From: Bacteroidia bacterium
GTDB lineage: Bacteria > Bacteroidota > Bacteroidia > J057
NCBI GenBank assembly: GCA_033391075.1
Contig: JAWPMV010000001.1
Coordinates: 7,874,001 to 7,938,000 of the forward strand
Length of the DNA stretch: 64,000 nt
Reading direction: 5' to 3'
The notes beneath the pieces were generated by a model. It was given only the letters and a program-made list of their open reading frames with translations. It was not told the origin of the DNA and did no database searches. Each line of letters opens with the position of its first letter. The stretch's first letter is position 1. Below are positions 1-64,000 of this stretch, in pieces. The translations under genes and the position numbers were made by a program.

Positions 1-3
1 TTA

Positions 4-1494
4 TTACTTTAAATCGAAGGTATAGTAACGTCTTCTGGAAGGATAACTTTCGTATATACCCTCTATGGTTACTACGCCGGCCTGGTCTTCCAGGGCTGCA
101 GTGAGGTCATCTGTATTTTCGATGCGCTCCTCTCCAACCTTGGTGATAATAAAGCCCGAGCGAATATCAGTCAGTCTTTTCAGCGTGCCTACTCCCAGGC
201 TTTTTACTTTTACTCCTCCCTCGATATTCAAACTAGCTGCCCGATTTTCGCTGATATCTTCAAATTCTGCTCCCAGCTTTGCCAGGGTTTTGATTTCTTT
301 CTTTTCAACCGATCCGGTATTTCCGTCTCCATTTCTCAGCACTACATTTATGGTTCTTTCTGCACCTCCGCGATTGACGGTTACCTCTACTTTATCGCCA
401 GGACGATGTGTACCTATGGCTGCCTGGAGTTCTGGAGAAGAACTTACGGCTTTACCGTCTACGGCAGTGATTACATCTCCAATTTTCAATCCGGCTTCTG
501 CTGCTGCCCCATTTGAGGTCAGGCTATCGATATAGATGCCATTTGTCAGATCGAGGTCTTTTTCTTTTGCCAATTGTCCATCCACATTACGGATCAGAAC
601 CCCAAGGAAAGCTCTTTGTACCACGCCATATTGCATGAGGTCTTCCATAACCTTGCGGACGATATTGGTGGGTACTGCGAAAGAGTATCCGGAATAAGAT
701 CCTGTGCGACTGGCAATAGCTGTGTTGATACCGATAAGATCACCATCAAGGTTTACCAGTGCTCCCCCGCTATTACCGGGATTTACTGCTGCGTCTGTTT
801 GGATAAAGGACTCGATTGCAGAGCGATTTCTCAGGATGTTGATGTTTCTACCTTTTGCACTTACGATACCTGCGGTTACGGTAGAGGTCAGGTTGAAAGG
901 GTTACCAATTGCCAGTACCCACTCTCCAACTCTTACTTCATCCGAATTGGCAAAACTTACTTTCTCCAGGCCTTCGGCTTCTATTTTGATGAGAGCCAAA
1001 TCGGTTGTTGGGTCTGTGCCGATGACTTCTGCTTTATAATTGCGATTGTCAAAGAGTGATACTTCAATATCATCAGCTTTATCGATCACATGATTATTCG
1101 TTACTATATATCCATCCTGGCTGATGATTACTCCAGAACCGGAACCAACACTGGGCTGGGGACTGCGACCTCTACCTCCAAAGTCATCTCCGAAGAAGTC
1201 TCTGAAAATATCTGGCACTTGTCCACCACCGCCTCTGCCATCCAGAGAGGTAGATTTTATATGAACTACCCCTGGCATCACTTGCTCTGCAGCGGTAGTG
1301 AAATCTGAAGGAGTGGATGAGATCTGGGTATCAAACCTACTATTCAAAGTCGGGAGACTTTGGGTATGTTCGATGGTTACTTTTTGATCATTTTTGAAAA
1401 AATACTGATTCACGCCCAGGGTAAGTGCGCTTCCAAAAATACCAGCTGCCATTACCAGGGCAAAAGGACTGAGGGATTTCTTCATCTTTTTCAT
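4..1494 (-). CDS. htrA: HtrA/Deg-family periplasmic serine protease
   Basis: Periplasmic quality-control protease and chaperone that degrades misfolded envelope proteins. The 496-residue protein starts with a basic, hydrophobic signal or anchor segment (about residues 8-32). A trypsin-like domain follows with the full triad: H135 (in TNNHVID), D165 (in TDLALIK) and S242 (in GNSGGAL). Two PDZ domains follow at about 290-385 and 400-490, the usual Deg layout and length. A glycine-rich loop near residues 86-110 is the family's variable LA-loop region. The gene lies downstream of an Lrp regulator on the same strand, with a 132-bp palindromic element between them. Family certain; DegP or DegQ subtype cannot be told. 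Confidence 0.96.
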   Translation of the reverse strand: MKKMKKSLSPFALVMAAGIFGSALTLGVNQYFFKNDQKVTIEHTQSLPTLNSRFDTQISSTPSDFTTAAEQVMPGVVHIKSTSLDGRGGGGQVPDIFRDFFGDDFGGRGRSPQPSVGSGSGVIISQDGYIVTNNHVIDKADDIEVSLFDNRNYKAEVIGTDPTTDLALIKIEAEGLEKVSFANSDEVRVGEWVLAIGNPFNLTSTVTAGIVSAKGRNINILRNRSAIESFIQTDAAVNPGNSGGALVNLDGDLIGINTAIASRTGSYSGYSFAVPTNIVRKVMEDLMQYGVVQRAFLGVLIRNVDGQLAKEKDLDLTNGIYIDSLTSNGAAAEAGLKIGDVITAVDGKAVSSSPELQAAIGTHRPGDKVEVTVNRGGAERTINVVLRNGDGNTGSVEKKEIKTLAKLGAEFEDISENRAASLNIEGGVKVKSLGVGTLKRLTDIRSGFIITKVGEERIENTDDLTAALEDQAGVVTIEGIYESYPSRRRYYTFDLK

Positions 1495-1621
1495 CTAAGC
1501 GTTGAAACATTTAATGGGATAAGAGAAAGATTCTTTAGGTTCTTTTTCTCTTACATTATCAAATACGCTTTTAGCTTCTTAAAAGATTGTTAGGGAGGTG
1601 TTAATGTTTTCTTAAAACTTT

Positions 1622-1753
1622 TGAACCCGCCGCCTCACGCTCACCTTCCCTTGTTCTACAGAACAAAGGAGTGCGCGCGTGCCAAGTAGTATAGAATGCC
1701 GGATGCGGGACTTTTCTTTTTTGAGGGGAAGGGACTTGCGGCGGAAGGGTTCA
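1622..1753. repeat. Long imperfect inverted repeat (about 132 bp)
   Basis: The ends are complementary: TGAACCCGCCGC at 1622-1633 against GCGGCGGAAGGGTTCA at 1738-1753, with CCTTCCC (1644-1650) against GGGAAGG (about 1726-1732). A small inner hairpin TTGTTCT/AGAACAA lies at 1651-1666. It sits between the end of the Lrp gene and the start of htrA and looks like a MITE or folded intergenic element. No transposase is nearby and no second copy was seen in this window. Confidence 0.55.
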
Positions 1754-1760
1754 GGAAGGA

Positions 1761-2246
1761 TCACTTTTCCTTTTTCAAAGCAGCCATGGGAGAAAGTCCC
1801 CGACTAAAGGCTACCTCAAATGAAATGATGGTATTGGTTCCTTCTACTCCATCCAGCTTGTCGATGCGATCGTAGAGGATGTCGCGAAGGTGAGCATTGT
1901 CCCGGGCGTAGATCTTTACCATAAGGTCATACCTCCCAGCGATATTGGCGCATTCTACAATCTCGGGGATTTCTTTTAATGCATTCATAAGTTCTTCTAC
2001 GCCTTTTTTTCCATGACTCAACATGATCAATACATAGGCTGAAGTACTATAGCCCAGCTTCTCCGGGTCGAGCTTGAAAACAGCATCTCCAAGGATTCCC
2101 GCATCCTTCAGTTTATTAACTCTCTGATGCACAAGGGAATTGGAAATGCGGAGCTTTTCTGCTAGCTGAGTAAAGGGGATTTTTGCATTTAAGCCCAGTT
2201 CCTGGAGGAGCTCCCGATCGAGATAATCAAGTTGATAGTCCAACAT
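1761..2246 (-). CDS. Lrp/AsnC-family transcriptional regulator
   Basis: 161 residues, the normal length for a feast/famine regulator. The N-terminal winged helix-turn-helix (about residues 6-60) begins with the typical LDYLDRELLQEL start and contains TQLAEKLRISNSLVHQRVNKL. The C-terminal RAM ligand-binding domain (about 70-150) carries the usual YDLMVKIYARD stretch. Proteins of this family bind DNA as dimers or octamers and usually respond to amino acids; the ligand cannot be read here. The 158-bp upstream gap to the divergent marC gene is very AT-rich, which fits an autoregulated divergent promoter region (inference). Confidence 0.95.
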   Translation of the reverse strand: MLDYQLDYLDRELLQELGLNAKIPFTQLAEKLRISNSLVHQRVNKLKDAGILGDAVFKLDPEKLGYSTSAYVLIMLSHGKKGVEELMNALKEIPEIVECANIAGRYDLMVKIYARDNAHLRDILYDRIDKLDGVEGTNTIISFEVAFSRGLSPMAALKKEK

Positions 2247-2404
2247 ATTTTATTGAAAAATAAAATGTCAAAGTGGTCTTTTTATGTAAATATATAGTAA
2301 AAATAACACAAAATACACAAGTATGAATACAATTAGACTTTTTTGGCGTAAAATTGTGCGAAAATTAACCATTAATAATTAGCTATTTAATTAAAAGAAA
2401 AACC

Positions 2405-2968
2405 ATGCTTTTTACCTCAACACTTTCTGTTAGTTTGATTCTATTCACAGTTATTGACATTCCTGGTTCTCTGCCAATAATCCTGAATTTGAAAAAGCAG
2501 GGTTTGCAGGTTCAGGCGGCAAGAACGACGCTTATAGCAGGCCTACTCATGTTGATGTTCTTATTTTTTGGAACCTCTGTGCTGGATGTTTTTGGAATAG
2601 AGGTGGCTTCCTTCGCTTTAGCGGGTTCTCTGATTATTTTTTTTATGGGCCTGGAAATGATTCTGGGGATTAGGTTTTTCAGAGATGAGCCGAGTGCAAG
2701 TAGTGGAGCGATTGTTCCTTTGGCCTTCCCCATTATTGCAGGTGCGGGTACCTTGACCACCATATTATCCCTCAAGTCAAAATTTGGGACCATGAGTATT
2801 CTGGCAGGGATCCTTCTAAACTTATTGCTTGTTTTTCTGGCATTGCGATCTACAGGATGGCTGGAAAGAAAGATTGGAGATTCCGGTTTAGAAGCCTTGA
2901 GAAAAATCTTTGGAATCATCATTATCGCGGTTGCTATTCAGATGTTTCGGAGCAACCTGGGGATCTAA
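2405..2968 (+). CDS. MarC-family integral membrane protein
   Basis: 187 residues, almost all hydrophobic, with about six predicted membrane helices. The N-terminal VIDIPGSLPIILNL motif and the central PLAFPIIAGAGTLTTIL motif are the two hallmark segments of the MarC/UPF0056 family. The molecular function of this family is not established; the old link to multiple antibiotic resistance was withdrawn. It is divergent from the Lrp gene and lies 128 bp upstream of the MscS gene on the same strand. Confidence 0.93.
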   Translation: MLFTSTLSVSLILFTVIDIPGSLPIILNLKKQGLQVQAARTTLIAGLLMLMFLFFGTSVLDVFGIEVASFALAGSLIIFFMGLEMILGIRFFRDEPSASSGAIVPLAFPIIAGAGTLTTILSLKSKFGTMSILAGILLNLLLVFLALRSTGWLERKIGDSGLEALRKIFGIIIIAVAIQMFRSNLGI

Positions 2969-3096
2969 TATGAAATTATTGTTAAGTGGGGTGACCGAGC
3001 AGAAATTTACGTATCTAAAGGTTGTTCGTTCAGCTAAAATGTTTAATTTCTGAAAGACTTTCACCTTCTCTTTAACTTATTACACTAACAATACTT

Positions 3097-3903
3097 ATGG
3101 ACTTTTTGAATGATATTTCAACGGATCAGATACTCGACTATGGAACCAAAGCTATAGGCGCTATTCTGGTACTGGTCATTGGATTCTGGATTGCCAACAG
3201 GATCGCGAAAATGATTGGAAACCGGATGAGGAAAAACACCAGTGATCCAACTGCTGCTAACTTTATCACGGATATCATGAGTATCCTGCTCAAAGTGCTG
3301 GTTGTTTTGACTGCTGCATCCACTATGGGGATAGAAATGACCTCATTTGCTGCAATTATTGCTGCGATGGGTCTGGCTGTGGGTATGGCGCTTCAGGGTA
3401 GTTTGTCCAACTTTGCTGGAGGTGTGATGATGGCGATTTTTAAACCTTTTGAAATGGGTGATCTGATCGAAGCTCAGGGACATACCGGAGTAGTTGAGGG
3501 ATTAAATATGTTTGTAACGACTCTTACAACTCCTGATAGCAAAACCGTAATCCTGCCAAATGGTGCTTTATCAAATGGCGATATCGTAAACTATTCCAAA
3601 CTTGATCAGCTTCGGGTAGATTTGGTTATCGGAATCGGTTATGATGCAGATATCCAGCAAGCCAGAAATGTGATCATGGAAGTGATGAAAAATGACCCCA
3701 AAGTTATGGATAGCCCAGCACCTTCTGTAAATGTTCTGGAATTAGGAGATAGCTCAGTAAATCTTGCAGTAAGGCCCTTTGCTACTGTCGCCAATTACTG
3801 GGATGTGTACTTCGGTATTCAGGAAAAAGTAAAAGTAGCCTTGGATCAAGCAGGAATCGATATTCCTTATCCACAGACGGTTATGCACCAGGCTGGAAAC
3901 TAG
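3097..3903 (+). CDS. mscS: Small-conductance mechanosensitive channel (MscS type)
   Basis: 268 residues, close to the minimal MscS length, with three N-terminal membrane segments (about 15-38, 55-82, 85-115). The third is the glycine/alanine-rich pore helix (AAMGLAVGMALQGSLSNFAGG). The beta domain (about 120-180) carries the FEMGDLIEA and VILPNGALSNGDIVNYS motifs, and the C-terminal alpha/beta domain runs to about 265. It releases solutes on hypo-osmotic shock. It is followed by a strong intrinsic terminator and appears to be its own transcription unit or the last gene after marC. Confidence 0.96.
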   Translation: MDFLNDISTDQILDYGTKAIGAILVLVIGFWIANRIAKMIGNRMRKNTSDPTAANFITDIMSILLKVLVVLTAASTMGIEMTSFAAIIAAMGLAVGMALQGSLSNFAGGVMMAIFKPFEMGDLIEAQGHTGVVEGLNMFVTTLTTPDSKTVILPNGALSNGDIVNYSKLDQLRVDLVIGIGYDADIQQARNVIMEVMKNDPKVMDSPAPSVNVLELGDSSVNLAVRPFATVANYWDVYFGIQEKVKVALDQAGIDIPYPQTVMHQAGN

Positions 3904-3956
3904 ATCTACTAGCACATAGAAAAATTCACTTTTCCCTAACAAGTGATTTCCCTTAT

Positions 3957-3985
3957 AGGTCCGCTGTGGCGGACCTTGTTTTTTT
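3957..3985 (+). terminator. Intrinsic terminator after mscS
   Basis: AGGTCCGC/GCGGACCT forms an 8-bp stem with a TGTG loop, followed by a run of T (TTGTTTTTTT). It lies 54 bp after the mscS stop codon. Confidence 0.85.
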
Positions 3986-4055
3986 GGGGGGGGAGCATGA
4001 ATGAAATTCCAACCTGATTCGCTAGTAAATTCGAAATTTTCAATGCCTTTCTATT

Positions 4056-6935
4056 TTACTCTATCCTTAATTTATAGGTATAGGTCTTATTTATTTGAAT
4101 AAAGTACAGTCCGGGTTTCAAGTGGGGAAGCTTAAGTTGGATTTGTGAACTGCCCGAAGATATTTTCACACTTTCGCTAAAAATCCGCTTTCCCTGAAGG
4201 TTTATCCATTCAAGATTCAATTCTCTAATAGATAAAGAATTTACAGAAAGGAAAAGATGATTTTTTACAGGATTAGGAAAAAAGGAAAAATTTGAATGGA
4301 AACTATCTTCGATTTGATTGATACTATTGGGATAATACGTTTTCACTATTCCCGGAATACTCCCTAAATTTTCCGGACGGAAATCCGAGAGTGTATTAAG
4401 TACAGTATTGGTTCTTATAGGAGGGTTAAAATCAAAATATATATCAGCCCAATTTTTAATTTCTGTAGCTGCTGGCTTTTCAGGAAGTGCGTCTATAAAG
4501 AATTGTATGTACCCTTGACTTGCAGCCACATTAACATTGGAATCTGGCAATTGGATATTGTCAAAATAGAAATGAAGGACTGGCTTACCAAATCCTTTTA
4601 ATTCCATTCTGAAAGGATGTGAGGCACTTCCCAGTCTAAAAGTAGATAGATCTAATGCTGAGGATAACTCATCCCTTATTTCAACAGTAAAAGCTGTATC
4701 TGTACCCGTATTTTGGAAGCGAATGAGGTATTCCAACTGGCTTCCCAGAGGTGTCAAACCCAAAGGCCCAATTCCTTGGGGAAAGACTTGTTTATCATTG
4801 GGATCATAAGAGCCGATAATTTCCTGGCAATTAACCGCAAATCCCGACTCTGGCCTTCTAAGAGGAGTACTAAATTGCTGGATCATCCCTTTGGAAGTAC
4901 TGCTATCCAAAGTCGCCGTACATGCCTCCAAAGCTACTGAAACCATAGCATTAGTTGGGTGATTGGGAACCTGATCTACTTCCAGGCGAAAGGTCTGTCC
5001 ATTTCCTGCTATGTCGAAAACGAGGCTGTCTCCCATATTTAGGAAAAGTTTGCCCGTATCAACCAGAACCGTATCTGCAAATATTCTGTAAGAGGTGGAA
5101 TCCAGCATATTGGCGGTTCCGTGATTGACTACCGAAAATTTGACGGTATCATTAATACAGTCTCTATCCATAGAAAGAGAAGCGCCAGACCAATTGGCAG
5201 CTACCGGAGTGCAATTGTCAGGAGATGAAATCCAGGCTTCAACACATGGAGAGAGTCCTAGTAGCTCGACAGATGAACATGTTTCCTGAACATTCAGGCT
5301 GATATTTCCACAAGTATTAGGAGCCAAGGTGGCCAGATCAAAAAGCAGGCTACTATCAGGCTCGTAGACAAAAGGCATATCAGCGGATAGCAACTTTAGG
5401 TTAGGCGGGAGATCAACCCAAAGCTGAGTTTGGGTTGCAGAGATAAGCCCTAGGTTACAATAGTTGATGTTTATTCTTCCAGGAAAACAGCGTCTACTCC
5501 AAAAACCACCCAATGAATGTGTCAAATCTGGGCAAGGACTAGCCTTTAGCCCTAAGGCTTGCGCATTTGTATTTGAATTATTTACCTGAATACTTGAATC
5601 ACACAATTCCCAGTCATCCTCAGAATCCAGAATGGATAAAAGATAATTGCCGCTATCCAGGGACATCTTATAATTTCCATTTGAATCCGTTAAAGCATAA
5701 TAAGGACCAGGTTTAGCTACCACAATCCTGTTTTTCAGGGGAAAATCCTGCGGGTCTTCCAGGCAATTCCCATCTACATCCAGGTAACTATTACCCGTGA
5801 TTGTGTATCCACCACAGGGACCATTATTCAATACCTCAATTTCATTGCAGCCCGCAGCATTAGCATTGAAGATATTTGCTGCCGTCAGGGAATCCACATT
5901 GCTGACATATCTATATAGGCCACAACAATCAGTTAGAGCCGTGTTTGCAGTAATATTAATGCTCCCTCCATAATAAATTATGTTTCTTAACCCCTGTAAA
6001 TTTTGCAAAGAAGGGTTTAAAGAAATTTCCAAACTCTCATGCAGACTATCCATGCTTGTAAAAGCATCTATCTGAACTAGAGATAGATTATTTCGAATAC
6101 GAATTTTCCCATAAATATTTTGAACATTTTCAAGTCCTCGCAGACTTGTTAGCATATCATTCTCGGAGATATTTAGATCGATTAGTGAATTTGCGCTAAA
6201 ATTCCCGATAGAAGTAAGTGAAGACAAAGGAGCAAGATTCCTCAAACTATCATTATCATATATCACTAAAAATCCCCCACAAAATGTCAAATTCGATAAG
6301 CCGTTCAAGTCCTTGAGTTGCTGGTTTTGGCCTATTTCAATTCCCCCGCTTAAATAGGTGATCTTAGTTAGGCCATCAATATTTTCTAAAAGGCTATTTT
6401 CAGTTAGAATAAGGTTTCTAATCGAATCTATATTTGCTAAGGCATCGAGGTTTTTGATCCTGGCATTTTTCTCTAGTGCAATATCCGATCTGACCCATTT
6501 GAGATTTGAGAGGCCATCTATATTTCTAAGGGAATCATATTTGTTAATCCGAAGACTCAGTCCAATTGAATCCAGGTTTCTAAATCCATCCAGGTTTTTA
6601 AGGCTATAATTGGGGAAAAAGGAACCTTTTATGGCCATATCCAGAGAACCTCCAATTACCCTAAGATTGCGCAAACCTTCCAATTGGCTTATCGAATTTG
6701 GAAAGGTCATATCCAGATTGTTCCGAATTTCAGTGAGACGGTAGAGGCTGTCAAGATTTGTTATTCCAGTGCCTCTAATCGCGACTCTACCGTTTATTTT
6801 TGTATAAGGAGGGAATGTATCAATCTGTGTCTGGTTGGTAAACACAATATTTCCATTAAAAGTGCCTTGTGAAAAGCAAGATGTTGATACTGAAAGAAGT
6901 AAATAAATCAGTAGAATTAATCGAAAGTGTTTCAT
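4056..6935 (-). CDS. T9SS-secreted leucine-rich-repeat surface protein
   Basis: Large exported protein, 959 residues from the start chosen here. The reading frame opens 11 codons earlier, but the ATG at 6935 directly precedes a clean signal peptide (MKHFRLILLIYLLLS...CFSQ). Residues about 20-360 are irregular leucine-rich repeats of the receptor-L/SDS22-like kind (repeated NLDGL, IDGLSNL, LRGLENV). A SdrD-B or CNA-B-like segment follows (GNSYLDVDGNC...TDSNGNYKMSL), then a conserved Bacteroidota domain beginning SYDPNDK and ending YFDFNPPIRTNT, common in T9SS cargo. The last 80 residues (FFPNPVKN...GLYFIQIN) form a type A sorting domain. Role probably adhesive (inference). No operon partner is visible. 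Confidence 0.88.
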   Translation of the reverse strand: MKHFRLILLIYLLLSVSTSCFSQGTFNGNIVFTNQTQIDTFPPYTKINGRVAIRGTGITNLDSLYRLTEIRNNLDMTFPNSISQLEGLRNLRVIGGSLDMAIKGSFFPNYSLKNLDGFRNLDSIGLSLRINKYDSLRNIDGLSNLKWVRSDIALEKNARIKNLDALANIDSIRNLILTENSLLENIDGLTKITYLSGGIEIGQNQQLKDLNGLSNLTFCGGFLVIYDNDSLRNLAPLSSLTSIGNFSANSLIDLNISENDMLTSLRGLENVQNIYGKIRIRNNLSLVQIDAFTSMDSLHESLEISLNPSLQNLQGLRNIIYYGGSINITANTALTDCCGLYRYVSNVDSLTAANIFNANAAGCNEIEVLNNGPCGGYTITGNSYLDVDGNCLEDPQDFPLKNRIVVAKPGPYYALTDSNGNYKMSLDSGNYLLSILDSEDDWELCDSSIQVNNSNTNAQALGLKASPCPDLTHSLGGFWSRRCFPGRININYCNLGLISATQTQLWVDLPPNLKLLSADMPFVYEPDSSLLFDLATLAPNTCGNISLNVQETCSSVELLGLSPCVEAWISSPDNCTPVAANWSGASLSMDRDCINDTVKFSVVNHGTANMLDSTSYRIFADTVLVDTGKLFLNMGDSLVFDIAGNGQTFRLEVDQVPNHPTNAMVSVALEACTATLDSSTSKGMIQQFSTPLRRPESGFAVNCQEIIGSYDPNDKQVFPQGIGPLGLTPLGSQLEYLIRFQNTGTDTAFTVEIRDELSSALDLSTFRLGSASHPFRMELKGFGKPVLHFYFDNIQLPDSNVNVAASQGYIQFFIDALPEKPAATEIKNWADIYFDFNPPIRTNTVLNTLSDFRPENLGSIPGIVKTYYPNSINQIEDSFHSNFSFFPNPVKNHLFLSVNSLSIRELNLEWINLQGKRIFSESVKISSGSSQIQLKLPHLKPGLYFIQINKTYTYKLRIE

Positions 6936-7154
6936 GGTTAACGTTTCCTTACTAATACAAATTCCCACAGTTTACCCAAGCCGAAATGGAGGCAATAGCA
7001 TATATAATTTATAAATAAATATCAGGCTCTCCCTTTCTAAGATAGATTTTACACACAATTATCTTTCCTCTTGCTGATCTTGAGCAGTCGCCTCTGCCGG
7101 CTAAGGGATTCTTTGATTAGATATTAGGCGGCCAACTTCCCCATTTGTATTCTT

Positions 7155-7194
7155 AAAAAAAAAGAGGAAGTCATAAGCTTGACTTCCTCTTTTT
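7155..7194 (-). terminator. Intrinsic terminator after the M56 gene
   Basis: AAGAGGAAGTC and GACTTCCTCTT form an 11-bp stem around a short loop. The flanking A and T runs let it work in both directions; it lies 19 bp past the stop codon of the M56 gene. Confidence 0.85.
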
Positions 7195-7213
7195 GCATAA
7201 CACGCATGTCTCA

Positions 7214-10200
7214 TTATCTCTCCAGAACCAATCGCTGACTGGCTACAATTCCTTCTGCGGTTTCCAATTGGGCGATATAGATACCATTGGGAATTTTGTT
7301 AGCCTTCCAAATGATTTTCTGAGGGCCCGCTTCAAGGATGGCTGCAGGAACTTTATGGATTAATTTTCCTTGTAAATCACGGATGCTGAACTTGACTTCT
7401 GTACGGATATTCAGTTCAAAGTCGATATTGAAGGTCTCGGAAGAAGGGTTAGGGGAAACCTTCATTTCTAAAGCCGTAGCAGGTTCAATCTTGAATTTTG
7501 TACTCAATTTCTTTGCTATGACCGGACTTGTTTTCCTATTGGTTCGCAAATGGATGATGTCCTTGCTTTCCGTATTTCCACTAAAATCCCTGGCTGCCTC
7601 ATCTTTTAAAAGATCTATAGTGGCAATAACTTTAGGATCCAGTTGCTGTAGAGACTCCATACTGATTTCTTCCCCATCCAGCCAAATCTCTGGCTTGGTT
7701 TCCAGGCCTTCGATTTTTAGGGCAATAGGATTCTTTTCTTCGGCTTTCTGGTAATATTCTTCTTCGTATTCCTCCGAAAGAATCTGCACCGTTTTATACT
7801 CCTTTCCATTCAATTCTTCTCCATTACAAATAACAATCCCTCCAATTTTGTCCAGATTCCTTTCTTTTACTTCCTGCGCAATTACGGCGAAGATTTGTCC
7901 TTTTCGATACCCCAGAGGTTTGCCATCAAAGAAATAATAATTCTCTGGTCCCTTTGAAAAAAGAGACGCATCTGGATTTACTCCTAAGGACCCTCCTTCT
8001 ATACTCATCGGTCCCTTTTTTCCGTCAAATGAGATATTACCTTTTATTTCAATTATTCCATCTTCAGACCTCTTTTTTGTGATATTGGGCCTTTCTTTAA
8101 TCTCTGAAGGATCTTTAAGCCTGACTTCTATTACTTCTACAGATTTTATCTTAAACCTTCTTTCAGCATCCTCGGGATTTAGTTTTATAGCTGTAACTGA
8201 GCGGGTATCTATGCCTCTTCTTTTGCAAACTTCCATGATCCCTTCTTTGATATTACCAGGAATAAATCCAACATTCCCTCCTTCATAGATATACATGCGA
8301 TGTTTTTCATTTCCTTCTGCCTCAAATTTCTGGGCCAGGTATTCCCAGCTAAAAAGCGCATACACATGAAAATCTTTGATTAGCTCTGATTGCTTCATGG
8401 GGGGAGGAGGAGGAAGTTGCTCTTCTAGAAAAAATTTTTCAAGATCTCGATTTCCCGTGGTGAAAACCGTAATTTTCCCCAGATCATCATGACTGTTGAA
8501 GTGTCCCTCCTTGATCAGAATTTTTGGAATAGTGTTTAAATCTGCTTCGTAGAATCCCAGACTTTTTCCATCCAAATAGACCAGAACGGGTTTTTGAATA
8601 TTTTCAATGAGTGCTGGTGGACCTGCTTTTACTCCTACTGAAAGGGTCTTTCCATTTTCATCTCGCAACAAATGGTACTGACAGGGAACGCTGCTTGTTG
8701 CAACATTGCCATTTTCATTAATCTTGATTTCCAGCAGTTTTCCGTTGTCATCCGTGATGTAGCTTTCGAGCTCTATGTTTGTATTGAGCTGAGAAAGCCA
8801 GTCGTCAATAGCTTCTTTTGAGGTCCACGGATAAATATTGAGTTTGTGCATGCTAATTTCATCCGTCCAAAAAGCCTGACCATAGGCATCTGAAATCGCA
8901 ATTTTGGGTGCCTGACCATTTTCTTTTTTAATGATGATTTCCAGATCTTTAAAATTTCTGAACCCCATTTTGCCGTATTTTCCCTCATGCTCAGAAATTT
9001 GAAAAAACTCTGTAATAGTCCCTGCTTCATTTCTGGAAGTAAAAATACGCTTGCCGGTAAGTTCCCGAATATTTTTATTGATTTCGCTTACTTGAAATGG
9101 ACTGCTGCTGGGTTTAAGACGAAATTCGGCAATGATGGATTCCTGTATTACTTCCTGCCCTTCTGCTGGCGTGTTGGTTTCCCCCAGGGGAGGTCCGACC
9201 ACTTCTTCTGTGATAGCTTCCAAAGCAAAGGTTTCCATTACGGCTTCTTCCTTCCCTTTACTGGTAAAGCCGAGTTGAAGGGGATTCGTTTGGGAAATAT
9301 CTATTTGAAATATAAGGGCAGCGAAATTTTCGGCCTTGTATCCTTTTTTTAGTTGTGTTTCCGGATTGAAATAGGAAAGGCTGATCATTTGAAAATTGCC
9401 TTCTTCATCCAGCTTAGTATCCAAAACTTCAAGATCAATCCCATATTCTATTTGCATTTCTCTTACAAACAAATCGAGGTCTTCAAGTGAAGCATCTGAA
9501 GTGAACATAATGAGTTCTCCCTCTGGAAGTGTTTCCTCGATGTGAGTTTGCGTAAATTCCTGAGATTGAGTATAGGCATAATATCCGCTTCCCAGGATAG
9601 CCATGCTTAATAGTAAGGCAGCTGAAAAGCTCTTCCAGAGAGAAGGTCCGGAAGGTGAAGGGGCAAAAAGTCTATGGATACGGGCGGTAAAAGAACCGCT
9701 TTTTCCTTTGGCTTGCATAGTCAAAAAATGTTGAGGTGAATGACGAAATAATTGCAGTCGGGTCAGGGCCTCAGCATAGGTAAATGCATCCCCCATGGCC
9801 GCTACTGCCATGTCATCACAGCACAGTTCCCGTTCCTTGCGGATCTCGCGAGAGAGCCACCAGACAGCGGGATGATAAAAGAACAGGATCTCAATCAAAG
9901 ATTGGATCAGATTGAAGAGAAAATCAGCTCTTCGGATGTGGGCAAATTCATGTGCAAGAATAGCTTCAACCTGCTCGGGACTCAATCCTGAAAGCATGCC
10001 TACCGGAATCAGGACGAGCGGTTTAAAATGACCGAGAGTTAAGGGTTGAGTTACCAATTCGGATTCCATCAACTGCCAGACACGTTTCAGGCCCAGTTTT
10101 CTTGCGATGGTATCCGCACGTTTTTGCCATTCATCGTCGAGGGGAGTGATAGCTGTATGCCGCAATCGATGGACATACCAAAGTCCTCCGCTAAAACGAA

Positions 10201-10591
10201 TGCCCATAATGACTGCTCCCAATATCCACAGCAGGGAGAGCCAGGGGGCTATAGTATCAAAGAAATCCGTCCAGCTTTCCGAGGCTTCTATCGAAATCAA
10301 GGCAGCTGGAATATCATCTAGAGTTGGGAGGCTGATCGCCTCTAAGCCAGCCGAAACAGGCAAGGAACTCTCTACCAGTTCGGGGAGTAATTGCCAGAAA
10401 GTAATCATGGAGCAAAGGAGGAGCGTGAATATAGCCCCTATTGCAGCCAGGTATCTTTTCTGAGCGCTCGATCTTTTGAGGAATTGCCGGCAGATAGCCC
10501 ATGCAATAGCGATCAAACTCGCTTGCCAAAGGCTATGAATTAAGGTCCAACCTAAGGCCTGCATCCATGTGTATTCTGTGAGGTAATTCAT
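7214..10591 (-). CDS. BlaR1-like M56 metallopeptidase with TonB-plug-like segment and T9SS-type tail
   Basis: Membrane metalloprotease of the BlaR1/MecR1 (M56) family, 1125 residues. Residues 1-330 hold four membrane segments and the zinc site: HEFAH at 214-218 and the downstream ERELCCDD (about 253-260). In this family, sensing of an outside signal activates the protease, which lifts repression by the partner BlaI. The residues after the last membrane helix (about 335 onward) are unusual. There are two or three repeats of the form xxDGKxLG, then a TonB-receptor plug-like signature near residue 990 (IWLDGEEISM, IDLLKDEAA), and finally a type A T9SS sorting domain (VSPNPSSETFNIDF to the end). 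It overlaps the start of the blaI gene by 4 bp, so the two are co-transcribed. The signal sensed is unknown. Confidence 0.9.
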   Translation of the reverse strand: MNYLTEYTWMQALGWTLIHSLWQASLIAIAWAICRQFLKRSSAQKRYLAAIGAIFTLLLCSMITFWQLLPELVESSLPVSAGLEAISLPTLDDIPAALISIEASESWTDFFDTIAPWLSLLWILGAVIMGIRFSGGLWYVHRLRHTAITPLDDEWQKRADTIARKLGLKRVWQLMESELVTQPLTLGHFKPLVLIPVGMLSGLSPEQVEAILAHEFAHIRRADFLFNLIQSLIEILFFYHPAVWWLSREIRKERELCCDDMAVAAMGDAFTYAEALTRLQLFRHSPQHFLTMQAKGKSGSFTARIHRLFAPSPSGPSLWKSFSAALLLSMAILGSGYYAYTQSQEFTQTHIEETLPEGELIMFTSDASLEDLDLFVREMQIEYGIDLEVLDTKLDEEGNFQMISLSYFNPETQLKKGYKAENFAALIFQIDISQTNPLQLGFTSKGKEEAVMETFALEAITEEVVGPPLGETNTPAEGQEVIQESIIAEFRLKPSSSPFQVSEINKNIRELTGKRIFTSRNEAGTITEFFQISEHEGKYGKMGFRNFKDLEIIIKKENGQAPKIAISDAYGQAFWTDEISMHKLNIYPWTSKEAIDDWLSQLNTNIELESYITDDNGKLLEIKINENGNVATSSVPCQYHLLRDENGKTLSVGVKAGPPALIENIQKPVLVYLDGKSLGFYEADLNTIPKILIKEGHFNSHDDLGKITVFTTGNRDLEKFFLEEQLPPPPPMKQSELIKDFHVYALFSWEYLAQKFEAEGNEKHRMYIYEGGNVGFIPGNIKEGIMEVCKRRGIDTRSVTAIKLNPEDAERRFKIKSVEVIEVRLKDPSEIKERPNITKKRSEDGIIEIKGNISFDGKKGPMSIEGGSLGVNPDASLFSKGPENYYFFDGKPLGYRKGQIFAVIAQEVKERNLDKIGGIVICNGEELNGKEYKTVQILSEEYEEEYYQKAEEKNPIALKIEGLETKPEIWLDGEEISMESLQQLDPKVIATIDLLKDEAARDFSGNTESKDIIHLRTNRKTSPVIAKKLSTKFKIEPATALEMKVSPNPSSETFNIDFELNIRTEVKFSIRDLQGKLIHKVPAAILEAGPQKIIWKANKIPNGIYIAQLETAEGIVASQRLVLER

Positions 10592-10974
10592 GATTGACTG
10601 TCGTTCTTTTTAGCTTCTAACCATTGCTGTAGTTGTGCCAATTCTTCTTCTGAAGGTTTGCTGTCGCCCAGGGCATGCATAACCAGATCCATGGCTGAAC
10701 CTTTAAATACATTCTCCTTGAACTGATTGAACAGCCTTTTTCGGATCTTGCTTTCTTTTACCAGGGCTTTGAATTCATGGGATTTGCCCTGTTGACTGAC
10801 CGCCTCGATCAAGCCTTTCTCTGTCATCCTTTGCATTTGCTTGAGGATAGTCGTGTAACCCACTTCCTTTTTCTCACTCATTACTTCATGTACAAAGCGA
10901 ACGGTTGAAGGTTCGTGCTCCCAAAGGATTTGAAGAATCTCTAGTTGGGCTTCGGAAGGTTGATGATCGGCCAT
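10588..10974 (-). CDS. blaI: BlaI/MecI-family repressor
   Basis: 128 residues, the normal size. The N-terminal winged helix (LEILQILWEHEPSTVRFVHEVM, GYTTILKQMQRMTEKGLI) and the C-terminal dimer region match the penicillinase-repressor family. It sits upstream of, and overlaps by 4 bp, the M56 protease gene, the standard regulator-sensor pair. Two dyad operators of matching type lie 75-119 bp upstream of its start, so it probably represses its own operon and is removed by proteolysis when the M56 partner is activated (family knowledge). No beta-lactamase gene is in the window, so its other targets are unknown. Confidence 0.95.
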   Translation of the reverse strand: MADHQPSEAQLEILQILWEHEPSTVRFVHEVMSEKKEVGYTTILKQMQRMTEKGLIEAVSQQGKSHEFKALVKESKIRKRLFNQFKENVFKGSAMDLVMHALGDSKPSEEELAQLQQWLEAKKNDSQS

Positions 10975-11048
10975 AATCTGTTTTTAAAATGGGAAGGAAA
11001 GGAGAGCTAGCTTCTCCACCTTCCCGTGCTGTGATAATACAAGTATAA

Positions 11049-11062
11049 ACGACAGATGTCGT
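11049..11062. promoter_or_regulatory. BlaI-type operator 1
   Basis: ACGACA-GA-TGTCGT, two perfect 6-bp half-sites around a 2-bp centre. The half-site matches the ACA/TGT core used by BlaI/MecI repressors. It lies about 75 bp upstream of the blaI start. Confidence 0.8.
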
Positions 11063-11077
11063 AATTCCAAATATTTT

Positions 11078-11093
11078 TACGACAATTGTCGTA
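11078..11093. promoter_or_regulatory. BlaI-type operator 2
   Basis: TACGACAATTGTCGTA is a perfect 16-bp palindrome with the same half-site as operator 1, whose centre is 30 bp away (about three helical turns). The minus-strand sequence between the two holds AATATTTG, a possible -7 box, so both operators would flank or cover the blaI promoter. Confidence 0.85.
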
Positions 11094-11274
11094 TATGTAA
11101 TTATTTTTCTCTTTTCCTCCTTTATTCGCAGACAGATATTTGAACCTTTCTGTATATAAGGTGTATGAGGGGGAAAGCGGCACAGAATTCGTGGGGTTAA
11201 GCCTAAAGATGGAATAAGCTATATTTTGTCTCTTTTATTTCATCTGGAAGTACAATTTTCCCTGCACATTCTTT

Positions 11275-11282
11275 TATCTTTG
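11275..11282 (+). promoter_or_regulatory. -7 promoter box of ftsX (leaderless?)
   Basis: TATCTTTG matches the Bacteroidota -7 consensus TAnnTTTG exactly. The ftsX ATG begins only 5 bp after the box, about where transcription should start, so the mRNA would be leaderless or have a leader of a few bases. Confidence 0.6.
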
Positions 11283-11286
11283 TTCC

Positions 11287-12195
11287 ATGGCCCAATTTGA
11301 CCAGAAAAATTCTATGCAGAATTACCTTCGGCGAAAGTCGAGGGGATCCTACATTACCACTACCCTTAGCATAGCACTGGTACTATTCATTCTAGGAGTA
11401 TTTGCTTCCATCGCTATTTTCGGAAACAGTTTTGCCCGGCAGGCGCAGGATTCTGTGGTTTTGAAAATAGAAATGATGGATGGGATAAAATCTTCTCGTC
11501 TGGATGAGTTTGAAATGTTGCTGAAGCGCAAAGATTTTGTCCAATCCTATAAATACGTGAGCAAAGATGAAGCCTTGGAAGGCTGGATGCTAAAGACCCA
11601 GGACAAAGTGGAAGCATTGGGAGGAACCAATCCTTTTCCCGCAACCTTTGATGTAAAACTCCAGCCAGAATATATAGCTACAGACAGCCTGGATAAAATA
11701 CGGGAAGAAATGATCGCGGATAATCTGGTTGCAGAGGTCCACTATCCGATGGAGCGGATTTTTAAAATGAACCAAAATATCAAAACCCTGACCTGGATAT
11801 TTCTGGGAGTGGGGGTATTGATGATAGCAGTTGTTTTTTATTTGATCTTCGGCACGATACGTCTTTCTATCTATGCACAAAGATTGGCGATCCGGACGAT
11901 GCAATTAATAGGAGCTTCTGATGGCTTTATCAGAAAGCCTTTCCTCTTGAAGGGCTTGGCACAGGGGCTGGCTTCGGCTTCCATTGCCGGGGTCTTGATT
12001 TCTTTATCTTACCAGTTTTTGCGCTGGTTTTTGCAAGGGATGATCCCTCAGGAGGGCCCTTTGTTCAGTCAGGGCTTTATTGGATTATTAGGAGGAATTA
12101 TGTTATTTGGGCTCCTGTTGGGTTTCTCAGGTAGCTACTTTGCTGTGAATAGATATATGAACAGAAACCTGGATGAATTGATGTTATATGGCTAA
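11287..12195 (+). CDS. ftsX: Cell division protein FtsX
   Basis: Membrane half of the FtsEX complex, which couples divisome state to activation of peptidoglycan hydrolases. The 302-residue protein has the expected layout: cytoplasmic N-terminus, a first membrane helix (about 24-47), a periplasmic domain of about 115 residues, then three helices (about 168-190, 220-245, 262-287). The segment AIRTMQLIGASDGFIRKPFLLKGLAQG is the conserved FtsX coupling region. ftsE is not adjacent, as is common in Bacteroidota. The stop codon region overlaps the next gene by 8 bp, so translation is probably coupled. Confidence 0.94.
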   Translation: MAQFDQKNSMQNYLRRKSRGSYITTTLSIALVLFILGVFASIAIFGNSFARQAQDSVVLKIEMMDGIKSSRLDEFEMLLKRKDFVQSYKYVSKDEALEGWMLKTQDKVEALGGTNPFPATFDVKLQPEYIATDSLDKIREEMIADNLVAEVHYPMERIFKMNQNIKTLTWIFLGVGVLMIAVVFYLIFGTIRLSIYAQRLAIRTMQLIGASDGFIRKPFLLKGLAQGLASASIAGVLISLSYQFLRWFLQGMIPQEGPLFSQGFIGLLGGIMLFGLLLGFSGSYFAVNRYMNRNLDELMLYG

Positions 12196-12592
12196 GAAAT
12201 ACAAGCCCGTACCGAAGAAAAAATCTACGAAGGGCAAAAAAAATACAAAGGTAGCTGAGACCACAAAAAAGGTATCAGAAAGCAGCCCCAAAAAGGTTGT
12301 GAGTACAAGCAGTACGCAAAGCCCACCTAAAAGCAGGAGGACTCGTAGCAGAAAAGCTACAGAAGAAGTGCTCCCTTTTGGAAGGATGAATTACATTCTC
12401 CTTTTGATCGGCATTGGTATTATTGGCCTCGGATTCTTCCTGCTCTCCCTGGACGATTTCGTTGATGCGACGGAATTTTCGGTATCTCTGTATGTAGCAC
12501 CAGTTGTGATCGTTGGAGGATTTATTGAGATTATTTATGCAATTATGTATAAAGATAAATCTCAAACCTCTCCTGCTACCACTGAAGCATAA
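12188..12592 (+). CDS. DUF3098 small membrane protein
   Basis: 134 residues. The N-terminal 60 are very rich in lysine, serine and threonine and probably disordered. They are followed by LPFGRMNYILLLIGIGIIGLG, the signature of DUF3098, and two membrane helices (about 66-88 and 100-120). Members are found in Bacteroidota next to ftsX and uppP, as here, which suggests a role in division or envelope synthesis (inference; no function is established). It overlaps ftsX by 8 bp. Confidence 0.9.
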   Translation: MAKKYKPVPKKKSTKGKKNTKVAETTKKVSESSPKKVVSTSSTQSPPKSRRTRSRKATEEVLPFGRMNYILLLIGIGIIGLGFFLLSLDDFVDATEFSVSLYVAPVVIVGGFIEIIYAIMYKDKSQTSPATTEA

Positions 12593-12744
12593 TTTCTGGT
12601 AATTTACTCAATCTCGTAAGAGATATCGCAAGAGCTTTTGTTTATTGCCGCCTGTCTGAAAAAGCCACCTTTATAAAGGCCTTTTACAATCTAGCGTTCT
12701 TGTTTATTTACCAACAATAGATATTTGTTTCTCTCCATCATCAA

Positions 12745-13554
12745 ATGAGCCTGATTGAATCGATAATCCTGGGAATTATCCAGGGTCTTACAGAATTCTT
12801 GCCTGTCAGTAGTAGCGGACATCTCGAACTCGGAAAAGTTATCCTCGGAGTACAATTTGAAGAAAATGCCGTTTTGTATTCAGCTGTAGTACATGCTGCT
12901 ACCGCCTTAAGTACGATAGTCGTTTACTACAAAGACATTCTCGCAATTATTCAGGATCTGTTTGATTTCACCTGGAATGATTCCACCAAATTTGTAGTTA
13001 TGGTGCTGGTATCTATGATTCCGGTAGGCCTGGTGTATGTATTTCTAGGAGACTATTTAGACGAACTTTTTTCAGGTAAAATCATGCTGGTAGGCTTTAT
13101 GTTGCTCATCACAGCAGGCCTGCTTTACGCCTCTTCCCGTTTGGTATCCAAACCGGGAGAACTTACGATAGGCAAAGCATTTACAGTAGGGCTTGCCCAG
13201 GCATTTGCCCTGCTTCCCGGAGTATCTCGTTCCGGTTCTACCATTTCTGCCGCTTTGATGCTCGGCATCAAACGGGAGTCAGCAGCCCGCTTTTCTTTCC
13301 TGATGGTCATCCCCGTTATTCTGGGTGGAACTATGTTGGAACTTAAAGAATACTTTGAAGCGGAAGCTGCCGGTCATATTGTTGAAGTGGGGAGCGATGC
13401 CCTGATTGCAGGATTTCTTGCTGCATTTATTTCAGGACTGATTGCCTGTACCTGGATGATCAAGCTAGTGAAAAATGCCAAGCTGGATTATTTCGCTATC
13501 TACTGTGTAATCGTAGGTCTGATTGCCATTACTTACGACCTGGGCATCTTTTAA
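12745..13554 (+). CDS. uppP: Undecaprenyl-diphosphatase UppP (BacA)
   Basis: Removes a phosphate from undecaprenyl pyrophosphate to recycle the lipid carrier for peptidoglycan and other envelope polymers; high expression gives bacitracin tolerance. 269 residues, about eight membrane segments. Both family motifs are intact: QGLTEFLPVSSSGH (13-26, with the catalytic glutamate) and PGVSRSGST (158-166, with the essential arginine). It lies 152 bp after the DUF3098 gene on the same strand. Its stop overlaps the converging aminotransferase stop by 4 bp. Confidence 0.97.
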   Translation: MSLIESIILGIIQGLTEFLPVSSSGHLELGKVILGVQFEENAVLYSAVVHAATALSTIVVYYKDILAIIQDLFDFTWNDSTKFVVMVLVSMIPVGLVYVFLGDYLDELFSGKIMLVGFMLLITAGLLYASSRLVSKPGELTIGKAFTVGLAQAFALLPGVSRSGSTISAALMLGIKRESAARFSFLMVIPVILGGTMLELKEYFEAEAAGHIVEVGSDALIAGFLAAFISGLIACTWMIKLVKNAKLDYFAIYCVIVGLIAITYDLGIF

Positions 13555-14738
13555 TTTTTGACCACTGTATCTATAGCCTGCAGCAGTATGTCGCAGGCTT
13601 CCCTAAGTTCTTCTTCACTAATCGTGAGGGGAGGACAGATGCGCAGTCCATTATCGATGTTGAGGAAACCTATGCTGAGCAAGCCTTGTTTAAGCGCTTC
13701 CTTTCGAATGGCTTCACTTTCCTCAAAATCCTTAAAAATTACAGCATACATCAGACCGCTTCCCCTAAGCATTTGAATGGCCGGATGCTGTAGCTTCTCC
13801 TTAATGATTTTTTCTAGTGCCGGTATCCTGTCCAGGAGCTTATCCTGCCTGATCTTTTCAAACAGGGCTATTCCCGCAGCACAACTCAAGGGATGGCCGC
13901 CATAAGTAGTAAGGTGGCCCAGCACGGGATTGTGTTGGAAGACGGACATGATTTTTTTGCTACTGATAAAGGCACCTAGCGGTAAACCTCCGCCCAATGC
14001 TTTTGCCAAAACCAAAATATCGGGCTTGAAATCGAAAAGCTGATGGGCAAACATTTTTCCCGTTCTCCCCAGACCGGTCTGAATTTCATCCAGAATTAAT
14101 AAGGCACCTACTTGTTCGCATCTTGCTTTGAGTGCCTGGAAGTATCCTGCTTTCGGCAAAATTATCCCGCCCGCACCTTGTATCGCTTCTACAATGACAC
14201 AGGCAGTTTGTTCATTGATTTTTTTGAACTCTTCTTCCTCATTAAAATGAATGAAACTCACTTCCGGCAATAAAGGCCCATATCCTTTTTTCTTCTTCTC
14301 TGCCCCCGTAACACTCATCGCTCCATGGGTGCTCCCGTGATAGGCATTGTGAAAGGAAATGATTTGACTCCGACTCGTATACTTTTTAGCCAATTTCAAA
14401 GCCCCTTCAATGACCTCTGCACCTGAGTTTCCAAAATAAACGCAATCAAGTCCTTCCCCCAATTCTTCGGCCAGCATCCCTGCATAACGAGATTGGGGTT
14501 CCATGATCACTTCCCCATATACCATAGGATGCAAATAGGCCTTTGATTGCTCTTCTATGGCCTGCAGGATTTCCGGGGCCCCATGTCCAACATTGCTCAC
14601 ACAGATTCCACTGGTAATATCTATCCATTTTTTCTCATTCGGTCCATAGAGAAAAATTCCTTTGGCATATTGAACTTCTATTCCTATGCTTTCCGGGGAG
14701 GTTTGAGCGACATGCCGGTAAAATAGCTCCTCATTCAT
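13551..14738 (-). CDS. Class III PLP-dependent aminotransferase
   Basis: 395 residues, the standard size of the acetylornithine/4-aminobutyrate aminotransferase group. The phosphate-binding GNSGAE lies at 103-108, the pyridine-contacting aspartate in LILDEIQTG at about 217, and the PLP-binding lysine in LAKALGGGLPLG at 246. It transfers amino groups between an omega- or delta-amino compound and a keto acid. No arginine or lysine biosynthesis genes adjoin it, so the substrate is open (acetylornithine, ornithine, GABA or other). It converges with uppP with a 4-bp overlap. Confidence 0.93.
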   Translation of the reverse strand: MNEELFYRHVAQTSPESIGIEVQYAKGIFLYGPNEKKWIDITSGICVSNVGHGAPEILQAIEEQSKAYLHPMVYGEVIMEPQSRYAGMLAEELGEGLDCVYFGNSGAEVIEGALKLAKKYTSRSQIISFHNAYHGSTHGAMSVTGAEKKKKGYGPLLPEVSFIHFNEEEEFKKINEQTACVIVEAIQGAGGIILPKAGYFQALKARCEQVGALLILDEIQTGLGRTGKMFAHQLFDFKPDILVLAKALGGGLPLGAFISSKKIMSVFQHNPVLGHLTTYGGHPLSCAAGIALFEKIRQDKLLDRIPALEKIIKEKLQHPAIQMLRGSGLMYAVIFKDFEESEAIRKEALKQGLLSIGFLNIDNGLRICPPLTISEEELREACDILLQAIDTVVKN

Positions 14739-14884
14739 GTTCCAAATTTAGACAAAAGGCAGCATCTCTATTCTGAATTTTTTCCTATTTTGCCTCTTTA
14801 GAAAAAAAATCAAAAAATCTTTAGACATGTTCCAACCATCTTCAATGTCGGAAGTCTATTTAAATGAAAGTCATTAACAGTTAG

Positions 14885-15445
14885 TTGAGCACACTAGACG
14901 TACATATTCATGCGGAGCTGGTAGAAGCTTGCAAAAAAGGAGATAGACTGGCACAGTTTAGGCTGTACAAGCTCTATTCTAAAGCAATGTATAATATCTG
15001 CACGCGCATTTTGGGAGATCCAGATGCAGCAGAAGATGCCTTGCAAGAAGCATTTATCAGCGCATTTAGAAAGCTCCATACCTTCGAGGGTAGAGCGACA
15101 TTTGGAGCCTGGCTGAAGAGAATTGTGGTAAACAAATGCCTCAGTATCGTCAGCAGGAATAAAATGTTTACAGAAAGCCTCGATGAAAATATGGAGGTGG
15201 TTGAAGAAGTCGAAGACACGGGGAGTGTTTTGGAATCTGAATTAAACGATAAAGCCGTTTATGAAGCGATTAAAAAACTGCCCAATGGATGTCGGGTTAT
15301 ATTTACACTGTATCAATTGGAGGGCTATGACCACCAGGAGATCGCGAATATACTCGGAGTTTCAGTCTCTACTTCCAAGTCGCAATATCATCGAGCGAAA
15401 AAACTGCTGAAGGAACAGTTGCAAGAACTTGTCATGCGACACTAA
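14885..15445 (+). CDS. ECF sigma factor (RpoE-like)
   Basis: 186 residues with sigma region 2 (about 12-80: LYKLYSKAMYNICTRILGDPDAAEDALQEAFI) and region 4 (about 125-180: LEGYDHQEIANILGVSVSTSKSQYHRAKKLL). The only reasonable start is a TTG at 14885: the next in-frame ATG would remove the conserved start of region 2, and the frame is closed just upstream. The gene is followed 12 bp later by a one-helix membrane protein that is probably its partner, then by a GIN-domain gene, a layout common for Bacteroidota ECF units. Confidence 0.93.
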   Translation: MSTLDVHIHAELVEACKKGDRLAQFRLYKLYSKAMYNICTRILGDPDAAEDALQEAFISAFRKLHTFEGRATFGAWLKRIVVNKCLSIVSRNKMFTESLDENMEVVEEVEDTGSVLESELNDKAVYEAIKKLPNGCRVIFTLYQLEGYDHQEIANILGVSVSTSKSQYHRAKKLLKEQLQELVMRH

Positions 15446-15457
15446 CAAAAAGATTTT

Positions 15458-16036
15458 ATGTGGAATGTAATTGAAAAATATATCAAAGAGAATCGGGAGG
15501 CCATAGACAGAGATGAGCCTCGTGAGGAGCTCTGGGACCAAATCGCGGCACAGTTGCCGTCGAAGGCACCGTCCCAGGAGCAGGAGCCAGGAGATGTTGC
15601 TAAGGTAAAGCCCCTTTCCATTATGATGATCCTGAGGACGGCCGTTGCTGTGCTGATCCTGGGAGCAATTGGAACGGGTTTGTATAACAATTTCGTAGCT
15701 GAAAAGCACCTGGAGCTAAAGTCTCTCCAAAGTAGCTTGCTGGATCATAAACAAGTAGATACTTATCCGGATCTGAGAAAGATAGATTCATCTTTCGTTG
15801 CAGAAGCCAATCAGCTTCTCAGGGTCATAAATGGATATGATCTGGAACATTATACTTTTGTCAAGCCATTTAGAGAGGAATTGGATGAGCTGGATCGCCT
15901 GCACAATATGCAGAAGGATCGATTGGAAAAAGAAGGTCTGAGTAGTGAACTCAAAACTCAGATCAATAATACGTATCACGAAAAACTACTCTTGCTTGAA
16001 AAGCTGCTGAGAGCACTCAATGCAGAAGAAAGGTAG
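15458..16036 (+). CDS. Single-pass membrane protein, putative anti-sigma factor
   Basis: 192 residues. A cytoplasmic N-terminus of about 50 residues (MWNVIEKYIKENREAIDRDEP) precedes one membrane helix at about 57-78 (MMILRTAVAVLILGAIGTGLY). The outer part is mostly helical and charged. The 12-bp distance to the ECF sigma gene and the topology fit a sigma-binding membrane partner (inference); I see no zinc-binding HxxxCxxC motif. A terminator follows 39 bp after the stop. Confidence 0.75.
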   Translation: MWNVIEKYIKENREAIDRDEPREELWDQIAAQLPSKAPSQEQEPGDVAKVKPLSIMMILRTAVAVLILGAIGTGLYNNFVAEKHLELKSLQSSLLDHKQVDTYPDLRKIDSSFVAEANQLLRVINGYDLEHYTFVKPFREELDELDRLHNMQKDRLEKEGLSSELKTQINNTYHEKLLLLEKLLRALNAEER

Positions 16037-16075
16037 AGCAAAGAGAACGTAACATAAAAGATCACGTTTAAAAGA

Positions 16076-16105
16076 GGGAAGCATGCAACCTATGCTTCCC
16101 TTTTT
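16076..16105 (+). terminator. Intrinsic terminator of the ECF sigma unit
   Basis: GGGAAGCAT/ATGCTTCCC gives a 9-bp stem with a 7-base loop and a TTTTT tail. It separates the sigma/anti-sigma genes from the GIN-domain gene. Confidence 0.88.
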
Positions 16106-16185
16106 GCTTCTGTTCTTTATAGGAAAAGCCTGTCCCAAAGGCTCTTCGATTTAATTACTACTTAATTAACTCACATACTTTACAC

Positions 16186-16908
16186 ATGAAATTAATTCAA
16201 ACGATCGTCTTGTCTCTGATCTGTATGTTCATGTTTAGCGGTCATGTACACGCGCAGAAAAAGAAAGCTATTAAAGGCAATGGTAACATTGTTAAAGAAA
16301 ACCGTAACCTCTCCTCTTTTAGCGGAGTTCAGGTAGGAGGTGCTTTTGACGTAGAAATACACAAAGGTAGTGCTCACCAGGCCAGTATAGAAGCTGACGA
16401 AAATGTGATGGAACGCATCAAAATGGAAGTCAAAAATGACATTCTTCGTATCAAGATGGATGGATGGGTTCGCAAAGTCAATAAGTTGAAAGTAGTTCTA
16501 GTCATGGATGACCTGGAGTACCTTTCTGCTTCCGGAGCTGCTGATGTGGAAGTGGTAGATGACTTTTCTTCCAAGGAGTTTGATCTGCATGCAAGCGGTG
16601 CTGCAGATATTTCTCTCAGTGTAAATACAGACAATCTGAAAATAAGCATGTCAGGTTCCTGTGATATTGACCTGGAAGGGAAAGCAGATGATGTACAAAT
16701 CAGCATGAGTGGAGCTTGTGATCTTGATGCGGATGATATGAAAGCCCGCTCTATCGATATTCAATCCTCCGGTTCCAGTAGTGCAAATGTATACGCATCT
16801 GATAGGCTGGTTGCTTCTGCCTCAGGAGCTAGTGATATTAACTGTGAGGGAAATCCTTCCAAAACACAGGTTAAATCATCTGGTGCTGCAGATATAGATG
16901 TAAACTGA
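16186..16908 (+). CDS. DUF2807 / GIN-domain exported protein
   Basis: 240 residues with a signal peptide (MKLIQTIVLSLICMFMFSGHVHAQ). The rest consists of short beta-strand repeats rich in serine, glycine and aspartate (SGAADVEV, ASGAADIS, SMSGSCDIDL, SMSGACDLDA), the pattern of the head-GIN or putative auto-transporter adhesin domain (DUF2807), which folds as a beta-helix. Members are exported and often lie next to ECF sigma factors in Bacteroidota, as here. No biochemical role is established. It has its own terminator. Confidence 0.9.
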   Translation: MKLIQTIVLSLICMFMFSGHVHAQKKKAIKGNGNIVKENRNLSSFSGVQVGGAFDVEIHKGSAHQASIEADENVMERIKMEVKNDILRIKMDGWVRKVNKLKVVLVMDDLEYLSASGAADVEVVDDFSSKEFDLHASGAADISLSVNTDNLKISMSGSCDIDLEGKADDVQISMSGACDLDADDMKARSIDIQSSGSSSANVYASDRLVASASGASDINCEGNPSKTQVKSSGAADIDVN

Positions 16909-16930
16909 TCTATAAAAGAAATCAAGAAAA

Positions 16931-16959
16931 GGGCCGGCTTATTAGTCGGCCCTTTTTTT
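16931..16959 (+). terminator. Intrinsic terminator after the GIN-domain gene
   Basis: GGGCCGGC and GTCGGCCC pair over 8 bp (one G-U) around TTATTA, followed by seven T. It lies 22 bp past the stop codon. Confidence 0.88.
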
Positions 16960-17263
16960 ATATCCAGAAACGGTTTTTGCGTCCAATTATCTGCTTGGCA
17001 TATTATTTGCTCATAATTGGAACAGAGGATCTGACTCATATTACTATACCTGTCAATCCCAATCTTACCATTCTGAAAAAAACGCTTCAGCTTTGTCCAA
17101 AGCATGAGGATTTGTTTATTTTATTTCTTACCCTTTATATTTTTAATTACTGGTAATATTAATATTGAATATTGATGTTATTCACATTTTAAATGCATTT
17201 GAGTCGGTTTTGCGCTCGCAGATTAAAATTAAAACTTACCTTTTTAAAAACAGTAATTAAAAA

Positions 17264-17314
17264 ACAGTTCACGCAAAGAAAATAACCGTTCGCGCTAAAT
17301 ATCAAGCCGTTCAT
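17264..17314 (+). promoter_or_regulatory. Three LytTR-type direct repeats, 21 bp apart
   Basis: ACAGTTCAC (17264-17272), ACCGTTCGC (17285-17293) and GCCGTTCAT (17306-17314) start exactly 21 bp apart. The published LytTR pattern is two direct repeats of [TA][AC][CA]GTTN[AG][TG] separated by 12-13 bp, which gives a 21-22 bp period. Each copy matches 8 of 9 positions. The last box starts 42 bp before the -7-like box (17348) of the small-RNA candidate that follows. The LytTR regulator gene lies 3 kb downstream. Confidence 0.7.
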
Positions 17315-17347
17315 GCTCTATAAACTCACAGATCGGCCCGAAAGTGC

Positions 17348-17355
17348 TAATATTG
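17348..17355 (+). promoter_or_regulatory. -7-like box of small-RNA copy E
   Basis: TAATATTG matches TAnnTTTG at all fixed positions except one. The bases after it (TATTGAAAGG) line up with TATCAACAGG after the -7 box in copies C and D, so transcription is expected to start near 17360. Confidence 0.55.
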
Positions 17356-17359
17356 TATT

Positions 17360-17443
17360 GAAAGGGCGATAATCCTGGATTACAAGAGCAAGGGCTAGGG
17401 TTGATTCATCCCACAGTGGATTTGAGTCCCCTAGTTTTTTTTT
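17360..17443 (+). ncRNA. Small-RNA candidate, copy E (divergent member)
   Basis: A short predicted transcript ends in a hairpin and nine T. The hairpin is built as CTAGGG, TT, GATTCA, TCC, a 6-base loop, GGA, TT, TGAGTC, CCCTAG (17395-17434), the same plan as copies A-D. Relative to those, the outermost pair changed from T-A to C-G on both sides, and one C-G became T-G; both keep pairing. GAGCAAGGG just before the stem is also conserved. No open reading frame is present. It lies about 300 bp upstream of the LytS-type kinase gene. Function unknown. Confidence 0.65.
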
Positions 17444-17476
17444 GGCCTATTTTTGATAAGGAGGCTAAATTTTATG

Positions 17477-17524
17477 AAAAGGTCGCAGCTTCGATATCAA
17501 AAGAAGTTGCGATCTTTTCTTTTG
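17477..17524 (+). terminator. Strong terminator-like hairpin upstream of the kinase gene
   Basis: AAAAGGTCGCAGCTTC pairs with GAAGTTGCGATCTTTT over 16 bp (two G-U pairs), followed by CTTTT. It lies 33 bp after the T-run of small-RNA copy E and would stop any read-through toward the kinase gene. The remaining 214 bp before the kinase contain one 8-bp inverted repeat (TGACCCAG/CTGGGTCA, 17668-17710) and nothing else I recognise. Confidence 0.75.
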
Positions 17525-17738
17525 TATAATATGGATTTATCTCTTTTTACCTGCTCCGGGTAAAATTTTATCCAAAAAATTCGTTCTTATATATGAATTA
17601 ATCTCGATGAATAATGCTTTTGCAGTTTCACCGAATTATGCTAGATTCATTTGCTATAAAACACATGACCCAGTTCGGCCACATTGAAGAACAAAAACCT
17701 GTCCTGGGTCACGTACCTATCCATACAAGATTACAGAG

Positions 17739-20147
17739 ATGACGCGACAAAGCTGGGCATGGTATACGATCCTGGGTATTTTCTACATTGGCCTCGTTTG
17801 GATGGTCTATGGCTTTTATACTAAAAGTCAGGAAATACGTGCCACCAATGTGGTAGAGGGATTGAATGCCGATTTTGAGGGGAATGACTGGATCACCTGG
17901 GAAGATACCCGCAAAGGGGTAGTCGTCAAAAGAATACATCCTCTTTATAAAGGACAGGCCAGTTTTAAAGAATCCAAAGATCAAATCAAAATAGGGGACA
18001 GGCTGAGGAAAATCGGGGCCAAGGAAATTTTTAATGCCAGTGTTGCAGATAAAATAGCTGCTGAAAATCCTCCTCCTAAACCAGAAGCCTTTTACCTGGT
18101 CCGAACTGATCCTACTCTCTATGAGGAGAATATTTCCATTTTGATGGAAAAAGGCTTTCGCCTGGCTTTCTCTTTTAATGAGATCGGGACCTATTGGTAT
18201 TTGCTGGGTTGGCTGCTGGGAATAGGTTCTTTTGTGGGCATCATTATGCTCGCCATTCTTTTTCCCTTATTCCGAAGCAATATTAAAGACAATGTTCCGA
18301 TGGTGGGCTTGGTAGGCAGTGCCTTCATTTTCTTTATGCTTCAAATGATGAGGCACCTGTATTTGGTGATTGAAAATGATCTCTCTTCCACGGGATTTGA
18401 AAAACTCTTTGTTCTGCTTTATCCCTTACTGACTTTTATGTATGTGGGCTTCTATTTCCACTTTAAAATCAGTACCCGCAATTCTCTATTTAGTATCCCG
18501 ACCGTAATCGTTGCGGGCTATCTTATTTATGAAATTTTCAAGATCGTATATATTGAGCAACAGCTCAAGCATTTCCATGACCTCATCGAACAATATGTAG
18601 TCATATTCTTTTTGCTACATACCCTGGCAGCAGTTGCTATGTTTCTGCTGGAGAATTGGAGGACAAGAAGTTTGCGCAGTTTCCTCGGTTTAGGCATCAT
18701 CGGCCTGATCTCGGCTTTGGGACTTGCCTATTATGGTATGCTTGACTATACCAGCGTAAACTGGTTCTATAAAGAACATGCCTTTTTTATCTATTGTCTG
18801 CTGCTCTTTTTCCCGCTCGTAAATGCGACTTTTCTGCAACTACAATTTGGTAAAGTCAGCCTGGTAGTTACCCAAAGTATCCAGTACCTGGTTTCTATCA
18901 TCATGATCCTGGTTCTTTACCTGGTCATTACGCAATTGTATAATTATGTTCATACAGGTATCCAATACCGGCAGATACTTGAATTTGCGACCCTGGTGTT
19001 TGTTGTGGTGATTCTTCGCCTGCTTTACCTGGCCAATGAGAATAAATTCAGAAAATATTTTGTTACGCCTCAGCAGGAAAGATTACGCAAGTTCAAAACC
19101 TTCATCGCCCGCATCCCACAGTACACCAATTCGGAATTACTAAGGAAGGATTTGATTGAAGAGATGGTGGACTATTTCAATGCGGAAACGGTTCATCTCT
19201 GGTGGAATGTAGATCAGCCGGAAAGTGCCGCAGAACAACGATACCATGTCAAGCAGGAAAACATATACAGAGAGTTGATGAATAATAATACGGTTTGGTC
19301 CAAAACCAAAGAGATTGCGACCTTCCGTTTGAGTAGCGAATTGGAAAAGTCTGTCCTGGACTCTTCTTATACCCTGATCTGTCCCATCACCATCGATCTG
19401 GATACCTATGCCCTTTTGATGTTGGGGCGAAAGAAACGAGGCGTATATAACCTGACGGATTTGGAGCTGATTTCTCAATTGATCCAGCAGACCCAGTTAA
19501 CTCTGAATGTGCTGCAAATGGTTGTGAGAGAAAAGTCTCTGATTCAGCAGACCTATGAGGCGAACCTGACGGCTCTGCGTTCGCAGATCAATCCACACTT
19601 CTTATTCAATACCCTCAATTCTATCGGAGAACTGGTACATGAATCAGCAGATCTGGCGGAAGAAGCTTTGGAAAAGCTGGCTTATATTTTCCGCTATACC
19701 CTCAACAAATCCAGTGAGAACTTTGTGAGCCTCTCTGATGAGATGAGTTTGATTCGAACCTATCTGGATTTGGAAAAGGTTAGATTTGGGGAAAGGTTGA
19801 ACGTACACCTCTCTGTAAGTCCTGAAGTAAAAGATGTGCCTGTTCCTTCTTTCATAATCTCTACTTTGGTTGAGAATTGTATCAAGCACGGGATCTCCAA
19901 AATACTGCATAAAGGTCTGGTCTCCGTTGAGGCAAGTAGGGAAGACAACTACCTGGTAGTAGAGGTTGTAGATAATGGACCTGGTATAGATCTTTCACGC
20001 ATTTATAAAAGTCATGGACTTTCAAATAGCATTGCGCGTTTGGAAAATATATATGAGCTAAAGAACCTCCTGTACTTCGAAAACACCGGTGAAGGGACCT
20101 ATGTGCGGCTGAAAATTCCGCTTGTAGATCTCCCTCAACTGAAGTAA
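17739..20147 (+). CDS. LytS-type sensor histidine kinase with PDZ-like input domain
   Basis: 802 residues. One N-terminal membrane helix (about 8-28) is followed by a periplasmic region whose segment QIKIGDRLRKIGAKEIFNAS resembles a PDZ domain. About eight membrane helices (150-430) lead into a GAF-like cytoplasmic stretch. The kinase core is of the LytS/YehU (HisKA_7TM-like) class: LRSQINPHFLFNTLNSI with phosphoacceptor H620, then the ATP-binding LVENCIKHGI and VVDNGPGID. It should phosphorylate the LytTR regulator encoded 170 bp downstream. The stimulus is not readable. The LytTR-box/small-RNA element upstream suggests autoregulation or linked output (inference). Confidence 0.9.
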   Translation: MTRQSWAWYTILGIFYIGLVWMVYGFYTKSQEIRATNVVEGLNADFEGNDWITWEDTRKGVVVKRIHPLYKGQASFKESKDQIKIGDRLRKIGAKEIFNASVADKIAAENPPPKPEAFYLVRTDPTLYEENISILMEKGFRLAFSFNEIGTYWYLLGWLLGIGSFVGIIMLAILFPLFRSNIKDNVPMVGLVGSAFIFFMLQMMRHLYLVIENDLSSTGFEKLFVLLYPLLTFMYVGFYFHFKISTRNSLFSIPTVIVAGYLIYEIFKIVYIEQQLKHFHDLIEQYVVIFFLLHTLAAVAMFLLENWRTRSLRSFLGLGIIGLISALGLAYYGMLDYTSVNWFYKEHAFFIYCLLLFFPLVNATFLQLQFGKVSLVVTQSIQYLVSIIMILVLYLVITQLYNYVHTGIQYRQILEFATLVFVVVILRLLYLANENKFRKYFVTPQQERLRKFKTFIARIPQYTNSELLRKDLIEEMVDYFNAETVHLWWNVDQPESAAEQRYHVKQENIYRELMNNNTVWSKTKEIATFRLSSELEKSVLDSSYTLICPITIDLDTYALLMLGRKKRGVYNLTDLELISQLIQQTQLTLNVLQMVVREKSLIQQTYEANLTALRSQINPHFLFNTLNSIGELVHESADLAEEALEKLAYIFRYTLNKSSENFVSLSDEMSLIRTYLDLEKVRFGERLNVHLSVSPEVKDVPVPSFIISTLVENCIKHGISKILHKGLVSVEASREDNYLVVEVVDNGPGIDLSRIYKSHGLSNSIARLENIYELKNLLYFENTGEGTYVRLKIPLVDLPQLK

Positions 20148-20317
20148 CTTGGTTTCAGGCACGAGTTTTGAAGGGCTCTTTTTAATCTACCCGTTCTTTC
20201 CCCAAAATTTTCACGCTCCTATTGTAATATTTGTGTTAATTCCGGATTTAAGATTTCTATTTAAAAGATTTCTTTGCCTCATGCGTTACTTATAGGAATA
20301 ACTATTATACTTTTCAT

Positions 20318-21085
20318 ATGTCAAAATTTCGAGTACTGATCGCTGACGACGAACTTCCTGCACGTAATAAGATGAAGCGCTTGTTGAAAAAGATCAATGA
20401 GGTAGAACTGGTACATGTTGCAGAGAACGGGTTTGATGCACTGGAGCATATCCACTCCTTGAAGCCTGATCTGGTATTTCTGGATATTGAAATGCCCGGA
20501 ATGAATGGCCTGGAGGTAGCTGAAAATATTGAGATGGACGAAATGCCCTCAGTAGTTTTTGCTACAGCTTACAGTGAACATGCGATCAAAGCTTTCGAGC
20601 TAAATGCTCAAGATTACCTGCTCAAACCATTTAATGAAGATAGATTAAGGTCAGCCATAGATAAGGTGGCCAGTAACAAATCCGGAACCGTACTCGATAA
20701 GAAGAAGATTGCACAGATCCTTAAATCAGAACTGGCTGAGGACATCAAGACTCCTTTCGCCAATAAAGTTCCGATTCCAACCAGAGACCGTTACAAATTG
20801 GTAGATTACTCTGAAGTGGTATGTATAGAAGTAGAAGAAAGAAGTGTACGTCTCTTTACCAAAGAAAAATCTTATCTCCTCAATCATACCCTGGATACCT
20901 TTGAGCGTAAATTGCCCGGAGATCAATTCTTCCGCATCAACCGCTCCTGTATCATCGGACTGAAACATGTAAAGGAGATTGTTATATGGTTTGGAAACCG
21001 CTTCAAGATCATTCTAAGTAATGATAAAGAAGTGATTTCCAGTCGTGAGAAATCAAAGATCCTCAAGCAAGTCCTCAAGTTTTAG
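20318..21085 (+). CDS. LytTR-family response regulator
   Basis: 255 residues. The receiver domain (1-120) has the acidic pocket (ADDE at 9-12), phosphoacceptor D56 in FLDIEMPGMNG, and the conserved T/K switch residues (FATAYSEHA, LLKPF). A LytTR DNA-binding domain follows (about 145-253: FFRINRSCIIGLKHVKEI, near the C-terminus). This class binds paired direct repeats with a 21-bp period; such repeats occur in this window upstream of the kinase gene and near secA. It is the obvious partner of the kinase just upstream. Confidence 0.95.
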   Translation: MSKFRVLIADDELPARNKMKRLLKKINEVELVHVAENGFDALEHIHSLKPDLVFLDIEMPGMNGLEVAENIEMDEMPSVVFATAYSEHAIKAFELNAQDYLLKPFNEDRLRSAIDKVASNKSGTVLDKKKIAQILKSELAEDIKTPFANKVPIPTRDRYKLVDYSEVVCIEVEERSVRLFTKEKSYLLNHTLDTFERKLPGDQFFRINRSCIIGLKHVKEIVIWFGNRFKIILSNDKEVISSREKSKILKQVLKF

Positions 21086-21106
21086 GAAAAACGCTTGTAA
21101 AAAGAC

Positions 21107-21141
21107 AAATTGCCCGGGAATTTCGATTCTCGGGCAATTTT
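21107..21141 (+). terminator. Intrinsic terminator between the LytTR gene and rsmI
   Basis: AAATTGCCCGGGAA pairs with TTCTCGGGCAATTT over 14 bp (one G-U), followed by T. It lies 22 bp after the regulator stop and 15 bp before the rsmI ATG, so rsmI must be expressed by read-through or from a promoter overlapping the hairpin. Confidence 0.75.
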
Positions 21142-21155
21142 GCTTTAACAATCCT

Positions 21156-21830
21156 ATGGCACGCATAAGCCTTGTACCTACTCCCGTCGGAAACCTCGAA
21201 GATATGAGTTTTCGGGCCGTTCGCATCCTTCGGGAGGCCGACCTCATTGCTGCTGAGGATACCCGTACCTCCGGAATACTCCTCAAGCATTATGAGATAG
21301 ATACGCCCAAACTTTCTCTGCATCAGCACAATGAGCATAGCAAAGTTCCGCAATTGCTGGACCGGCTGGAAGCAGAAGATCTGCATCTGGCTTTAATCAG
21401 CGATGCAGGTACGCCCGGCATTTCCGATCCGGGTTTCCTCCTGGTTAGAGAAGCTGTCGCAAGAGGAATAACCGTAGAAACCCTGCCCGGACCTACAGCT
21501 TTTGTTCCCGCTTTGGTAAGTAGCGGGATTCCCTGTGATCGCTTTGTCTTTGAAGGATTTCTCCCGGTAAAGAAGGGACGTCAAACCCGCTTCAAATCAT
21601 TGGAAGAGGAGAGCCGGACCATGGTCTTTTACGAATCTCCACACAGAATAGAAAAAACGATCCGACAAATGGCCGAATATTTTGGGGAAGAAAGACAGGC
21701 ATGCATATCGAGAGAAATCAGCAAACTGCATGAAGAACATTTGAGGGGAAGCCTGGCCGAATTAGCCGAAATTTTATCGAAAAGAAGCCTGAAAGGAGAG
21801 ATCGTAATTGTCCTTGCAGGGAAGTCCTGA
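21156..21830 (+). CDS. rsmI: 16S rRNA 2'-O-ribose C1402 methyltransferase RsmI
   Basis: Methylates the ribose of C1402 in the 16S rRNA decoding centre, using S-adenosylmethionine. The frame is open from 21045, but the upstream part runs through the terminator and overlaps the regulator gene. The ATG at 21156 gives the normal start (MARISLVPTPVGNLEDMSFR) and a 224-residue protein of family length. The tetrapyrrole-methylase fold motifs are present: LIAAEDTRTS, ALISDAGTPGISDPG, and LPGPTAFVPALVSSG. Confidence 0.95.
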   Translation: MARISLVPTPVGNLEDMSFRAVRILREADLIAAEDTRTSGILLKHYEIDTPKLSLHQHNEHSKVPQLLDRLEAEDLHLALISDAGTPGISDPGFLLVREAVARGITVETLPGPTAFVPALVSSGIPCDRFVFEGFLPVKKGRQTRFKSLEEESRTMVFYESPHRIEKTIRQMAEYFGEERQACISREISKLHEEHLRGSLAELAEILSKRSLKGEIVIVLAGKS

Positions 21831-21860
21831 TACTGCCATATTGACGTGCCTTATGAAATT

Positions 21861-21880
21861 AAGGCTGGATTTCCAGCCTT
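21861..21880. other. Perfect hairpin between rsmI and the phosphatase gene
   Basis: AAGGCTGGA-TT-TCCAGCCTT is a perfect 9-bp stem without a T-run. It argues against the upstream GTG start (21846) for the next gene, because it would then lie inside the coding region. It may be a processing or weak termination site. Confidence 0.5.
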
Positions 21881-21926
21881 GGAACAGATTTCGCATCTTT
21901 ACAGCAAAATTCCCGAAAATACATCA

Positions 21927-22763
21927 ATGGAATCTATAGATCTAAGCAAAATCGACCTTGAACTTCAGGCGCTTCTAAGGAAAACCGGTAAGTATGTGGT
22001 AGATGAATTCAAGCATTTTACTTACAAAGAAGTTAAGTTTAAAGGCGATAATGACCCTTTTACCTATGTAGACGTAACTACGGAGGAGATTGTGAAGAAG
22101 GGTTGTGCGGCTTTGATTCCCGGTTCAGGTTTTATCACGGAGGAAACAGCTGCTGAAGAAGGGGAAAATGGATATACCTGGATCATAGACCCCATAGATG
22201 GAACTGCCAATTTTACACATGGCATTCCACACTTTTGCATCAGTGTTGCCCTGACATATGAAGGGGAAATTGTCATGGGACATATATATCATCCTGTGCT
22301 TGATCAGATGTATGTAGCTATCAAAGGGAAAGGATTTAAGCTGGATGGAGAAATTCAACAGGTAAGTCAAAGAAAAGAGTTAAAAGAAGGCGTATTGGGA
22401 ACAGGTTTCCCTTATGCTCACCATTCATGGGTGCCAGATTATCTCGGCCTGGTTGCTGACCTTCATCAGGCCTCTCATGGCTTCAGAAGATTTGGTAGCG
22501 CGGCTTTGGATTTGGCTTATGTGGCATGCGGGAGACTGGATGGCTACTTTGAATTTCAACTCAATGCATGGGATATCGCTGCAGGAGCTTTGATGGTTGA
22601 GGAAGCGGGAGGAAAAATTACTGATTTTGGAGGAGGAGCCGGCTATTTAAATAAGCGGGGAACCATAGCCAGCAATACATACGTACATGAGGATATTCAA
22701 AAGGCGATAGCCGCCCGCGGATTTGCCGACAGATTTAAAGAATTAGAAGAGACAAAGAGCTAG
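21927..22763 (+). CDS. Inositol monophosphatase family protein
   Basis: 278 residues from the ATG at 21927; an open frame continues upstream to a GTG at 21846 but passes through a perfect hairpin and looks non-coding. Metal-binding motifs are intact: GSGFITEE, the signature WIIDPIDGTANF, and the C-terminal WDIAAGALMVEEAGG. Members are magnesium-dependent, lithium-sensitive phosphatases acting on inositol phosphates, fructose-1,6-bisphosphate or adenosine 3',5'-bisphosphate (CysQ); the substrate cannot be assigned by eye. It lies upstream of secA on the same strand. Confidence 0.92.
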   Translation: MESIDLSKIDLELQALLRKTGKYVVDEFKHFTYKEVKFKGDNDPFTYVDVTTEEIVKKGCAALIPGSGFITEETAAEEGENGYTWIIDPIDGTANFTHGIPHFCISVALTYEGEIVMGHIYHPVLDQMYVAIKGKGFKLDGEIQQVSQRKELKEGVLGTGFPYAHHSWVPDYLGLVADLHQASHGFRRFGSAALDLAYVACGRLDGYFEFQLNAWDIAAGALMVEEAGGKITDFGGGAGYLNKRGTIASNTYVHEDIQKAIAARGFADRFKELEETKS

Positions 22764-22809
22764 TTTAGCAGAACTCCTCTTTGTAAATTGTATCTATATT
22801 TCAATAAAC

Positions 22810-25800
22810 ATGAAAAGTTTTATTCAGAAGCTTTTTCCCTCGAAAAAAGATAAGGATGTGAAGGCTCTTGAGCCTTACGTAGATAGTGTCGCCGAGGAGT
22901 ATGAAAAGCTATACAACATTTCCGATGATGAACTTCGTGGAAAAACCCGGGAGTTTCAGGATCGGATCAATGAATACACAGCAGAAATAAGAGATGAGAT
23001 CAAGGAGCTGGAAAAAGAAGCTGCCGAGATAGAGGAAATCACTGCGAAAGATGAGATTTTCAATCAGGTAGATGAACTCAATAAAGAGCTCTATACCCAA
23101 ATAGATGAAGTCCTCGAAGAATTGATTCCCGAAGCCTTTGCAGTTGTAAAGGAAACTGCAAGAAGACTTTCAGAGAATGGACAACTCAAGGTTGAGGCAA
23201 ATGAATATGACAAAGAGCTTGCACAAGACAAGCCCCATATAGTCATAGAAGGAGATCAGGCCATCTGGAAAAATTCCTGGCTGGCTGCTGATGCCGAGAT
23301 CAACTGGAACATGGTTCACTATGATGTGCAGTTGATGGGGGGAGCCGTACTACATTCTGGTAAAATTGCGGAGATGGCTACCGGGGAAGGTAAAACCCTG
23401 GTTGCAACCCTGCCTGTTTACCTCAATGCAATTACAGGCCTGGGAGTCCATGTAGTAACGGTAAACAACTACCTGGCAAGAAGGGATGCCCAGTGGAATG
23501 CGCCGATCTTTCAATTCCATGGATTGAGGGTAGATTGTATTGACCAGCATCAGCCCAATTCCGACGAAAGAAGGAAAGCCTATAAAGCTGACATTACCTA
23601 TGGAACCAATAATGAATTTGGTTTCGACTATCTCCGGGACAATATGACTACGCACCCGGAGTTTTTGGTTCAGGGAAAACATTTCTATGCGATTATAGAT
23701 GAGATTGACTCTGTACTCATCGATGAGGCACGTACTCCTTTGATTATCTCAGGACCAGTACCTAGAGGTGATCAGCACGAATACAATGAACTCAAGCCGC
23801 GTATCGAACGCCTGGTTCGCGAGCAGAAAAAACTTGTCAACAAATACCTGGCTGATGCCAAAAAGAAAATTGAAGAAGGAGATTCTGGTTCTGAAGAAGG
23901 AAACGGAGGACTGGATTTATTCAGAGCCTACCGGGGACTTCCCAAAAACAATCCCCTCATCAAGTTTTTGAGTGAACCCGGCTCCAGAGCTATCCTCAAT
24001 AAAGTTGAAGGCTTTTACATGCAGGACAATTCCAAGCATATGCATGTAGCCGATGATCCGCTTTACTTCACCATTGATGAGAAGAACAACCAGATCGAAA
24101 TGACCGATCGTGGACGTGAGCTCATCGCTAATGCAGGAGAAGATTCGAATCTATTCGTTCTGCCGGATATTGGAGTTTCATTTGTAGAGATTGATAATGA
24201 CGAAAGCCTTTCAGATGATGAAAAGCTGAAGAAGAAAGATGAAGTAGCCAGAGATTATGGCGAAAAATCTGAAAGATTGCATGCAATCAATCAACTTCTG
24301 AAAGCCTATACCCTCTTTGAAAATGATGTAGAATATATCGTTCAGGACGGTAAGGTAAATATCGTAGATGAACAGACGGGACGTGTGCTTCCCGGTCGTC
24401 GTTACTCAGATGGATTGCACCAGGCGATTGAGGCGAAGGAAAATGTGAAAGTTGAAGCTGCAACCCAAACCTTTGCAACGGTTACCTTGCAAAACTATTT
24501 CCGGATGTATCACAAACTCGCCGGGATGACAGGTACTGCAGAAACGGAGGAAGCAGAATTTTTCGAGATATATAAACTGGATGTAACGGTTATTCCTACC
24601 AACAGACCCATTGCACGGGATGATAGGGATGATTTGGTATATAAAACCAAGCGCGAGAAATTCAATGCGGTAATAGAAGAAGTTCAGATTCTTCAGGAGA
24701 AAGGAATTCCAGTCCTGGTAGGTACAACTTCTGTAGAGGTTTCAGAATTGCTGAGTCGTATGCTCAAGCGGGCTCGTATTCCTCACAATGTATTGAACGC
24801 CAAGCAGCACCAGCGAGAAGCTGAGGTAGTAGCTGAAGCCGGTAAGCCCGGAGCTATTACGATTGCTACCAACATGGCAGGACGTGGTACTGATATCAAA
24901 TTGGGAGAAGGGGTAAAGGAAAGAGGCGGACTCGCAATCATTGGTACGGAGCGACATGAATCCAGAAGAATTGACCGTCAGTTGAGAGGTCGTGCAGGAC
25001 GTCAGGGAGATCCCGGACAGTCTCAATTCTATGTATCTCTGGAAGATGATCTCATGCGCCTCTTTGGTTCAGAAAGAATCTCCAAGATTATGGACCGCAT
25101 GGGGCTGAAAGAAGGAGAGGTGATCCAACATAGCATGATTTCTCGTTCGATCTCCAATGCACAGAAGAAAGTAGAAGAAAACAACTTCGCCATGCGTAAG
25201 CGTTTGCTTGAGTATGACGATGTGATGAATAATCAGCGTGAGGTGATCTACCGCCGCAGAAGGAATGCCCTTTATGGTGATCGGATCAAGATTGACCTCG
25301 ACAACATGCTCTACGATTTCTGTGGCGCCCTGATCAATTCTCGTTTGGATATGACGGATGCAGAAGGATTGAGAATGGATACCATTCGCTATCTATCTGT
25401 AGATCCTGAGATCACAGAAGTTGAATTGAATGATAATACGGAGGATCAACTCACAGAAAAAGTTTACGAAAAAGCTCAGGCATATTATAAGCGCAAATCA
25501 GCAGTCCTGGCTGATACCTTGCATAAAGGAATTGCCCGAATCAAAAAGGATAATCCTCAGATTGAGCAAATCCTGATTCCTTTCTCGGATGGGAGCAAGC
25601 AACTGCGTATCGTTGTTCCGGTTGACAAAGCACTTGAAACAGAAGGGAAAGCAGTAGTGGATGAATTGGAGAAAGTAGCGACACTCTCCATTATTGATGA
25701 TAAGTGGAAGCACCACCTCAGAGATATGGATGAGCTTCGTACTTCCGTTCAGAACGCTGTTTATGAGCAAAAAGATCCATTGCTTGTCTATAAATTTGAA

Positions 25801-26097
25801 TCTTTCCAGCTCTTCCAGCAGATGCTGACAGAGGTAAATCGTCAGGTTCTTTCCTTGCTATTCAAAGCCGATCTTCATGTTGGAGAGCAGCAGCAAAAGC
25901 AAAAAGCTGAGCCTCGTCGCGATGACTTCAGTAATCTAAATACCAAGCATGACTCTGCCCTTAATGAGAAAAAACGGCAGATGGAAGCTGAAAGAAAAGT
26001 GATGGCAGCAGCCGGAGGAGGAGAGCGTCAGCCGCAGCGAAAACTCAGTAGAGCAGAAAGACGCGCACAGGAACGTAAGGCAAAAAAGAAGAAATAA
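22810..26097 (+). CDS. secA: Protein translocase ATPase SecA
   Basis: Motor of Sec protein export. 1095 residues, longer than the 901 of E. coli, as usual in Bacteroidota, owing to inserts near residues 30-115 and 340-500. Walker A (GEGKTLVATLP), the DEAD-like DEIDSVLIDEARTPL, the TNMAGRGTDI motif and QLRGRAGRQGDPG are intact. The C-terminus ends in a lysine/arginine-rich tail (RKLSRAERRAQERKAKKKK); I find no CxCxSGx6CH zinc motif, which commonly binds SecB and lipids. The gene begins 46 bp after the phosphatase gene. Confidence 0.97.
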   Translation: MKSFIQKLFPSKKDKDVKALEPYVDSVAEEYEKLYNISDDELRGKTREFQDRINEYTAEIRDEIKELEKEAAEIEEITAKDEIFNQVDELNKELYTQIDEVLEELIPEAFAVVKETARRLSENGQLKVEANEYDKELAQDKPHIVIEGDQAIWKNSWLAADAEINWNMVHYDVQLMGGAVLHSGKIAEMATGEGKTLVATLPVYLNAITGLGVHVVTVNNYLARRDAQWNAPIFQFHGLRVDCIDQHQPNSDERRKAYKADITYGTNNEFGFDYLRDNMTTHPEFLVQGKHFYAIIDEIDSVLIDEARTPLIISGPVPRGDQHEYNELKPRIERLVREQKKLVNKYLADAKKKIEEGDSGSEEGNGGLDLFRAYRGLPKNNPLIKFLSEPGSRAILNKVEGFYMQDNSKHMHVADDPLYFTIDEKNNQIEMTDRGRELIANAGEDSNLFVLPDIGVSFVEIDNDESLSDDEKLKKKDEVARDYGEKSERLHAINQLLKAYTLFENDVEYIVQDGKVNIVDEQTGRVLPGRRYSDGLHQAIEAKENVKVEAATQTFATVTLQNYFRMYHKLAGMTGTAETEEAEFFEIYKLDVTVIPTNRPIARDDRDDLVYKTKREKFNAVIEEVQILQEKGIPVLVGTTSVEVSELLSRMLKRARIPHNVLNAKQHQREAEVVAEAGKPGAITIATNMAGRGTDIKLGEGVKERGGLAIIGTERHESRRIDRQLRGRAGRQGDPGQSQFYVSLEDDLMRLFGSERISKIMDRMGLKEGEVIQHSMISRSISNAQKKVEENNFAMRKRLLEYDDVMNNQREVIYRRRRNALYGDRIKIDLDNMLYDFCGALINSRLDMTDAEGLRMDTIRYLSVDPEITEVELNDNTEDQLTEKVYEKAQAYYKRKSAVLADTLHKGIARIKKDNPQIEQILIPFSDGSKQLRIVVPVDKALETEGKAVVDELEKVATLSIIDDKWKHHLRDMDELRTSVQNAVYEQKDPLLVYKFESFQLFQQMLTEVNRQVLSLLFKADLHVGEQQQKQKAEPRRDDFSNLNTKHDSALNEKKRQMEAERKVMAAAGGGERQPQRKLSRAERRAQERKAKKKK

Positions 26098-26114
26098 TTC
26101 TCTTACGAAATAGA

Positions 26115-26144
26115 GCGGTTAAGCCTTTCAATTTGACCGTTCAT
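26115..26144 (+). promoter_or_regulatory. Two LytTR-type direct repeats, 21 bp apart (small-RNA copy A)
   Basis: GCGGTTAAG (26115-26123, 7 of 9 matches) and ACCGTTCAT (26136-26144, 9 of 9) start 21 bp apart. The second box starts 42 bp before the -7-like box TATCTTTA (26178-26185), exactly the distance seen at copy E. They lie just after the secA stop codon. Confidence 0.6.
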
Positions 26145-26148
26145 GCAA

Positions 26149-26179
26149 AAAGGGGCCGAATCAAGCGATTCGGCCCTTA
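26149..26179 (+). terminator. Terminator-like hairpin after secA
   Basis: AGGGGCCGAATC-AAGC-GATTCGGCCCTT forms a stem of about 11 bp. The tail (ATCTTTAT) is only moderately T-rich and also contains the -7-like box of small-RNA copy A, so terminator and promoter are interlocked. Confidence 0.7.
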
Positions 26180-26189
26180 TCTTTATGTC

Positions 26190-26263
26190 AACAGGTTAAA
26201 GTAAAGAATGAGCAAGGGTTAGGGTTGACTCATCCGCAAGGATTTGAGTCCCCTAATTTTTTT
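26190..26263 (+). ncRNA. Small-RNA candidate, copy A
   Basis: A 74-bp unit starting AACAGGTTAAAG and ending in a hairpin plus seven T. The hairpin is TTAGGG, TT, GACTCA, TCC, GCAA loop, GGA, TT, TGAGTC, CCCTAA (26219-26256). It is essentially identical to copies B, C and D over its whole length, and no open reading frame fits. A -7-like box precedes it at 26178 and LytTR-type boxes at 26115 and 26136. It is followed by a shared 20-odd-bp linker and an octamer-type inverted repeat. Function unknown; it could also be a mobile terminator-like repeat. Confidence 0.65.
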
Positions 26264-26284
26264 ATGCCTATAGCTAAGGTATAT

Positions 26285-26367
26285 GTGTTCTGGAGCGCCC
26301 CTGTTCTCGTGTTCTTGAAAAACTACATGAAAACAAGAATACCAGAACACAAGAACACAAGAACACG
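26285..26367. repeat. Octamer-type inverted repeat 1
   Basis: The left arm is built of GTGTTCT-like words (GTGTTCTGG, CTGTTCTC, GTGTTCTTG) and the right arm of their complements (CAAGAATACCAGAACAC, AAGAACAC, AAGAACACG). The arms can pair in several registers. It ends 2 bp from the stop codon of the Kunitz gene and may serve as its terminator region. Confidence 0.65.
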
Positions 26368-26369
26368 TC

Positions 26370-26684
26370 TTACTCTTTAATCTCTCCCTGATCCTCCATA
26401 CAGATTTTACAATCCTTCAGCGTTTCAAAAGGAACTACGCCATCGCAACCTCCCCAGCTAAAGGATTCACATTTTTTGGTTTTAGGACTATAGTAATATC
26501 GGGTAAAGGCAGCTTTGCAACGACCGGGATCCGGACTGAGTAAACAACGAGATTTTGCTGATTCTACGATTCCGCTTTCTGTTGAGGCTGCTCCCTCAGG
26601 CTTTTCGGTGATTTTCTTTTTGCAAGCAGTAAAGGAAAGGAAAATAAATCCCAGTATGATGGGATAAGTAGTAAATAGTTTCAT
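26370..26684 (-). CDS. Lipoprotein with a Kunitz (BPTI-type) protease-inhibitor domain
   Basis: 104 residues. A lipoprotein signal ends at C21 (SFTAC), then a charged linker of 25 residues, then a complete Kunitz domain at 47-95. Its six cysteines (C47, C56, C72, C80, C92, C95) have spacings 9, 16, 8, 12, 3 against 9, 16, 8, 13, 4 in bovine pancreatic trypsin inhibitor. The P1 position after the second cysteine is lysine (K57, in GRCKAAF), and RYYYSPKTKKC and SFSWGGC match the family core. Such a domain should block trypsin- or lysine-specific serine proteases. It lies directly downstream of a secreted lysyl-endopeptidase-like protease gene on the same strand; a terminator ends 17 bp before its ATG. 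Kunitz domains are chiefly animal proteins and rare in bacteria. Confidence 0.9.
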   Translation of the reverse strand: MKLFTTYPIILGFIFLSFTACKKKITEKPEGAASTESGIVESAKSRCLLSPDPGRCKAAFTRYYYSPKTKKCESFSWGGCDGVVPFETLKDCKICMEDQGEIKE

Positions 26685-26702
26685 CTTGCTTTCTTAAATG
26701 TA

Positions 26703-26741
26703 AAAAAGGGCTGAGCAAAGCTTAGTTTTGCCCAGCCTTTT
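26703..26741 (-). terminator. Terminator between protease and Kunitz genes
   Basis: On the minus strand AAGGCTGGGCAAA pairs with TTTGCTCAGCCCTT, followed by TTTTTT. It lies 20 bp after the protease stop and 17 bp before the Kunitz ATG, so the inhibitor would be made by read-through, or from a promoter overlapping the hairpin (TACATTTA at 26694-26701 resembles a -7 box). Confidence 0.75.
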
Positions 26742-26760
26742 CTAGTGTGATGTTTCTTCG

Positions 26761-29700
26761 TTAGGGAGTCCTAACCAGTTTCTTGTTCCAGCTTTCAGTA
26801 GCTGATTGGAGATTGAGGAGATAAACCCCTTCACCGAGTTCGCTAAGATTAAGTTCTTTTTCTATAAGTCCTCTTTGCCAGCTGCCGCTGAAAATAAGTT
26901 TACCTTCCAGACTGTAGAGACTGTACTTTAAGTCTTCCATAGCTGGACTTGGAAGCTGTATTTTGATCTGGCCCTGATTGGGGTTTGGGAATAGATTAAT
27001 AACTCCTCCCAGTTCATCTTCCAGACCGGTTTGAAAGTCAGTGCCAAAGGAACGAACTTCATTCGCCGCCTCTCCACATTCATTTATTCCTACCACTCTC
27101 CAGAAATAATTGGTTCCATATGCCAGGTCCGGTGTGGTCCAGCTCGTATCCGTAGTTACCTGAGAGTTGAGGATATTGGTGAATGCATTGTCGGAGGCAA
27201 TTTCTACCCGATAGGAATTGGCATTGTCGACCGCATTCCAGATGAGAGTTGGATTGATACTTCTTCCTCCAATCTGATCATCCGGAGAAACCAGGCTGAT
27301 ATTGGGTACATCTTCAACATGCACTATGATATTTTGACTTCTGTTGTCAAAGCCATTAGCTGCTACAATTTCAACCGTATAATCTCCAGCCGCATTGAAA
27401 CCAAACAGACGACCATTGGCCGTTGAATTGGCTGTACCTGAACTGGGATCAAAACTTGCAGCGGCTCCCAGTGGGAGATTATTAGCTGTGAGGCTGATAG
27501 GAGCTCCCTGGAAGGAGTTTCCGAGCGTCAAGCTAAAGTCAACGGTATCTCCCGCACAGATTTCTACTTCTTCTGTACTTATTGCAAAAGAGCTTCCTGT
27601 TACGGTGCAAATCTCCAGGGTCCACTGGTCCAGGCTTCCCCCATCTCCATTTGCATTATCTTCTACTTCCAGGGTCCAGAGTCCATTGATGGATTCTCCT
27701 ACGAAAGCCGATAGGCTTTCCTGAGGTTGGAAGGTTCCGGAGATAGCAGGAGATGTCGTATTGCAGATACCTTCCAAAACGGAATAAGAATTAAAAGCAT
27801 CATCATCAAAGCTTAGCAAGAGATTGCCTTCATCACAAAAAGGTTCTGCATAAACCGTTACGGAAGTCCCCGCGGGCGAAATCAAGCGAATGATTAGGTC
27901 TCCCACCCAGGTATGGGTGATGCCCAGGTTGCTGATTTTTATTCCACTGACTGTGCCATTATCCTGAACCAATTGAGCAGAATTTACCGTACTGGTTCCA
28001 TTCGGGCTGATCGTAATTCCGAGATTACTTACTGTATAGGGATCACAAAAGAGAGCGCCTGTAGTAAAACTGAAGGTACTTGACCAGGCACTCTCTCCAC
28101 ATGGATTCGTGCTTCTGACTCGCCAGTAATAAGTAATTTCTTCCTGAAGGACACCGCTGGAAATCTGGTAACTATTCGCGCTCAGATTGCTGCCACTCGA
28201 AAGGATATTGAGGAAGTTACTATCGCTACTTACCTGCACCTCATACTCCATGCCTGCCTGATTTACCCATTCAAGACTAGCTACTGTAGATACATTGGTC
28301 GCATCGTCAGCAGGAGAGCTGGGGCTAGTCGCCACCGGACTTACATTGGTCGCGTTGATTGTCAATGGGGTAGTGGAGTTTTCAACACCATCTGTTGCAT
28401 TGATGTCAAAATTCACAGTCCCATTGTATCCCATCGGTACCTGAACACTGAGACTGGTAGTTCCTCCAGCTACTATAGGGTTTTGGCTAAAGGTTCCACT
28501 AAATCCAGCAGGTAACCCACTTAAGCTTAAGCTGACATTTCCAGTGAATCCCTGTCCCGCTTCCAGACTGAAAACTACTTCAGCAGGCGAACAAGTGCTT
28601 GCAACTGAAGGGCTAGCCAGAATCGCATTGGCACAATTTCTCCCATCAAGAACTTCAACTCCGCTGCCTGTTGGGTCCAGCCAGTCACTGAGTCGAGTAC
28701 TTGAGCTTCCTGCTCCGGTCCATGATCTTCTCATCCAGCCGAAAGAATCGTATTGGCTATTATTACAGGCAGCCAGTCCTCCGAAAAGCTGACCGATTAC
28801 TTTTCCATTTTTATCAAATAAGGGAGCACCTGAAGAACCTCCTTCGGTGGTCCCCATATCCCAATCAGAAACAACAATGTAATTAGAATTGGGATCGGAA
28901 TTTCCACCTTGGGTACCTATAAAGGTGTTGTCATATTCAAAACTGATTCTCTTCTCGTCTGTATTTGGGTGATGGACACAAACTACGGAGTCTGTACTAA
29001 AGCTGGTAGAGATGTCCCATCCTGCGAAATAAGCATTAGCTGCAGGATTGATCGGATCATCTAATTCCACAAGTGCAAAGTCTGATCCTGACCATCCGGC
29101 TCTGTAGATTGCTCCGGAATTTGAAGTTGTCAGGGTTCCATTACCATTTCCCCCACTAGGACCACTACCCGGAGTACGGCATGTACTATTTTGGAAGTTC
29201 CAGTAAACAACCATGGATGGGGCATTTCCTGCAGTTACTCCACAGTGATCAGCCGTCATGAAAAAAGGACGACAATCCTGGGCAGTATTGTTCACCAGGA
29301 AACCCGTACAAAAAGTACTTCCATTAAACCCATAGACCCCTACGGATTGAATGATGTCTCTATATCGGTCGATGATTCCAAGTCCATCTGCTGCCCCACA
29401 GATGACATCTATATTGCACGAACCTGAAAGCAGAGTCGAGAATCCCAAAAAGTCATGATTGATAGAATTGAGGGTCAGTTGAAGATTACTTTTCTGTGCT
29501 TGAGGTATTTGAACCTCTATAACCAATTCCTCTCCCTTTAAAACCGGTGTCCAAAGCTGGGCATGGTCTTCATTATCTGATGGGGTAAAAGGTCCCAAAA
29601 TCTCTTTCTTATCGGGAGTATAAAGAATCATGCTTCCTCCTTTGGGCATTTGATAGGAAGTAAATCCCAGATTGAGGGATTTTGCACCCGCAGAAGAAAT

Positions 29701-29982
29701 GCGCATCCTCCAAAGGCTATTTCCATTAGGAAGAACTTCCCAATTTCCGTGAGTGGAAGGCTTGATATTGCTATAAACAGTCTTGGCGAATTTAGGGGCA
29801 CGTCCGGGAGCTCTTCTTTCCATCTCCTCTTGCATAAGAGCTTTGTTATCCATCACTGGTAAGCTATGGAGCTGTACCTTGCTGAGTGGAAATTTCGCTT
29901 TCGCTATTCGAGGATCATTTTGACTAAAGAGCGTAGAGCAAAAAAGGAGGGACGTTAGCAAACAGGTTAATAAATGCTTCAT
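26761..29982 (-). CDS. T9SS-secreted lysyl-endopeptidase-like serine protease
   Basis: 1073 residues from the ATG at 29982, which directly precedes a signal peptide (MKHLLTCLLTSLLFCSTLFSQ); the open frame begins 22 codons earlier. After a propeptide-like region comes an S1-fold protease (about 188-470) with H246 (TADHCG), D301 (SDFALVELD) and S384 (GGSSGAPLFD). The trailing RLSDWLDPTGSG resembles lysyl endopeptidases such as Achromobacter protease I, which cut after lysine. Next come an Ig-like region, a fibronectin III-like domain, a proprotein-convertase P domain (about 645-805, ending in LDQWTLEICT), a second fibronectin III-like domain, and a type A T9SS sorting domain (LFPNPNQGQIKI to the end). 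Secreted outside or surface-attached. The Kunitz inhibitor gene follows directly. Confidence 0.9.
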   Translation of the reverse strand: MKHLLTCLLTSLLFCSTLFSQNDPRIAKAKFPLSKVQLHSLPVMDNKALMQEEMERRAPGRAPKFAKTVYSNIKPSTHGNWEVLPNGNSLWRMRISSAGAKSLNLGFTSYQMPKGGSMILYTPDKKEILGPFTPSDNEDHAQLWTPVLKGEELVIEVQIPQAQKSNLQLTLNSINHDFLGFSTLLSGSCNIDVICGAADGLGIIDRYRDIIQSVGVYGFNGSTFCTGFLVNNTAQDCRPFFMTADHCGVTAGNAPSMVVYWNFQNSTCRTPGSGPSGGNGNGTLTTSNSGAIYRAGWSGSDFALVELDDPINPAANAYFAGWDISTSFSTDSVVCVHHPNTDEKRISFEYDNTFIGTQGGNSDPNSNYIVVSDWDMGTTEGGSSGAPLFDKNGKVIGQLFGGLAACNNSQYDSFGWMRRSWTGAGSSSTRLSDWLDPTGSGVEVLDGRNCANAILASPSVASTCSPAEVVFSLEAGQGFTGNVSLSLSGLPAGFSGTFSQNPIVAGGTTSLSVQVPMGYNGTVNFDINATDGVENSTTPLTINATNVSPVATSPSSPADDATNVSTVASLEWVNQAGMEYEVQVSSDSNFLNILSSGSNLSANSYQISSGVLQEEITYYWRVRSTNPCGESAWSSTFSFTTGALFCDPYTVSNLGITISPNGTSTVNSAQLVQDNGTVSGIKISNLGITHTWVGDLIIRLISPAGTSVTVYAEPFCDEGNLLLSFDDDAFNSYSVLEGICNTTSPAISGTFQPQESLSAFVGESINGLWTLEVEDNANGDGGSLDQWTLEICTVTGSSFAISTEEVEICAGDTVDFSLTLGNSFQGAPISLTANNLPLGAAASFDPSSGTANSTANGRLFGFNAAGDYTVEIVAANGFDNRSQNIIVHVEDVPNISLVSPDDQIGGRSINPTLIWNAVDNANSYRVEIASDNAFTNILNSQVTTDTSWTTPDLAYGTNYFWRVVGINECGEAANEVRSFGTDFQTGLEDELGGVINLFPNPNQGQIKIQLPSPAMEDLKYSLYSLEGKLIFSGSWQRGLIEKELNLSELGEGVYLLNLQSATESWNKKLVRTP

Positions 29983-30311
29983 GTGGATTGTAAAAATTTT
30001 GATAGCAGGTTCGGCTTTATTGTAAGTATGGGACAGTTGACTTTTCATTTTCCCCTATGTAAAAAGCGAAAATCCAAAATGCTAGCAGAGTAGAAACCAG
30101 CTATTGAAAGACATGATTAAAACTTTGTATACCCCTGTTTCCCCCAAGCTGCTATTTAGAAGTCAAGAAACAAATTTAGTGAATAGGATTCACATTTATC
30201 TATGGCGAAATCTTAGGCATTCTAAAAAACCATTTAGCCCTGATTTTAGATGCTTGAACACGAAAATTGACTACTTATACAATATATACTGGTAAAACTA
30301 ATGGATATTTT
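29983..30311. other. Intergenic stretch with no recognised gene
   Basis: AT-rich sequence upstream of the secreted protease gene. It must hold that gene's promoter, but I could not single out a convincing -7 box. A 63-codon open frame at 30104-30295 has no recognisable features and is probably not a gene. Confidence 0.5.
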
Positions 30312-30323
30312 TACCTTTGAATT

Positions 30324-30397
30324 AACAGGTTAAAGTAAAGAATGAGCAAGGGTTAGGGTTGACTCATCCGCAAGGATTTGAGTCCCCTAATTTTTTT
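30324..30397 (+). ncRNA. Small-RNA candidate, copy B
   Basis: A 74-bp unit essentially identical to copies A, C and D, including the GCAA-loop hairpin and T-run. The preceding sequence differs from the other copies, yet has a perfect -7 consensus TACCTTTG at 30312-30319, 12 bp before the unit. No LytTR-type box is seen at the expected place (30270), and the linker and octamer inverted repeat that follow copies A, C and D are missing. Confidence 0.62.
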
Positions 30398-30526
30398 ATA
30401 CCCACCCGTAATTAATTCTGTTAATAAATTCCAATATAATAAGTATCCTTCCTGTGGTAAATTTGCTGACTGATAGCATTAGATTCCCATTCACTCAGTA
30501 TTTCGGACATCTAAGCAGCAAAAATG

Positions 30527-30535
30527 CCCATTAAA
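30527..30535 (+). promoter_or_regulatory. Degenerate LytTR-type box, copy C
   Basis: CCCATTAAA starts exactly 42 bp before the -7 box TATATTTG (30569-30576), the same place as the good boxes of copies A and E. It deviates from the consensus at the central G, so binding is doubtful. Confidence 0.3.
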
Positions 30536-30580
30536 GCAAAATAGAGCATCAAATGCAGCTTTTGCCTGTATATTTGTATC

Positions 30581-30654
30581 AACAGGTTAAAGTAAAGAAT
30601 GAGCAAGGGTTAGGGTTGACTCATCCGCAAGGATTTGAGTCCCCTAATTTTTTT
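30581..30654 (+). ncRNA. Small-RNA candidate, copy C
   Basis: Same 74-bp unit as copies A, B and D. A full-consensus -7 box TATATTTG lies at 30569-30576, 12 bp before the unit. Copies C and D also share flanks: CTTTTGCCTGTATATTTG upstream and ATGCCTATAGCTAAGGTAAA downstream, leading into an octamer inverted repeat. They are 372 bp apart and look like a diverged tandem duplication of a larger module. Confidence 0.65.
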
Positions 30655-30675
30655 ATGCCTATAGCTAAGGTAAAT

Positions 30676-30751
30676 GTGTTCTAGTGCGCCCGTGTTCTTG
30701 TGTTCTAGAAAAGACTACCCGAACACAAAAATACCAGAACACAAGAACACG
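30676..30751. repeat. Octamer-type inverted repeat 2
   Basis: The left arm GTGTTCTAGTGCGCCC, GTGTTCTT, GTGTTCTAG faces a right arm with CCCGAACAC, CCAGAACAC, AAGAACACG. It follows small-RNA copy C after the same linker that follows copies A and D. Confidence 0.65.
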
Positions 30752-30898
30752 AGATTTCCTCCCTTCCAAGTCCGGCTTCCTACATTAGGAAAATTGTTTA
30801 AATAATTGAACATTCTTTTATGTAAACAAAAATCCATCTCTTTCTCAAGCCTGATTTCCTTTCCAAACCGGATTTTGTACAACCAACCCTAAAAAATG

Positions 30899-30907
30899 CC
30901 CATTCAT
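30899..30907 (+). promoter_or_regulatory. Degenerate LytTR-type box, copy D
   Basis: CCCATTCAT (followed by GC as in the boxes of copies A and E) starts exactly 42 bp before the -7 box TATATTTG at 30941-30948. It differs from the ACCGTTCAT of copy A mainly by A for the central G. Confidence 0.35.
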
Positions 30908-30952
30908 GCACTTTCACATATCAAAAGCGGCTTTTGCCTGTATATTTGTATC

Positions 30953-31026
30953 AACAGGTTAAAGTAAAGAATGAGCAAGGGTTAGGGTTGACTCATCCGC
31001 AAGGATTTGAGTCCCCTAATTTTTTT
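30953..31026 (+). ncRNA. Small-RNA candidate, copy D
   Basis: The same 74-bp unit, with full-consensus -7 box TATATTTG at 30941-30948, GCAA-loop hairpin and T-run. A 69-codon open frame crosses it (30934-31143) but is a by-product of the repeat, as the conserved feature is the stem rather than codons. Confidence 0.65.
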
Positions 31027-31047
31027 ATGCCTATAGCTAAGGTAAAT

Positions 31048-31106
31048 GTGTTCACGTGCACCCGTGTCCTAGTGTTCTTGAAAAGACTACATGAACACGA
31101 GAACAC
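31048..31106. repeat. Octamer-type inverted repeat 3
   Basis: Left arm GTGTTCACGTGCACCC, GTGTCCTA, GTGTTCTTG; right arm ATGAACACG, AGAACAC. It follows copy D after the shared linker. The words differ from those of repeats 1 and 2 but pairing is kept. The remaining 156 bp up to aroQ hold a short palindrome GCATAATCATTATGC (31138-31152) and nothing else recognised. Confidence 0.6.
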
Positions 31107-31262
31107 TTCCTCCCCCTCCAATCAAAAAGAAGAATGCGCATAATCATTATGCCCATTCCCCTTCATGCGCTATCAATAAATTCAATGAAAGTCTTGACTT
31201 ATTTTGCAAATATGCTGCGATCAATGCTTGAGTTGAATTTGATCCAATAAGCATTTTCCCAT

Positions 31263-31688
31263 TTATTCCTCTCTCAATCCCTCAACTGCTAAAAAGTATC
31301 CTTTTGTCCCCATACCGGAGATCATGGCCTTGCATACCGGGCTGATAACGGAAGTATGTCTGAATTTCTCTCGGGCAAAAATGTGAGAAATATGGACCTC
31401 AATAATGGGAATGGAAAGCATGCCCAAAGCATCTTGCAAGCCATAACTGTAATGAGCAAAGGCTCCAAGATTTACCACCATGCCATTGAGTTCGCTGTCA
31501 TGAAATGCCTCCTGTATGCGATCAATCAGAACTCCTTCTGAATTGGACTGAAAATAATGAATGTCCATATCCGGATATTTGGCTCGGATAGCAGCCAGAA
31601 TATCCTCGAAAGTTTCAGAGCCATAAATATGTGGCTGGCGTTTGCCGAGCATATTCAGATTGGGGCCATTGATGATCAGAATCTTCAT
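31263..31688 (-). CDS. aroQ: Type II 3-dehydroquinate dehydratase AroQ
   Basis: Third step of the shikimate pathway, dehydrating 3-dehydroquinate in aromatic amino-acid synthesis. 141 residues, family length. The start IINGPNLNMLGKRQPHIYG contains the catalytic tyrosine region. VVNLGAFAHYSYGLQDAL carries the substrate-binding part (the family usually has NPGA rather than NLGA). IEVHISH carries the catalytic histidine. It is divergent from the Xer recombinase with 55 bp between the start codons. Confidence 0.96.
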   Translation of the reverse strand: MKILIINGPNLNMLGKRQPHIYGSETFEDILAAIRAKYPDMDIHYFQSNSEGVLIDRIQEAFHDSELNGMVVNLGAFAHYSYGLQDALGMLSIPIIEVHISHIFAREKFRHTSVISPVCKAMISGMGTKGYFLAVEGLREE

Positions 31689-31743
31689 GATAATTGGAAA
31701 AGGTGGTTCGCTGGGCTAATTTAGGAGATATTTCTCAGAACTC

Positions 31744-32646
31744 ATGACCTGGAAAGATGCCATACGAGAATACGAGCTGCACCTCAAAGTAGAAAGAGGT
31801 ATTGCAGAAAATTCTCGCAAGGCATACCTGACCGATATTTATCGCTACAGAATCTGGGCAGAAGAGACCGAGGGCATCCTTTCCCCTAAAGATATCAGGC
31901 TCGAAAACCTCCGAGAATTTTTGGCCTACCTGCTTGAAAAGGTAGAACTGAGTGAGAGAAGTCTGGCCCGAAATATTTCTGCTATCCGCTCCTTTCATGG
32001 CTATTTGTTTATGGATTCCTGGCTGGAAGCGGATCCTAGCGATTTATTGGAGTTGCCTCGTTTTGGGAGAAAAATGCCGACTGTATTATCGGTTCCCGAA
32101 GTAGAAGCCATGCTCGCGAGTGTAGATATGAAGAAGCGAAATGGCGTCCGAAATCGGGCTATGCTGGAGATGCTTTATGGCGCAGGTTTACGTGTCTCAG
32201 AACTCATCAATCTGCAAATCCCTCGCATTTTCTTTCAGGAAGGTTTTATACAAATCATTGGCAAGGGAAATAAAGAGCGATTGGTTCCCATCGGTGGACC
32301 TGCCCTGGATAGCCTGGCTGTATATGTAAAAGAGGTGAGGGGCCAATTACTGAAAGCCAAAGAAGATTCAGGTTTTGTGTTCCTCAATAAAAGTGGGAAT
32401 CAGATTTCCCGCATCATGGTGTTTAAAATCGTCAAAGAAGCGGCACTCGCGGCGGGAATTAACAAGAATATCAGTCCGCATACGTTTCGACATTCATTTG
32501 CTACGCATCTGGTCGAAGGGGGCGCTGATTTGCGCGCCGTGCAGGAAATGCTTGGGCATGAGTCTATCACTACCACAGAAATTTATCTGCATATGGATAG
32601 AGAGTATTTGCGGGAGGTGCATACGCTTTATCATCCGAGGAAATAA
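31744..32646 (+). CDS. xerD: Tyrosine recombinase of the XerC/XerD type
   Basis: 300 residues, the usual Xer length. The N-terminal SAM-like core-binding domain (about 1-90) precedes the catalytic domain. The tetrad and nucleophile are present: R in YGAGLRVSEL, H and R in SPHTFRHSFATHL, H in LGHESITTTEIY, and the tyrosine in that segment. It resolves chromosome dimers at dif. With no integrase neighbours or attachment sites, a housekeeping role is more likely than a mobile one; XerC versus XerD cannot be decided. Confidence 0.93.
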   Translation: MTWKDAIREYELHLKVERGIAENSRKAYLTDIYRYRIWAEETEGILSPKDIRLENLREFLAYLLEKVELSERSLARNISAIRSFHGYLFMDSWLEADPSDLLELPRFGRKMPTVLSVPEVEAMLASVDMKKRNGVRNRAMLEMLYGAGLRVSELINLQIPRIFFQEGFIQIIGKGNKERLVPIGGPALDSLAVYVKEVRGQLLKAKEDSGFVFLNKSGNQISRIMVFKIVKEAALAAGINKNISPHTFRHSFATHLVEGGADLRAVQEMLGHESITTTEIYLHMDREYLREVHTLYHPRK

Positions 32647-32665
32647 GGCAAAACCACAAAGTCTT

Positions 32666-32768
32666 TGTCATTACGAGTCCAAAATTTGGGCGAAGCAATC
32701 TCCTTGAATACAAAGAATTATTTGAAAGAAGGAGATTGCTTCTCCCGAGGATCGGGATTGCAATGACA
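32666..32768. repeat. Palindromic GTCATT...AATGAC repeat
   Basis: TGTCATTACGAG at one end and TTGCAATGACA at the other, with inner arms GAAGCAATCTCCTT and AAGGAGATTGCTTC. This is a member of the widespread GTCATTGCGAG-type intergenic palindromes found in many bacterial genomes. It lies just after the xer gene and could act as its transcript end. Confidence 0.75.
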
Positions 32769-32802
32769 GCTGTGCTGGATTTTTATTTTATAGAATCTTC
32801 CT

Positions 32803-34920
32803 ATGCGCTATTACTATCTCATCATTTGCATGCTGCTGACCTCTTCTTGTGAGCGGCCGAAAGAAAGCTATACAGATTTCTCTCAGTGGGACACCTACAG
32901 CGGCGATCCTTCAGGAGCCAAATACTCTTCTCTCGATCAGATCAACAAAGACAATATTCAAGGACTAAAACCTGCCTGGGTTTTTCGGACTTCCGATATG
33001 CTGGAATCTCCTCGGACACAGATTCAGTGCAATCCTATTATTATAGGAGAAATCATGTATATCATAAGTCCGGGTCTAAAGCTGATTGCGCTGGAAGCTG
33101 AAAGTGGAAAGGAAGTCTGGACCTTTGATCCTTATCCTGGAGAAAAAAGTTCGGGGACTATACGAGGCTTAACTTTCTGGGATGATGCCGAAGGAGGAAA
33201 GGTTTTTTATGTGGCAGGCAGCTACTTATATCAATTATTTGCCCAGAGTGGAGAGATAAATGAGATGTTTGGAGAAGTAGGTCGAATTGATTTGAGGAAA
33301 GGCCTGGGAAGAGAGCCCGAAGATCTTTGGGTGAGTGCTACGAGTCCCGGCATTATATATGGTAATAATTTCATCCTGGGGACTAGGGTAGGAGAAGGGC
33401 CGGGAAGTTCGGCTCCCGGCCATATTCGTGCTTATAATCTCAGGAGTGGAGAAATTGACTGGACCTTTCATACCATTCCTCAGCCCGGAGAATTTGGCTA
33501 TGAAACCTGGCCACCAGAAGCCTGGAAAGAGAGTGGGGGAGCGAATCCCTGGGGAGGTTTTAGCCTGGATGAAAAAAGAGGATGGATATTTTGCGGAACG
33601 GGTTCTGCGGCTTATGATCATTGGGGTGGGGATCGAATTGGAGACAATCTCTTTGCAAACTGTATTTTGGCGCTGGATGCAGAGACAGGGAAAAGAATCT
33701 GGCATTATCAGGTCGTACATCATGATATATGGGATTATGATTTGGCTTCTCCCCCCAATCTTGTTCAGCTGAAAAAGGGGAATACGCTCATTGACGCTAT
33801 CGCTCAACCCACAAAAATGGGACATCTCTTTGTGCTGGATAGAGAAAGCGGACAAGCCATCTTTCCAATAGAAGAAGTTCCCGTTCCTCAAAGTCGTATT
33901 CCCGGAGAACAAACTTCGCCTACCCAACCTTTTCCACATAAGGAATTGAGATATGGGCAGCAGAGATTTACAAAAGCAGAGGCCACGGACTTGAATCCTG
34001 AATCAAATGAGGAAGTAAAAGCGAGACTGGAAGAAATGATAAGCGGGGATATCTTTTTACCCCCAGATACGATTGCCAGTGTGACCCTCCCGCAGTTCAA
34101 TGGAGGAACAGACTGGGGAGGAGCAGCCTATGATCCTGTGAATCGCCTACTTTTTGTGAATACAAGCAATGAGGCAGAGTCTATTGTAATGATTCCTGCT
34201 AAACAGGAAGAGGGATTAGATGAATACAGCTATGGCAAGAGGCTTTTTAATGCCTACTGCTCGAGTTGTCACTCCATGGGGAATGCTACTTCTGTTCCCG
34301 CTTTATCTCATTTGAAGGAAAAGGAAGAAGCAAGCGCGCGAGCATATATGGACAAAGTCTTCCAGGAAGGTAAGGGACAAATGCCTGCCTTTACTACCTT
34401 ATCTAAGGCTGAAAAAAGGGCTATTCAATCTTTTCTCCTGGAGTTGGGAAAAGAGGAGGCTGTTGAAATTGGCGAGCAGGAAAAAGCTCCCAGACCCTGG
34501 CTGGATAAGGGACATCAGGAGATGAAAACCAAAGAGGGCTACCCGGTTAACATAAGACCCTGGGGAAGTTTGACAGCAATAGATTTAGATAAAGGGAAAA
34601 TTAAATGGCAGGTTCCTTTGGGCACCTATCCTGAGCTTGAGAAAAAAGGTTTTCCTCCGACGGGTACTTTTAATATGGGTGGGCCTTTGGTTACAGCTGG
34701 AGGACTGGTTTTTATTGGGGCGAGTATGGACGAGCGCTTTCATGCCTATGATAAAGATACAGGACAACTCCTTTGGGAATTTCAATTGGATGCAGGAGCT
34801 TATGCAAGTCCGGCCAGCTTTTCTATTGGAGGAAAACAGTATATCGTAATAGCTGCTGGAGGTGGAGGGAAACCGGGTACCAAAGCCGGCAATGCCTATT
34901 ATTGTTTTGCCCTGGATTGA
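32803..34920 (+). CDS. PQQ-dependent dehydrogenase with internal cytochrome c domain (lipoprotein)
   Basis: Periplasmic quinoprotein that oxidises an alcohol or sugar and passes electrons to a heme. 705 residues. The lipoprotein signal ends at C16 (LLTSSC). Beta-propeller repeats follow (about 25-470), with FDPYPGEKS, the typical W-rich docking segments and HHDIWDYDLASPP. A cytochrome c domain with C486-x2-C489-H490 (CSSCHSMGN) and likely axial methionine in QMPAF is inserted before the last propeller blades. The substrate is not readable. Its end overlaps the converging prmC gene by 22 bp. Confidence 0.9.
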   Translation: MRYYYLIICMLLTSSCERPKESYTDFSQWDTYSGDPSGAKYSSLDQINKDNIQGLKPAWVFRTSDMLESPRTQIQCNPIIIGEIMYIISPGLKLIALEAESGKEVWTFDPYPGEKSSGTIRGLTFWDDAEGGKVFYVAGSYLYQLFAQSGEINEMFGEVGRIDLRKGLGREPEDLWVSATSPGIIYGNNFILGTRVGEGPGSSAPGHIRAYNLRSGEIDWTFHTIPQPGEFGYETWPPEAWKESGGANPWGGFSLDEKRGWIFCGTGSAAYDHWGGDRIGDNLFANCILALDAETGKRIWHYQVVHHDIWDYDLASPPNLVQLKKGNTLIDAIAQPTKMGHLFVLDRESGQAIFPIEEVPVPQSRIPGEQTSPTQPFPHKELRYGQQRFTKAEATDLNPESNEEVKARLEEMISGDIFLPPDTIASVTLPQFNGGTDWGGAAYDPVNRLLFVNTSNEAESIVMIPAKQEEGLDEYSYGKRLFNAYCSSCHSMGNATSVPALSHLKEKEEASARAYMDKVFQEGKGQMPAFTTLSKAEKRAIQSFLLELGKEEAVEIGEQEKAPRPWLDKGHQEMKTKEGYPVNIRPWGSLTAIDLDKGKIKWQVPLGTYPELEKKGFPPTGTFNMGGPLVTAGGLVFIGASMDERFHAYDKDTGQLLWEFQLDAGAYASPASFSIGGKQYIVIAAGGGGKPGTKAGNAYYCFALD

Positions 34921-35786
34921 CTTGCTCGTATCATCCGATCTTTCCCTTGCATATCTTTTTTGAGCATAATCTCTGTAAAGCCATATCTTTCCAGTAGTTC
35001 AATCATTTCTTTTCCATAATCCTCATGGATTTCAAAAAAGAGCAGGCCCGCTGGGGAAAGCTGGGAGCTAGCCAATTGAGTGATCTTTTTATAAAAGCGG
35101 AGGGGATCTTTATCAGGAACAAACAAGGCCAGGCCTGGCTCATGGTCTTTAACTCTTTTTGCCATAATCTCTTTTTCTGCTTCTGGTACATAGGGAGGAT
35201 TACTTAGGATAATGTCCCATTCACCCAAAGCCCCCGCTTCCATATTGAGTATATCGCTTTCCTTAAAATTCACAACACTATTAAAGAGGGCTGCATTTTC
35301 TCTCGCAACTTCTAATGCTGTATGTGAAATATCCATGCCCGATACCTCACTTTTGATACCCAGTTCTTTTAGTTCCAACTCCAAACTGATCGGAAGACAG
35401 CCACTACCTGTGCCTATATCCAGAATGTTTGGTTCGGCCATTCCTGCCTTTTTTATACTGTCTCTTACCCAAACCAATAGCTCTTCTGTTTCTCTGCGTG
35501 GGATGAGGACTGAAGGATTTACCAAAAAGTCTCTGCCATAGAAATGAGCTTTCCCCAGAATATACTGAATGGGTTCATCCTTGAGCAAACGCTTTACCCT
35601 ACTTCTGAGGGCCTCAATTTCCACCTGCTCCAGTTCAAAATCCGGCTGAGAAATAAATTTTTCATCCCATGTTTCCAGTAAAAGTCTGGCTAACATATAG
35701 GCTTCTTCTCCAAAGTGTTTATCGAGGAGAAAATGCACTTTCTGTTTAGTGAGGCTATATTTTGCCGGGAAATCCAGTTCTTCCAT
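34899..35786 (-). CDS. prmC: Release-factor glutamine methyltransferase PrmC
   Basis: Methylates the GGQ glutamine of peptide-chain release factors, using S-adenosylmethionine. 295 residues, normal length. The N-terminal helical domain contains the release-factor-binding region (PIQYILGKAHFYGRDFLVNPSVLIPRRETE). The methyltransferase domain has ILDIGTGSGCLPIS and the catalytic NPPYVP. It converges on the PQQ dehydrogenase gene with a 22-bp overlap of the ends. Confidence 0.96.
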   Translation of the reverse strand: MEELDFPAKYSLTKQKVHFLLDKHFGEEAYMLARLLLETWDEKFISQPDFELEQVEIEALRSRVKRLLKDEPIQYILGKAHFYGRDFLVNPSVLIPRRETEELLVWVRDSIKKAGMAEPNILDIGTGSGCLPISLELELKELGIKSEVSGMDISHTALEVARENAALFNSVVNFKESDILNMEAGALGEWDIILSNPPYVPEAEKEIMAKRVKDHEPGLALFVPDKDPLRFYKKITQLASSQLSPAGLLFFEIHEDYGKEMIELLERYGFTEIMLKKDMQGKDRMIRASQSRAKQ

Positions 35787-35970
35787 TTCCTTGCAAAGGT
35801 GCTTGTTTTTTTCTGCTGAAAAAATTCTTTTTAAAAAAGAGGGGGGGGATTTTTCTCTCTGTTTGTATTAAAGTCAGTTAATCATTCTACACAGCTTTGG
35901 CACAGCTGTAAAGTCATACAGTAAGAAGCACAGCTCGCTTTGAACTCATATGGCGGCACATTATAAATAA

Positions 35971-35998
35971 GCAGGGCAGTCTGCTACCACTGCCCTGC
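35971..35998 (+). other. Stable hairpin in the gap upstream of gldN
   Basis: The 349-bp gap between prmC and gldN (35787-36135) contains GCAGGGCAGT-8 bases-ACTGCCCTGC, a perfect 10-bp stem without a T-run, and around it partly repeated CACAGCT words (35888-35935). It may be part of a structured gldN leader. I see no gene and no clear promoter in the rest of the gap. Confidence 0.5.
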
Positions 35999-36135
35999 AA
36001 CTCTTTCCAAAGAGAGATTCAGGTAGCGAGAAAATAAAAGGAGAACATTCTCCGTTTCTAATATCAACCACATCATTAATTAATAATACTGCATGGAGCA
36101 CGGCTACGCTTAAACTTGATTAAACATACGGAATC

Positions 36136-37014
36136 ATGATAAAGCAAGTGCTTATAGTCACCCTACTATTTAGTGTTGTAGCAGCAGGTTATTCCCAACC
36201 AAGTATCAGACCCGAAGATCATTTTTGGCGCAAGCGAATCGTCAACAGGATACCCCTGAACGAGAAAATGAACAAACCTCTGGTATTTCATGAATCTCCT
36301 TTCTACGGAAATGAAGGGAAATTTAAGGAAACTGATGGCCTGATAGCTACTTTATTGAATGGGGTAAAAGCCGGAAAATATGTCGCATATCATCCAGAGA
36401 CCTGGGAAAAGATCATGAATTACGAAGATCTTGTCGCGAGGATGGTAGAATTTGACCAGGCTCTGATGGGTTCGGATGAAGGCTTTGACGATGAATCGGA
36501 CAGCTTTGAACAGCCCGTAAATGAAGAAGATGAGTGGGGGAGTAGTGAAGAATGGACCCTGGGAGAAGAAGAAGCCGAAGAATGGGCAACCCCTTTTGAT
36601 GAAGGAGATGCCAGCGAAGGTCAGGGGAAATATTTTGATTCCACTGAGCCGGACCTCGCCCAATACGAAGAAGTAATCCATCTGGTTGAAGACTGGATTT
36701 TTGATAAAACCCGCTCTGATATGCTTCAGGTCCCTAGTTTCTTCGAAATTATCTGGACCGATCCTACGGGCTCCCTGCCAGAGAAAGTATTGGCGCGTTT
36801 TGCCTGGAAAGATGTGAAGGAGCAGTTGGATATGGCGCAATGGAAGAGTCGCTATAATGATGCAGAGGCACGCTCCCTAAGAGAAGCATTTGAGCTTCGT
36901 CTCTTTCACTCTATCATGATCAATGTTGGAGGAGAGCCGATCCGCAGCTTGCAGGAAGCCGAGCGCCGCCGCCAGGAAATAATAGAATTTGAGCACCATC
37001 TCTGGAGCTACTAA
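36136..37014 (+). CDS. gldN: Gliding motility / T9SS protein GldN
   Basis: Periplasmic component that forms the T9SS ring with GldK under the outer membrane (PorN in Porphyromonas). 292 residues with a signal peptide (MIKQVLIVTLLFSVVAAGYSQ). Recognisable GldN segments are FWRKRIVNRIPLNEKMNKPL, FFEIIWTDPTGSLPEKVLARFAWKDV, and RLFHSIMINVGGEPIRSL. A strongly acidic insert at about 115-175 (many E and D) separates the two halves. Its usual partners gldK, gldL and gldM are not adjacent here, so the operon is split. A terminator follows. Confidence 0.9.
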   Translation: MIKQVLIVTLLFSVVAAGYSQPSIRPEDHFWRKRIVNRIPLNEKMNKPLVFHESPFYGNEGKFKETDGLIATLLNGVKAGKYVAYHPETWEKIMNYEDLVARMVEFDQALMGSDEGFDDESDSFEQPVNEEDEWGSSEEWTLGEEEAEEWATPFDEGDASEGQGKYFDSTEPDLAQYEEVIHLVEDWIFDKTRSDMLQVPSFFEIIWTDPTGSLPEKVLARFAWKDVKEQLDMAQWKSRYNDAEARSLREAFELRLFHSIMINVGGEPIRSLQEAERRRQEIIEFEHHLWSY

Positions 37015-37041
37015 AAATATAGTTGGAAGTTAGAAGTTCGC

Positions 37042-37078
37042 AGTTCGTTTTCTGGACTTCGGTCCAGAAAACCGAACT
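37042..37078. other. Very stable TTCG-loop hairpin after gldN
   Basis: AGTTCG plus TTTTCTGGAC pairs with GTCCAGAAAA, one bulged C, and CGAACT around a TTCG tetraloop: about 16 bp. It is 28 bp past the gldN stop. It lacks a proper T-run and may protect the mRNA end. Confidence 0.7.
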
Positions 37079-37158
37079 TTCTACCCAGCCTGACCTAAGT
37101 CTTTGCTCTTAAGGTCTAAACTCACAGCAAACATTCATTACATTTCCTTCCAAATTAT

Positions 37159-37188
37159 AAAAGGGGCAGATGCAAATCTGTCCCTTTT
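37159..37188 (+). terminator. Intrinsic terminator of gldN
   Basis: AAAAGGGGCAGAT-GCAA-ATCTGTCCCTTTT forms a 13-bp stem (one G-U) followed by GATTTTG. Confidence 0.8.
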
Positions 37189-37230
37189 GATTTTGTGTTA
37201 AAGAAGCTTCGATAAGTCAACACAAGTTCG

Positions 37231-37347
37231 TGTCATCCCAAGCCCCGTCGCGGGACCTAAATTAGGTGCCAGAATAAACTATTAAAGTGAGGATTGGTAA
37301 ATCTGAAGTCAGGAGATTTAGACCCTTCCACTGCGGTCAGGGTGGCA
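37231..37347. repeat. Palindromic repeat (GTCATCCC ... CAGGGTGGCA)
   Basis: TGTCATCCCAAGCCCCGTCG at one end and CCCTTCCACTGCGGTCAGGG plus TGGCA at the other are imperfectly complementary and resemble the common bacterial intergenic palindrome GTCACCCTGAGCGNAGTCGAAGGG. The middle has CCTAAAT/ATTTAGA arms. A degenerate, MITE-like element. Confidence 0.65.
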
Positions 37348-37360
37348 GCGATGGTTCAAA

Positions 37361-37392
37361 AAGAAAAACCCCCGCCAAATAGCGAGGGCTTT
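37361..37392 (-). terminator. Intrinsic terminator of the sugar-gene cluster
   Basis: On the minus strand GCCCTCGC and GCGGGGGT pair around TATTTG, followed by TTTTTCTTTTT. It lies 23 bp past the stop of the transporter gene. Confidence 0.8.
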
Positions 37393-37414
37393 TGTATTGA
37401 TATACTTTAAGAAA

Positions 37415-38647
37415 CTAGGCAGCAACTGATTCTGCTGCAGTTTCAGGAGTTTTATTTTTCATCCAGAAATAAAGGATACCGAATAAGACAATCAGGATTC
37501 CAGGGAACATGATCATAGTAGCCAATGTTTCTTGTCCGGTAAAGAGCTCTAATGCTCCTTCTTCCAATCCTTTTGCTTCACCCATGGCGCGATTGGTATC
37601 AATCCATCCACCGATGATCGGCTGGAAGATAGCTGATGAGAACATACCCATAGCTCCTACGATAGACATACCGAGTGCACCTGATTTTGGGATATATTCT
37701 GCTATAAATCCAATCATATTTGGCCAGAAGTAAGCAATACCCAAAGCGTAGATTACAGCTGCAACATAAGCCATAGGTCCGGTTTGCGTACTAAAGAGGA
37801 ATACACCGATAGTCGCAAGGATCGCTGATCCCAAGAGTACTCCTGTTGTATTGAATCGATGAACAGCTTCTCCACCAAAGTAGCGAGCTACTGCCATAAG
37901 TCCGGTAACAAGGGCCAGGATGATCATAGGTTCTGCACCACTTTCTGCAAGGGTAAGCTCAACCCACTGTTGAGGACCGAATTCTGAAATAGCAGTCAAT
38001 GCCATACATGCAAGCATGAAGAGGAATAAAGGAGTCAACATAGCCTGGAAGTTTCCAGCAGTTGATGCCGCTTCTTCTGATCTTGCTGAAGGCCAATCTT
38101 GTCCAAAGAATAGGTATGCATAAATAATAGTAGGTATCATGATAACCCAGATCTGAGTTTGCCAGGGAAGATCCATTCCGTTGGGCCCCATCAGCTGAGA
38201 GATCAAACTACCAATAACGATACCTCCTGGGAACCACATATGAAAGCGGTTCATCATTTTACTCATTTTTACCCCGGTATAACTATCGGCTATCATAGGG
38301 TTACATGCGGCTTCTGTACATCCATTTCCTAATCCTATCAGAAGGGTAGAAACTAGCAACATAGAATAGCTACCAGCAAAAATGGTTAGAAGAATACCCA
38401 GGGCATGAGCAACAAAGGCAAATTGCATAATGACCTTTCCACCTACCTTGTGATAAATTAACCCTCCGATGATCATGGAGATCGGAAAGCCTAGAAACCA
38501 CATGGAATTAATGAATCCCAGTTGCTCATTACTTATACTGAGCTCGGCTCCTAATTGTGGAAGAATACCCGCCCGTATACTAAAGGAAAATGCGGTAGTA
38601 ATCAGGGCAAAGCAACTCCCATAAAAGAGTCTTTGTTCGTTTTTCAT
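37415..38647 (-). CDS. Major facilitator superfamily transporter
   Basis: 410 residues with about twelve membrane segments in two halves joined by a short loop (about 185-200). FINSMWFLGFPISMIIGG and LIGLGNGCTEAACNPMIAD are typical of MFS sugar permeases of the FHS/FucP kind. It is the last gene of a minus-strand cluster with a Gfo/Idh/MocA oxidoreductase, a sugar isomerase and a small exported protein, so it most likely imports the sugar or inositol-like compound they process (inference). Confidence 0.88.
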   Translation of the reverse strand: MKNEQRLFYGSCFALITTAFSFSIRAGILPQLGAELSISNEQLGFINSMWFLGFPISMIIGGLIYHKVGGKVIMQFAFVAHALGILLTIFAGSYSMLLVSTLLIGLGNGCTEAACNPMIADSYTGVKMSKMMNRFHMWFPGGIVIGSLISQLMGPNGMDLPWQTQIWVIMIPTIIYAYLFFGQDWPSARSEEAASTAGNFQAMLTPLFLFMLACMALTAISEFGPQQWVELTLAESGAEPMIILALVTGLMAVARYFGGEAVHRFNTTGVLLGSAILATIGVFLFSTQTGPMAYVAAVIYALGIAYFWPNMIGFIAEYIPKSGALGMSIVGAMGMFSSAIFQPIIGGWIDTNRAMGEAKGLEEGALELFTGQETLATMIMFPGILIVLFGILYFWMKNKTPETAAESVAA

Positions 38648-38739
38648 ATTGAGTAGTTAATAGTTTTAATAGATTTTTTATGTAAAAGGAGAGACAAATC
38701 TCCCTGTTGTTCGGAAATTACAGATTTTGTAACAGATTT

Positions 38740-39549
38740 TCAATTTGTTGCACTTGGACGATTCTTGTAATAGGTTTCTCCGTCTATGGTAAAAGTAGTA
38801 GTGAGGGTTGAAGCCTTGGAAGAATTAAGAATCATCGCACCTTTTGCAGAGAAAAGGTCGCCCCAGTCGTACATCCTTTTGGACTTTTTCAGCTTACTGA
38901 ACTTGCCCGAAGTTTTCAAATCTCCCATTTTGGCCAAATCTGATACTTCGATTGATAGCATCACATCTACTCCATTAGGAGGATTTACGATCGTGAAGGT
39001 TCGGACGAGTGTGGTCCTATTGGGGTTAGGCTTTTTTTGTAAGTCATATTCCGGATGTTCTTTAACCAGAAAACTTCTTCCATCTTCCAGGCTAAACTTA
39101 TAGATCAACTCTAGTTTATCATCCACTAACTCATAGCCATCATATTTCACGGATTTAAGCAGAGACTTATTCCCCTTTTTTACCATCCAGACCGCCTGTG
39201 TACCGGGATTCTCTACATAATTGAATCCATCTGTAATCATCTCTTTGATGGGAGAATTGGTATTGACAAAAGCGGAGCCTTTCCATACCCGCATGATAGA
39301 GCAAGTGCTGGTATCATAGGCCAGCCAGAGACTTTTGTTGAGGGCAACAACCACTCGACCAGGCTTTTCCTCCAGTCCTGCTTCAAAAACCCAGGGGTTT
39401 ACCGGCCGGCTCTGTTCCCGTTCAGCCAAATCTACTTTTTCGGCTTTTACTGTCTTCTCCTTTACTTTTTTCTCTTTTTTCGCTTTGTCCTGTGCAAGTA
39501 CGGCTACTGATAGCAGAACAAAAAAGATTAAAAATGTAGTTCGTTTCAT
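38740..39549 (-). CDS. Exported protein of unknown function in the sugar cluster
   Basis: 269 residues with a signal peptide (MKRTTFLIFFVLLSVAVLAQ) and a lysine-rich stretch after it. The body, with NPWVFEAGLEEKPGRVVVAL, KSLWLAYDTSTCSIMRVWKG and RTFTIVNPPNGVDV, reminds me of the beta-sandwich segment that precedes cytochrome c or ThuA domains in large Bacteroidota dehydrogenases, here on its own. I have no function to offer. The gene lies between the isomerase and the transporter genes on the same strand. Confidence 0.6.
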   Translation of the reverse strand: MKRTTFLIFFVLLSVAVLAQDKAKKEKKVKEKTVKAEKVDLAEREQSRPVNPWVFEAGLEEKPGRVVVALNKSLWLAYDTSTCSIMRVWKGSAFVNTNSPIKEMITDGFNYVENPGTQAVWMVKKGNKSLLKSVKYDGYELVDDKLELIYKFSLEDGRSFLVKEHPEYDLQKKPNPNRTTLVRTFTIVNPPNGVDVMLSIEVSDLAKMGDLKTSGKFSKLKKSKRMYDWGDLFSAKGAMILNSSKASTLTTTFTIDGETYYKNRPSATN

Positions 39550-39635
39550 AGTATAAAGTTACATACAAAATAGCCGCTAGGCCATATTTATCAAAAGATT
39601 CTATGGGTCTAACGGCTATATCTTGTAGCTATTTT

Positions 39636-40688
39636 TTACAAGCCCAAAATTTTGCGGTTGGCAGCTTCATCTGTTCCGCCATCTGCAAAGTCATCAAAGG
39701 CTTTTTCTGTAACGTTTATGATGTGTTCGGCAATGAATGGTGCACCTTCCTGAGCGCCTTGCTCGGAACTCTTGATGCAGCATTCCCATTCCATCACTGC
39801 CCAACCGTCGTATCCGTATTGGCTAAGTTTACTAAAGATGGCGCCAAAATCGATCATGCCATCTCCCAGGGAACGGAATCTTCCCGGTCTTTCGGTCCAT
39901 CCCGCATATCCTCCATACACACCTGCTCTTCCCGTAGGATTGAATTCCGCATCCTTAACGTGGAACATTTTCAGGAATTCATGGTAAATGTCGATATGCT
40001 GTAGGTAGTCTAATTGCTGGAGCATAAAGTGGCTCGGATCATAGAGCATATTACAGCGAGGATGATTTCCGGTCGCTTCCAGAAAGCGCTCAAACGTGAG
40101 ACCATCGTGAAGGTCCTCTCCCGGGTGGATCTCATAGCAAACGTCTACTCCGACTTCATCAAAAGCATTCAGGATGGGTTTCCATCTTTTGGCCAGTTCT
40201 TCAAAAGCAGCTTCGATCAGTCCGGCTGGTCTTTGAGGCCAGGGATAAACATAAGGCCATGCCAAGGCTCCTGAGAATGTAGCATGTGCATTGAGTCCCA
40301 GATTTTTACTGGCTCTGGCAGCCAATTTCATCTGATCCACCGCCCAGGCCTGACGAGCGCTGGGATTATTTCGAACCTCTTCCGGAGCAAAACCATCAAA
40401 CATCACATCATAGGCAGGATGAACAGCTACCAATTGTCCCTGGAGGTGGGTTGATAATTCAGTGATTTCAACACCTGCATCAGCTGCTATACCTTTGATC
40501 TCATCTACATAGGTCATACTTTCTGCAGCGAGTTTCAAATCTATCGCCCTTCCATCCCAGCTAGGAACCTGAACTCCTTTATAACCGAGACCAGCGGCCC
40601 ATTCGCAAATGCTTTTGAAATTATTGAAGGGAGCTTCATCTCCCATAAACTGCGCCAGAAAAACGGCGGGTCCTTTTATCGTTTTCAT
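39636..40688 (-). CDS. Sugar phosphate isomerase/epimerase family (TIM barrel)
   Basis: 350 residues of the xylose-isomerase-like TIM-barrel superfamily (IolE/IolH, YcjR type). Metal-ligand positions are seen in VCYEIHPGEDLHDG, MLYDPSHFMLQQLDYLQHI, MFHVKDAEFNP and AVMEWECC. It starts 22 bp after the end of the Gfo/Idh/MocA gene and is co-transcribed with it. This pairing is common in pathways for inositols or 3-keto-sugars; the exact substrate is unknown. Confidence 0.92.
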   Translation of the reverse strand: MKTIKGPAVFLAQFMGDEAPFNNFKSICEWAAGLGYKGVQVPSWDGRAIDLKLAAESMTYVDEIKGIAADAGVEITELSTHLQGQLVAVHPAYDVMFDGFAPEEVRNNPSARQAWAVDQMKLAARASKNLGLNAHATFSGALAWPYVYPWPQRPAGLIEAAFEELAKRWKPILNAFDEVGVDVCYEIHPGEDLHDGLTFERFLEATGNHPRCNMLYDPSHFMLQQLDYLQHIDIYHEFLKMFHVKDAEFNPTGRAGVYGGYAGWTERPGRFRSLGDGMIDFGAIFSKLSQYGYDGWAVMEWECCIKSSEQGAQEGAPFIAEHIINVTEKAFDDFADGGTDEAANRKILGL

Positions 40689-40710
40689 TAATCTTTCTTT
40701 TTAGCTAGGG

Positions 40711-41865
40711 TTAAACAACGAACTTGTGCCACTTCTGATCTGACTTACTCGAAGCCACGACATTTTCAATGAATGCCATTCCTCTTACTCCATCTTCTAC
40801 ACTGGGGAAATCCAGGTCAATTGCGCTCGGCTCTCTTCCTTCTACACGAGCGCGAACAGTTCGGGCAAAGTTGCGGTAAATATTGGCGAAGGCTTCAAGA
40901 TAGCCTTCCGGATGTCCTGCCGGTACACGGGTATGCGCCTGAGCAGATTCAGATAAATCCCCGACTCCTGTGCGGATGATTTCTTTACGTTCCTGGGTTT
41001 TAAGGATCAGGGTATTGGGCTCCATTTGGTGCCATTCGATCCCTGCATCTTCGCCATATACCCGAATATTAATGCTGTTTTCTTCCCCTTGAGAAATTTG
41101 CGAGACATGAAGTACCCCCTTGGCTCCATTATCAAATCTAAGCAGGACATTACCATCATCATCTAGTAAACGACCTTCTACAAAGGCTGTAAGATCCGCA
41201 CACATTTCTGTGATCTTTAGGCCGGTGATAAATTCGGCAAGATTCTCAGCATGTGTACCAATATCTCCCATCGATCCAGCTATGCCCGAACGCTTGGGAT
41301 CTGTTCTCCAGGCGGCTTGTTTTTGATCGCTGCCTTCCAGGAAGGTGGATAGCCATCCCTGTGGATATTCTACCACTACTTTTCTGATCTTGCCCAGCTT
41401 ACCACTCTTGACCAGATGGCGGGCCTGTTTGACCATAGGATAGCCTGTATAGTTATGGGTGAGGGCAAAACTAAGACCGGTACTTTCTACCAAAGCCTGC
41501 AGCTCTTTGGCTTCAGCCAGAGAGAAAGCAAGAGGTTTGTCACAAATGACATGAAAGCCATTTTCCAGGGCCATTTTTGCAGGGGGGAAATGCATATGGT
41601 TGGGGGTAACGATGGAGATGAAGTCCATGCGTTCTCCTTCCGGCAATTCCTTTTCCTTCATGATCATTTCTTCAAATGATCCATAACAACGATTGTCAGG
41701 AAGGTAGAAATCTTTGCCCGAAGCTTTAGATTTTTCGGGATTACTGCTGAAGGCTCCACATACAAGTTCGATTTCTCCGTCGAGGGCTGCTGCCATGCGG
41801 TGTACGGCGCCAATAAAGGCTCCTCTACCACCACCAACCATGCCCATTCGCATTTTTCTGCTCAT
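40711..41865 (-). CDS. Gfo/Idh/MocA-family NAD(P)-dependent oxidoreductase
   Basis: 384 residues. The N-terminal Rossmann fold starts MGMVGGGRGAFIGAVHR. The catalytic-motif region VICDKPLAFSLAEA (EKP-like, here DKP) lies at about 120, and the C-terminal alpha/beta domain carries GDIGTHAENLAEFITG with the active-site histidine. It oxidises or epimerises sugars or cyclitols. It is the first gene of the four-gene cluster ending in the transporter; a 69-bp gap separates it from the upstream peptide-binding lipoprotein gene. Confidence 0.94.
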   Translation of the reverse strand: MSRKMRMGMVGGGRGAFIGAVHRMAAALDGEIELVCGAFSSNPEKSKASGKDFYLPDNRCYGSFEEMIMKEKELPEGERMDFISIVTPNHMHFPPAKMALENGFHVICDKPLAFSLAEAKELQALVESTGLSFALTHNYTGYPMVKQARHLVKSGKLGKIRKVVVEYPQGWLSTFLEGSDQKQAAWRTDPKRSGIAGSMGDIGTHAENLAEFITGLKITEMCADLTAFVEGRLLDDDGNVLLRFDNGAKGVLHVSQISQGEENSINIRVYGEDAGIEWHQMEPNTLILKTQERKEIIRTGVGDLSESAQAHTRVPAGHPEGYLEAFANIYRNFARTVRARVEGREPSAIDLDFPSVEDGVRGMAFIENVVASSKSDQKWHKFVV

Positions 41866-41934
41866 TGTAGTAATAGGGTAAATGTTGTTTTAATTGGTAA
41901 ATCGGGGCTTTAATATAGAAAAAAAACCTTAGTC

Positions 41935-43725
41935 CTAACGGATAACTTTGAAATCGTTAAGGATTAGATGGTCAATTATACTATAAGTCTCCGCTTCATT
42001 GAATCTTTTGTGGATTGCCAGCTTCTTTGTGGGGGCATACAGAAAGATACAGGGTTTTTCATCATAAAGGATTTCCTGTATGCGATTTACCATGACTTCT
42101 CTTTTTTCTTTATCCGATTCTGTACGGGCTTTCAGGATCAAATCATCGGCTTCTTCATTGGCGAAACCATAGATGTTATCTCCTTCCGGCCAGTTCTGAG
42201 AATAGAAAAGCTGGTGAAAGTCATAGGGCAAATGACTGGAACCCAGGGCGAGCATACCCATATCATAATCATGGGTCCAGAGTTTCTGCTGGACGACCCG
42301 GCCTGTTACTCCATCCGGATTGCAGTTGATGCCTACTTTGGCCAGTTCTTCTTTGATTTTATTGGCGAAGCCGACCAGGGTTTGGTTGTTGGCAGGATAA
42401 AGGAGGGTAAATTCAAAATCGACCTGTTTACCATTGATTTCTTTATCTCTGATCAAATCACCATTCGTATCTGTCCAGCCTGCTTCTTCCAGCAATTTTT
42501 TCGCTTTTTCCGGATCGTGATTGTAGAAGGAAAGATTGGGATTATGGTCCTGGCTCATCTGACTGACCGGCGAAGCCACGCGAATAGCAAATCTTTCATC
42601 CCCAACAAAAGAAGTGATCATTTCTTCTATGGGAAGGGCATAAGAAATGGCCTGCCTTACTTTTTTCTCCGTAAAAAATGGAGGACGTCCGGCAGAAGTC
42701 GGTTTATGATTGAGGGGTAAAGAGACAAAAGTGGCTCTTTCTTTACTTTCCAGGCGGTAGTTTTTTCCTACCAGTTCATCATCTATCAGACGCTTGAATG
42801 ACTCTGTTCCCATTTCGGCTACATCGATCTCCTCTCCCGCCAATTGCAATTCAAGGGCATCTGCATCTCTAAGGAATTTGAAACTAATAGAGGGAGGAGT
42901 GGAATGGTGATAATAACTTTCTTTGGCATTCCCCCAATAATTGTCTCGCTTCTTAAGAACAATCATCTGTTCATCGATCCATTCTTCCATCATATAAGGT
43001 CCCGATGCAGAATTGATATATTTCTTCTCTTTGCCGTATTCTACTTTATTGAATTCTTCTGCCCAGGCGATTACCTTTGCATTCTTTTCAAGGCTGGCAT
43101 CCTCATACATATCCTGCACGCTAAATGGATCGAGCAGGCCTTTGGGATCATATACCCTTTTGTCCATGATCTGAAATACTCCCAGCATATCCAGATTATT
43201 GATATAATATTCAGTAAAGAGGAAGTTGACCGTTAGGGGATTTTCAGAATCAGGAACTATATTTTTAAGGTATTCTCCATACACTTTTTGTGCAGGATTA
43301 TTTGTCAAAGGACAAGCAGCTGCTTTGTAGGAAAAGAGGATATCTTCGGCAGTGATCTGTTTGCCATCCGGCCATTTGGCATCTGGGTCAAGTTCTGCTG
43401 TAAACTGGGTTCCATCTTCGGACAGGACCGGCAGTTCTTTTAAGAGTATGGGAACCATTTTCCCTGTGCGTACATCCAGGTCAATCAATTCCTGTGAAAT
43501 GAGGTCCAGGATTCTATCGCGAACCCGTGTACGACCATTTGTGGGGTGGAGGGAAGAAGGCTGAGCAACGACCTGAACCACTACATCATTTGACTTCTGA
43601 CCAGCGTAAATAATGCTATTACCTGTATAGGTATAATCGCCTTCCGTAACGCTTTGAGAAGTTTCCTTACATGAAAAAAACAGGGCCAGAAAAAGGCCGA
43701 TCAAAAAAAATGCTCTCCCGTTCAT
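41935..43725 (-). CDS. Family 5 oligopeptide-binding lipoprotein (OppA/DppA-like)
   Basis: 596 residues. Lipoprotein signal ending at C19 (LFFSC). The SBP_bac_5 fold is shown by LLKELPVLSEDGTQFTAEL, DAKWPDGKQITAEDILFSYK, VRQAISYALPIEEMI, and DPEKAKKLLEEAGWTDTNGD. It captures peptides or nickel-like ligands for an ABC importer, whose permease and ATPase genes are not in this window. It is divergent from gldA with 41 bp between the starts. Confidence 0.93.
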   Translation of the reverse strand: MNGRAFFLIGLFLALFFSCKETSQSVTEGDYTYTGNSIIYAGQKSNDVVVQVVAQPSSLHPTNGRTRVRDRILDLISQELIDLDVRTGKMVPILLKELPVLSEDGTQFTAELDPDAKWPDGKQITAEDILFSYKAAACPLTNNPAQKVYGEYLKNIVPDSENPLTVNFLFTEYYINNLDMLGVFQIMDKRVYDPKGLLDPFSVQDMYEDASLEKNAKVIAWAEEFNKVEYGKEKKYINSASGPYMMEEWIDEQMIVLKKRDNYWGNAKESYYHHSTPPSISFKFLRDADALELQLAGEEIDVAEMGTESFKRLIDDELVGKNYRLESKERATFVSLPLNHKPTSAGRPPFFTEKKVRQAISYALPIEEMITSFVGDERFAIRVASPVSQMSQDHNPNLSFYNHDPEKAKKLLEEAGWTDTNGDLIRDKEINGKQVDFEFTLLYPANNQTLVGFANKIKEELAKVGINCNPDGVTGRVVQQKLWTHDYDMGMLALGSSHLPYDFHQLFYSQNWPEGDNIYGFANEEADDLILKARTESDKEKREVMVNRIQEILYDEKPCIFLYAPTKKLAIHKRFNEAETYSIIDHLILNDFKVIR

Positions 43726-43766
43726 ACTATTTTGTAGTTTTGGTCTAAAATACAGAAAATCGACGA

Positions 43767-44699
43767 ATGTCCGTTTCCGTAAATCATCTTTCTAAGGTAT
43801 ATGGTAGCCAGCGCGCAGTGGATGATCTGAGCTTCGAAGTAGAAGCCGGAGAGATCCTGGGATTTCTAGGCCCTAATGGAGCCGGAAAGAGCACTACCAT
43901 GAAAATCATCACCTGCTTTTTACCTCCTACTGAAGGAACGGTAAGTATAGATGAATTCAATATACAGGATCATCCCCTGGAGATCCGCAAAAGGGTTGGT
44001 TATTTACCCGAGCACAATCCCCTGTACCTCGACATGTACGTACATGAGTTTTTGGAATTTGTGGGAAGAATCTACAATCTCGGGAAAGCTGATCGAAAGC
44101 GGCGTATACCTGAAATTATCGAAATGACAGGTCTGGGGAGAGAGCAACACAAAAAAATAGGGATGCTTTCCAAAGGCTATCGCCAGAGAGTGGGACTTTG
44201 CCAGGCTTTGATCCATGATCCTGAAGTGCTGATTCTCGACGAACCTACTTCCGGTCTTGATCCCAATCAAATTGTGGACATACGACAGTTGATCAGGGAA
44301 GTAGGGAAAGATAAAACCGTCATCTTTTCCTCCCATATTTTATCGGAGGTAGAGGCTATTGCAGAAAGGGTCTTGATTATTGATCGGGGAAAGATGGTTG
44401 CCGATGCGGCCACCGATCAAATCAGAAAGCTCAGCAAAGACGAAACGAAGATAGAAGTAGAATTTGAGAAGGCAGGTTTTGATATGTCGGTAGTGGAAAA
44501 GATAGCAGGAGTGAGTAGGGTAGAAACTGCTGGCGAAAATCTTTTTCAAATCTATTCGGATTCTGAAGTCGATATACGCAGGGACTTGTTCCAAATCTGT
44601 GTCGAACAGGAAAATGTTATCCTTTCTCTCAACAAGCAAACCTATACCCTGGAAGAGGCTTTCCGCAAACTGACAGGAAGTAAACAAACAGAAGCATAG
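43767..44699 (+). CDS. gldA: Gliding-associated ABC transporter ATPase GldA
   Basis: 310 residues. Walker A FLGPNGAGKSTTMK (about 31-44), signature LSKGYRQRVGLCQAL (about 134-148), Walker B VLILDEPTSGLDPNQ and the H-loop FSSHILSE are all intact. With GldF and GldG it forms an ABC transporter needed for gliding in Flavobacterium. gldF follows after 4 bp, so the two are translated together. Confidence 0.94.
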   Translation: MSVSVNHLSKVYGSQRAVDDLSFEVEAGEILGFLGPNGAGKSTTMKIITCFLPPTEGTVSIDEFNIQDHPLEIRKRVGYLPEHNPLYLDMYVHEFLEFVGRIYNLGKADRKRRIPEIIEMTGLGREQHKKIGMLSKGYRQRVGLCQALIHDPEVLILDEPTSGLDPNQIVDIRQLIREVGKDKTVIFSSHILSEVEAIAERVLIIDRGKMVADAATDQIRKLSKDETKIEVEFEKAGFDMSVVEKIAGVSRVETAGENLFQIYSDSEVDIRRDLFQICVEQENVILSLNKQTYTLEEAFRKLTGSKQTEA

Positions 44700-44703
44700 C
44701 TCC

Positions 44704-45408
44704 ATGAATGCTATACTAAGCATATATAGAAAAGAAGTAGCCAGTTTCTTCAACTCTCTGATTGCCTATGTGGTGATTGGTGTTTTTCTGATTGGTGTAG
44801 GGCTCTTCTTTTGGGTTTTTGAAGGCAATGTCCTGGAGACCCGTGAGGCTTCCATGCAATTGCTATTTGAAGCCGGACCTTATTTCTTTTTGTTCCTGGT
44901 ACCGGCCATCACCATGCGAGCCTTTGCCGAGGAGATCAAAAGCGGGACCATCGAATTTCTGGCTACCAAACCGATCAGCGACTGGCAGATCATTTTAGGA
45001 AAATACCTGGCCGCCATCTTTCTGGTCTTCTTTTCCATCTTGCCAACAATCATTTATTATTTCAGCCTATCCAGTTTGGGAAATCCTCCCGGAAATCTGG
45101 ATACAGGCGCGATCATCGGTTCTTATATAGGCCTATTTTTTTTAGGCAGCATTTATGCGGCCATTGGTCTCTTTACTTCTGCCTTATCTGAAAATCAAAT
45201 CATCGCCTTCATACTGGGACTTTTTCTCTGTTTCTTCTTTTTTCAGGCCTTCGATCTCTTTGATGGACTGACGAAAGTCGGCATACTTGCCCATTATGAA
45301 AGCATAAGTAGAGGTGTGATCGATACCCGGGACTTGCTGTATTTTCTCAGCTTTGTGGGAATCGCTCTGGTCGCTACGAAATGGGTATTGGAGAGGAGGA
45401 AGAAATAA
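44704..45408 (+). CDS. gldF: Gliding-associated ABC permease GldF
   Basis: 234 residues, six membrane segments, ABC-2 type. Conserved segments: the N-terminal IYRKEVASFFNSLIAYVVIG, ITMRAFAEEIKSGTIEFLATKPISDWQIILGKYLA, and a glycine-rich region at about 136-160. It lies 4 bp after gldA. Between gldF and gldG sits a 77-bp inverted repeat. Confidence 0.94.
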   Translation: MNAILSIYRKEVASFFNSLIAYVVIGVFLIGVGLFFWVFEGNVLETREASMQLLFEAGPYFFLFLVPAITMRAFAEEIKSGTIEFLATKPISDWQIILGKYLAAIFLVFFSILPTIIYYFSLSSLGNPPGNLDTGAIIGSYIGLFFLGSIYAAIGLFTSALSENQIIAFILGLFLCFFFFQAFDLFDGLTKVGILAHYESISRGVIDTRDLLYFLSFVGIALVATKWVLERRKK

Positions 45409-45412
45409 ATAG

Positions 45413-45489
45413 GTGTTAGCTGTTTTGCGTGTTAGGGTATTAGCGTTTAAGACCTCTCTAACACCCAAACACACTAACACACAAACACA
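45413..45489. repeat. Octamer-type inverted repeat 4, inside the gld operon
   Basis: The left arm reads as 8-base words GTGTTAGC, TGTTTTGC, GTGTTAGG, GTATTAGC; the right arm CTCTAACAC, CCAAACAC, ACTAACAC, ACAAACAC. It starts 4 bp after gldF and ends 8 bp before the gldG ATG, so it covers the whole intercistronic region and the gldG translation start. Confidence 0.7.
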
Positions 45490-45496
45490 ACTTTAA

Positions 45497-47185
45497 ATGT
45501 CCAAGACATTAACATACATCCTGATCATCGGAGGGCTTGTCCTCCTGAATGTCTTCAGTGATAGTCTTTTTCAGCGGATTGATCTGACAGAGGAAAAGCG
45601 CTATTCGCTTTCGGAGGTAAGTAAAGAAACCATGGATTCTCTGCAATATCCCATGCAGGCCATGGTCTATATGGAAGGAGACTTCCCTCCCAATGTTAGG
45701 GCGTTGCAAGAGGCGTTGCGCACGACCCTCATCGAACTGGATCAGTATTCGGGAAGGAATCTGGAATATGAATTTATTCTCCCGACTCCGGAATTGGAAA
45801 ATGAATTTGTCCAAAGAGGATTTTTCCCTTTAGAGGTTGATGTGAAAGTATCAAGCGCGGAAAGACGAAAGCAGAGAGTTTGGCCTTTACTGAGGTTGAA
45901 ATATGGAGAAAGAGAGACCTTTGTGGATCTCTTGAAAGGAAGTACGGTCATGACTGCTACAGGTCCTACTCCCAGTTTCTTAAAAGCGGAAGCTGATTTG
46001 GAATACAAACTCATCTCTGGAATGCGAAAGATTAGCAGTTCGAGAGCCGGGATTGTTTTATTTCTGGAGGGACATGCTGAGAAGAAGATAGAAAGCTTAC
46101 CTGAATTGAGGGCTTCTTTGGGAAGTAATGGCTATCAATTGGCCACCTTTAACATGAATAATCCCCATGAAGGTCGTATTCCTCCGGTAGCTGATGTCGT
46201 AATGATTATTCAGCCCGAAACTCCTTTCTCTGAAAGAGATAAATACGAATTGGATCAATACCTGATGGGAGGAGGCAGTGTGTTGTGGATTATGGACAAT
46301 GAGCGTGTTGACCTGGATGTATATGAAGGACGCTCCACCCAAACAGAACTTCGGGAACTCAATCTGGATGATATGTTCTTCCAGTATGGCTACAAGATCA
46401 ACTATGACCTGATTCAGGATCTTTCCAGCGGCTCGATAGAACTTTTTCAGGAAACAGATGGGAGAGGAAGTTTCTCAACCGAGAAATGGGTCTTTCATCC
46501 GGAAACCTATGCTTTCCCTCAACATCCTATCAGTCGAAATGTAGATTTGGCTCTGGCGAGATATCCTGCAAGCATAGATACCCTTGCAGTTAAAGGTTCA
46601 GTGAAAAGATCTGTTTTTTATCAATCTTCTCCTCAAAGTAGATTAGCAAAAGGAATTCAGTTTATCAATGTTGTAGCTTATACTCAGGATCCTTTACCAC
46701 CTCAGGCATTTAATGAAGGTCCCAAGATCATGGGTCTTTTAAGCGAAGGAATTTTCACTTCTTTATTTAGAGGGAGAGATGTTCCCGCTGATTCTTTGAC
46801 TCCTGCGCTTGCTCAGCCTCCTTTCATCGAACAAAACAATCCTCTTTCGACTGGAAAAATCGTCGTGATTTCAGATGGAGACTTTGTTTCCCCTAAAAAA
46901 TTCCGTGGTCAAAGTCAGACTCCGGATGGACGGAGCTATCCCATGCCTCCCGACAACAAAATTCTGGTCATGAATGCGGTCGATTATCTCGCGGGTGATA
47001 TTGCATTATCCCGGATTCGTTCCAAGGAGGTTATCGCAAGAATTTTGGATGGAAAAGAAGTAGAGGCAAACACTAGCCTCATGCAAGTGTTAAATATAGG
47101 ACTGCCAATCTTGCTGCTGTTGATTTTTGGTGTGATTAGATATTATTTCCGAAAACAAAAGCATGCAAAGCTAGCAATTGATTAA
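45497..47185 (+). CDS. gldG: Gliding-associated ABC transporter substrate-binding protein GldG
   Basis: 562 residues, the usual GldG length. The N-terminal membrane anchor (about 6-22) is followed by NVFSDSLFQRIDLTEEKRYSLSEVS, the family hallmark. The large outer domain contains VVMIIQPETPFSERDKYELDQYLMGGGSVLWIMD. The C-terminal membrane helix (about 530-552) ends RYYFRKQK. It works with GldA and GldF. Confidence 0.95.
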   Translation: MSKTLTYILIIGGLVLLNVFSDSLFQRIDLTEEKRYSLSEVSKETMDSLQYPMQAMVYMEGDFPPNVRALQEALRTTLIELDQYSGRNLEYEFILPTPELENEFVQRGFFPLEVDVKVSSAERRKQRVWPLLRLKYGERETFVDLLKGSTVMTATGPTPSFLKAEADLEYKLISGMRKISSSRAGIVLFLEGHAEKKIESLPELRASLGSNGYQLATFNMNNPHEGRIPPVADVVMIIQPETPFSERDKYELDQYLMGGGSVLWIMDNERVDLDVYEGRSTQTELRELNLDDMFFQYGYKINYDLIQDLSSGSIELFQETDGRGSFSTEKWVFHPETYAFPQHPISRNVDLALARYPASIDTLAVKGSVKRSVFYQSSPQSRLAKGIQFINVVAYTQDPLPPQAFNEGPKIMGLLSEGIFTSLFRGRDVPADSLTPALAQPPFIEQNNPLSTGKIVVISDGDFVSPKKFRGQSQTPDGRSYPMPPDNKILVMNAVDYLAGDIALSRIRSKEVIARILDGKEVEANTSLMQVLNIGLPILLLLIFGVIRYYFRKQKHAKLAID

Positions 47186-47227
47186 CTTGCGCCTTGAAAA
47201 CAGGAGCCGCAACCTAATATTCACTTC

Positions 47228-48727
47228 ATGGGAAAGATTAAAAAATTACTTATCGCAAACCGAGGGGAGATTGCCTTGCGCATCATGAGAACTGCCCGGG
47301 AAATGGGAATCAAAACAGTTGCTGTTTATTCAGAAGCTGACAGAAATTCTCCTCATGTGCGATATGCCGATGAAGCATTTTTATTAGGACCTCCTCCTTC
47401 CACACAATCTTATCTATTAGGCGAAAAAATCATAGAAGTTTGCAAGCAAGCAGGCGTAGATGCCATCCATCCCGGCTATGGGTTCCTTTCTGAAAACTCC
47501 TCCTTTGTTCGTTTAGTTGAAAATGCGGGAATCACCTTTGTAGGACCTTCAGCGGAAGCCATGGATTTGATGGGCGATAAGTTATCGGCCAAGCAAGCTG
47601 TAAAAGCATATGATGTTCCTTTGGTACCTGGATTGGATGAAGCGATTACCGATGTAGAAGAAGCTAAAAAGATCGCCGTTGAGATTGGTTTTCCGGTACT
47701 GGTGAAAGCATCTGCCGGTGGAGGGGGAAAAGGAATGCGGGTCGTAGATCGCGTAGAAGATTTTGAAGACCAAATGAAACGTGCTGTTTCTGAAGCGGAA
47801 AGTTCCTTCGGAAATGGAGCCGTTTTCATCGAGAAATACCTGGCAGCACCTCGCCATATTGAAATACAGGTCATGGCCGATTCTCATGGCTATACCACTT
47901 ACCTTTTCGAAAGGGAGTGTTCAGTCCAAAGAAGGCATCAAAAAGTAATAGAAGAAGCTCCGAGTGGCGTTTTGACTCCTGAATTGCGCAAGCAAATGGG
48001 AGAAGCTGCAGTCGATGTTTGTAAAGCCTGTAAGTATGAGAATGCTGGAACCGTGGAGTTCCTGCTCGATGCGGATATGAGCTTCTATTTTTTGGAAATC
48101 AATACCCGTCTTCAGGTAGAGCATCCGGTTACAGAAATGATCACTGGACTGGATTTGGTGCGGGAGCAAATTCGAGTAGCAGAAGGAGAAGCCTTAAGCT
48201 TCAAGCAGGAGGAATTAGAAATCAATGGACACTCCATTGAAGTTCGCGTGTATGCGGAAGATGCGAGAAATAACTTCCTGCCGGATATTGGTACCTTGCA
48301 TGTCTATAAGAGACCTCAGGGATATGGAATTAGGGTAGATGATGGATTTGAGGAAGGCATGGATATTCCCATTTATTATGATCCCATGCTGGCCAAATTG
48401 ATCGTACATGCGGAAGATAGAGAGGCAGCCATCCGCAAAATGATTCGCGCGATTGATGAGTATGAAATTTTGGGCGTGCAGACGACCATGGATTTTGCCC
48501 GCTTTGTTATGGAGCATGAGGCATTTACCAGTGGAAAATTTGATACCCATTTTGTAAAAAAACACTTCAAACCCGAATACCTCGACAAGGAATTGACGAA
48601 GGAAGAAGAGCAATTGGCAGCTTTAGTTGCTACTTTGGCCTATGAAGAAAGTGAAGGGCCAAGAGTAGAAAGTAATCAGGCTCATCCCTACAGGCAGCAA
48701 AGTGCCTGGCAGATTAGAAGGTCCTAG
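47228..48727 (+). CDS. accC: Biotin carboxylase subunit of acetyl/acyl-CoA carboxylase
   Basis: Carboxylates biotin on its carrier, using ATP and bicarbonate. 499 residues, about 50 more than E. coli AccC; the extra part is a non-conserved C-terminal tail. N-terminal domain KLLIANRGEIALRIMRT, the ATP-grasp loop KASAGGGGKGMRV, ECSVQRRHQKVIEEAP and EINTRLQVEHPVTE are intact. No biotin-carrier or transferase gene adjoins it, so the acyl-CoA substrate is unclear. Confidence 0.94.
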   Translation: MGKIKKLLIANRGEIALRIMRTAREMGIKTVAVYSEADRNSPHVRYADEAFLLGPPPSTQSYLLGEKIIEVCKQAGVDAIHPGYGFLSENSSFVRLVENAGITFVGPSAEAMDLMGDKLSAKQAVKAYDVPLVPGLDEAITDVEEAKKIAVEIGFPVLVKASAGGGGKGMRVVDRVEDFEDQMKRAVSEAESSFGNGAVFIEKYLAAPRHIEIQVMADSHGYTTYLFERECSVQRRHQKVIEEAPSGVLTPELRKQMGEAAVDVCKACKYENAGTVEFLLDADMSFYFLEINTRLQVEHPVTEMITGLDLVREQIRVAEGEALSFKQEELEINGHSIEVRVYAEDARNNFLPDIGTLHVYKRPQGYGIRVDDGFEEGMDIPIYYDPMLAKLIVHAEDREAAIRKMIRAIDEYEILGVQTTMDFARFVMEHEAFTSGKFDTHFVKKHFKPEYLDKELTKEEEQLAALVATLAYEESEGPRVESNQAHPYRQQSAWQIRRS

Positions 48728-48759
48728 ATCTTCTCTCGCTATAAATACTAGCTTAGATA

Positions 48760-49494
48760 ATGTCTCATAAGCAAAGACATCGGGGACAAAACTCGAAGGA
48801 TCCTGCACTTTTCACAGAAAAGTTCATTGAGATTCTCAATCAGGCCGTGGATCATCTATCCTGGCTGATTAGCCGAGGCTACTCTGATAAATCTGCTTTG
48901 AAACTGGTTGGAGATCGATTCAAATTGAGGCAAAGGCATAGAAAAGCCCTGTACAGAGCTTATTGTACAGATCAGGCCCGCGAATCCCGAAAATCTAAAG
49001 AACTTTCCCTCCATCAATTGGCCGGGCAGACCCTGGGCATAGATGGGTATAATTTATTGATCAGCATTGAAAGCGGACTAGCCGGAGGATTGGTTTTTGA
49101 GTGCAGGGACGGAACTTATCGGGATATTGCCAGTATCCATGGTACGTACAGAAGGGTAGAGGAAACCTTACCTGCTTTGAAGTTGATCGGACATTCCATC
49201 CGGGAACTCGGCATAGAAAAATCCTGCTGGTTTCTGGATCAACCCATTTCCAATAGTGGTCGACTTAGACACATGATGTTGGAAATTTCAGAAGCTCATG
49301 GTTTCGGTTGGGAGATCGAACTGGTCAATAATCCCGATAAAGCAATCGCAGAAAACAAAAACTGGGTCGCTGTATCCTCGGATGGATGGATTTTGGACCA
49401 ATCTTCAAAATGGTTTAACCTCAATCGCTACATCATAGATCAGATGCCTGAGGCGAATGTCGTAATTCTCTCAGGCACAGAGCAACATTCTTAG
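48760..49494 (+). CDS. DUF434-family protein
   Basis: 244 residues. The N-terminal part (about 25-80: LNQAVDHLSWLISRGYSDKSALKLVGDRF) matches DUF434. The rest (IDGYNLLISIESGLAGG, and VSSDGWILDQSSKWFNL) is the domain usually joined to it, with a PIN-like pattern of acidic residues (ID...D...SD). Function not established. It starts 32 bp after accC and precedes another small conserved gene, all on one strand. Confidence 0.85.
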   Translation: MSHKQRHRGQNSKDPALFTEKFIEILNQAVDHLSWLISRGYSDKSALKLVGDRFKLRQRHRKALYRAYCTDQARESRKSKELSLHQLAGQTLGIDGYNLLISIESGLAGGLVFECRDGTYRDIASIHGTYRRVEETLPALKLIGHSIRELGIEKSCWFLDQPISNSGRLRHMMLEISEAHGFGWEIELVNNPDKAIAENKNWVAVSSDGWILDQSSKWFNLNRYIIDQMPEANVVILSGTEQHS

Positions 49495-49528
49495 CCCGGA
49501 TCAGTATATTTACAGAAGAATTTCCACT

Positions 49529-49987
49529 ATGCAATTATATACCTGGTTTTATTCCTTATCCGAAGCTTTGAGTCCTGAAAAGGAAGCTGCTCTGAAGGCT
49601 GATTTCACCCAATTCCTCTCTCAATGGAAATCGCATGGTGTCCCTGTGGAGGGAATGATCGAAATCCGTTATGGGCAATTTGTTGTAGTAAAATCTGATT
49701 CCTCAGATAGCCGACCTTCAGGTTGCTCGATTGATAGCTTGAAAAGGGCCGTTACTTCTATTCTGAATCATCATGGCCTGGAAGTGCTTGATCCCGCTCA
49801 CGTTTTCTTCCGTCAGGGAGATGGTAGCATCTCTCAAACTCATTTCCGCGAATTAGGAGCTTTGGCTAAGTCCGGATTACTCACAGCGGATACCATTGTT
49901 TTTGACAATTCATTGGGACAAAGTGATGATATGAACCGCTGGGAAGTGAGCCTGAAAGATACCTGGATGAAACGGGTCTTGAACTAG
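49529..49987 (+). CDS. Small conserved Bacteroidota protein (often mis-named ABC transporter ATPase)
   Basis: 152 residues, no signal peptide or membrane segment, and no Walker motifs. The central SGCSIDSLKRAV segment and the WFYSLSEAL start recall a Bacteroidota family of about 160 residues that databases sometimes label ABC transporter ATPase, wrongly as far as the sequence shows. Function unknown. It follows the DUF434 gene by 34 bp. Confidence 0.75.
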   Translation: MQLYTWFYSLSEALSPEKEAALKADFTQFLSQWKSHGVPVEGMIEIRYGQFVVVKSDSSDSRPSGCSIDSLKRAVTSILNHHGLEVLDPAHVFFRQGDGSISQTHFRELGALAKSGLLTADTIVFDNSLGQSDDMNRWEVSLKDTWMKRVLN

Positions 49988-50141
49988 GAAAACCTATAGG
50001 TGTGTATATGTATGAGTGCCTGGGAGTTGAAATAAACGCTTGGCAGCATAAGTGCATTTTATTTAGAATCCCATCCTGCTGATTTACAGCTGCTTTCCCT
50101 TCTTTTTTCAAATTTTTTTCAAATTTTCATTTAGAAAGCTT

Positions 50142-50280
50142 CTGCTTTCCCTACTAATAATTGATCAAGCGAGAGAATGATCAAGTTCTTTTAAAGTCGA
50201 GGCATTCGCCTCGCAATGGGAAAAGCTAATTGTTAGGGAAGCAGGTGCCGGTGCTACGGTTCCGGTACTTTGCTTTTTTT
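50142..50280 (+). ncRNA. Structured non-coding RNA candidate with terminator
   Basis: A closing stem CTGCTTTCCCTA (50142-50153) against TAGGGAAGCAG (50234-50244) encloses two perfect hairpins: TTGATCA-10-TGATCAA (50161-50184) and CGAGGC-ATTC-GCCTCG (50198-50213). A terminator follows at 50241-50280 (GCAGGTGCCGG against CCGGTACTTTGC, then seven T). The terminator's left arm shares GCAG with the closing stem, so the two compete, as in a riboswitch or attenuator. No open reading frame fits. It matches no RNA family I know. Confidence 0.6.
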
Positions 50281-50361
50281 TCTACAGAAAATCAGTTTCC
50301 TCAGAGAGAGGAATAAAAATATATCGTTATAAGCCCTTGCTTTAATTTTTCTTGGTATTGC

Positions 50362-50397
50362 TGTCCGTTACATGAAAATGTGGCGGACATTTCTTTG
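50362..50397 (+). terminator. Hairpin upstream of the rhodanese gene
   Basis: TGTCCGTTACAT-GAAA-ATGTGGCGGACA is a 12-bp stem (two G-U pairs) with a GAAA loop, followed by TTTCTTTG. It lies between the non-coding RNA candidate and the rhodanese gene and could end a second short transcript. The rest of the 50398-50518 leader shows nothing I recognise. Confidence 0.55.
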
Positions 50398-50518
50398 TTC
50401 CGGCAAAACTATAGGCAAGAGTATCAACAGGATGAGTAGGTAGAGGATATATTTTCAATTCTCAAGTCCTAAAATCTCAAAATTTCCGATATTTGAGAAA
50501 GACAATCAATCAAAGAAT

Positions 50519-50944
50519 ATGAAAAGCATCTACACTCTCACAACGATCATACTATTAGCGTTTAGTCTAATATCCTGTCAGGGGCAAGAAAGCAAACAAG
50601 AAACTAGTCAGGCTCCCGCCAAAGAAGAAACCAAGGCACCCGAAGGCATCATCCATCGAGTAGGGGTGGCCGATTTCAAAGCTGCCATGACAGATGAAAT
50701 CCAATTGGTGGACGTTCGCACGCCTGAAGAATTTGAAGCAGGACATATTGAGTCTGCCCTCAACTATAATATCAATGGAGCGGATTTCGCTAGTCAGGTC
50801 GAAGGTCTGGACAAGTCGAAGCCGGTTTTGCTTTACTGCAAAATGGGAGGCAGAAGTGCTCGAGCTGCCAAACAATTGAAAGAGATGGGATTCATGACCC
50901 TATACGATTTGGAAGGTGGCTACACCGCCTGGAGTCAGGAATAA
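50519..50944 (+). CDS. Rhodanese-domain lipoprotein
   Basis: 141 residues. Lipoprotein signal ending at C20 (FSLISC), a short linker rich in glutamate and lysine, then a single rhodanese domain (about 45-140). Motifs: LVDVRTPEEFEAGHI, the active-site loop YCKMGGRSARAA with the catalytic cysteine, and YDLEGGYTAW. Such periplasmic rhodaneses carry sulfur as a persulfide; the partner is unknown. A bidirectional terminator follows. Confidence 0.93.
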   Translation: MKSIYTLTTIILLAFSLISCQGQESKQETSQAPAKEETKAPEGIIHRVGVADFKAAMTDEIQLVDVRTPEEFEAGHIESALNYNINGADFASQVEGLDKSKPVLLYCKMGGRSARAAKQLKEMGFMTLYDLEGGYTAWSQE

Positions 50945-50974
50945 AAAAAGGAGGCCCTGAGGCCTCCTTTTTTT
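50944..50974. terminator. Bidirectional terminator between converging genes
   Basis: AAAAAAAGGAGGCC-CTGA-GGCCTCCTTTTTTT: a 7-bp GC-rich stem extended by A/T pairs, with T-runs on both strands. It ends both the rhodanese and the BNR-repeat genes. Confidence 0.9.
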
Positions 50975-50975
50975 A

Positions 50976-53900
50976 TCATTCTTTATGCATCACCAAGGCT
51001 CCGACTCCCTTCTCTTTCAGAAGGTTTAAGAACTCAGCAAAAGCACCATTCATAAAATCCTCATAGTCTGCTTTTTGATTGCTGAGGCTTTCATGCAGGA
51101 GATCGTGTACGGCTATATGTTGATCTGTAGGTTTGTAGTCGGCTACGGCAACCGCTGAGGCCAGATAGTCAATCCGCTCAGTAAGTTTGGTCGGATAACG
51201 AACCATATCCTGACCGGTACCGGTCGTCTGTAATTGATACATCTCATGTTCCATCGCTTGCAGGCTGCTATCCATTTTCATGATCTCGGGCAGTAAGTCG
51301 CTATGTTGATCTGCCGCTTTTAGGCTAGCATGCAAGTCCAGCAATTGTCTTCTACTCAGTTCAATCGAATTGATCATTTCTACCACTTGATTCATATCAA
51401 AATGAAGCTTTTCCATGAGAGCTGTCTGAGCAGCTATATCCTCCATACTTCCTTCTGAATCCGGATCTTTGAGAACCTTGAGTTCCTGAACCTGGCTTTC
51501 CTCTCCAACTTGAAGATGAACTTTATAAGTACCCGGAGGAACTTTTATTGAAAAAGGAGGGAAGTAGGCAGAACGAGTTCTTTGCTTGCTCAGGGGGATC
51601 CAGTCTGCATAGATTGCCGGTGTGCGGAAAACGATCGCGTCTGTATTCTCTCCATTGAAATTCCACCATACGCGATTGATGCCTTTTTTCGCTTTGGGCT
51701 TCAGCGTTTTTACTGTATCTCCTTTGCTATCTGTAATATGTAGCTGGACGGCTTTTCCGCTTTCTTTCATCCAGAAATTGAGGCTGGCACCGACTTTTGC
51801 ATCTTCTCCTGCTGAGGCAGTTGGGAAAAACTGCATATTCGAAGCTGCGGGCTGAAATCTATAGGCCTGCCTTGGGGCAAAGAGGTGAGCATCTTTTGCG
51901 GCTACTTCGGCTGTCATTTGCTGAACCGGGCTGAGGTCATCCAGGATGTATATTCCCCGTCCATAGGTACCGATCACCAAATCATTGAAATGCTCCTGTA
52001 CATCGATCCAGTACATAGGCGTATGAGGAAGATTAGCCATGAGGCTCTGCCAGTTTTCGCCATCATCATAGGAGGCATAGAGTTTGCTCTCCGTCCCCAG
52101 ATAAAGCAATCCTTCGCGTTTTGGGTCCTCCTTGATGTTTCGGGTATAGTTCAGATTTCCTTCATCTATGCCATTGGTGATCTTTTGCCAGCTTTGCCCA
52201 TAGTCGCTGGTTTTGTACACATAAGGCTTGAAGTTGCCTACCTGATGAAACTCTATGGTCATATAAGCTTTACCCGCATCCCATTTTGAAGCATCGATAT
52301 TTCTTACGACTCCCAATTCTGGCAAATCCGGAATATTGGCAGTTACATTGGTCCAGTTTTCGCCTCCGTCTTTACTCACTTGAACCAGGCCGTCATTGGT
52401 GCCTACCCAGAATACTCCTTTTTGGACCGGAGATTCCTCGAATGCATAAATGACATTCATATTTTCTACTGCAATATTATCTCCCGTCAAACCTCCCGAG
52501 AATCCTTGCTTACTTTTATCATTCATCGTCAAATCCGGGCTGATAACTTCCCAGCTTTGTCCTCCATTGGTGGTCCGGTGAATGTGCTGACTTGTTACAT
52601 AGATCGTATTATTATCGTGGGGAGAAATAAGTAGGGGAAAAGTCCATTGGAAACGGTATTTGAGATCCTTGGCAGAACGTCCTGCTGTGTATTCAGGCCA
52701 GACTTCTACCTGTCTGAATTGCTTGGCTTTTTCATTAAAGCGCGTAACTACTCCACCCAAGGGACCCCGACCGGATGCACTTGACCACACGATATTGTGA
52801 TCGCTAGGGTCCGGAGTTGCAAACCCACTTTCGCCCCCACCGATATCATACCATAAACCTGTCGGAATAAAACTGGGACCGAAGCCTCCGCCTCCTTTGG
52901 TACGGCTAGGCCCCTTCATAGCAGGGCCGTCCTGGCGATTGGTCAATACATTATACGGAATGGCATTGTCAGTAGTAACATGATACAGCTGCGCAACGGG
53001 AATTTGTACCCGCATCCAGGATTTTCCTCTGTTGTGAGAAATGGAAAGTCCCCCATCTCCAACTACAATCATGCGATTGCCATCTGTAGGATCAATCCAC
53101 ATTTCGTGATGGTCCCAGTTAGGCTGAGAATTAGGGCCTCCCGGCTGTAAAGTTTTGCCCCCATCAATGCTGGTAGAAAAATTGGCCCAGAGGAAATAGA
53201 TTTCATTGGGATTGTCGGGAGAAGCAGCACAACGAGTATAATAGGCTTGTCTTCCTCCAATGTTTCTATTGGCATTTACCATGTTCCAACTCTTCCCCTT
53301 ATCATCCGAGCGCCAAAGTTCTCCCGTATCGGTTTCCTCTCCATTGAAAGGCACGCCATCTCCGGTTTCGATTTGGGCATAAACGCGATTGGGGGCAGCT
53401 GGTGTAGTAGCTAAAGCGATTTTCCCCATAGGCTTCTGGGGAAGGCCTTTATTTAGTCTCGTCCAGGTCTTACCTGCATCTCTGGACATGTGTACCCCAC
53501 TTCCTGGCCCACCACTGGTTCGATTCCAGGTGCGAAGCTTAAATTCCCACATACCTGCATAAAGAATGCGAGGATTAGTGGCATCCATAGCTATATCTGA
53601 GGCGCCCGTATTTTCATCTACAAAAAGGCTATGCTCCCAGCTCTTTCCTCCATCCATACTCATAAAGACTCCACGATCTTTCTGTTTAGCATAACCATGT
53701 CCCAGGGCTGCTACATATACGATATCGGGATTTGTGGGATGCACCAGAATCCGGCCTACTCGTCCACTATTTTCGAGGCCGATATGTTCCCAGCTTGCTC
53801 CGCCATCCATAGACTTCCATATCCCGTTTCCGATAGAAACATTGGAACGAATCCAGGGCTCTCCGGTGCCAGCATAGACAATTTCGGGATCTGAGGGAGC

Positions 53901-54194
53901 AACTGCCAAGGCTCCGATAGCATGGACGGGCTTATCGTCAAAGATAGGCTTCCAATTCAAGCCACCATCTACGGTTTTCCAGATTCCTCCGGTCGCTGCC
54001 CCTACATAATAGGTGAGGGGATCGCCTGCAATCCCTGCAACCGAACTTACCCGGTTTCCGACAGGACCTATATGGCGATAATGAAGTTGAGATAGATCTC
54101 CTTTTTCAAAGTTTTGGGCCTCTAGCTGAGGCAAAAAAAGGATGAGACATAGCATAGCTAAGCCGGCGCGTTGTAGCTGTAGTTTTGTGCGCAT
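50976..54194 (-). CDS. Large exported BNR/sortilin-like beta-propeller protein
   Basis: 1072 residues with a signal peptide (LAMLCLILFLPQLEAQ). Residues 35-750 are repeats with Asp-box motifs (SMDGGASW, SRDAGKTW, TTNGGQSW, SKDGGENW, SYDDGENW), forming one or two beta-propellers of the VPS10/sortilin or xyloglucanase type. The last 320 residues include a beta-sandwich part and helices (RQLLDLHASLKAADQHSDLL). It lacks a T9SS tail. Such proteins are common in Bacteroidota and often called glycosyl hydrolase, but no catalytic site is evident. Confidence 0.85.
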   Translation of the reverse strand: MRTKLQLQRAGLAMLCLILFLPQLEAQNFEKGDLSQLHYRHIGPVGNRVSSVAGIAGDPLTYYVGAATGGIWKTVDGGLNWKPIFDDKPVHAIGALAVAPSDPEIVYAGTGEPWIRSNVSIGNGIWKSMDGGASWEHIGLENSGRVGRILVHPTNPDIVYVAALGHGYAKQKDRGVFMSMDGGKSWEHSLFVDENTGASDIAMDATNPRILYAGMWEFKLRTWNRTSGGPGSGVHMSRDAGKTWTRLNKGLPQKPMGKIALATTPAAPNRVYAQIETGDGVPFNGEETDTGELWRSDDKGKSWNMVNANRNIGGRQAYYTRCAASPDNPNEIYFLWANFSTSIDGGKTLQPGGPNSQPNWDHHEMWIDPTDGNRMIVVGDGGLSISHNRGKSWMRVQIPVAQLYHVTTDNAIPYNVLTNRQDGPAMKGPSRTKGGGGFGPSFIPTGLWYDIGGGESGFATPDPSDHNIVWSSASGRGPLGGVVTRFNEKAKQFRQVEVWPEYTAGRSAKDLKYRFQWTFPLLISPHDNNTIYVTSQHIHRTTNGGQSWEVISPDLTMNDKSKQGFSGGLTGDNIAVENMNVIYAFEESPVQKGVFWVGTNDGLVQVSKDGGENWTNVTANIPDLPELGVVRNIDASKWDAGKAYMTIEFHQVGNFKPYVYKTSDYGQSWQKITNGIDEGNLNYTRNIKEDPKREGLLYLGTESKLYASYDDGENWQSLMANLPHTPMYWIDVQEHFNDLVIGTYGRGIYILDDLSPVQQMTAEVAAKDAHLFAPRQAYRFQPAASNMQFFPTASAGEDAKVGASLNFWMKESGKAVQLHITDSKGDTVKTLKPKAKKGINRVWWNFNGENTDAIVFRTPAIYADWIPLSKQRTRSAYFPPFSIKVPPGTYKVHLQVGEESQVQELKVLKDPDSEGSMEDIAAQTALMEKLHFDMNQVVEMINSIELSRRQLLDLHASLKAADQHSDLLPEIMKMDSSLQAMEHEMYQLQTTGTGQDMVRYPTKLTERIDYLASAVAVADYKPTDQHIAVHDLLHESLSNQKADYEDFMNGAFAEFLNLLKEKGVGALVMHKE

Positions 54195-54290
54195 ATGTAT
54201 TTGTGATTTTAGTAAGCCTAAAAGGTAAGGAGAATTCAGAGAAGGTGAAATCTCTTTTGTCTAGCAGGGGAGGGAATAGATCGAAAGAAT

Positions 54291-54406
54291 TGTCATTTCA
54301 AGCATGGAAGCTGTCTGGGTATGTGTGCCGAGAAACCCTGAATTTGATCCGAAATGAATACAGGATCTCTCAGCCCGCAGGCCATTCTCGGGCCGAGCTT
54401 CGAGAT
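54291..54406. repeat. Degenerate palindromic GTCATTT-type repeat
   Basis: TGTCATTTCAAGC at one end and GAGCTTCGAGAT at the other, with inner GCCGAGAAACC and AGGATCTCTC, and GCCCG/CGGGC arms. It looks like a decayed member of the GTCATTTCGAGC-type intergenic palindromes. It fills the divergent-side gap between the BNR and nudix genes; a 77-codon frame across it is not a gene. Confidence 0.45.
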
Positions 54407-54412
54407 AAGGCT

Positions 54413-54898
54413 TTATAAAAGCTCAATGCCTTCTATCTCTTCCCGAAAGGAAAGCAAATTCATATCTGCATCATATTCGGCATTGAAGAAGAAGGCTTTC
54501 CCATTTTTGAGGTATTGGTAGATTCTCCGGTCTGCATCAGGATGGGGAAAATCTGAAAGCTTATCCAAATCTGCCCAATGCAATTCTCCTTCATCGCAGG
54601 GAGGAGCAGGCTGCCAGGGGATTTCAGCCAGATATACCGGACAATTCCAATTGTAGTTGCCTGGAGAAGTTTCAATCAGACTTCCGAGGTATTTGATTTC
54701 GCTTACTTCGATTCCTGTTTCTTCCCGGGTTTCTCGTATCGCGCAAGCAGTAGGATTTTCATGTGGATCAAGTTTTCCTCCTATAGGTGTGAAATAACCT
54801 TTATGGGGATTTTTTTTTCTCTTTAATAAAAGGACCTGATCTCCGCTTTTCAGGATTACCAGTACTGCATTTCTCTTGATTCCTGGGGAAACTTCCAT
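54413..54898 (-). CDS. Nudix hydrolase (MutT-like)
   Basis: 161 residues. The Nudix box is complete: GGKLDPHENPTACAIRETRE followed by ETGI, matching Gx5Ex7REUxEExGU. The start KRNAVLVILKSGDQVLLLKRKKNPHKGYFTPIGG is typical of 8-oxo-dGTP or general NTP pyrophosphatases; the substrate is not certain. It begins 5 bp after queA, on the same strand, so they form an operon. Confidence 0.93.
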   Translation of the reverse strand: MEVSPGIKRNAVLVILKSGDQVLLLKRKKNPHKGYFTPIGGKLDPHENPTACAIRETREETGIEVSEIKYLGSLIETSPGNYNWNCPVYLAEIPWQPAPPCDEGELHWADLDKLSDFPHPDADRRIYQYLKNGKAFFFNAEYDADMNLLSFREEIEGIELL

Positions 54899-54903
54899 AG
54901 GAG

Positions 54904-56127
54904 TTAGGGTAAAAGAATGGAACTATCCCCATAGCTGAGGAATCTATAATCATGATCCAGGGCTGATTGATATATTTCTCGCCAATCTTCGCCTACCAAA
55001 GCTGCTACAAGGAGGAGGAGTGTCGTATCAGGCATATGAAAATTCGTGATAAGCCCCCGAGAAAGTTTAAAGGAATAGCCCGGCATGATGAGAATGGAGG
55101 TAGAGGCATATATGCGCTCGTGTCCGTGGGTTTCCATGAAAAATAGGATAGCGTCCAAAGCTTCTTTCACCGAAATATCTCGATCCGCTTTTTCATAGGC
55201 CTCCATTTTTTCAATATGAAATGGATGACTAGCCTCTATTGACTCCTTTCCTTCCAGGATTTGCAAGCCCATCCAGTACAAGCTCTCAATCACCCGCATA
55301 GAGGTGGTTCCTACGAGGATAATCTTCCCAACGGCTTCCCGAATCTTCAGGAGACTGCTATGCTTTAGGACAAATTGTTCGCGATGCATATCATGCTCAA
55401 CTACCGCATCGGATTTGACCGGAAGAAAAGTCCCTGCACTTACGTGGAGGGTTACAAATTCCTGTTCAACTCCTTTCGCCTGCAAACCAGAGAGCAGCTG
55501 ATCGGTAAAATGCAATCCAGCCGTAGGAGCGGCCACTGCTCCAGACTCTTTTGCATAAACGGTTTGGTACTGTTCTTCATCACTGGCTTGAGCATCCCGT
55601 TTGAGATAAGGCGGAAGAGGAAGGTCTCCGCTATGATTCAGGATTTCTGCAAAAGGGATATCTGCATCCTCAAAGCTCAATTGGACCAAATCCTGCGCTC
55701 TATCCAGCAATTCTGCCTTGATCAAAATCTCTTTTCCTTGTATCTGCAGCTTTTTCTCCAAAATTTCACCCTCTTTCCATCGCTTTTTCCTACCTATTAT
55801 ACATTTCCAACTACAGTGGGACTTGGCCTGTATGGCTTGTTCTACACTCGCCGGTTCATGAGGGTTGAGCAGGAGGATTTCAATTCTCGCTCCCGTTTTG
55901 CGGAAAAACTCCATACGGGCATGGATGACTTTGCTGTCATTGAAAACCAACAAATGCTCTTCTGTCAATATATCAACTACCTCTTTAAAGCTATGGTGCG
56001 CTATTTTCCCTTGCTGGTAAAGCAGCAATTTTGATTCATCCCGTTTTTCCAGGGGGAATTTTGCGATCCGTTCTTCGGGCAATTCATAGGTATAGTCGGA
56101 GATCCGTATGTCTTTCAACTCTTTCAT
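54904..56127 (-). CDS. queA: S-adenosylmethionine:tRNA ribosyltransferase-isomerase QueA
   Basis: Makes epoxyqueuosine in tRNA. 407 residues, longer than the E. coli 356. Conserved segments: DYTYELPEERIAKFPLEKRDESKLL, VVDILTEEHLLVFNDSKVIHARM, the AAPTAGLHFTDQLL motif, VTLHVSAGTFLPV, and STSILIMPGYSFKLSRGLITNFHMPDTTLLLL. It is first of a two-gene unit with the nudix gene, and just upstream lies an octamer-type inverted repeat. Confidence 0.96.
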   Translation of the reverse strand: MKELKDIRISDYTYELPEERIAKFPLEKRDESKLLLYQQGKIAHHSFKEVVDILTEEHLLVFNDSKVIHARMEFFRKTGARIEILLLNPHEPASVEQAIQAKSHCSWKCIIGRKKRWKEGEILEKKLQIQGKEILIKAELLDRAQDLVQLSFEDADIPFAEILNHSGDLPLPPYLKRDAQASDEEQYQTVYAKESGAVAAPTAGLHFTDQLLSGLQAKGVEQEFVTLHVSAGTFLPVKSDAVVEHDMHREQFVLKHSSLLKIREAVGKIILVGTTSMRVIESLYWMGLQILEGKESIEASHPFHIEKMEAYEKADRDISVKEALDAILFFMETHGHERIYASTSILIMPGYSFKLSRGLITNFHMPDTTLLLLVAALVGEDWREIYQSALDHDYRFLSYGDSSILLP

Positions 56128-56149
56128 TGGGGGGCAAAAATAGGAAAAA

Positions 56150-56322
56150 GTGTTCTAGCGTTCTAGTGTTCAGGTGTTCTTGTGGGGGGAGCTATGGTAT
56201 AAGCGTGTTTTAGTGTTGAGGGGTTATCGTGGAAAATACCTTGCGCCTCTAACTTCCGTACTAAAACACTGCAACACATTCCCTCCCACCAGATCCCGAG
56301 AACACATGAACACAAGAACACC
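56150..56322. repeat. Octamer-type inverted repeat 5, nested
   Basis: Outer arms: GTGTTCTAG, CGTTCTAG, TGTTCAGG, TGTTCTTG against GAGAACAC, ATGAACAC, AAGAACACC. Inside lies a second pair of different words: GTGTTTTAG, TGTTGAGG against CCTCTAAC, ACTAAAACAC, TGCAACAC. It occupies most of the 251-bp gap between queA and the 369-residue membrane protein gene. Confidence 0.7.
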
Positions 56323-56379
56323 TTTCCTTTTCATTTCTCCTTTTTCCGTTGTTTCTTTAGAATACGTATAAGAAATACT

Positions 56380-57489
56380 ATGAAAAGCTACGGAGACGCT
56401 AGAAGAATACTGGGACTGGTTTACATGGGACTGATTAGTCTATTGTTGCTGGGCCTGCTTATAGGAGATACTATCTATCTCACTATGATGCCCTTTGAGG
56501 GATTTTCAGATTCCCAATACATCTTTTTATTCCTGCTTTCATGGTTCCTTTTGAGCTTCCCGTTTGATTTGCTGGGGGGATATGTATTGCCGAAAAGGTA
56601 TGGAAGGAGCATAGAAGATTTGGGACCCTGGTTGTTGAAATGGATAAGAGGAGCAGGTGTCCAACTTTTATATTTTGCGATCAATGCCTGGGCCTTGCTA
56701 GGGGTTACAGATCTTTTGGGCTTGTGGGGAGCTGTAGGTTGGTTTGCGATACAGATGATTGTGATTGGAAATCTACAGGTTTGGATGGCGAGAGCTGTTG
56801 CCCATTTCCCCGATAAACCAGAGAATGATAGAGGCAGGCTGGTGTTATATCTGGAGAATACAGATAAAGCCTTTACGGGAGGAATTGGAGGAATACCAGG
56901 AAATGAAGTGTTGGTTATGCCTACCTATTGGAAAGGGAAATACTCTGAGAAAGTACTGGAAATGCTGCTAACCCGTAGGCATGGAGCCATTTTGAGCAAG
57001 GGGCACGGAAGAGGATTTTTGTGGGCCTTTCTCTGGAATATGCTGATTTTTATTGTTGCGGCTCATCTGGGAGGGCTTACAATAGGAACCTTTGAATCCC
57101 TTTTCAGCACGATCGCTTATTTTAGTCTCTTTTCTATTCTGAGTTTATTTGGTCCCCTGGTCTGGCTGAGTCGAAAAGCTGTATATGAAGTGGATCGTTG
57201 GACCTATTATAAAGGTGCGGATGGAGATGTTTTGCGTGAATCCTTTGCCCTTACTTATCAGCTTAGGGATTTACCGGACGAAAAGCGGGCCCTGGCCGGA
57301 ATTACACAGCCTATTCCTACCAAAGATGAGCGGGTACAGAATATGCAAACCCAAAAAGATATCAAGGGAGGATGGAACAGTGCCTATCTTTCAGTTTTTC
57401 TTTCTTGGTCGGGAATCAACCTGCTTTCGCGCTCTCTTCCTGTTCTTGCAGGTCGTCCGGAACTCTGGGTCTTGTTGCCTTGTGATTAA
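56380..57489 (+). CDS. Multi-pass membrane protein, possible degenerate M48-like peptidase
   Basis: 369 residues, about seven membrane segments (first two at about 12-35 and 45-65). The middle segment FTGGIGGIPGNEVLVMPTYWKGKYSEKVLEMLLTRRHGAI has the order of an HtpX/Ste24 (M48) protease, in which a GIxGxP-like strand and a helix with HExxH follow one another. Here the HExxH is absent (TRRHG instead), so it would be inactive. This resemblance is by eye. I assign no function. Confidence 0.6.
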   Translation: MKSYGDARRILGLVYMGLISLLLLGLLIGDTIYLTMMPFEGFSDSQYIFLFLLSWFLLSFPFDLLGGYVLPKRYGRSIEDLGPWLLKWIRGAGVQLLYFAINAWALLGVTDLLGLWGAVGWFAIQMIVIGNLQVWMARAVAHFPDKPENDRGRLVLYLENTDKAFTGGIGGIPGNEVLVMPTYWKGKYSEKVLEMLLTRRHGAILSKGHGRGFLWAFLWNMLIFIVAAHLGGLTIGTFESLFSTIAYFSLFSILSLFGPLVWLSRKAVYEVDRWTYYKGADGDVLRESFALTYQLRDLPDEKRALAGITQPIPTKDERVQNMQTQKDIKGGWNSAYLSVFLSWSGINLLSRSLPVLAGRPELWVLLPCD

Positions 57490-57603
57490 ATTCTGATTAA
57501 GAGGTAGATTTTTTTAAAAAATTTGAGCATTTTTTTCTCTGAAAATTTATATTGCGAGAGGTAGTATGGAGCCAAAATTGGAGCCGCTTTATCCTACAGC
57601 TTT

Positions 57604-57912
57604 ATGGAAATTTACATTTACAACCTGGACCGCAGCACAGACGAGGATGAATTGCGTGAGTTGTTTGAAGAATTTGGGGAAGTTGATTCTTGCGTAAAAC
57701 GAAAGCATCCCGATCCTGAGAAAGATAGTTTTTCTGCTATTGTGTCTATGCCCTATAAATTGGAAGCTGATGAAGCTATCGATGAGCTACATGGGGAGAC
57801 GATAGATGGTCGAGATATAAGAGTATTGGCCTTGCCTGATTCTGTCATAGAAGAGGCGAGGGGAGACGAAGACGAAGAGGATACCGAAGGGCAGAAATGG
57901 GTCTTTGAATAA
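57604..57912 (+). CDS. RNA-binding protein with one RRM domain
   Basis: 102 residues: one RRM fold. RNP2 is present (MEIYIYNLD), followed by STDEDELRELFEEFGEVDSC, the usual helix. RNP1 is weak (DSFSAIVSM) and lacks the usual aromatic pair, so RNA binding may be altered. The C-terminal tail is strongly acidic (EEARGDEDEEDTEG). It converges on truA with a 5-bp gap. Confidence 0.9.
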   Translation: MEIYIYNLDRSTDEDELRELFEEFGEVDSCVKRKHPDPEKDSFSAIVSMPYKLEADEAIDELHGETIDGRDIRVLALPDSVIEEARGDEDEEDTEGQKWVFE

Positions 57913-57917
57913 GTCTC

Positions 57918-58676
57918 TTAGGTATAGCTTATCTCTGAAAAACTTCCTTCCGGATAATTTACCTCTGTGAGAAACAGGCCGCAGGCTTCGGCACTGGGCC
58001 CAGCTGCTCTGCGATCCTTTTCGAGTAGGATTCGCTGCATATCATCTGCTGGCCGTTTCCCCCTGCCTATTTCGAGGATAGTTCCTACCAGCCCTCTTAC
58101 CATGCCTCTCAAAAAACGATCCGCCTGTATATGGAATAGAAGAAGTTCTCCTTTTTCCTCCCAATAGGCATGATCTATCCGGCAAATATTGGTTTTGTTA
58201 TCCGCCCGTGATTTACAGAAACTGGCAAAATCTTCATGTGCCAGGAGAGTTTTCGTCGCCTTCTCAACAATATTCATATCCAGATCATGCCGCAGCCATA
58301 GGGCAAATTCCTGATGAAAGGGGGATTTGTTGCGGCTACACTGATACACATAAGCCCGACTGATGGCATCAAAGCGAGCATGAAAATTCGGAGAGCTTGC
58401 CTGATGGATATGGTTTATGGAAATGTCCTTGGATAGGATGCCATTGAGGCTGTGTCGCAGGCTCTGAGGAGGAATACGGTCCAGATCGAAATGTACAATG
58501 AGTTGGCGGGCATGGACCCCTGCATCCGTTCGTCCTGCTCCTAAAACAGAGATTTTTTGAGATAAGATGGTAGAGAGAGCCTTTTCCAATTCTTCCTGAA
58601 CCGTAAAGGCATTATCCTGGACCTGCCAACCTGCGTAGTTGGTTCCCTTATAACTGATATCCAAAACATATCTCAT
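57918..58676 (-). CDS. truA: tRNA pseudouridine synthase A (TruA)
   Basis: Makes pseudouridine at positions 38-40 of tRNA anticodon stems. 252 residues from the ATG at 58676 (MRYVLDISYKGTNYAGWQ), the usual start; an open frame of 9 more codons upstream has no support. The catalytic aspartate is in GAGRTDAGVHA (about residue 52), and FRFDAISRAYVYQ-like and FLRGMVRGLVGTILEIGRGK segments follow. Its promoter region is shared with the divergent DUF4293 gene, 56 bp away. Confidence 0.95.
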   Translation of the reverse strand: MRYVLDISYKGTNYAGWQVQDNAFTVQEELEKALSTILSQKISVLGAGRTDAGVHARQLIVHFDLDRIPPQSLRHSLNGILSKDISINHIHQASSPNFHARFDAISRAYVYQCSRNKSPFHQEFALWLRHDLDMNIVEKATKTLLAHEDFASFCKSRADNKTNICRIDHAYWEEKGELLLFHIQADRFLRGMVRGLVGTILEIGRGKRPADDMQRILLEKDRRAAGPSAEACGLFLTEVNYPEGSFSEISYT

Positions 58677-58702
58677 GCTAGTTTCCTTTGGCATAAATTT
58701 CA

Positions 58703-58710
58703 TACCTTTG
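58703..58710 (+). promoter_or_regulatory. -7 promoter box of the DUF4293 gene
   Basis: TACCTTTG matches the Bacteroidota -7 consensus TAnnTTTG exactly; transcription should start near 58716, 17 bp before the ATG. Confidence 0.6.
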
Positions 58711-58732
58711 CCGACGATTCACAAAATTAGCA

Positions 58733-59206
58733 ATGATCCAGAGAATACAATCAATTTTTTTGGTGCTGGCTGTATTGGCAAATCTTGCAGTCCTGGCCCT
58801 TCCTGTCTGGCAGTCTGATCTGGGCGCGAGTACAGGTACCATAAATGCCTTGATGTTTGATGCGGAAGGTACAGAAGCGGACCTTCAGTTTTTTGAACAT
58901 ACAGAAAGCGGAAGCAAAGCTTTACATACGGGCTTCTTTGCTATGCTCGTGATCTCCTCTTTGCTCCTACTCTTCACGATCTTTAAATTCAATGATAGAC
59001 CTCAACAAATCAAATTGGCGTATATCGGAATCATTTTGATCTTTGTGGAGATCCTGTGTGTGCTGCTGCTGGCTCAGTCTGGCGCAAATGCAAATCCGCT
59101 TCCCGGATTTGCTGGCCCGGTACTTGCAGTGATTTTTGCCTGGTTGGCAGCTCGATATATCCGTAAGGATGACGATTTGGTCAAATCTGTTGATCGTATC
59201 CGCTAG
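58733..59206 (+). CDS. DUF4293 membrane protein
   Basis: 157 residues with four membrane helices (about 5-25, 66-85, 94-116, 123-142). The MIQRIQSIFLVLAVLANLAV start is the hallmark of DUF4293, a Bacteroidota-only family of unknown function, often near truA or rho. Divergent from truA. Confidence 0.92.
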   Translation: MIQRIQSIFLVLAVLANLAVLALPVWQSDLGASTGTINALMFDAEGTEADLQFFEHTESGSKALHTGFFAMLVISSLLLLFTIFKFNDRPQQIKLAYIGIILIFVEILCVLLLAQSGANANPLPGFAGPVLAVIFAWLAARYIRKDDDLVKSVDRIR

Positions 59207-59371
59207 GATGTTTTAAATTCCCCAAAATAGACTGGAACTTCTACTTATTTGAATACATCTTTGTTTTAATTAAAATGAAGAAAAATTAACAATTTGTTAA
59301 AATAATATTCTTATTTTTGCAATTATTATTAAAATCAATATCGATAATTCTCTTTTTAACAATAGACACAA

Positions 59372-59680
59372 ATGAGTATTAGCAAGAAAGTACTGAAAAG
59401 TAAGCCCGTAGTAAAAGTAACCTTCAAACTCCCTAAGAAAGTTGTAGGTACGGCAAACGAAGTCGCTTTGGTAGGAGACTTCAATTCCTGGGATACACGT
59501 GCAGAATTGATGAAAAGCCTCAAAAGCGGAGACTTTTCTACTACTGTAGAACTTGAGAAAGGCAAAGAGTACCAATTCAGGTACCTTATCGACGGATCAA
59601 AATGGGAAAACGACGGTGAAGCTGATAAATTCGTAGCATCTCCTTTTGCAGATGCCGAAAATTCAGTGGTTGTTTTATAA
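59372..59680 (+). CDS. Small isoamylase-N-like (CBM48) carbohydrate-binding protein
   Basis: 102 residues, no signal peptide. The Ig-like early-set domain of glycogen-branching enzymes and AMPK (CBM48): VALVGDFNSWDTRAELMKSL, VELEKGKEYQFRYLIDGSKWENDGEADKF. It is a stand-alone domain and may bind glycogen-like polymers or act as a regulator (inference). The 165-bp upstream gap is very AT-rich. A bidirectional terminator follows. Confidence 0.9.
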   Translation: MSISKKVLKSKPVVKVTFKLPKKVVGTANEVALVGDFNSWDTRAELMKSLKSGDFSTTVELEKGKEYQFRYLIDGSKWENDGEADKFVASPFADAENSVVVL

Positions 59681-59692
59681 GAAATGAAATTC

Positions 59693-59729
59693 AAAAAAAA
59701 GCCCGACTCATTTGAGTCGGGCTTTTTTT
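59693..59729. terminator. Bidirectional terminator
   Basis: AAAAAAAAGCCCGACTCA and TGAGTCGGGCTTTTTTT form a perfect stem with a short TTT loop between two converging genes. Confidence 0.92.
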
Positions 59730-59741
59730 GTAGATATTTTC

Positions 59742-62189
59742 TTATTCAATAATAATCTTTTTGAGTAGTCGGCTTTTTGGTCCTCTCAGATTAAGGATAT
59801 AAACTCCTGCTGGAAGGTTTCGAACTTGCTGAAGAGAGATTTCCTGCACCTGGCCTGCTTTGAGTTGGCCAGAGTATAGAGGGCTGAGTTCCTGTCCGCT
59901 AATTGATTGTAGCGAAAGCGTGAGGAACTGATCTTCTTCGACCATGAGTTCGATATGGCCATTGAGTCCAATTGGATTTTGCATCTTCAATTGTAAGAGA
60001 TTTTGGGCCTCAATAGAAAGCTCTATCGTCTGGCTATAGCTTTGGAGGCCGTTTCTTCCGATCTGATTGAGTCGAAATGAATAGGTGCCTCCCGGTAAAG
60101 ATGAGGTATTGAATGTATACAAGCGTTTGCCAGAATTGAGTTCGAAAGAGCTTTGCTCTCCTATTTTATAGAAGTTATTGCCATCTCTGCTCGCCTCGAT
60201 TTCAAACAAGACTTCCTCTTCACTATCTTCTAATACCCAATCCAGTTCAACGGCTTGCTCATGAATTTCGCGAGCGCTGAAACTAAGGACCTGAGGGCTC
60301 AAAACTGTTTCCACACCGAAGGCAGAAGTATTTCCATTGGGATCAGTGGCAGTAGCCGTAATAATCGGCTCTGCAGCTGTAATCGTAACAGCAAAGGTTT
60401 CATTTACTACATAAGCCCCTGTACCGTCTGTTGCTACTGTGCTGGTTCCAATAAAGGTTTTTCCCTGTGCGCTGGTCGGACTGGTAAAAAACTCCAGCCT
60501 GTAAGTAGTGCTAGGGGCACTATTAAATGTTCCGGCTATGGTAGTGCTAGCTCCGGTCGTAAAGCCTGTCAGGACAGGAGCTGCCTGTAAATTATTTCCA
60601 CCACTCAATTTTATGCCCTGTACAGGATGGTCGTAGATGCTGTTGTTGAGAATGCTATGTCTGAGGGTGCTAGCACCATTGACTTCGACTCCTCCCTGGA
60701 GATTATTAGCAATAAAGTTGCCTTCTCCAGCAGCTATCCCTCCAATTTCTGTATCCAGAGCCCCGGTATTCATCAAAACGCCTCTACCTGTATTGGCCAG
60801 ATTGAGTAGACCAGAAAGATCTGTTCCGATATAATTATGTTTGATAATCGTTAGGTCTCCTCCTGCACCGCCTATGCTGATTCCATTGGTTCCATTGCCT
60901 GAGATGACATTAGCTCCCGCAGCAGTAGCATCTCCAATGATGGTATTTTCTGCACTGGTGATAGCGATTCCCGAAGCTCCATTTCCTACAGCTGCAGTCC
61001 CATTGATGTCGGTGCCGATGAAGTTGCCGTAGACATAATTGGTATCTGTGGCATTGAAACCTATACCTGAGGAAATGTTTCCTGAAATAATGTTTCGTGA
61101 AGCAGCTGTAGTGCCTCCGACGATATTCTTTTTGGCACCATTGCTAAAATCCAGGCCATTTCCGCCATTAGCTAATGATCCTGTGCCAGCAGCATTTGTA
61201 CCGATAAGGTTGCCTCTTACTTCATTTCCTATAGAAGTAGCAGTGGTGATACTTATTCCATTGCTAAGGTTTCCAGAGATAAGATTGCCCTGACCTGCGA
61301 GGATTCCTCCAATCAGGTTACTGTCTCCTTGAATGGTAATACCATTCGTCAAATTTGCGACAGCTGTATTTCCTCCAATATTGGTTCCTATATAATTACC
61401 ATAAAACTCAGACTTACTTCCCGAATGGTCTATTCCTACCCCATTTCCTGAGATGAGGTTGAAAAGTGTGCCCGTTGTTCCTCCAACGGTAATCACAGTA
61501 CTCATGAAAGTGCTGATCCCGGTACCATTGGCTATAGCAAGCGTGCCATTTGGATTTGTTCCAATTCTGTTTCCTGTGATAGAAGCAGTATCTACCAGGG
61601 TAAATCGGATTCCATACAGAGTATTCCCGGAAATTACATTTCCATCTCCTGCATTAGTGCCACCGATTGTAATATTATCTACATTCTGGGCCTCTATACC
61701 TGCGGATGCATTCGCTGAAGCAGCTGCACCAGTTGCATCTGTACCAACGAAACAGCCACTGATTTTGGTGTCATTGGCTAAAATCACAATGCCGCTAGCT
61801 GTACATCTGTTTACGATGATTCCTCTTATATGGGAGCCTCTTGCTGTAGCGCTAAGGTAAAATGCCCAGGTAAATAAATTTTGGGCATTGATTTCTATAA
61901 CCGGTGCGAAAGCCGCATAAGCCGGATCAGAACTTCCATCTACAAATACAGAGTCCGTAATATTGGGAAGGACTGATAATAAGGTAATCGTTTTTGTCCC
62001 GACTCCACCAATGTTGAATTCTATCGTATCCAAAGCGGCGGGCGTAATGGTGTTTGCATCCAGTATTGCCTGGCGCAATGTTCCGGCACCCGCATCACCT
62101 ACATTGGTAACGGTATAAATTGTTGAGTAGAGAGTACTTGAAGTTAGGGTAGTAAAGATGAGAAAAGCAATAATCTTTCTGAAGCTCAT
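59742..62189 (-). CDS. T9SS-secreted parallel beta-helix protein
   Basis: 815 residues with a signal peptide (IIAFLIFTTLTSSTLYS). Residues about 25-530 are right-handed beta-helix repeats built from words such as GNVISGN, GNYIGTN, NGIAIT, ENTIIGD (Pectate-lyase/PbH1 type). The first segment TVTNVGDAGAGTLRQAILDAN is the common cap of such proteins. A fibronectin-like domain (about 640-730) and a T9SS tail (about 740-815, ending NLPAGVYILNLRGPKSRLLKKIIIE in pieces) follow. No catalytic residues are evident; adhesion or polysaccharide binding is possible. Confidence 0.88.
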   Translation of the reverse strand: MSFRKIIAFLIFTTLTSSTLYSTIYTVTNVGDAGAGTLRQAILDANTITPAALDTIEFNIGGVGTKTITLLSVLPNITDSVFVDGSSDPAYAAFAPVIEINAQNLFTWAFYLSATARGSHIRGIIVNRCTASGIVILANDTKISGCFVGTDATGAAASANASAGIEAQNVDNITIGGTNAGDGNVISGNTLYGIRFTLVDTASITGNRIGTNPNGTLAIANGTGISTFMSTVITVGGTTGTLFNLISGNGVGIDHSGSKSEFYGNYIGTNIGGNTAVANLTNGITIQGDSNLIGGILAGQGNLISGNLSNGISITTATSIGNEVRGNLIGTNAAGTGSLANGGNGLDFSNGAKKNIVGGTTAASRNIISGNISSGIGFNATDTNYVYGNFIGTDINGTAAVGNGASGIAITSAENTIIGDATAAGANVISGNGTNGISIGGAGGDLTIIKHNYIGTDLSGLLNLANTGRGVLMNTGALDTEIGGIAAGEGNFIANNLQGGVEVNGASTLRHSILNNSIYDHPVQGIKLSGGNNLQAAPVLTGFTTGASTTIAGTFNSAPSTTYRLEFFTSPTSAQGKTFIGTSTVATDGTGAYVVNETFAVTITAAEPIITATATDPNGNTSAFGVETVLSPQVLSFSAREIHEQAVELDWVLEDSEEEVLFEIEASRDGNNFYKIGEQSSFELNSGKRLYTFNTSSLPGGTYSFRLNQIGRNGLQSYSQTIELSIEAQNLLQLKMQNPIGLNGHIELMVEEDQFLTLSLQSISGQELSPLYSGQLKAGQVQEISLQQVRNLPAGVYILNLRGPKSRLLKKIIIE

Positions 62190-62272
62190 ACGTCAAATTA
62201 AATAAAGCGTTCGCATGTCCTGAATTGAGCAAAGAAGATAGGGGGATGTAATATTCTACACGCAAAGATACG

Positions 62273-62306
62273 AAAAAATGCGGATACTGCCTAAGCAATA
62301 TCCGCA
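62273..62306 (-). terminator. Intrinsic terminator of hsp20
   Basis: On the minus strand TGCGGATATTGC and GCAGTATCCGCA pair around TTAG with one mismatch, followed by TTTTTT. It lies 107 bp past the hsp20 stop. Confidence 0.8.
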
Positions 62307-62412
62307 CACCACACAACCATGAAACACATTTAACTCAAATCTACTTCGCTAATCCCTCGTCCGCTTTATTATACTTATTTTATATGTTTGTACTTGTTTG
62401 TTTATCAGTATG

Positions 62413-62853
62413 TTAGCTGATTTCTATCTGCCTTGCAGGCTTGGGAAGAGCCTCTTCTCTTTTGGGGAGCTGAAGGTACAATACCCCATTCTCAAACTTC
62501 GCTCCGATTTTGTCAGTATCGACGGTTTCGGGCAAGGTGAAAGAACGCTTGAAGGCACGAAAGGAAAACTCTCTTCTTGTATACTTTCCGCTCTCCTCTT
62601 TCTTCTCCTCTTTTTGCTCTATTTCTGAAGAGATGGTCAGTAAATCTTTGTCAATAGAGATCTTGATGTCATCTTTTCCAAGGCCGGGGATAGCAAGCTC
62701 CAGAGAAAAATCGGTTTCGCTTTGCTTGATATTCACGGCAGGCAAATTGCTTGCAATGGGCCTGGCGTTGAAAAAGTCATCATTCAGGATTTCATTGAAT
62801 ATACTGTTGAAAGTAGGGAATCCGTTGCTTCTGTTTCTTACTGCCAATTTCAT
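62413..62853 (-). CDS. Small heat-shock protein (Hsp20/alpha-crystallin)
   Basis: ATP-independent holdase chaperone. 146 residues, family length. Bacteroidota-type start (MKLAVRNRSNGFPTFNSIFNEI), alpha-crystallin domain at about 40-135 with DFSLELAIPGLGKDDIKI, and the family motif FENGVLYLQLPKRE near the end. Expression is presumably stress induced. A set of TGGCA/TGCCA words lies in its upstream region. Confidence 0.95.
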   Translation of the reverse strand: MKLAVRNRSNGFPTFNSIFNEILNDDFFNARPIASNLPAVNIKQSETDFSLELAIPGLGKDDIKISIDKDLLTISSEIEQKEEKKEESGKYTRREFSFRAFKRSFTLPETVDTDKIGAKFENGVLYLQLPKREEALPKPARQIEIS

Positions 62854-63125
62854 ATCTATCTGTTTTTTTAAGTTTTACGTTTTTGATTACACCAGACAGA
62901 GAATCAATTCCGGTGCCATGGGCCAAAAACTGCTAAGCTGGCACTTTTTGGGAAAATTTCATGCCTTTTTGGCAGCATTGCGTAAAATGTAATGCCAAAA
63001 TGGCACCCATTGTGTCCTCCTCTACTTATTTCAAGCAGATTGTGGAAAAAGCAGAGCATCTTGTCCTCACTTTTTTCGTTCTAAATACTAGCTTTGCATT
63101 TGGTATTTATCACACTCTCATCTCA

Positions 63126-64000
63126 ATGAAGCAAATCCTAATCATTGGCGCCGGACGTTCGGCCAGTACACTTATCGACTATTTGCTCAAAGTTTGTCAG
63201 GAACACGATTGGCGCATTCTATTAGGAGATTTGAATGTCGAATTGGCAAAAGAAAAAATCGGAGGCTCTGCTTTCGGTACAGCTTTTACGTTTGATGCCC
63301 ACAATGAAGCTGCAGCCGATGAAATGGTGAGTAAAGTGGATTTGGTGATCTCCATGTTGCCGGCCCGTTTTCATGGATTGCTGGCCAGGCCCTGTCTCAA
63401 GTACAAAAAGCATTTTATTACAGCTTCTTATGTAAGTGAGGAAATACGGGAGATGGATAAAGAGGCCAGAGAAAAAGGCCTGCTCTTTCTCATGGAGTGT
63501 GGGCTTGATCCGGGCATAGACCATATGTCAGCCATGCGTGTGATGGATCAGATTCGTGCCAAAAATTTGGAACTCAAAGGCTTTGAAACCTTTACCGGAG
63601 GACTGATTGCGCCGGAAAGCACCCTCGACAATCCCTGGGAATATAAATTTACCTGGAATCCCCGCAATGTCGTTCTGGCCGGTCAGGGTATCGTGAAATT
63701 TATCCAGGAAGGACGCTATAAATATTTCCCCTACCACAGACTCTTCCGCCGAATAGAAATGTTGCATGTGCCTGAATACGGCTATTTCGAAGGCTATGCC
63801 AATCGCGACTCTCTCAAATATCTGGATGTCTACAAACTGAGAGGCATCAATACCTTATATAGAGGAACCCTCAGACGTCCGGGCTTCTGCAAGGCCTGGG
63901 ACATCTTTGTGCAATTGGGGGCCACTGATGATAAGTATGAAATGGAAGGGGTAGATAAAATGACCCATCGACAATTCATCAATTCTTTTCTCTCCTATGA
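63126..64000 (+). CDS. Saccharopine dehydrogenase family protein (partial)
   Basis: 291 codons are visible before the window ends; the gene continues beyond it. It begins MKQILIIGAGRSASTLIDYLL, a Rossmann NAD(P)-binding start, followed by VISMLPARFHGLLARPCLK, HFITASYVSEEIREMDKEAREKG, and MECGLDPGIDHMSAMRVMDQI, hallmarks of the lysine-forming saccharopine reductase/dehydrogenase family (LYS9 type). In bacteria such enzymes act in lysine degradation or related pathways. The start is supported by the ATG at 63126 directly before the Rossmann motif. Confidence 0.93.
   Translation, partial: MKQILIIGAGRSASTLIDYLLKVCQEHDWRILLGDLNVELAKEKIGGSAFGTAFTFDAHNEAAADEMVSKVDLVISMLPARFHGLLARPCLKYKKHFITASYVSEEIREMDKEAREKGLLFLMECGLDPGIDHMSAMRVMDQIRAKNLELKGFETFTGGLIAPESTLDNPWEYKFTWNPRNVVLAGQGIVKFIQEGRYKYFPYHRLFRRIEMLHVPEYGYFEGYANRDSLKYLDVYKLRGINTLYRGTLRRPGFCKAWDIFVQLGATDDKYEMEGVDKMTHRQFINSFLSY

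Follow-up and report, generated by a model that had tools for sequence, protein, structure and literature searches.

The switching on of a regulatory RNA by a LytTR-type regulator is known from Firmicutes, in AgrA-RNAIII, VirR-VR-RNA and RgaR-SpoZ (PMC4227749, PMC2838878, PMC10602386). In Staphylococcus aureus the LytTR regulator of the AgrC/AgrA system activates an effector RNA, RNAIII, beside its own operon, and the promoter-proximal AgrA repeats are centred near -60 (PMC4227749). The VirS/VirR system of Clostridium perfringens uses direct-repeat boxes upstream of the promoter, whose helical phasing is essential, and one of its targets is a regulatory RNA, VR-RNA (PMC2838878). In Clostridioides difficile, RgaS/RgaR activates the small RNA SpoZ through a VirR-like regulator and repeats that lie 21 bp apart, with critical G residues at -51 and -72 (PMC10602386). 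RgaR bears a LytTR domain. Among the Bacteroidota, the nearest multicopy family of small RNAs that we found comprises the paralogous FopS RNAs of Bacteroides thetaiotaomicron, described with RbpB, in which a single-stranded 5' seed is followed by a terminator hairpin (PMC11697453). In the Gac-Rsm systems (CsrB, RsmX, RsmY and RsmZ), a two-component system drives several RNAs with repeated hairpins; its regulator, GacA or UvrY, is of LuxR type, not LytTR, and the Csr/Rsm motif is GGA in loops.

The locus described here lies in a window of 64,000 nucleotides (C1:7874001-7938000) of a 9.49-Mb Bacteroidota genome (G000, the "own genome" below), where three LytTR-type boxes precede a small RNA and a LytS/LytTR gene pair. 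RgaS/RgaR-SpoZ differs from it in phylum and in having an orphan kinase and an orphan regulator, and the relevant sections of its description contain no multicopy family or arrays (PMC10602386). Unlike the present boxes, those of VirR stand immediately upstream of a -35 element (PMC2838878); the RNA found here matches no Rfam family, and its sequence was not compared directly with VR-RNA. RNAIII is a single RNA without an array, and its promoter points away from the agrBDCA operon. The relevant sections on FopS include neither tandem arrays nor LytTR control (PMC11697453), and no credible Rfam match links the present RNA to FopS or GibS (window and loci L009, L010 and L151), with the presence of a FopS model in the Rfam copy unconfirmed. 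CsrB/RsmX-Y-Z is a candidate for how the arrays might work. A repeated hairpin is observed here in arrays of 3-40 units, with capture of a protein remaining hypothetical, and the present RNA differs in its invariant bulged helix.

We consider it likely, with a probability of about 0.77 and in the absence of binding or expression data, that the neighbouring LytTR regulator switches on a multicopy family of trans-acting RNAs, using the boxes as its operator at an activator-dependent promoter. As far as Rfam and the literature searched can tell, the RNA family, its arrays and the occurrence of this switch in Bacteroidota are probably new; the literature searched for LytTR and small RNAs in Bacteroidetes gave only genome comparisons, judged by title.

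The box site and its gene pair

The features of the site are the following, with coordinates of the window.
17264-17274, + strand: LytTR-type box 1, ACAGTTCACGC, read from the sequence, 84 bp before the -7 box
17285-17295, + strand: LytTR-type box 2, ACCGTTCGCGC, read from the sequence, 63 bp before the -7 box
17306-17316, + strand: LytTR-type box 3, promoter-proximal, GCCGTTCATGC, read from the sequence, 42 bp before the -7 box
17348-17355, + strand: -7 promoter element TAATATTG, TAnnTTTG type with one mismatch (consensus per PMC7366714)
about 17361-17443, + strand: small RNA "copy E", 92.8 bits with model R1 (which includes this copy), supported by family covariation
17739-20147, + strand: LytS-type histidine kinase of 802 aa (His_kinase PF06580 and HATPase_c)
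20318-21085, + strand: LytTR response regulator of 255 aa (PF00072 and PF04397), probably the protein that binds the boxes, without binding data

The boxes and their geometry can be read directly from the DNA. Their motifs (ACAGTTCAC at 17264, ACCGTTCGC at 17285 and GCCGTTCAT at 17306) recur with a period of exactly 21 bp, and TAATATTG starts at 17348, 42 bp past the start of box 3. A preliminary description of the site had claimed three boxes at these positions with a 21-bp period, which held exactly, and had placed them 42 bp upstream of the -7 box of a small RNA, which held when counted from the start of box 3 to TAATATTG. Its claim of a fit to the published LytTR direct-repeat pattern also held: the rule requires 9-bp direct repeats spaced 10-13 bp (PMC11347149), and the site has three repeats with 12 bp between the 9-mers, at a fixed place upstream of the promoter and on the same face of the helix (42/63/84-bp register). 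The repeat of RcoM, TTCNNGCA, is likewise a triplet (PMC11347149), and the window boxes agree with its TTCNNGC part.

With at most one mismatch, the box pair pattern occurs twice in the window against 0.13 expected, and two or more matches were seen in 2 of 100 shuffles. The genome search for boxes with a 21-bp period, proposed in the preliminary description, returned 16 relaxed pairs (MCNRTTCR-N13-MCNRTTCR) in the own genome, including the first window pair; the reversed control gave 3. Across the whole 9.49 Mb there is a single strict pair, MCSGTTCR-N13-MCSGTTCR, at C1:4051111 outside the window (reversed control 0), and this form does not match the window boxes, which have A at position 3 in box 1 and G at position 1 in box 3.

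A LytS/LytTR pair downstream of the small RNA had also been claimed, and this held: the kinase, with PF06580 and HATPase_c, starts at 17739 and adjoins the Response_reg and LytTR regulator, which starts at 20318, all domains passing the Pfam cut-offs. The LytTR domain of the regulator is 81-98% identical across eight relatives. In the six closest, it reaches 89-98% compared with 82-89% for the receiver and 49-58% for the kinase, while in the two more distant ones the values are 81-82% for the LytTR domain versus 67-71% for the receiver.

A structured RNA in single copies and arrays

The small RNA claimed behind the boxes was confirmed as an RNA-like element with a terminator hairpin. Copy E consists of a short 5' hairpin, a conserved CCUGGAUUACAAGAGCAAGGG stretch, a long bulged hairpin and a tract of 9 T, the ends of the transcript being inferred. 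The element belongs to a real structured RNA family, as covariation shows. A two-hairpin fold is common to 11 full-length copies, with compensatory change in 7 of 25 pairs, and across 119 matches (87 distinct) 99.3% of cells are paired versus 88.1% in shuffles, with double changes in 207 cells versus 63.8. Shifting the partner by 1-3 columns lowers pairing to 37-64%. The 119-match alignment was fitted to the model, a bias in favour of its fold. The basal and apical stems vary with compensation and the centre of the hairpin hardly varies: it is a 5-bp GANUC/GANUC helix, flanked on the 5' side of each strand by a bulge that is mostly UU. Together with the covariation, array periods that are not multiples of three mark a conserved non-coding RNA, and a coding origin of the arrays was rejected on the same unit lengths of 52, 53, 56 and 58 bp. 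No Rfam family reached its gathering score in the window, and at E<=1 the loci L009, L010 and L151 gave two chance-level hits, neither credible.

The window holds four further copies, two of them with a single box in register.
26136-26146, + strand: single box ACCGTTCATGC, 42 bp before the -7 candidate TATCTTTA (26178)
26207-26261, + strand: second RNA hairpin copy, 71.6 bits with model R2
30341-30395, + strand: third RNA hairpin copy, no box in register
30598-30652, + strand: fourth RNA hairpin copy, no in-register box reaching the score
30899-30909, + strand: single box CCCATTCATGC, 42 bp before TATATTTG (30941)
30970-31024, + strand: fifth RNA hairpin copy, a hairpin match

Three duplicated segments of about 187 bp (window 26157-26343, 30548-30734 and 30920-31106) carry one RNA copy each, and two of them run into an 8-bp tandem repeat, a sign that RNA copies were duplicated locally.

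The own genome has 27 RNA matches, made up of 9 single copies and an array at C1:3469268-3470205 (L009), 4.4 Mb from the window, in which 18 units of 52 bp are arranged in tandem. At the front of this array ACCGTTCTTTC and ACAGTTGATCC stand 21 bp apart, TATACTTG follows 42 bp on, and then comes a leader; after the last unit there is a separate terminator-like hairpin with 7 T. Arrays of 3 to 40 units are present in five relatives.
G003: 40 units of 56 bp; TATACTTG lies at 42 bp, and the three box-like repeats are spaced 22 and 21 bp
G006: 7 units of 56 bp; two boxes with TATGTTTG at 42 bp
G004: 3 units of 53 bp; a pair of box-like repeats with 21-bp spacing, no clean -7 element at 42 bp
G005: 4 units of 52 bp, without a recognisable box pair
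G008: 3 or more units of 58 bp, located where contigs end; a single box at 42 bp

Inner array units end in 4-6 T; among single copies, 68 of 79 have a longest T run of 6-9 close to the end, by a rough measure. A second terminator-like hairpin lies past the last unit in G004 and G006 as well, and none was seen in the 170 bases inspected after the array of G003. The shorter T runs of inner units and the hairpin past the last unit suggest, by inference, multi-hairpin transcripts formed by read-through. A gene for a dynamin-type GTPase lies directly behind the array in the own genome (L009, 2020-3000), G006 and G005 (relatives' loci L171 and L186); it was not found in the pieces of sequence examined from G003, G004 and G008.

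The near-identical strands of the central helix make the motif two-fold symmetric, and this, taken with the arrays, hints at protein capture. A bolder reading, which we regard as no more than possible, is that the family is a new class of sponge RNA, formed as single hairpins and as long read-through transcripts of 3-40 tandem hairpins, that captures a probably dimeric RNA-binding protein, as yet unidentified, through a bulged helix that is invariant and almost two-fold symmetric, each strand reading mostly 5'-UU-GANUC-3'. If true, it would be a Bacteroidota counterpart of Csr/Rsm in which a LytTR system replaces GacA. Arrays of up to 40 units raise the question of which protein or target needs so many copies.

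Register of the boxes and promoter mechanics

The spacing between boxes and promoters was examined on 124 RNA matches, reduced to 85 by keeping one per copy or array and excluding internal array units and same-place duplicates. One upstream region was too short and two were redundant, leaving 82; automatic picking found no -7 candidate in 9 of these and one in 73, some of them plainly wrong (for example L146, L179, L009 and L172). In the 73 dissimilar upstream regions, boxes scoring at least 13 stand exactly 42, 63 and 84 bp before the -7 element in 23, 15 and 14 cases, compared with a background of 0.0049 per position and no more than 3 at any other offset. The next repeat position, 105, is occupied in 3 regions, a count that offsets 30, 43 and 83 also reach. 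Some regions, 18 of the 73, had been viewed before the score was drawn up by hand; the 55 not viewed beforehand give 15, 8, 8 and 3 at 42, 63, 84 and 105, with other offsets at 3 or fewer. Related copies are not independent, so that binomial values overstate the significance of the register. Across the 24 box promoters, hardly any position is conserved between the nearest box and the -7 element.

A pattern that makes no use of the RNA, MCNRTTCR-N13-MCNRTTCR-N34-TANNTTTG, matched 15 times in 9 of the 119 genomes searched, and its reversed form 0 times. Nine of these matches precede the RNA or a diverged form of it (one each in G004, G012 and G046, two in G098, four in G059); the other six precede other sequence or open frames (two in G017, one each in G059, G029, G041 and G067). 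The own genome has no exact match because its -7 elements differ by one letter, and the search there for a single box, 42 bp and TANNTTTG was uninformative (9 versus 5 in the control). Only 4 of its 10 RNA promoters carry boxes in register, namely three single copies, two of which have one box only, and the array. The 21/42 geometry is likely a general rule of LytTR promoters, with the RNA as its commonest target among the pattern matches, a view inferred from sequence alone.

It could be argued that the boxes are chance or repeat-derived sequence without function, and some of the window copies were indeed made by local duplication. The exact register in 23 of 73 dissimilar upstream regions, and the 15 pattern matches against none in the control, all but exclude this.

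The -33 element of the Bacteroides consensus (PMC7366714) is mostly missing from the box promoters: a TTG lies 21-23 bp before the start of the -7 element in only 1 of 24. A second class of RNA promoters, found in the own genome and in relatives (L010, L124, L125, L151, L186 and others), has TGTWA exactly 47 bp before the -7 element in 11 of 73 regions (next offset 2) and TTG at -33 in 10 of 12, which points to another regulator. The remaining 37 RNA promoters, for which some -7 picks are wrong, show TTG in 6, so the missing TTG alone does not distinguish the box class; it is compatible with an activator-dependent promoter. If the -7 element is taken to start near -11, the transcription start being assumed, the G of the boxes would fall at about -50, -71 and -92, a geometry nearly equal to the G-51 and G-72 of RgaR at spoZ.

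The regulator might instead repress the RNA. A LytTR repressor is known in CoxC, whose three repeats overlap the -35 element (PMC11347149). Against this, at the in-register sites 34 bp separate the end of the nearest 8-bp box from the -7 element, so that the box overlaps neither this element nor the usual -33 position, and LytTR regulators are mostly activators that bind upstream of -35 (PMC11347149), which leaves repression very unlikely.

Synteny with the kinase and further box sites

The RNA was sought in 119 genomes, the own genome and 118 relatives, with strict filters (E<=0.001), and matched in 19: the own genome, 11 of 12 other members of its family (G001-G010 and G012), 5 of the same order and 2 of the same class. 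The kinase (E<=1e-60) occurs in 25 of the 119, and 19 of these 25 have the RNA; none of the 94 kinase-negative genomes has it under the strict filters, nor did a hairpin model recover it in the 14 that were searched again. This co-occurrence was tested by Fisher, without correction for relatedness. When the six kinase-positive genomes that lacked a match were re-examined with the hairpin model, G011 proved to have one and G015 gave a weak hit; G013, G019, G020 and G046 gave none. A phylum-wide search of 395 genomes with strict filters returned the own genome and one weak hit in G294 (E 2.9e-4), which we rejected as a family member and take for chance because no box lies in the preceding 200 bp and it falls inside a 515-codon open frame on the opposite strand.

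Synteny, like the co-occurrence, is a direct observation. In ten genomes (own, G001, G002, G003, G004, G006, G007, G009, G010 and G021, the last from another family of the order) the kinase has the RNA immediately upstream, and in G008 it has array units there. In G046, which belongs to a different family of the class, the sequence just upstream of the kinase holds two boxes with a 21-bp spacing, then TATCTTTG after 42 bp, and a diverged RNA that both RNA models missed and that contains GAGAGCAAAGG and a T tract. In G011 three boxes and, 42 bp on, TATCTTTG accompany the RNA, and the kinase is on a different contig; in G012 and G005 a contig ends near or inside the kinase. No listed RNA match shares the contig of the kinase in G014, G016, G017, G018, G059 and G098, all of other families, with one of three matches unlisted in each of the last two.

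Such an arrangement might indicate that the RNA serves the kinase operon in cis, as a leader or attenuator, and does not act in trans, as its position upstream of the kinase in ten genomes and its terminator-like hairpin end would allow. This is very unlikely given that eight other single copies and the 18-unit array of the own genome are not upstream of this kinase gene, and that at L015 and L021 two RNA copies precede one kinase, each with its own T tract.

A more serious alternative is that a different LytTR protein binds the boxes, the neighbouring pair being linked by chance or itself a target. The own genome encodes 61 LytTR domains above the cut-off, and the box variants ACCATTCAGAACA and ACAATTCACTACA occur elsewhere in it with a 21-bp period. 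Geometry alone cannot name the binder, owing to these 61 domains and to the same 21/42 sets before other sequence (L013, L195 and the six pattern matches). We nevertheless consider this alternative unlikely, as adjacency of RNA and kinase is kept where kinase identity is only 33-58%, including G021 and, with its diverged RNA, G046, and as the RNA is absent from the kinase-negative genomes within the limits of the searches given above.

In the reading we prefer, activation by the neighbouring regulator, the LytS-type kinase would phosphorylate the LytTR regulator, which would bind head-to-tail on two to four direct repeats, the nearest about 50 bp before the transcription start. The repeats are two helical turns apart and so lie on one face of the DNA. 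The bound regulator would recruit RNA polymerase to a promoter that has a -7 element and no recognisable -33, and copy E would yield a small RNA of about 83 nt ending in the terminator, both ends being inferred. The same regulator is predicted to drive further RNA copies in the genome, the 18-hairpin array included, and the RNA would act in trans either by protein capture at the invariant central hairpin motif or by pairing through the conserved GAGCAAGGG stretch; if pairing is correct, mRNAs carrying CCCUUGCUC would be its partners. Phosphorylation, binding, activation, the identity of the binder, the transcript ends, and trans action with its target are all inferences from sequence alone. 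The preliminary description had proposed that the regulator activates a small RNA beside its own operon. LytTR-type control is supported by the comparison, through the fixed 21/42 geometry, the RNA-free pattern, synteny and RNA-kinase co-occurrence, whereas the binder and the activation remain inference; the scope of the proposal was too narrow, since boxes also precede other RNA copies, among them the array 4.4 Mb away. The proposed operator can be tested, and its simple rule of 21-bp repeats and 42 bp to the -7 element can serve to find other LytTR targets.

Several other sites in the own genome carry boxes with this period. At L013 (C1:4051090-4051139), three boxes with a 21-bp period stand 42 bp from TTCATTTG and are followed by about 200 nt that end in a terminator-like hairpin and contain, by eye, a 38-codon frame. 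It was rejected as a site of the RNA family, which does not lie behind its boxes, and could possibly encode a further small RNA or a small protein; it is poorly conserved, with short matches in 2 of 24 relatives besides its own genome. At L195 (C1:2971132), ACAATTCACTACA occurs twice with a 21-bp spacing and CATATTTG follows at 42 bp, before a frame that looks secreted by eye, with a LytTR gene about 4 kb away (2975374). Pairs of ACCATTCAGAAC with a 21-bp period occur at C1:1231773, 1235318, 5641017, 5969999 and 7766732 (L192, L193 and L200-L202). LytTR genes at 1234550 and 1235472 lie about 2.7 kb from the first and 0.1 kb from the second of these, and the pairs, again by inference from the DNA, likely represent another LytTR regulon.
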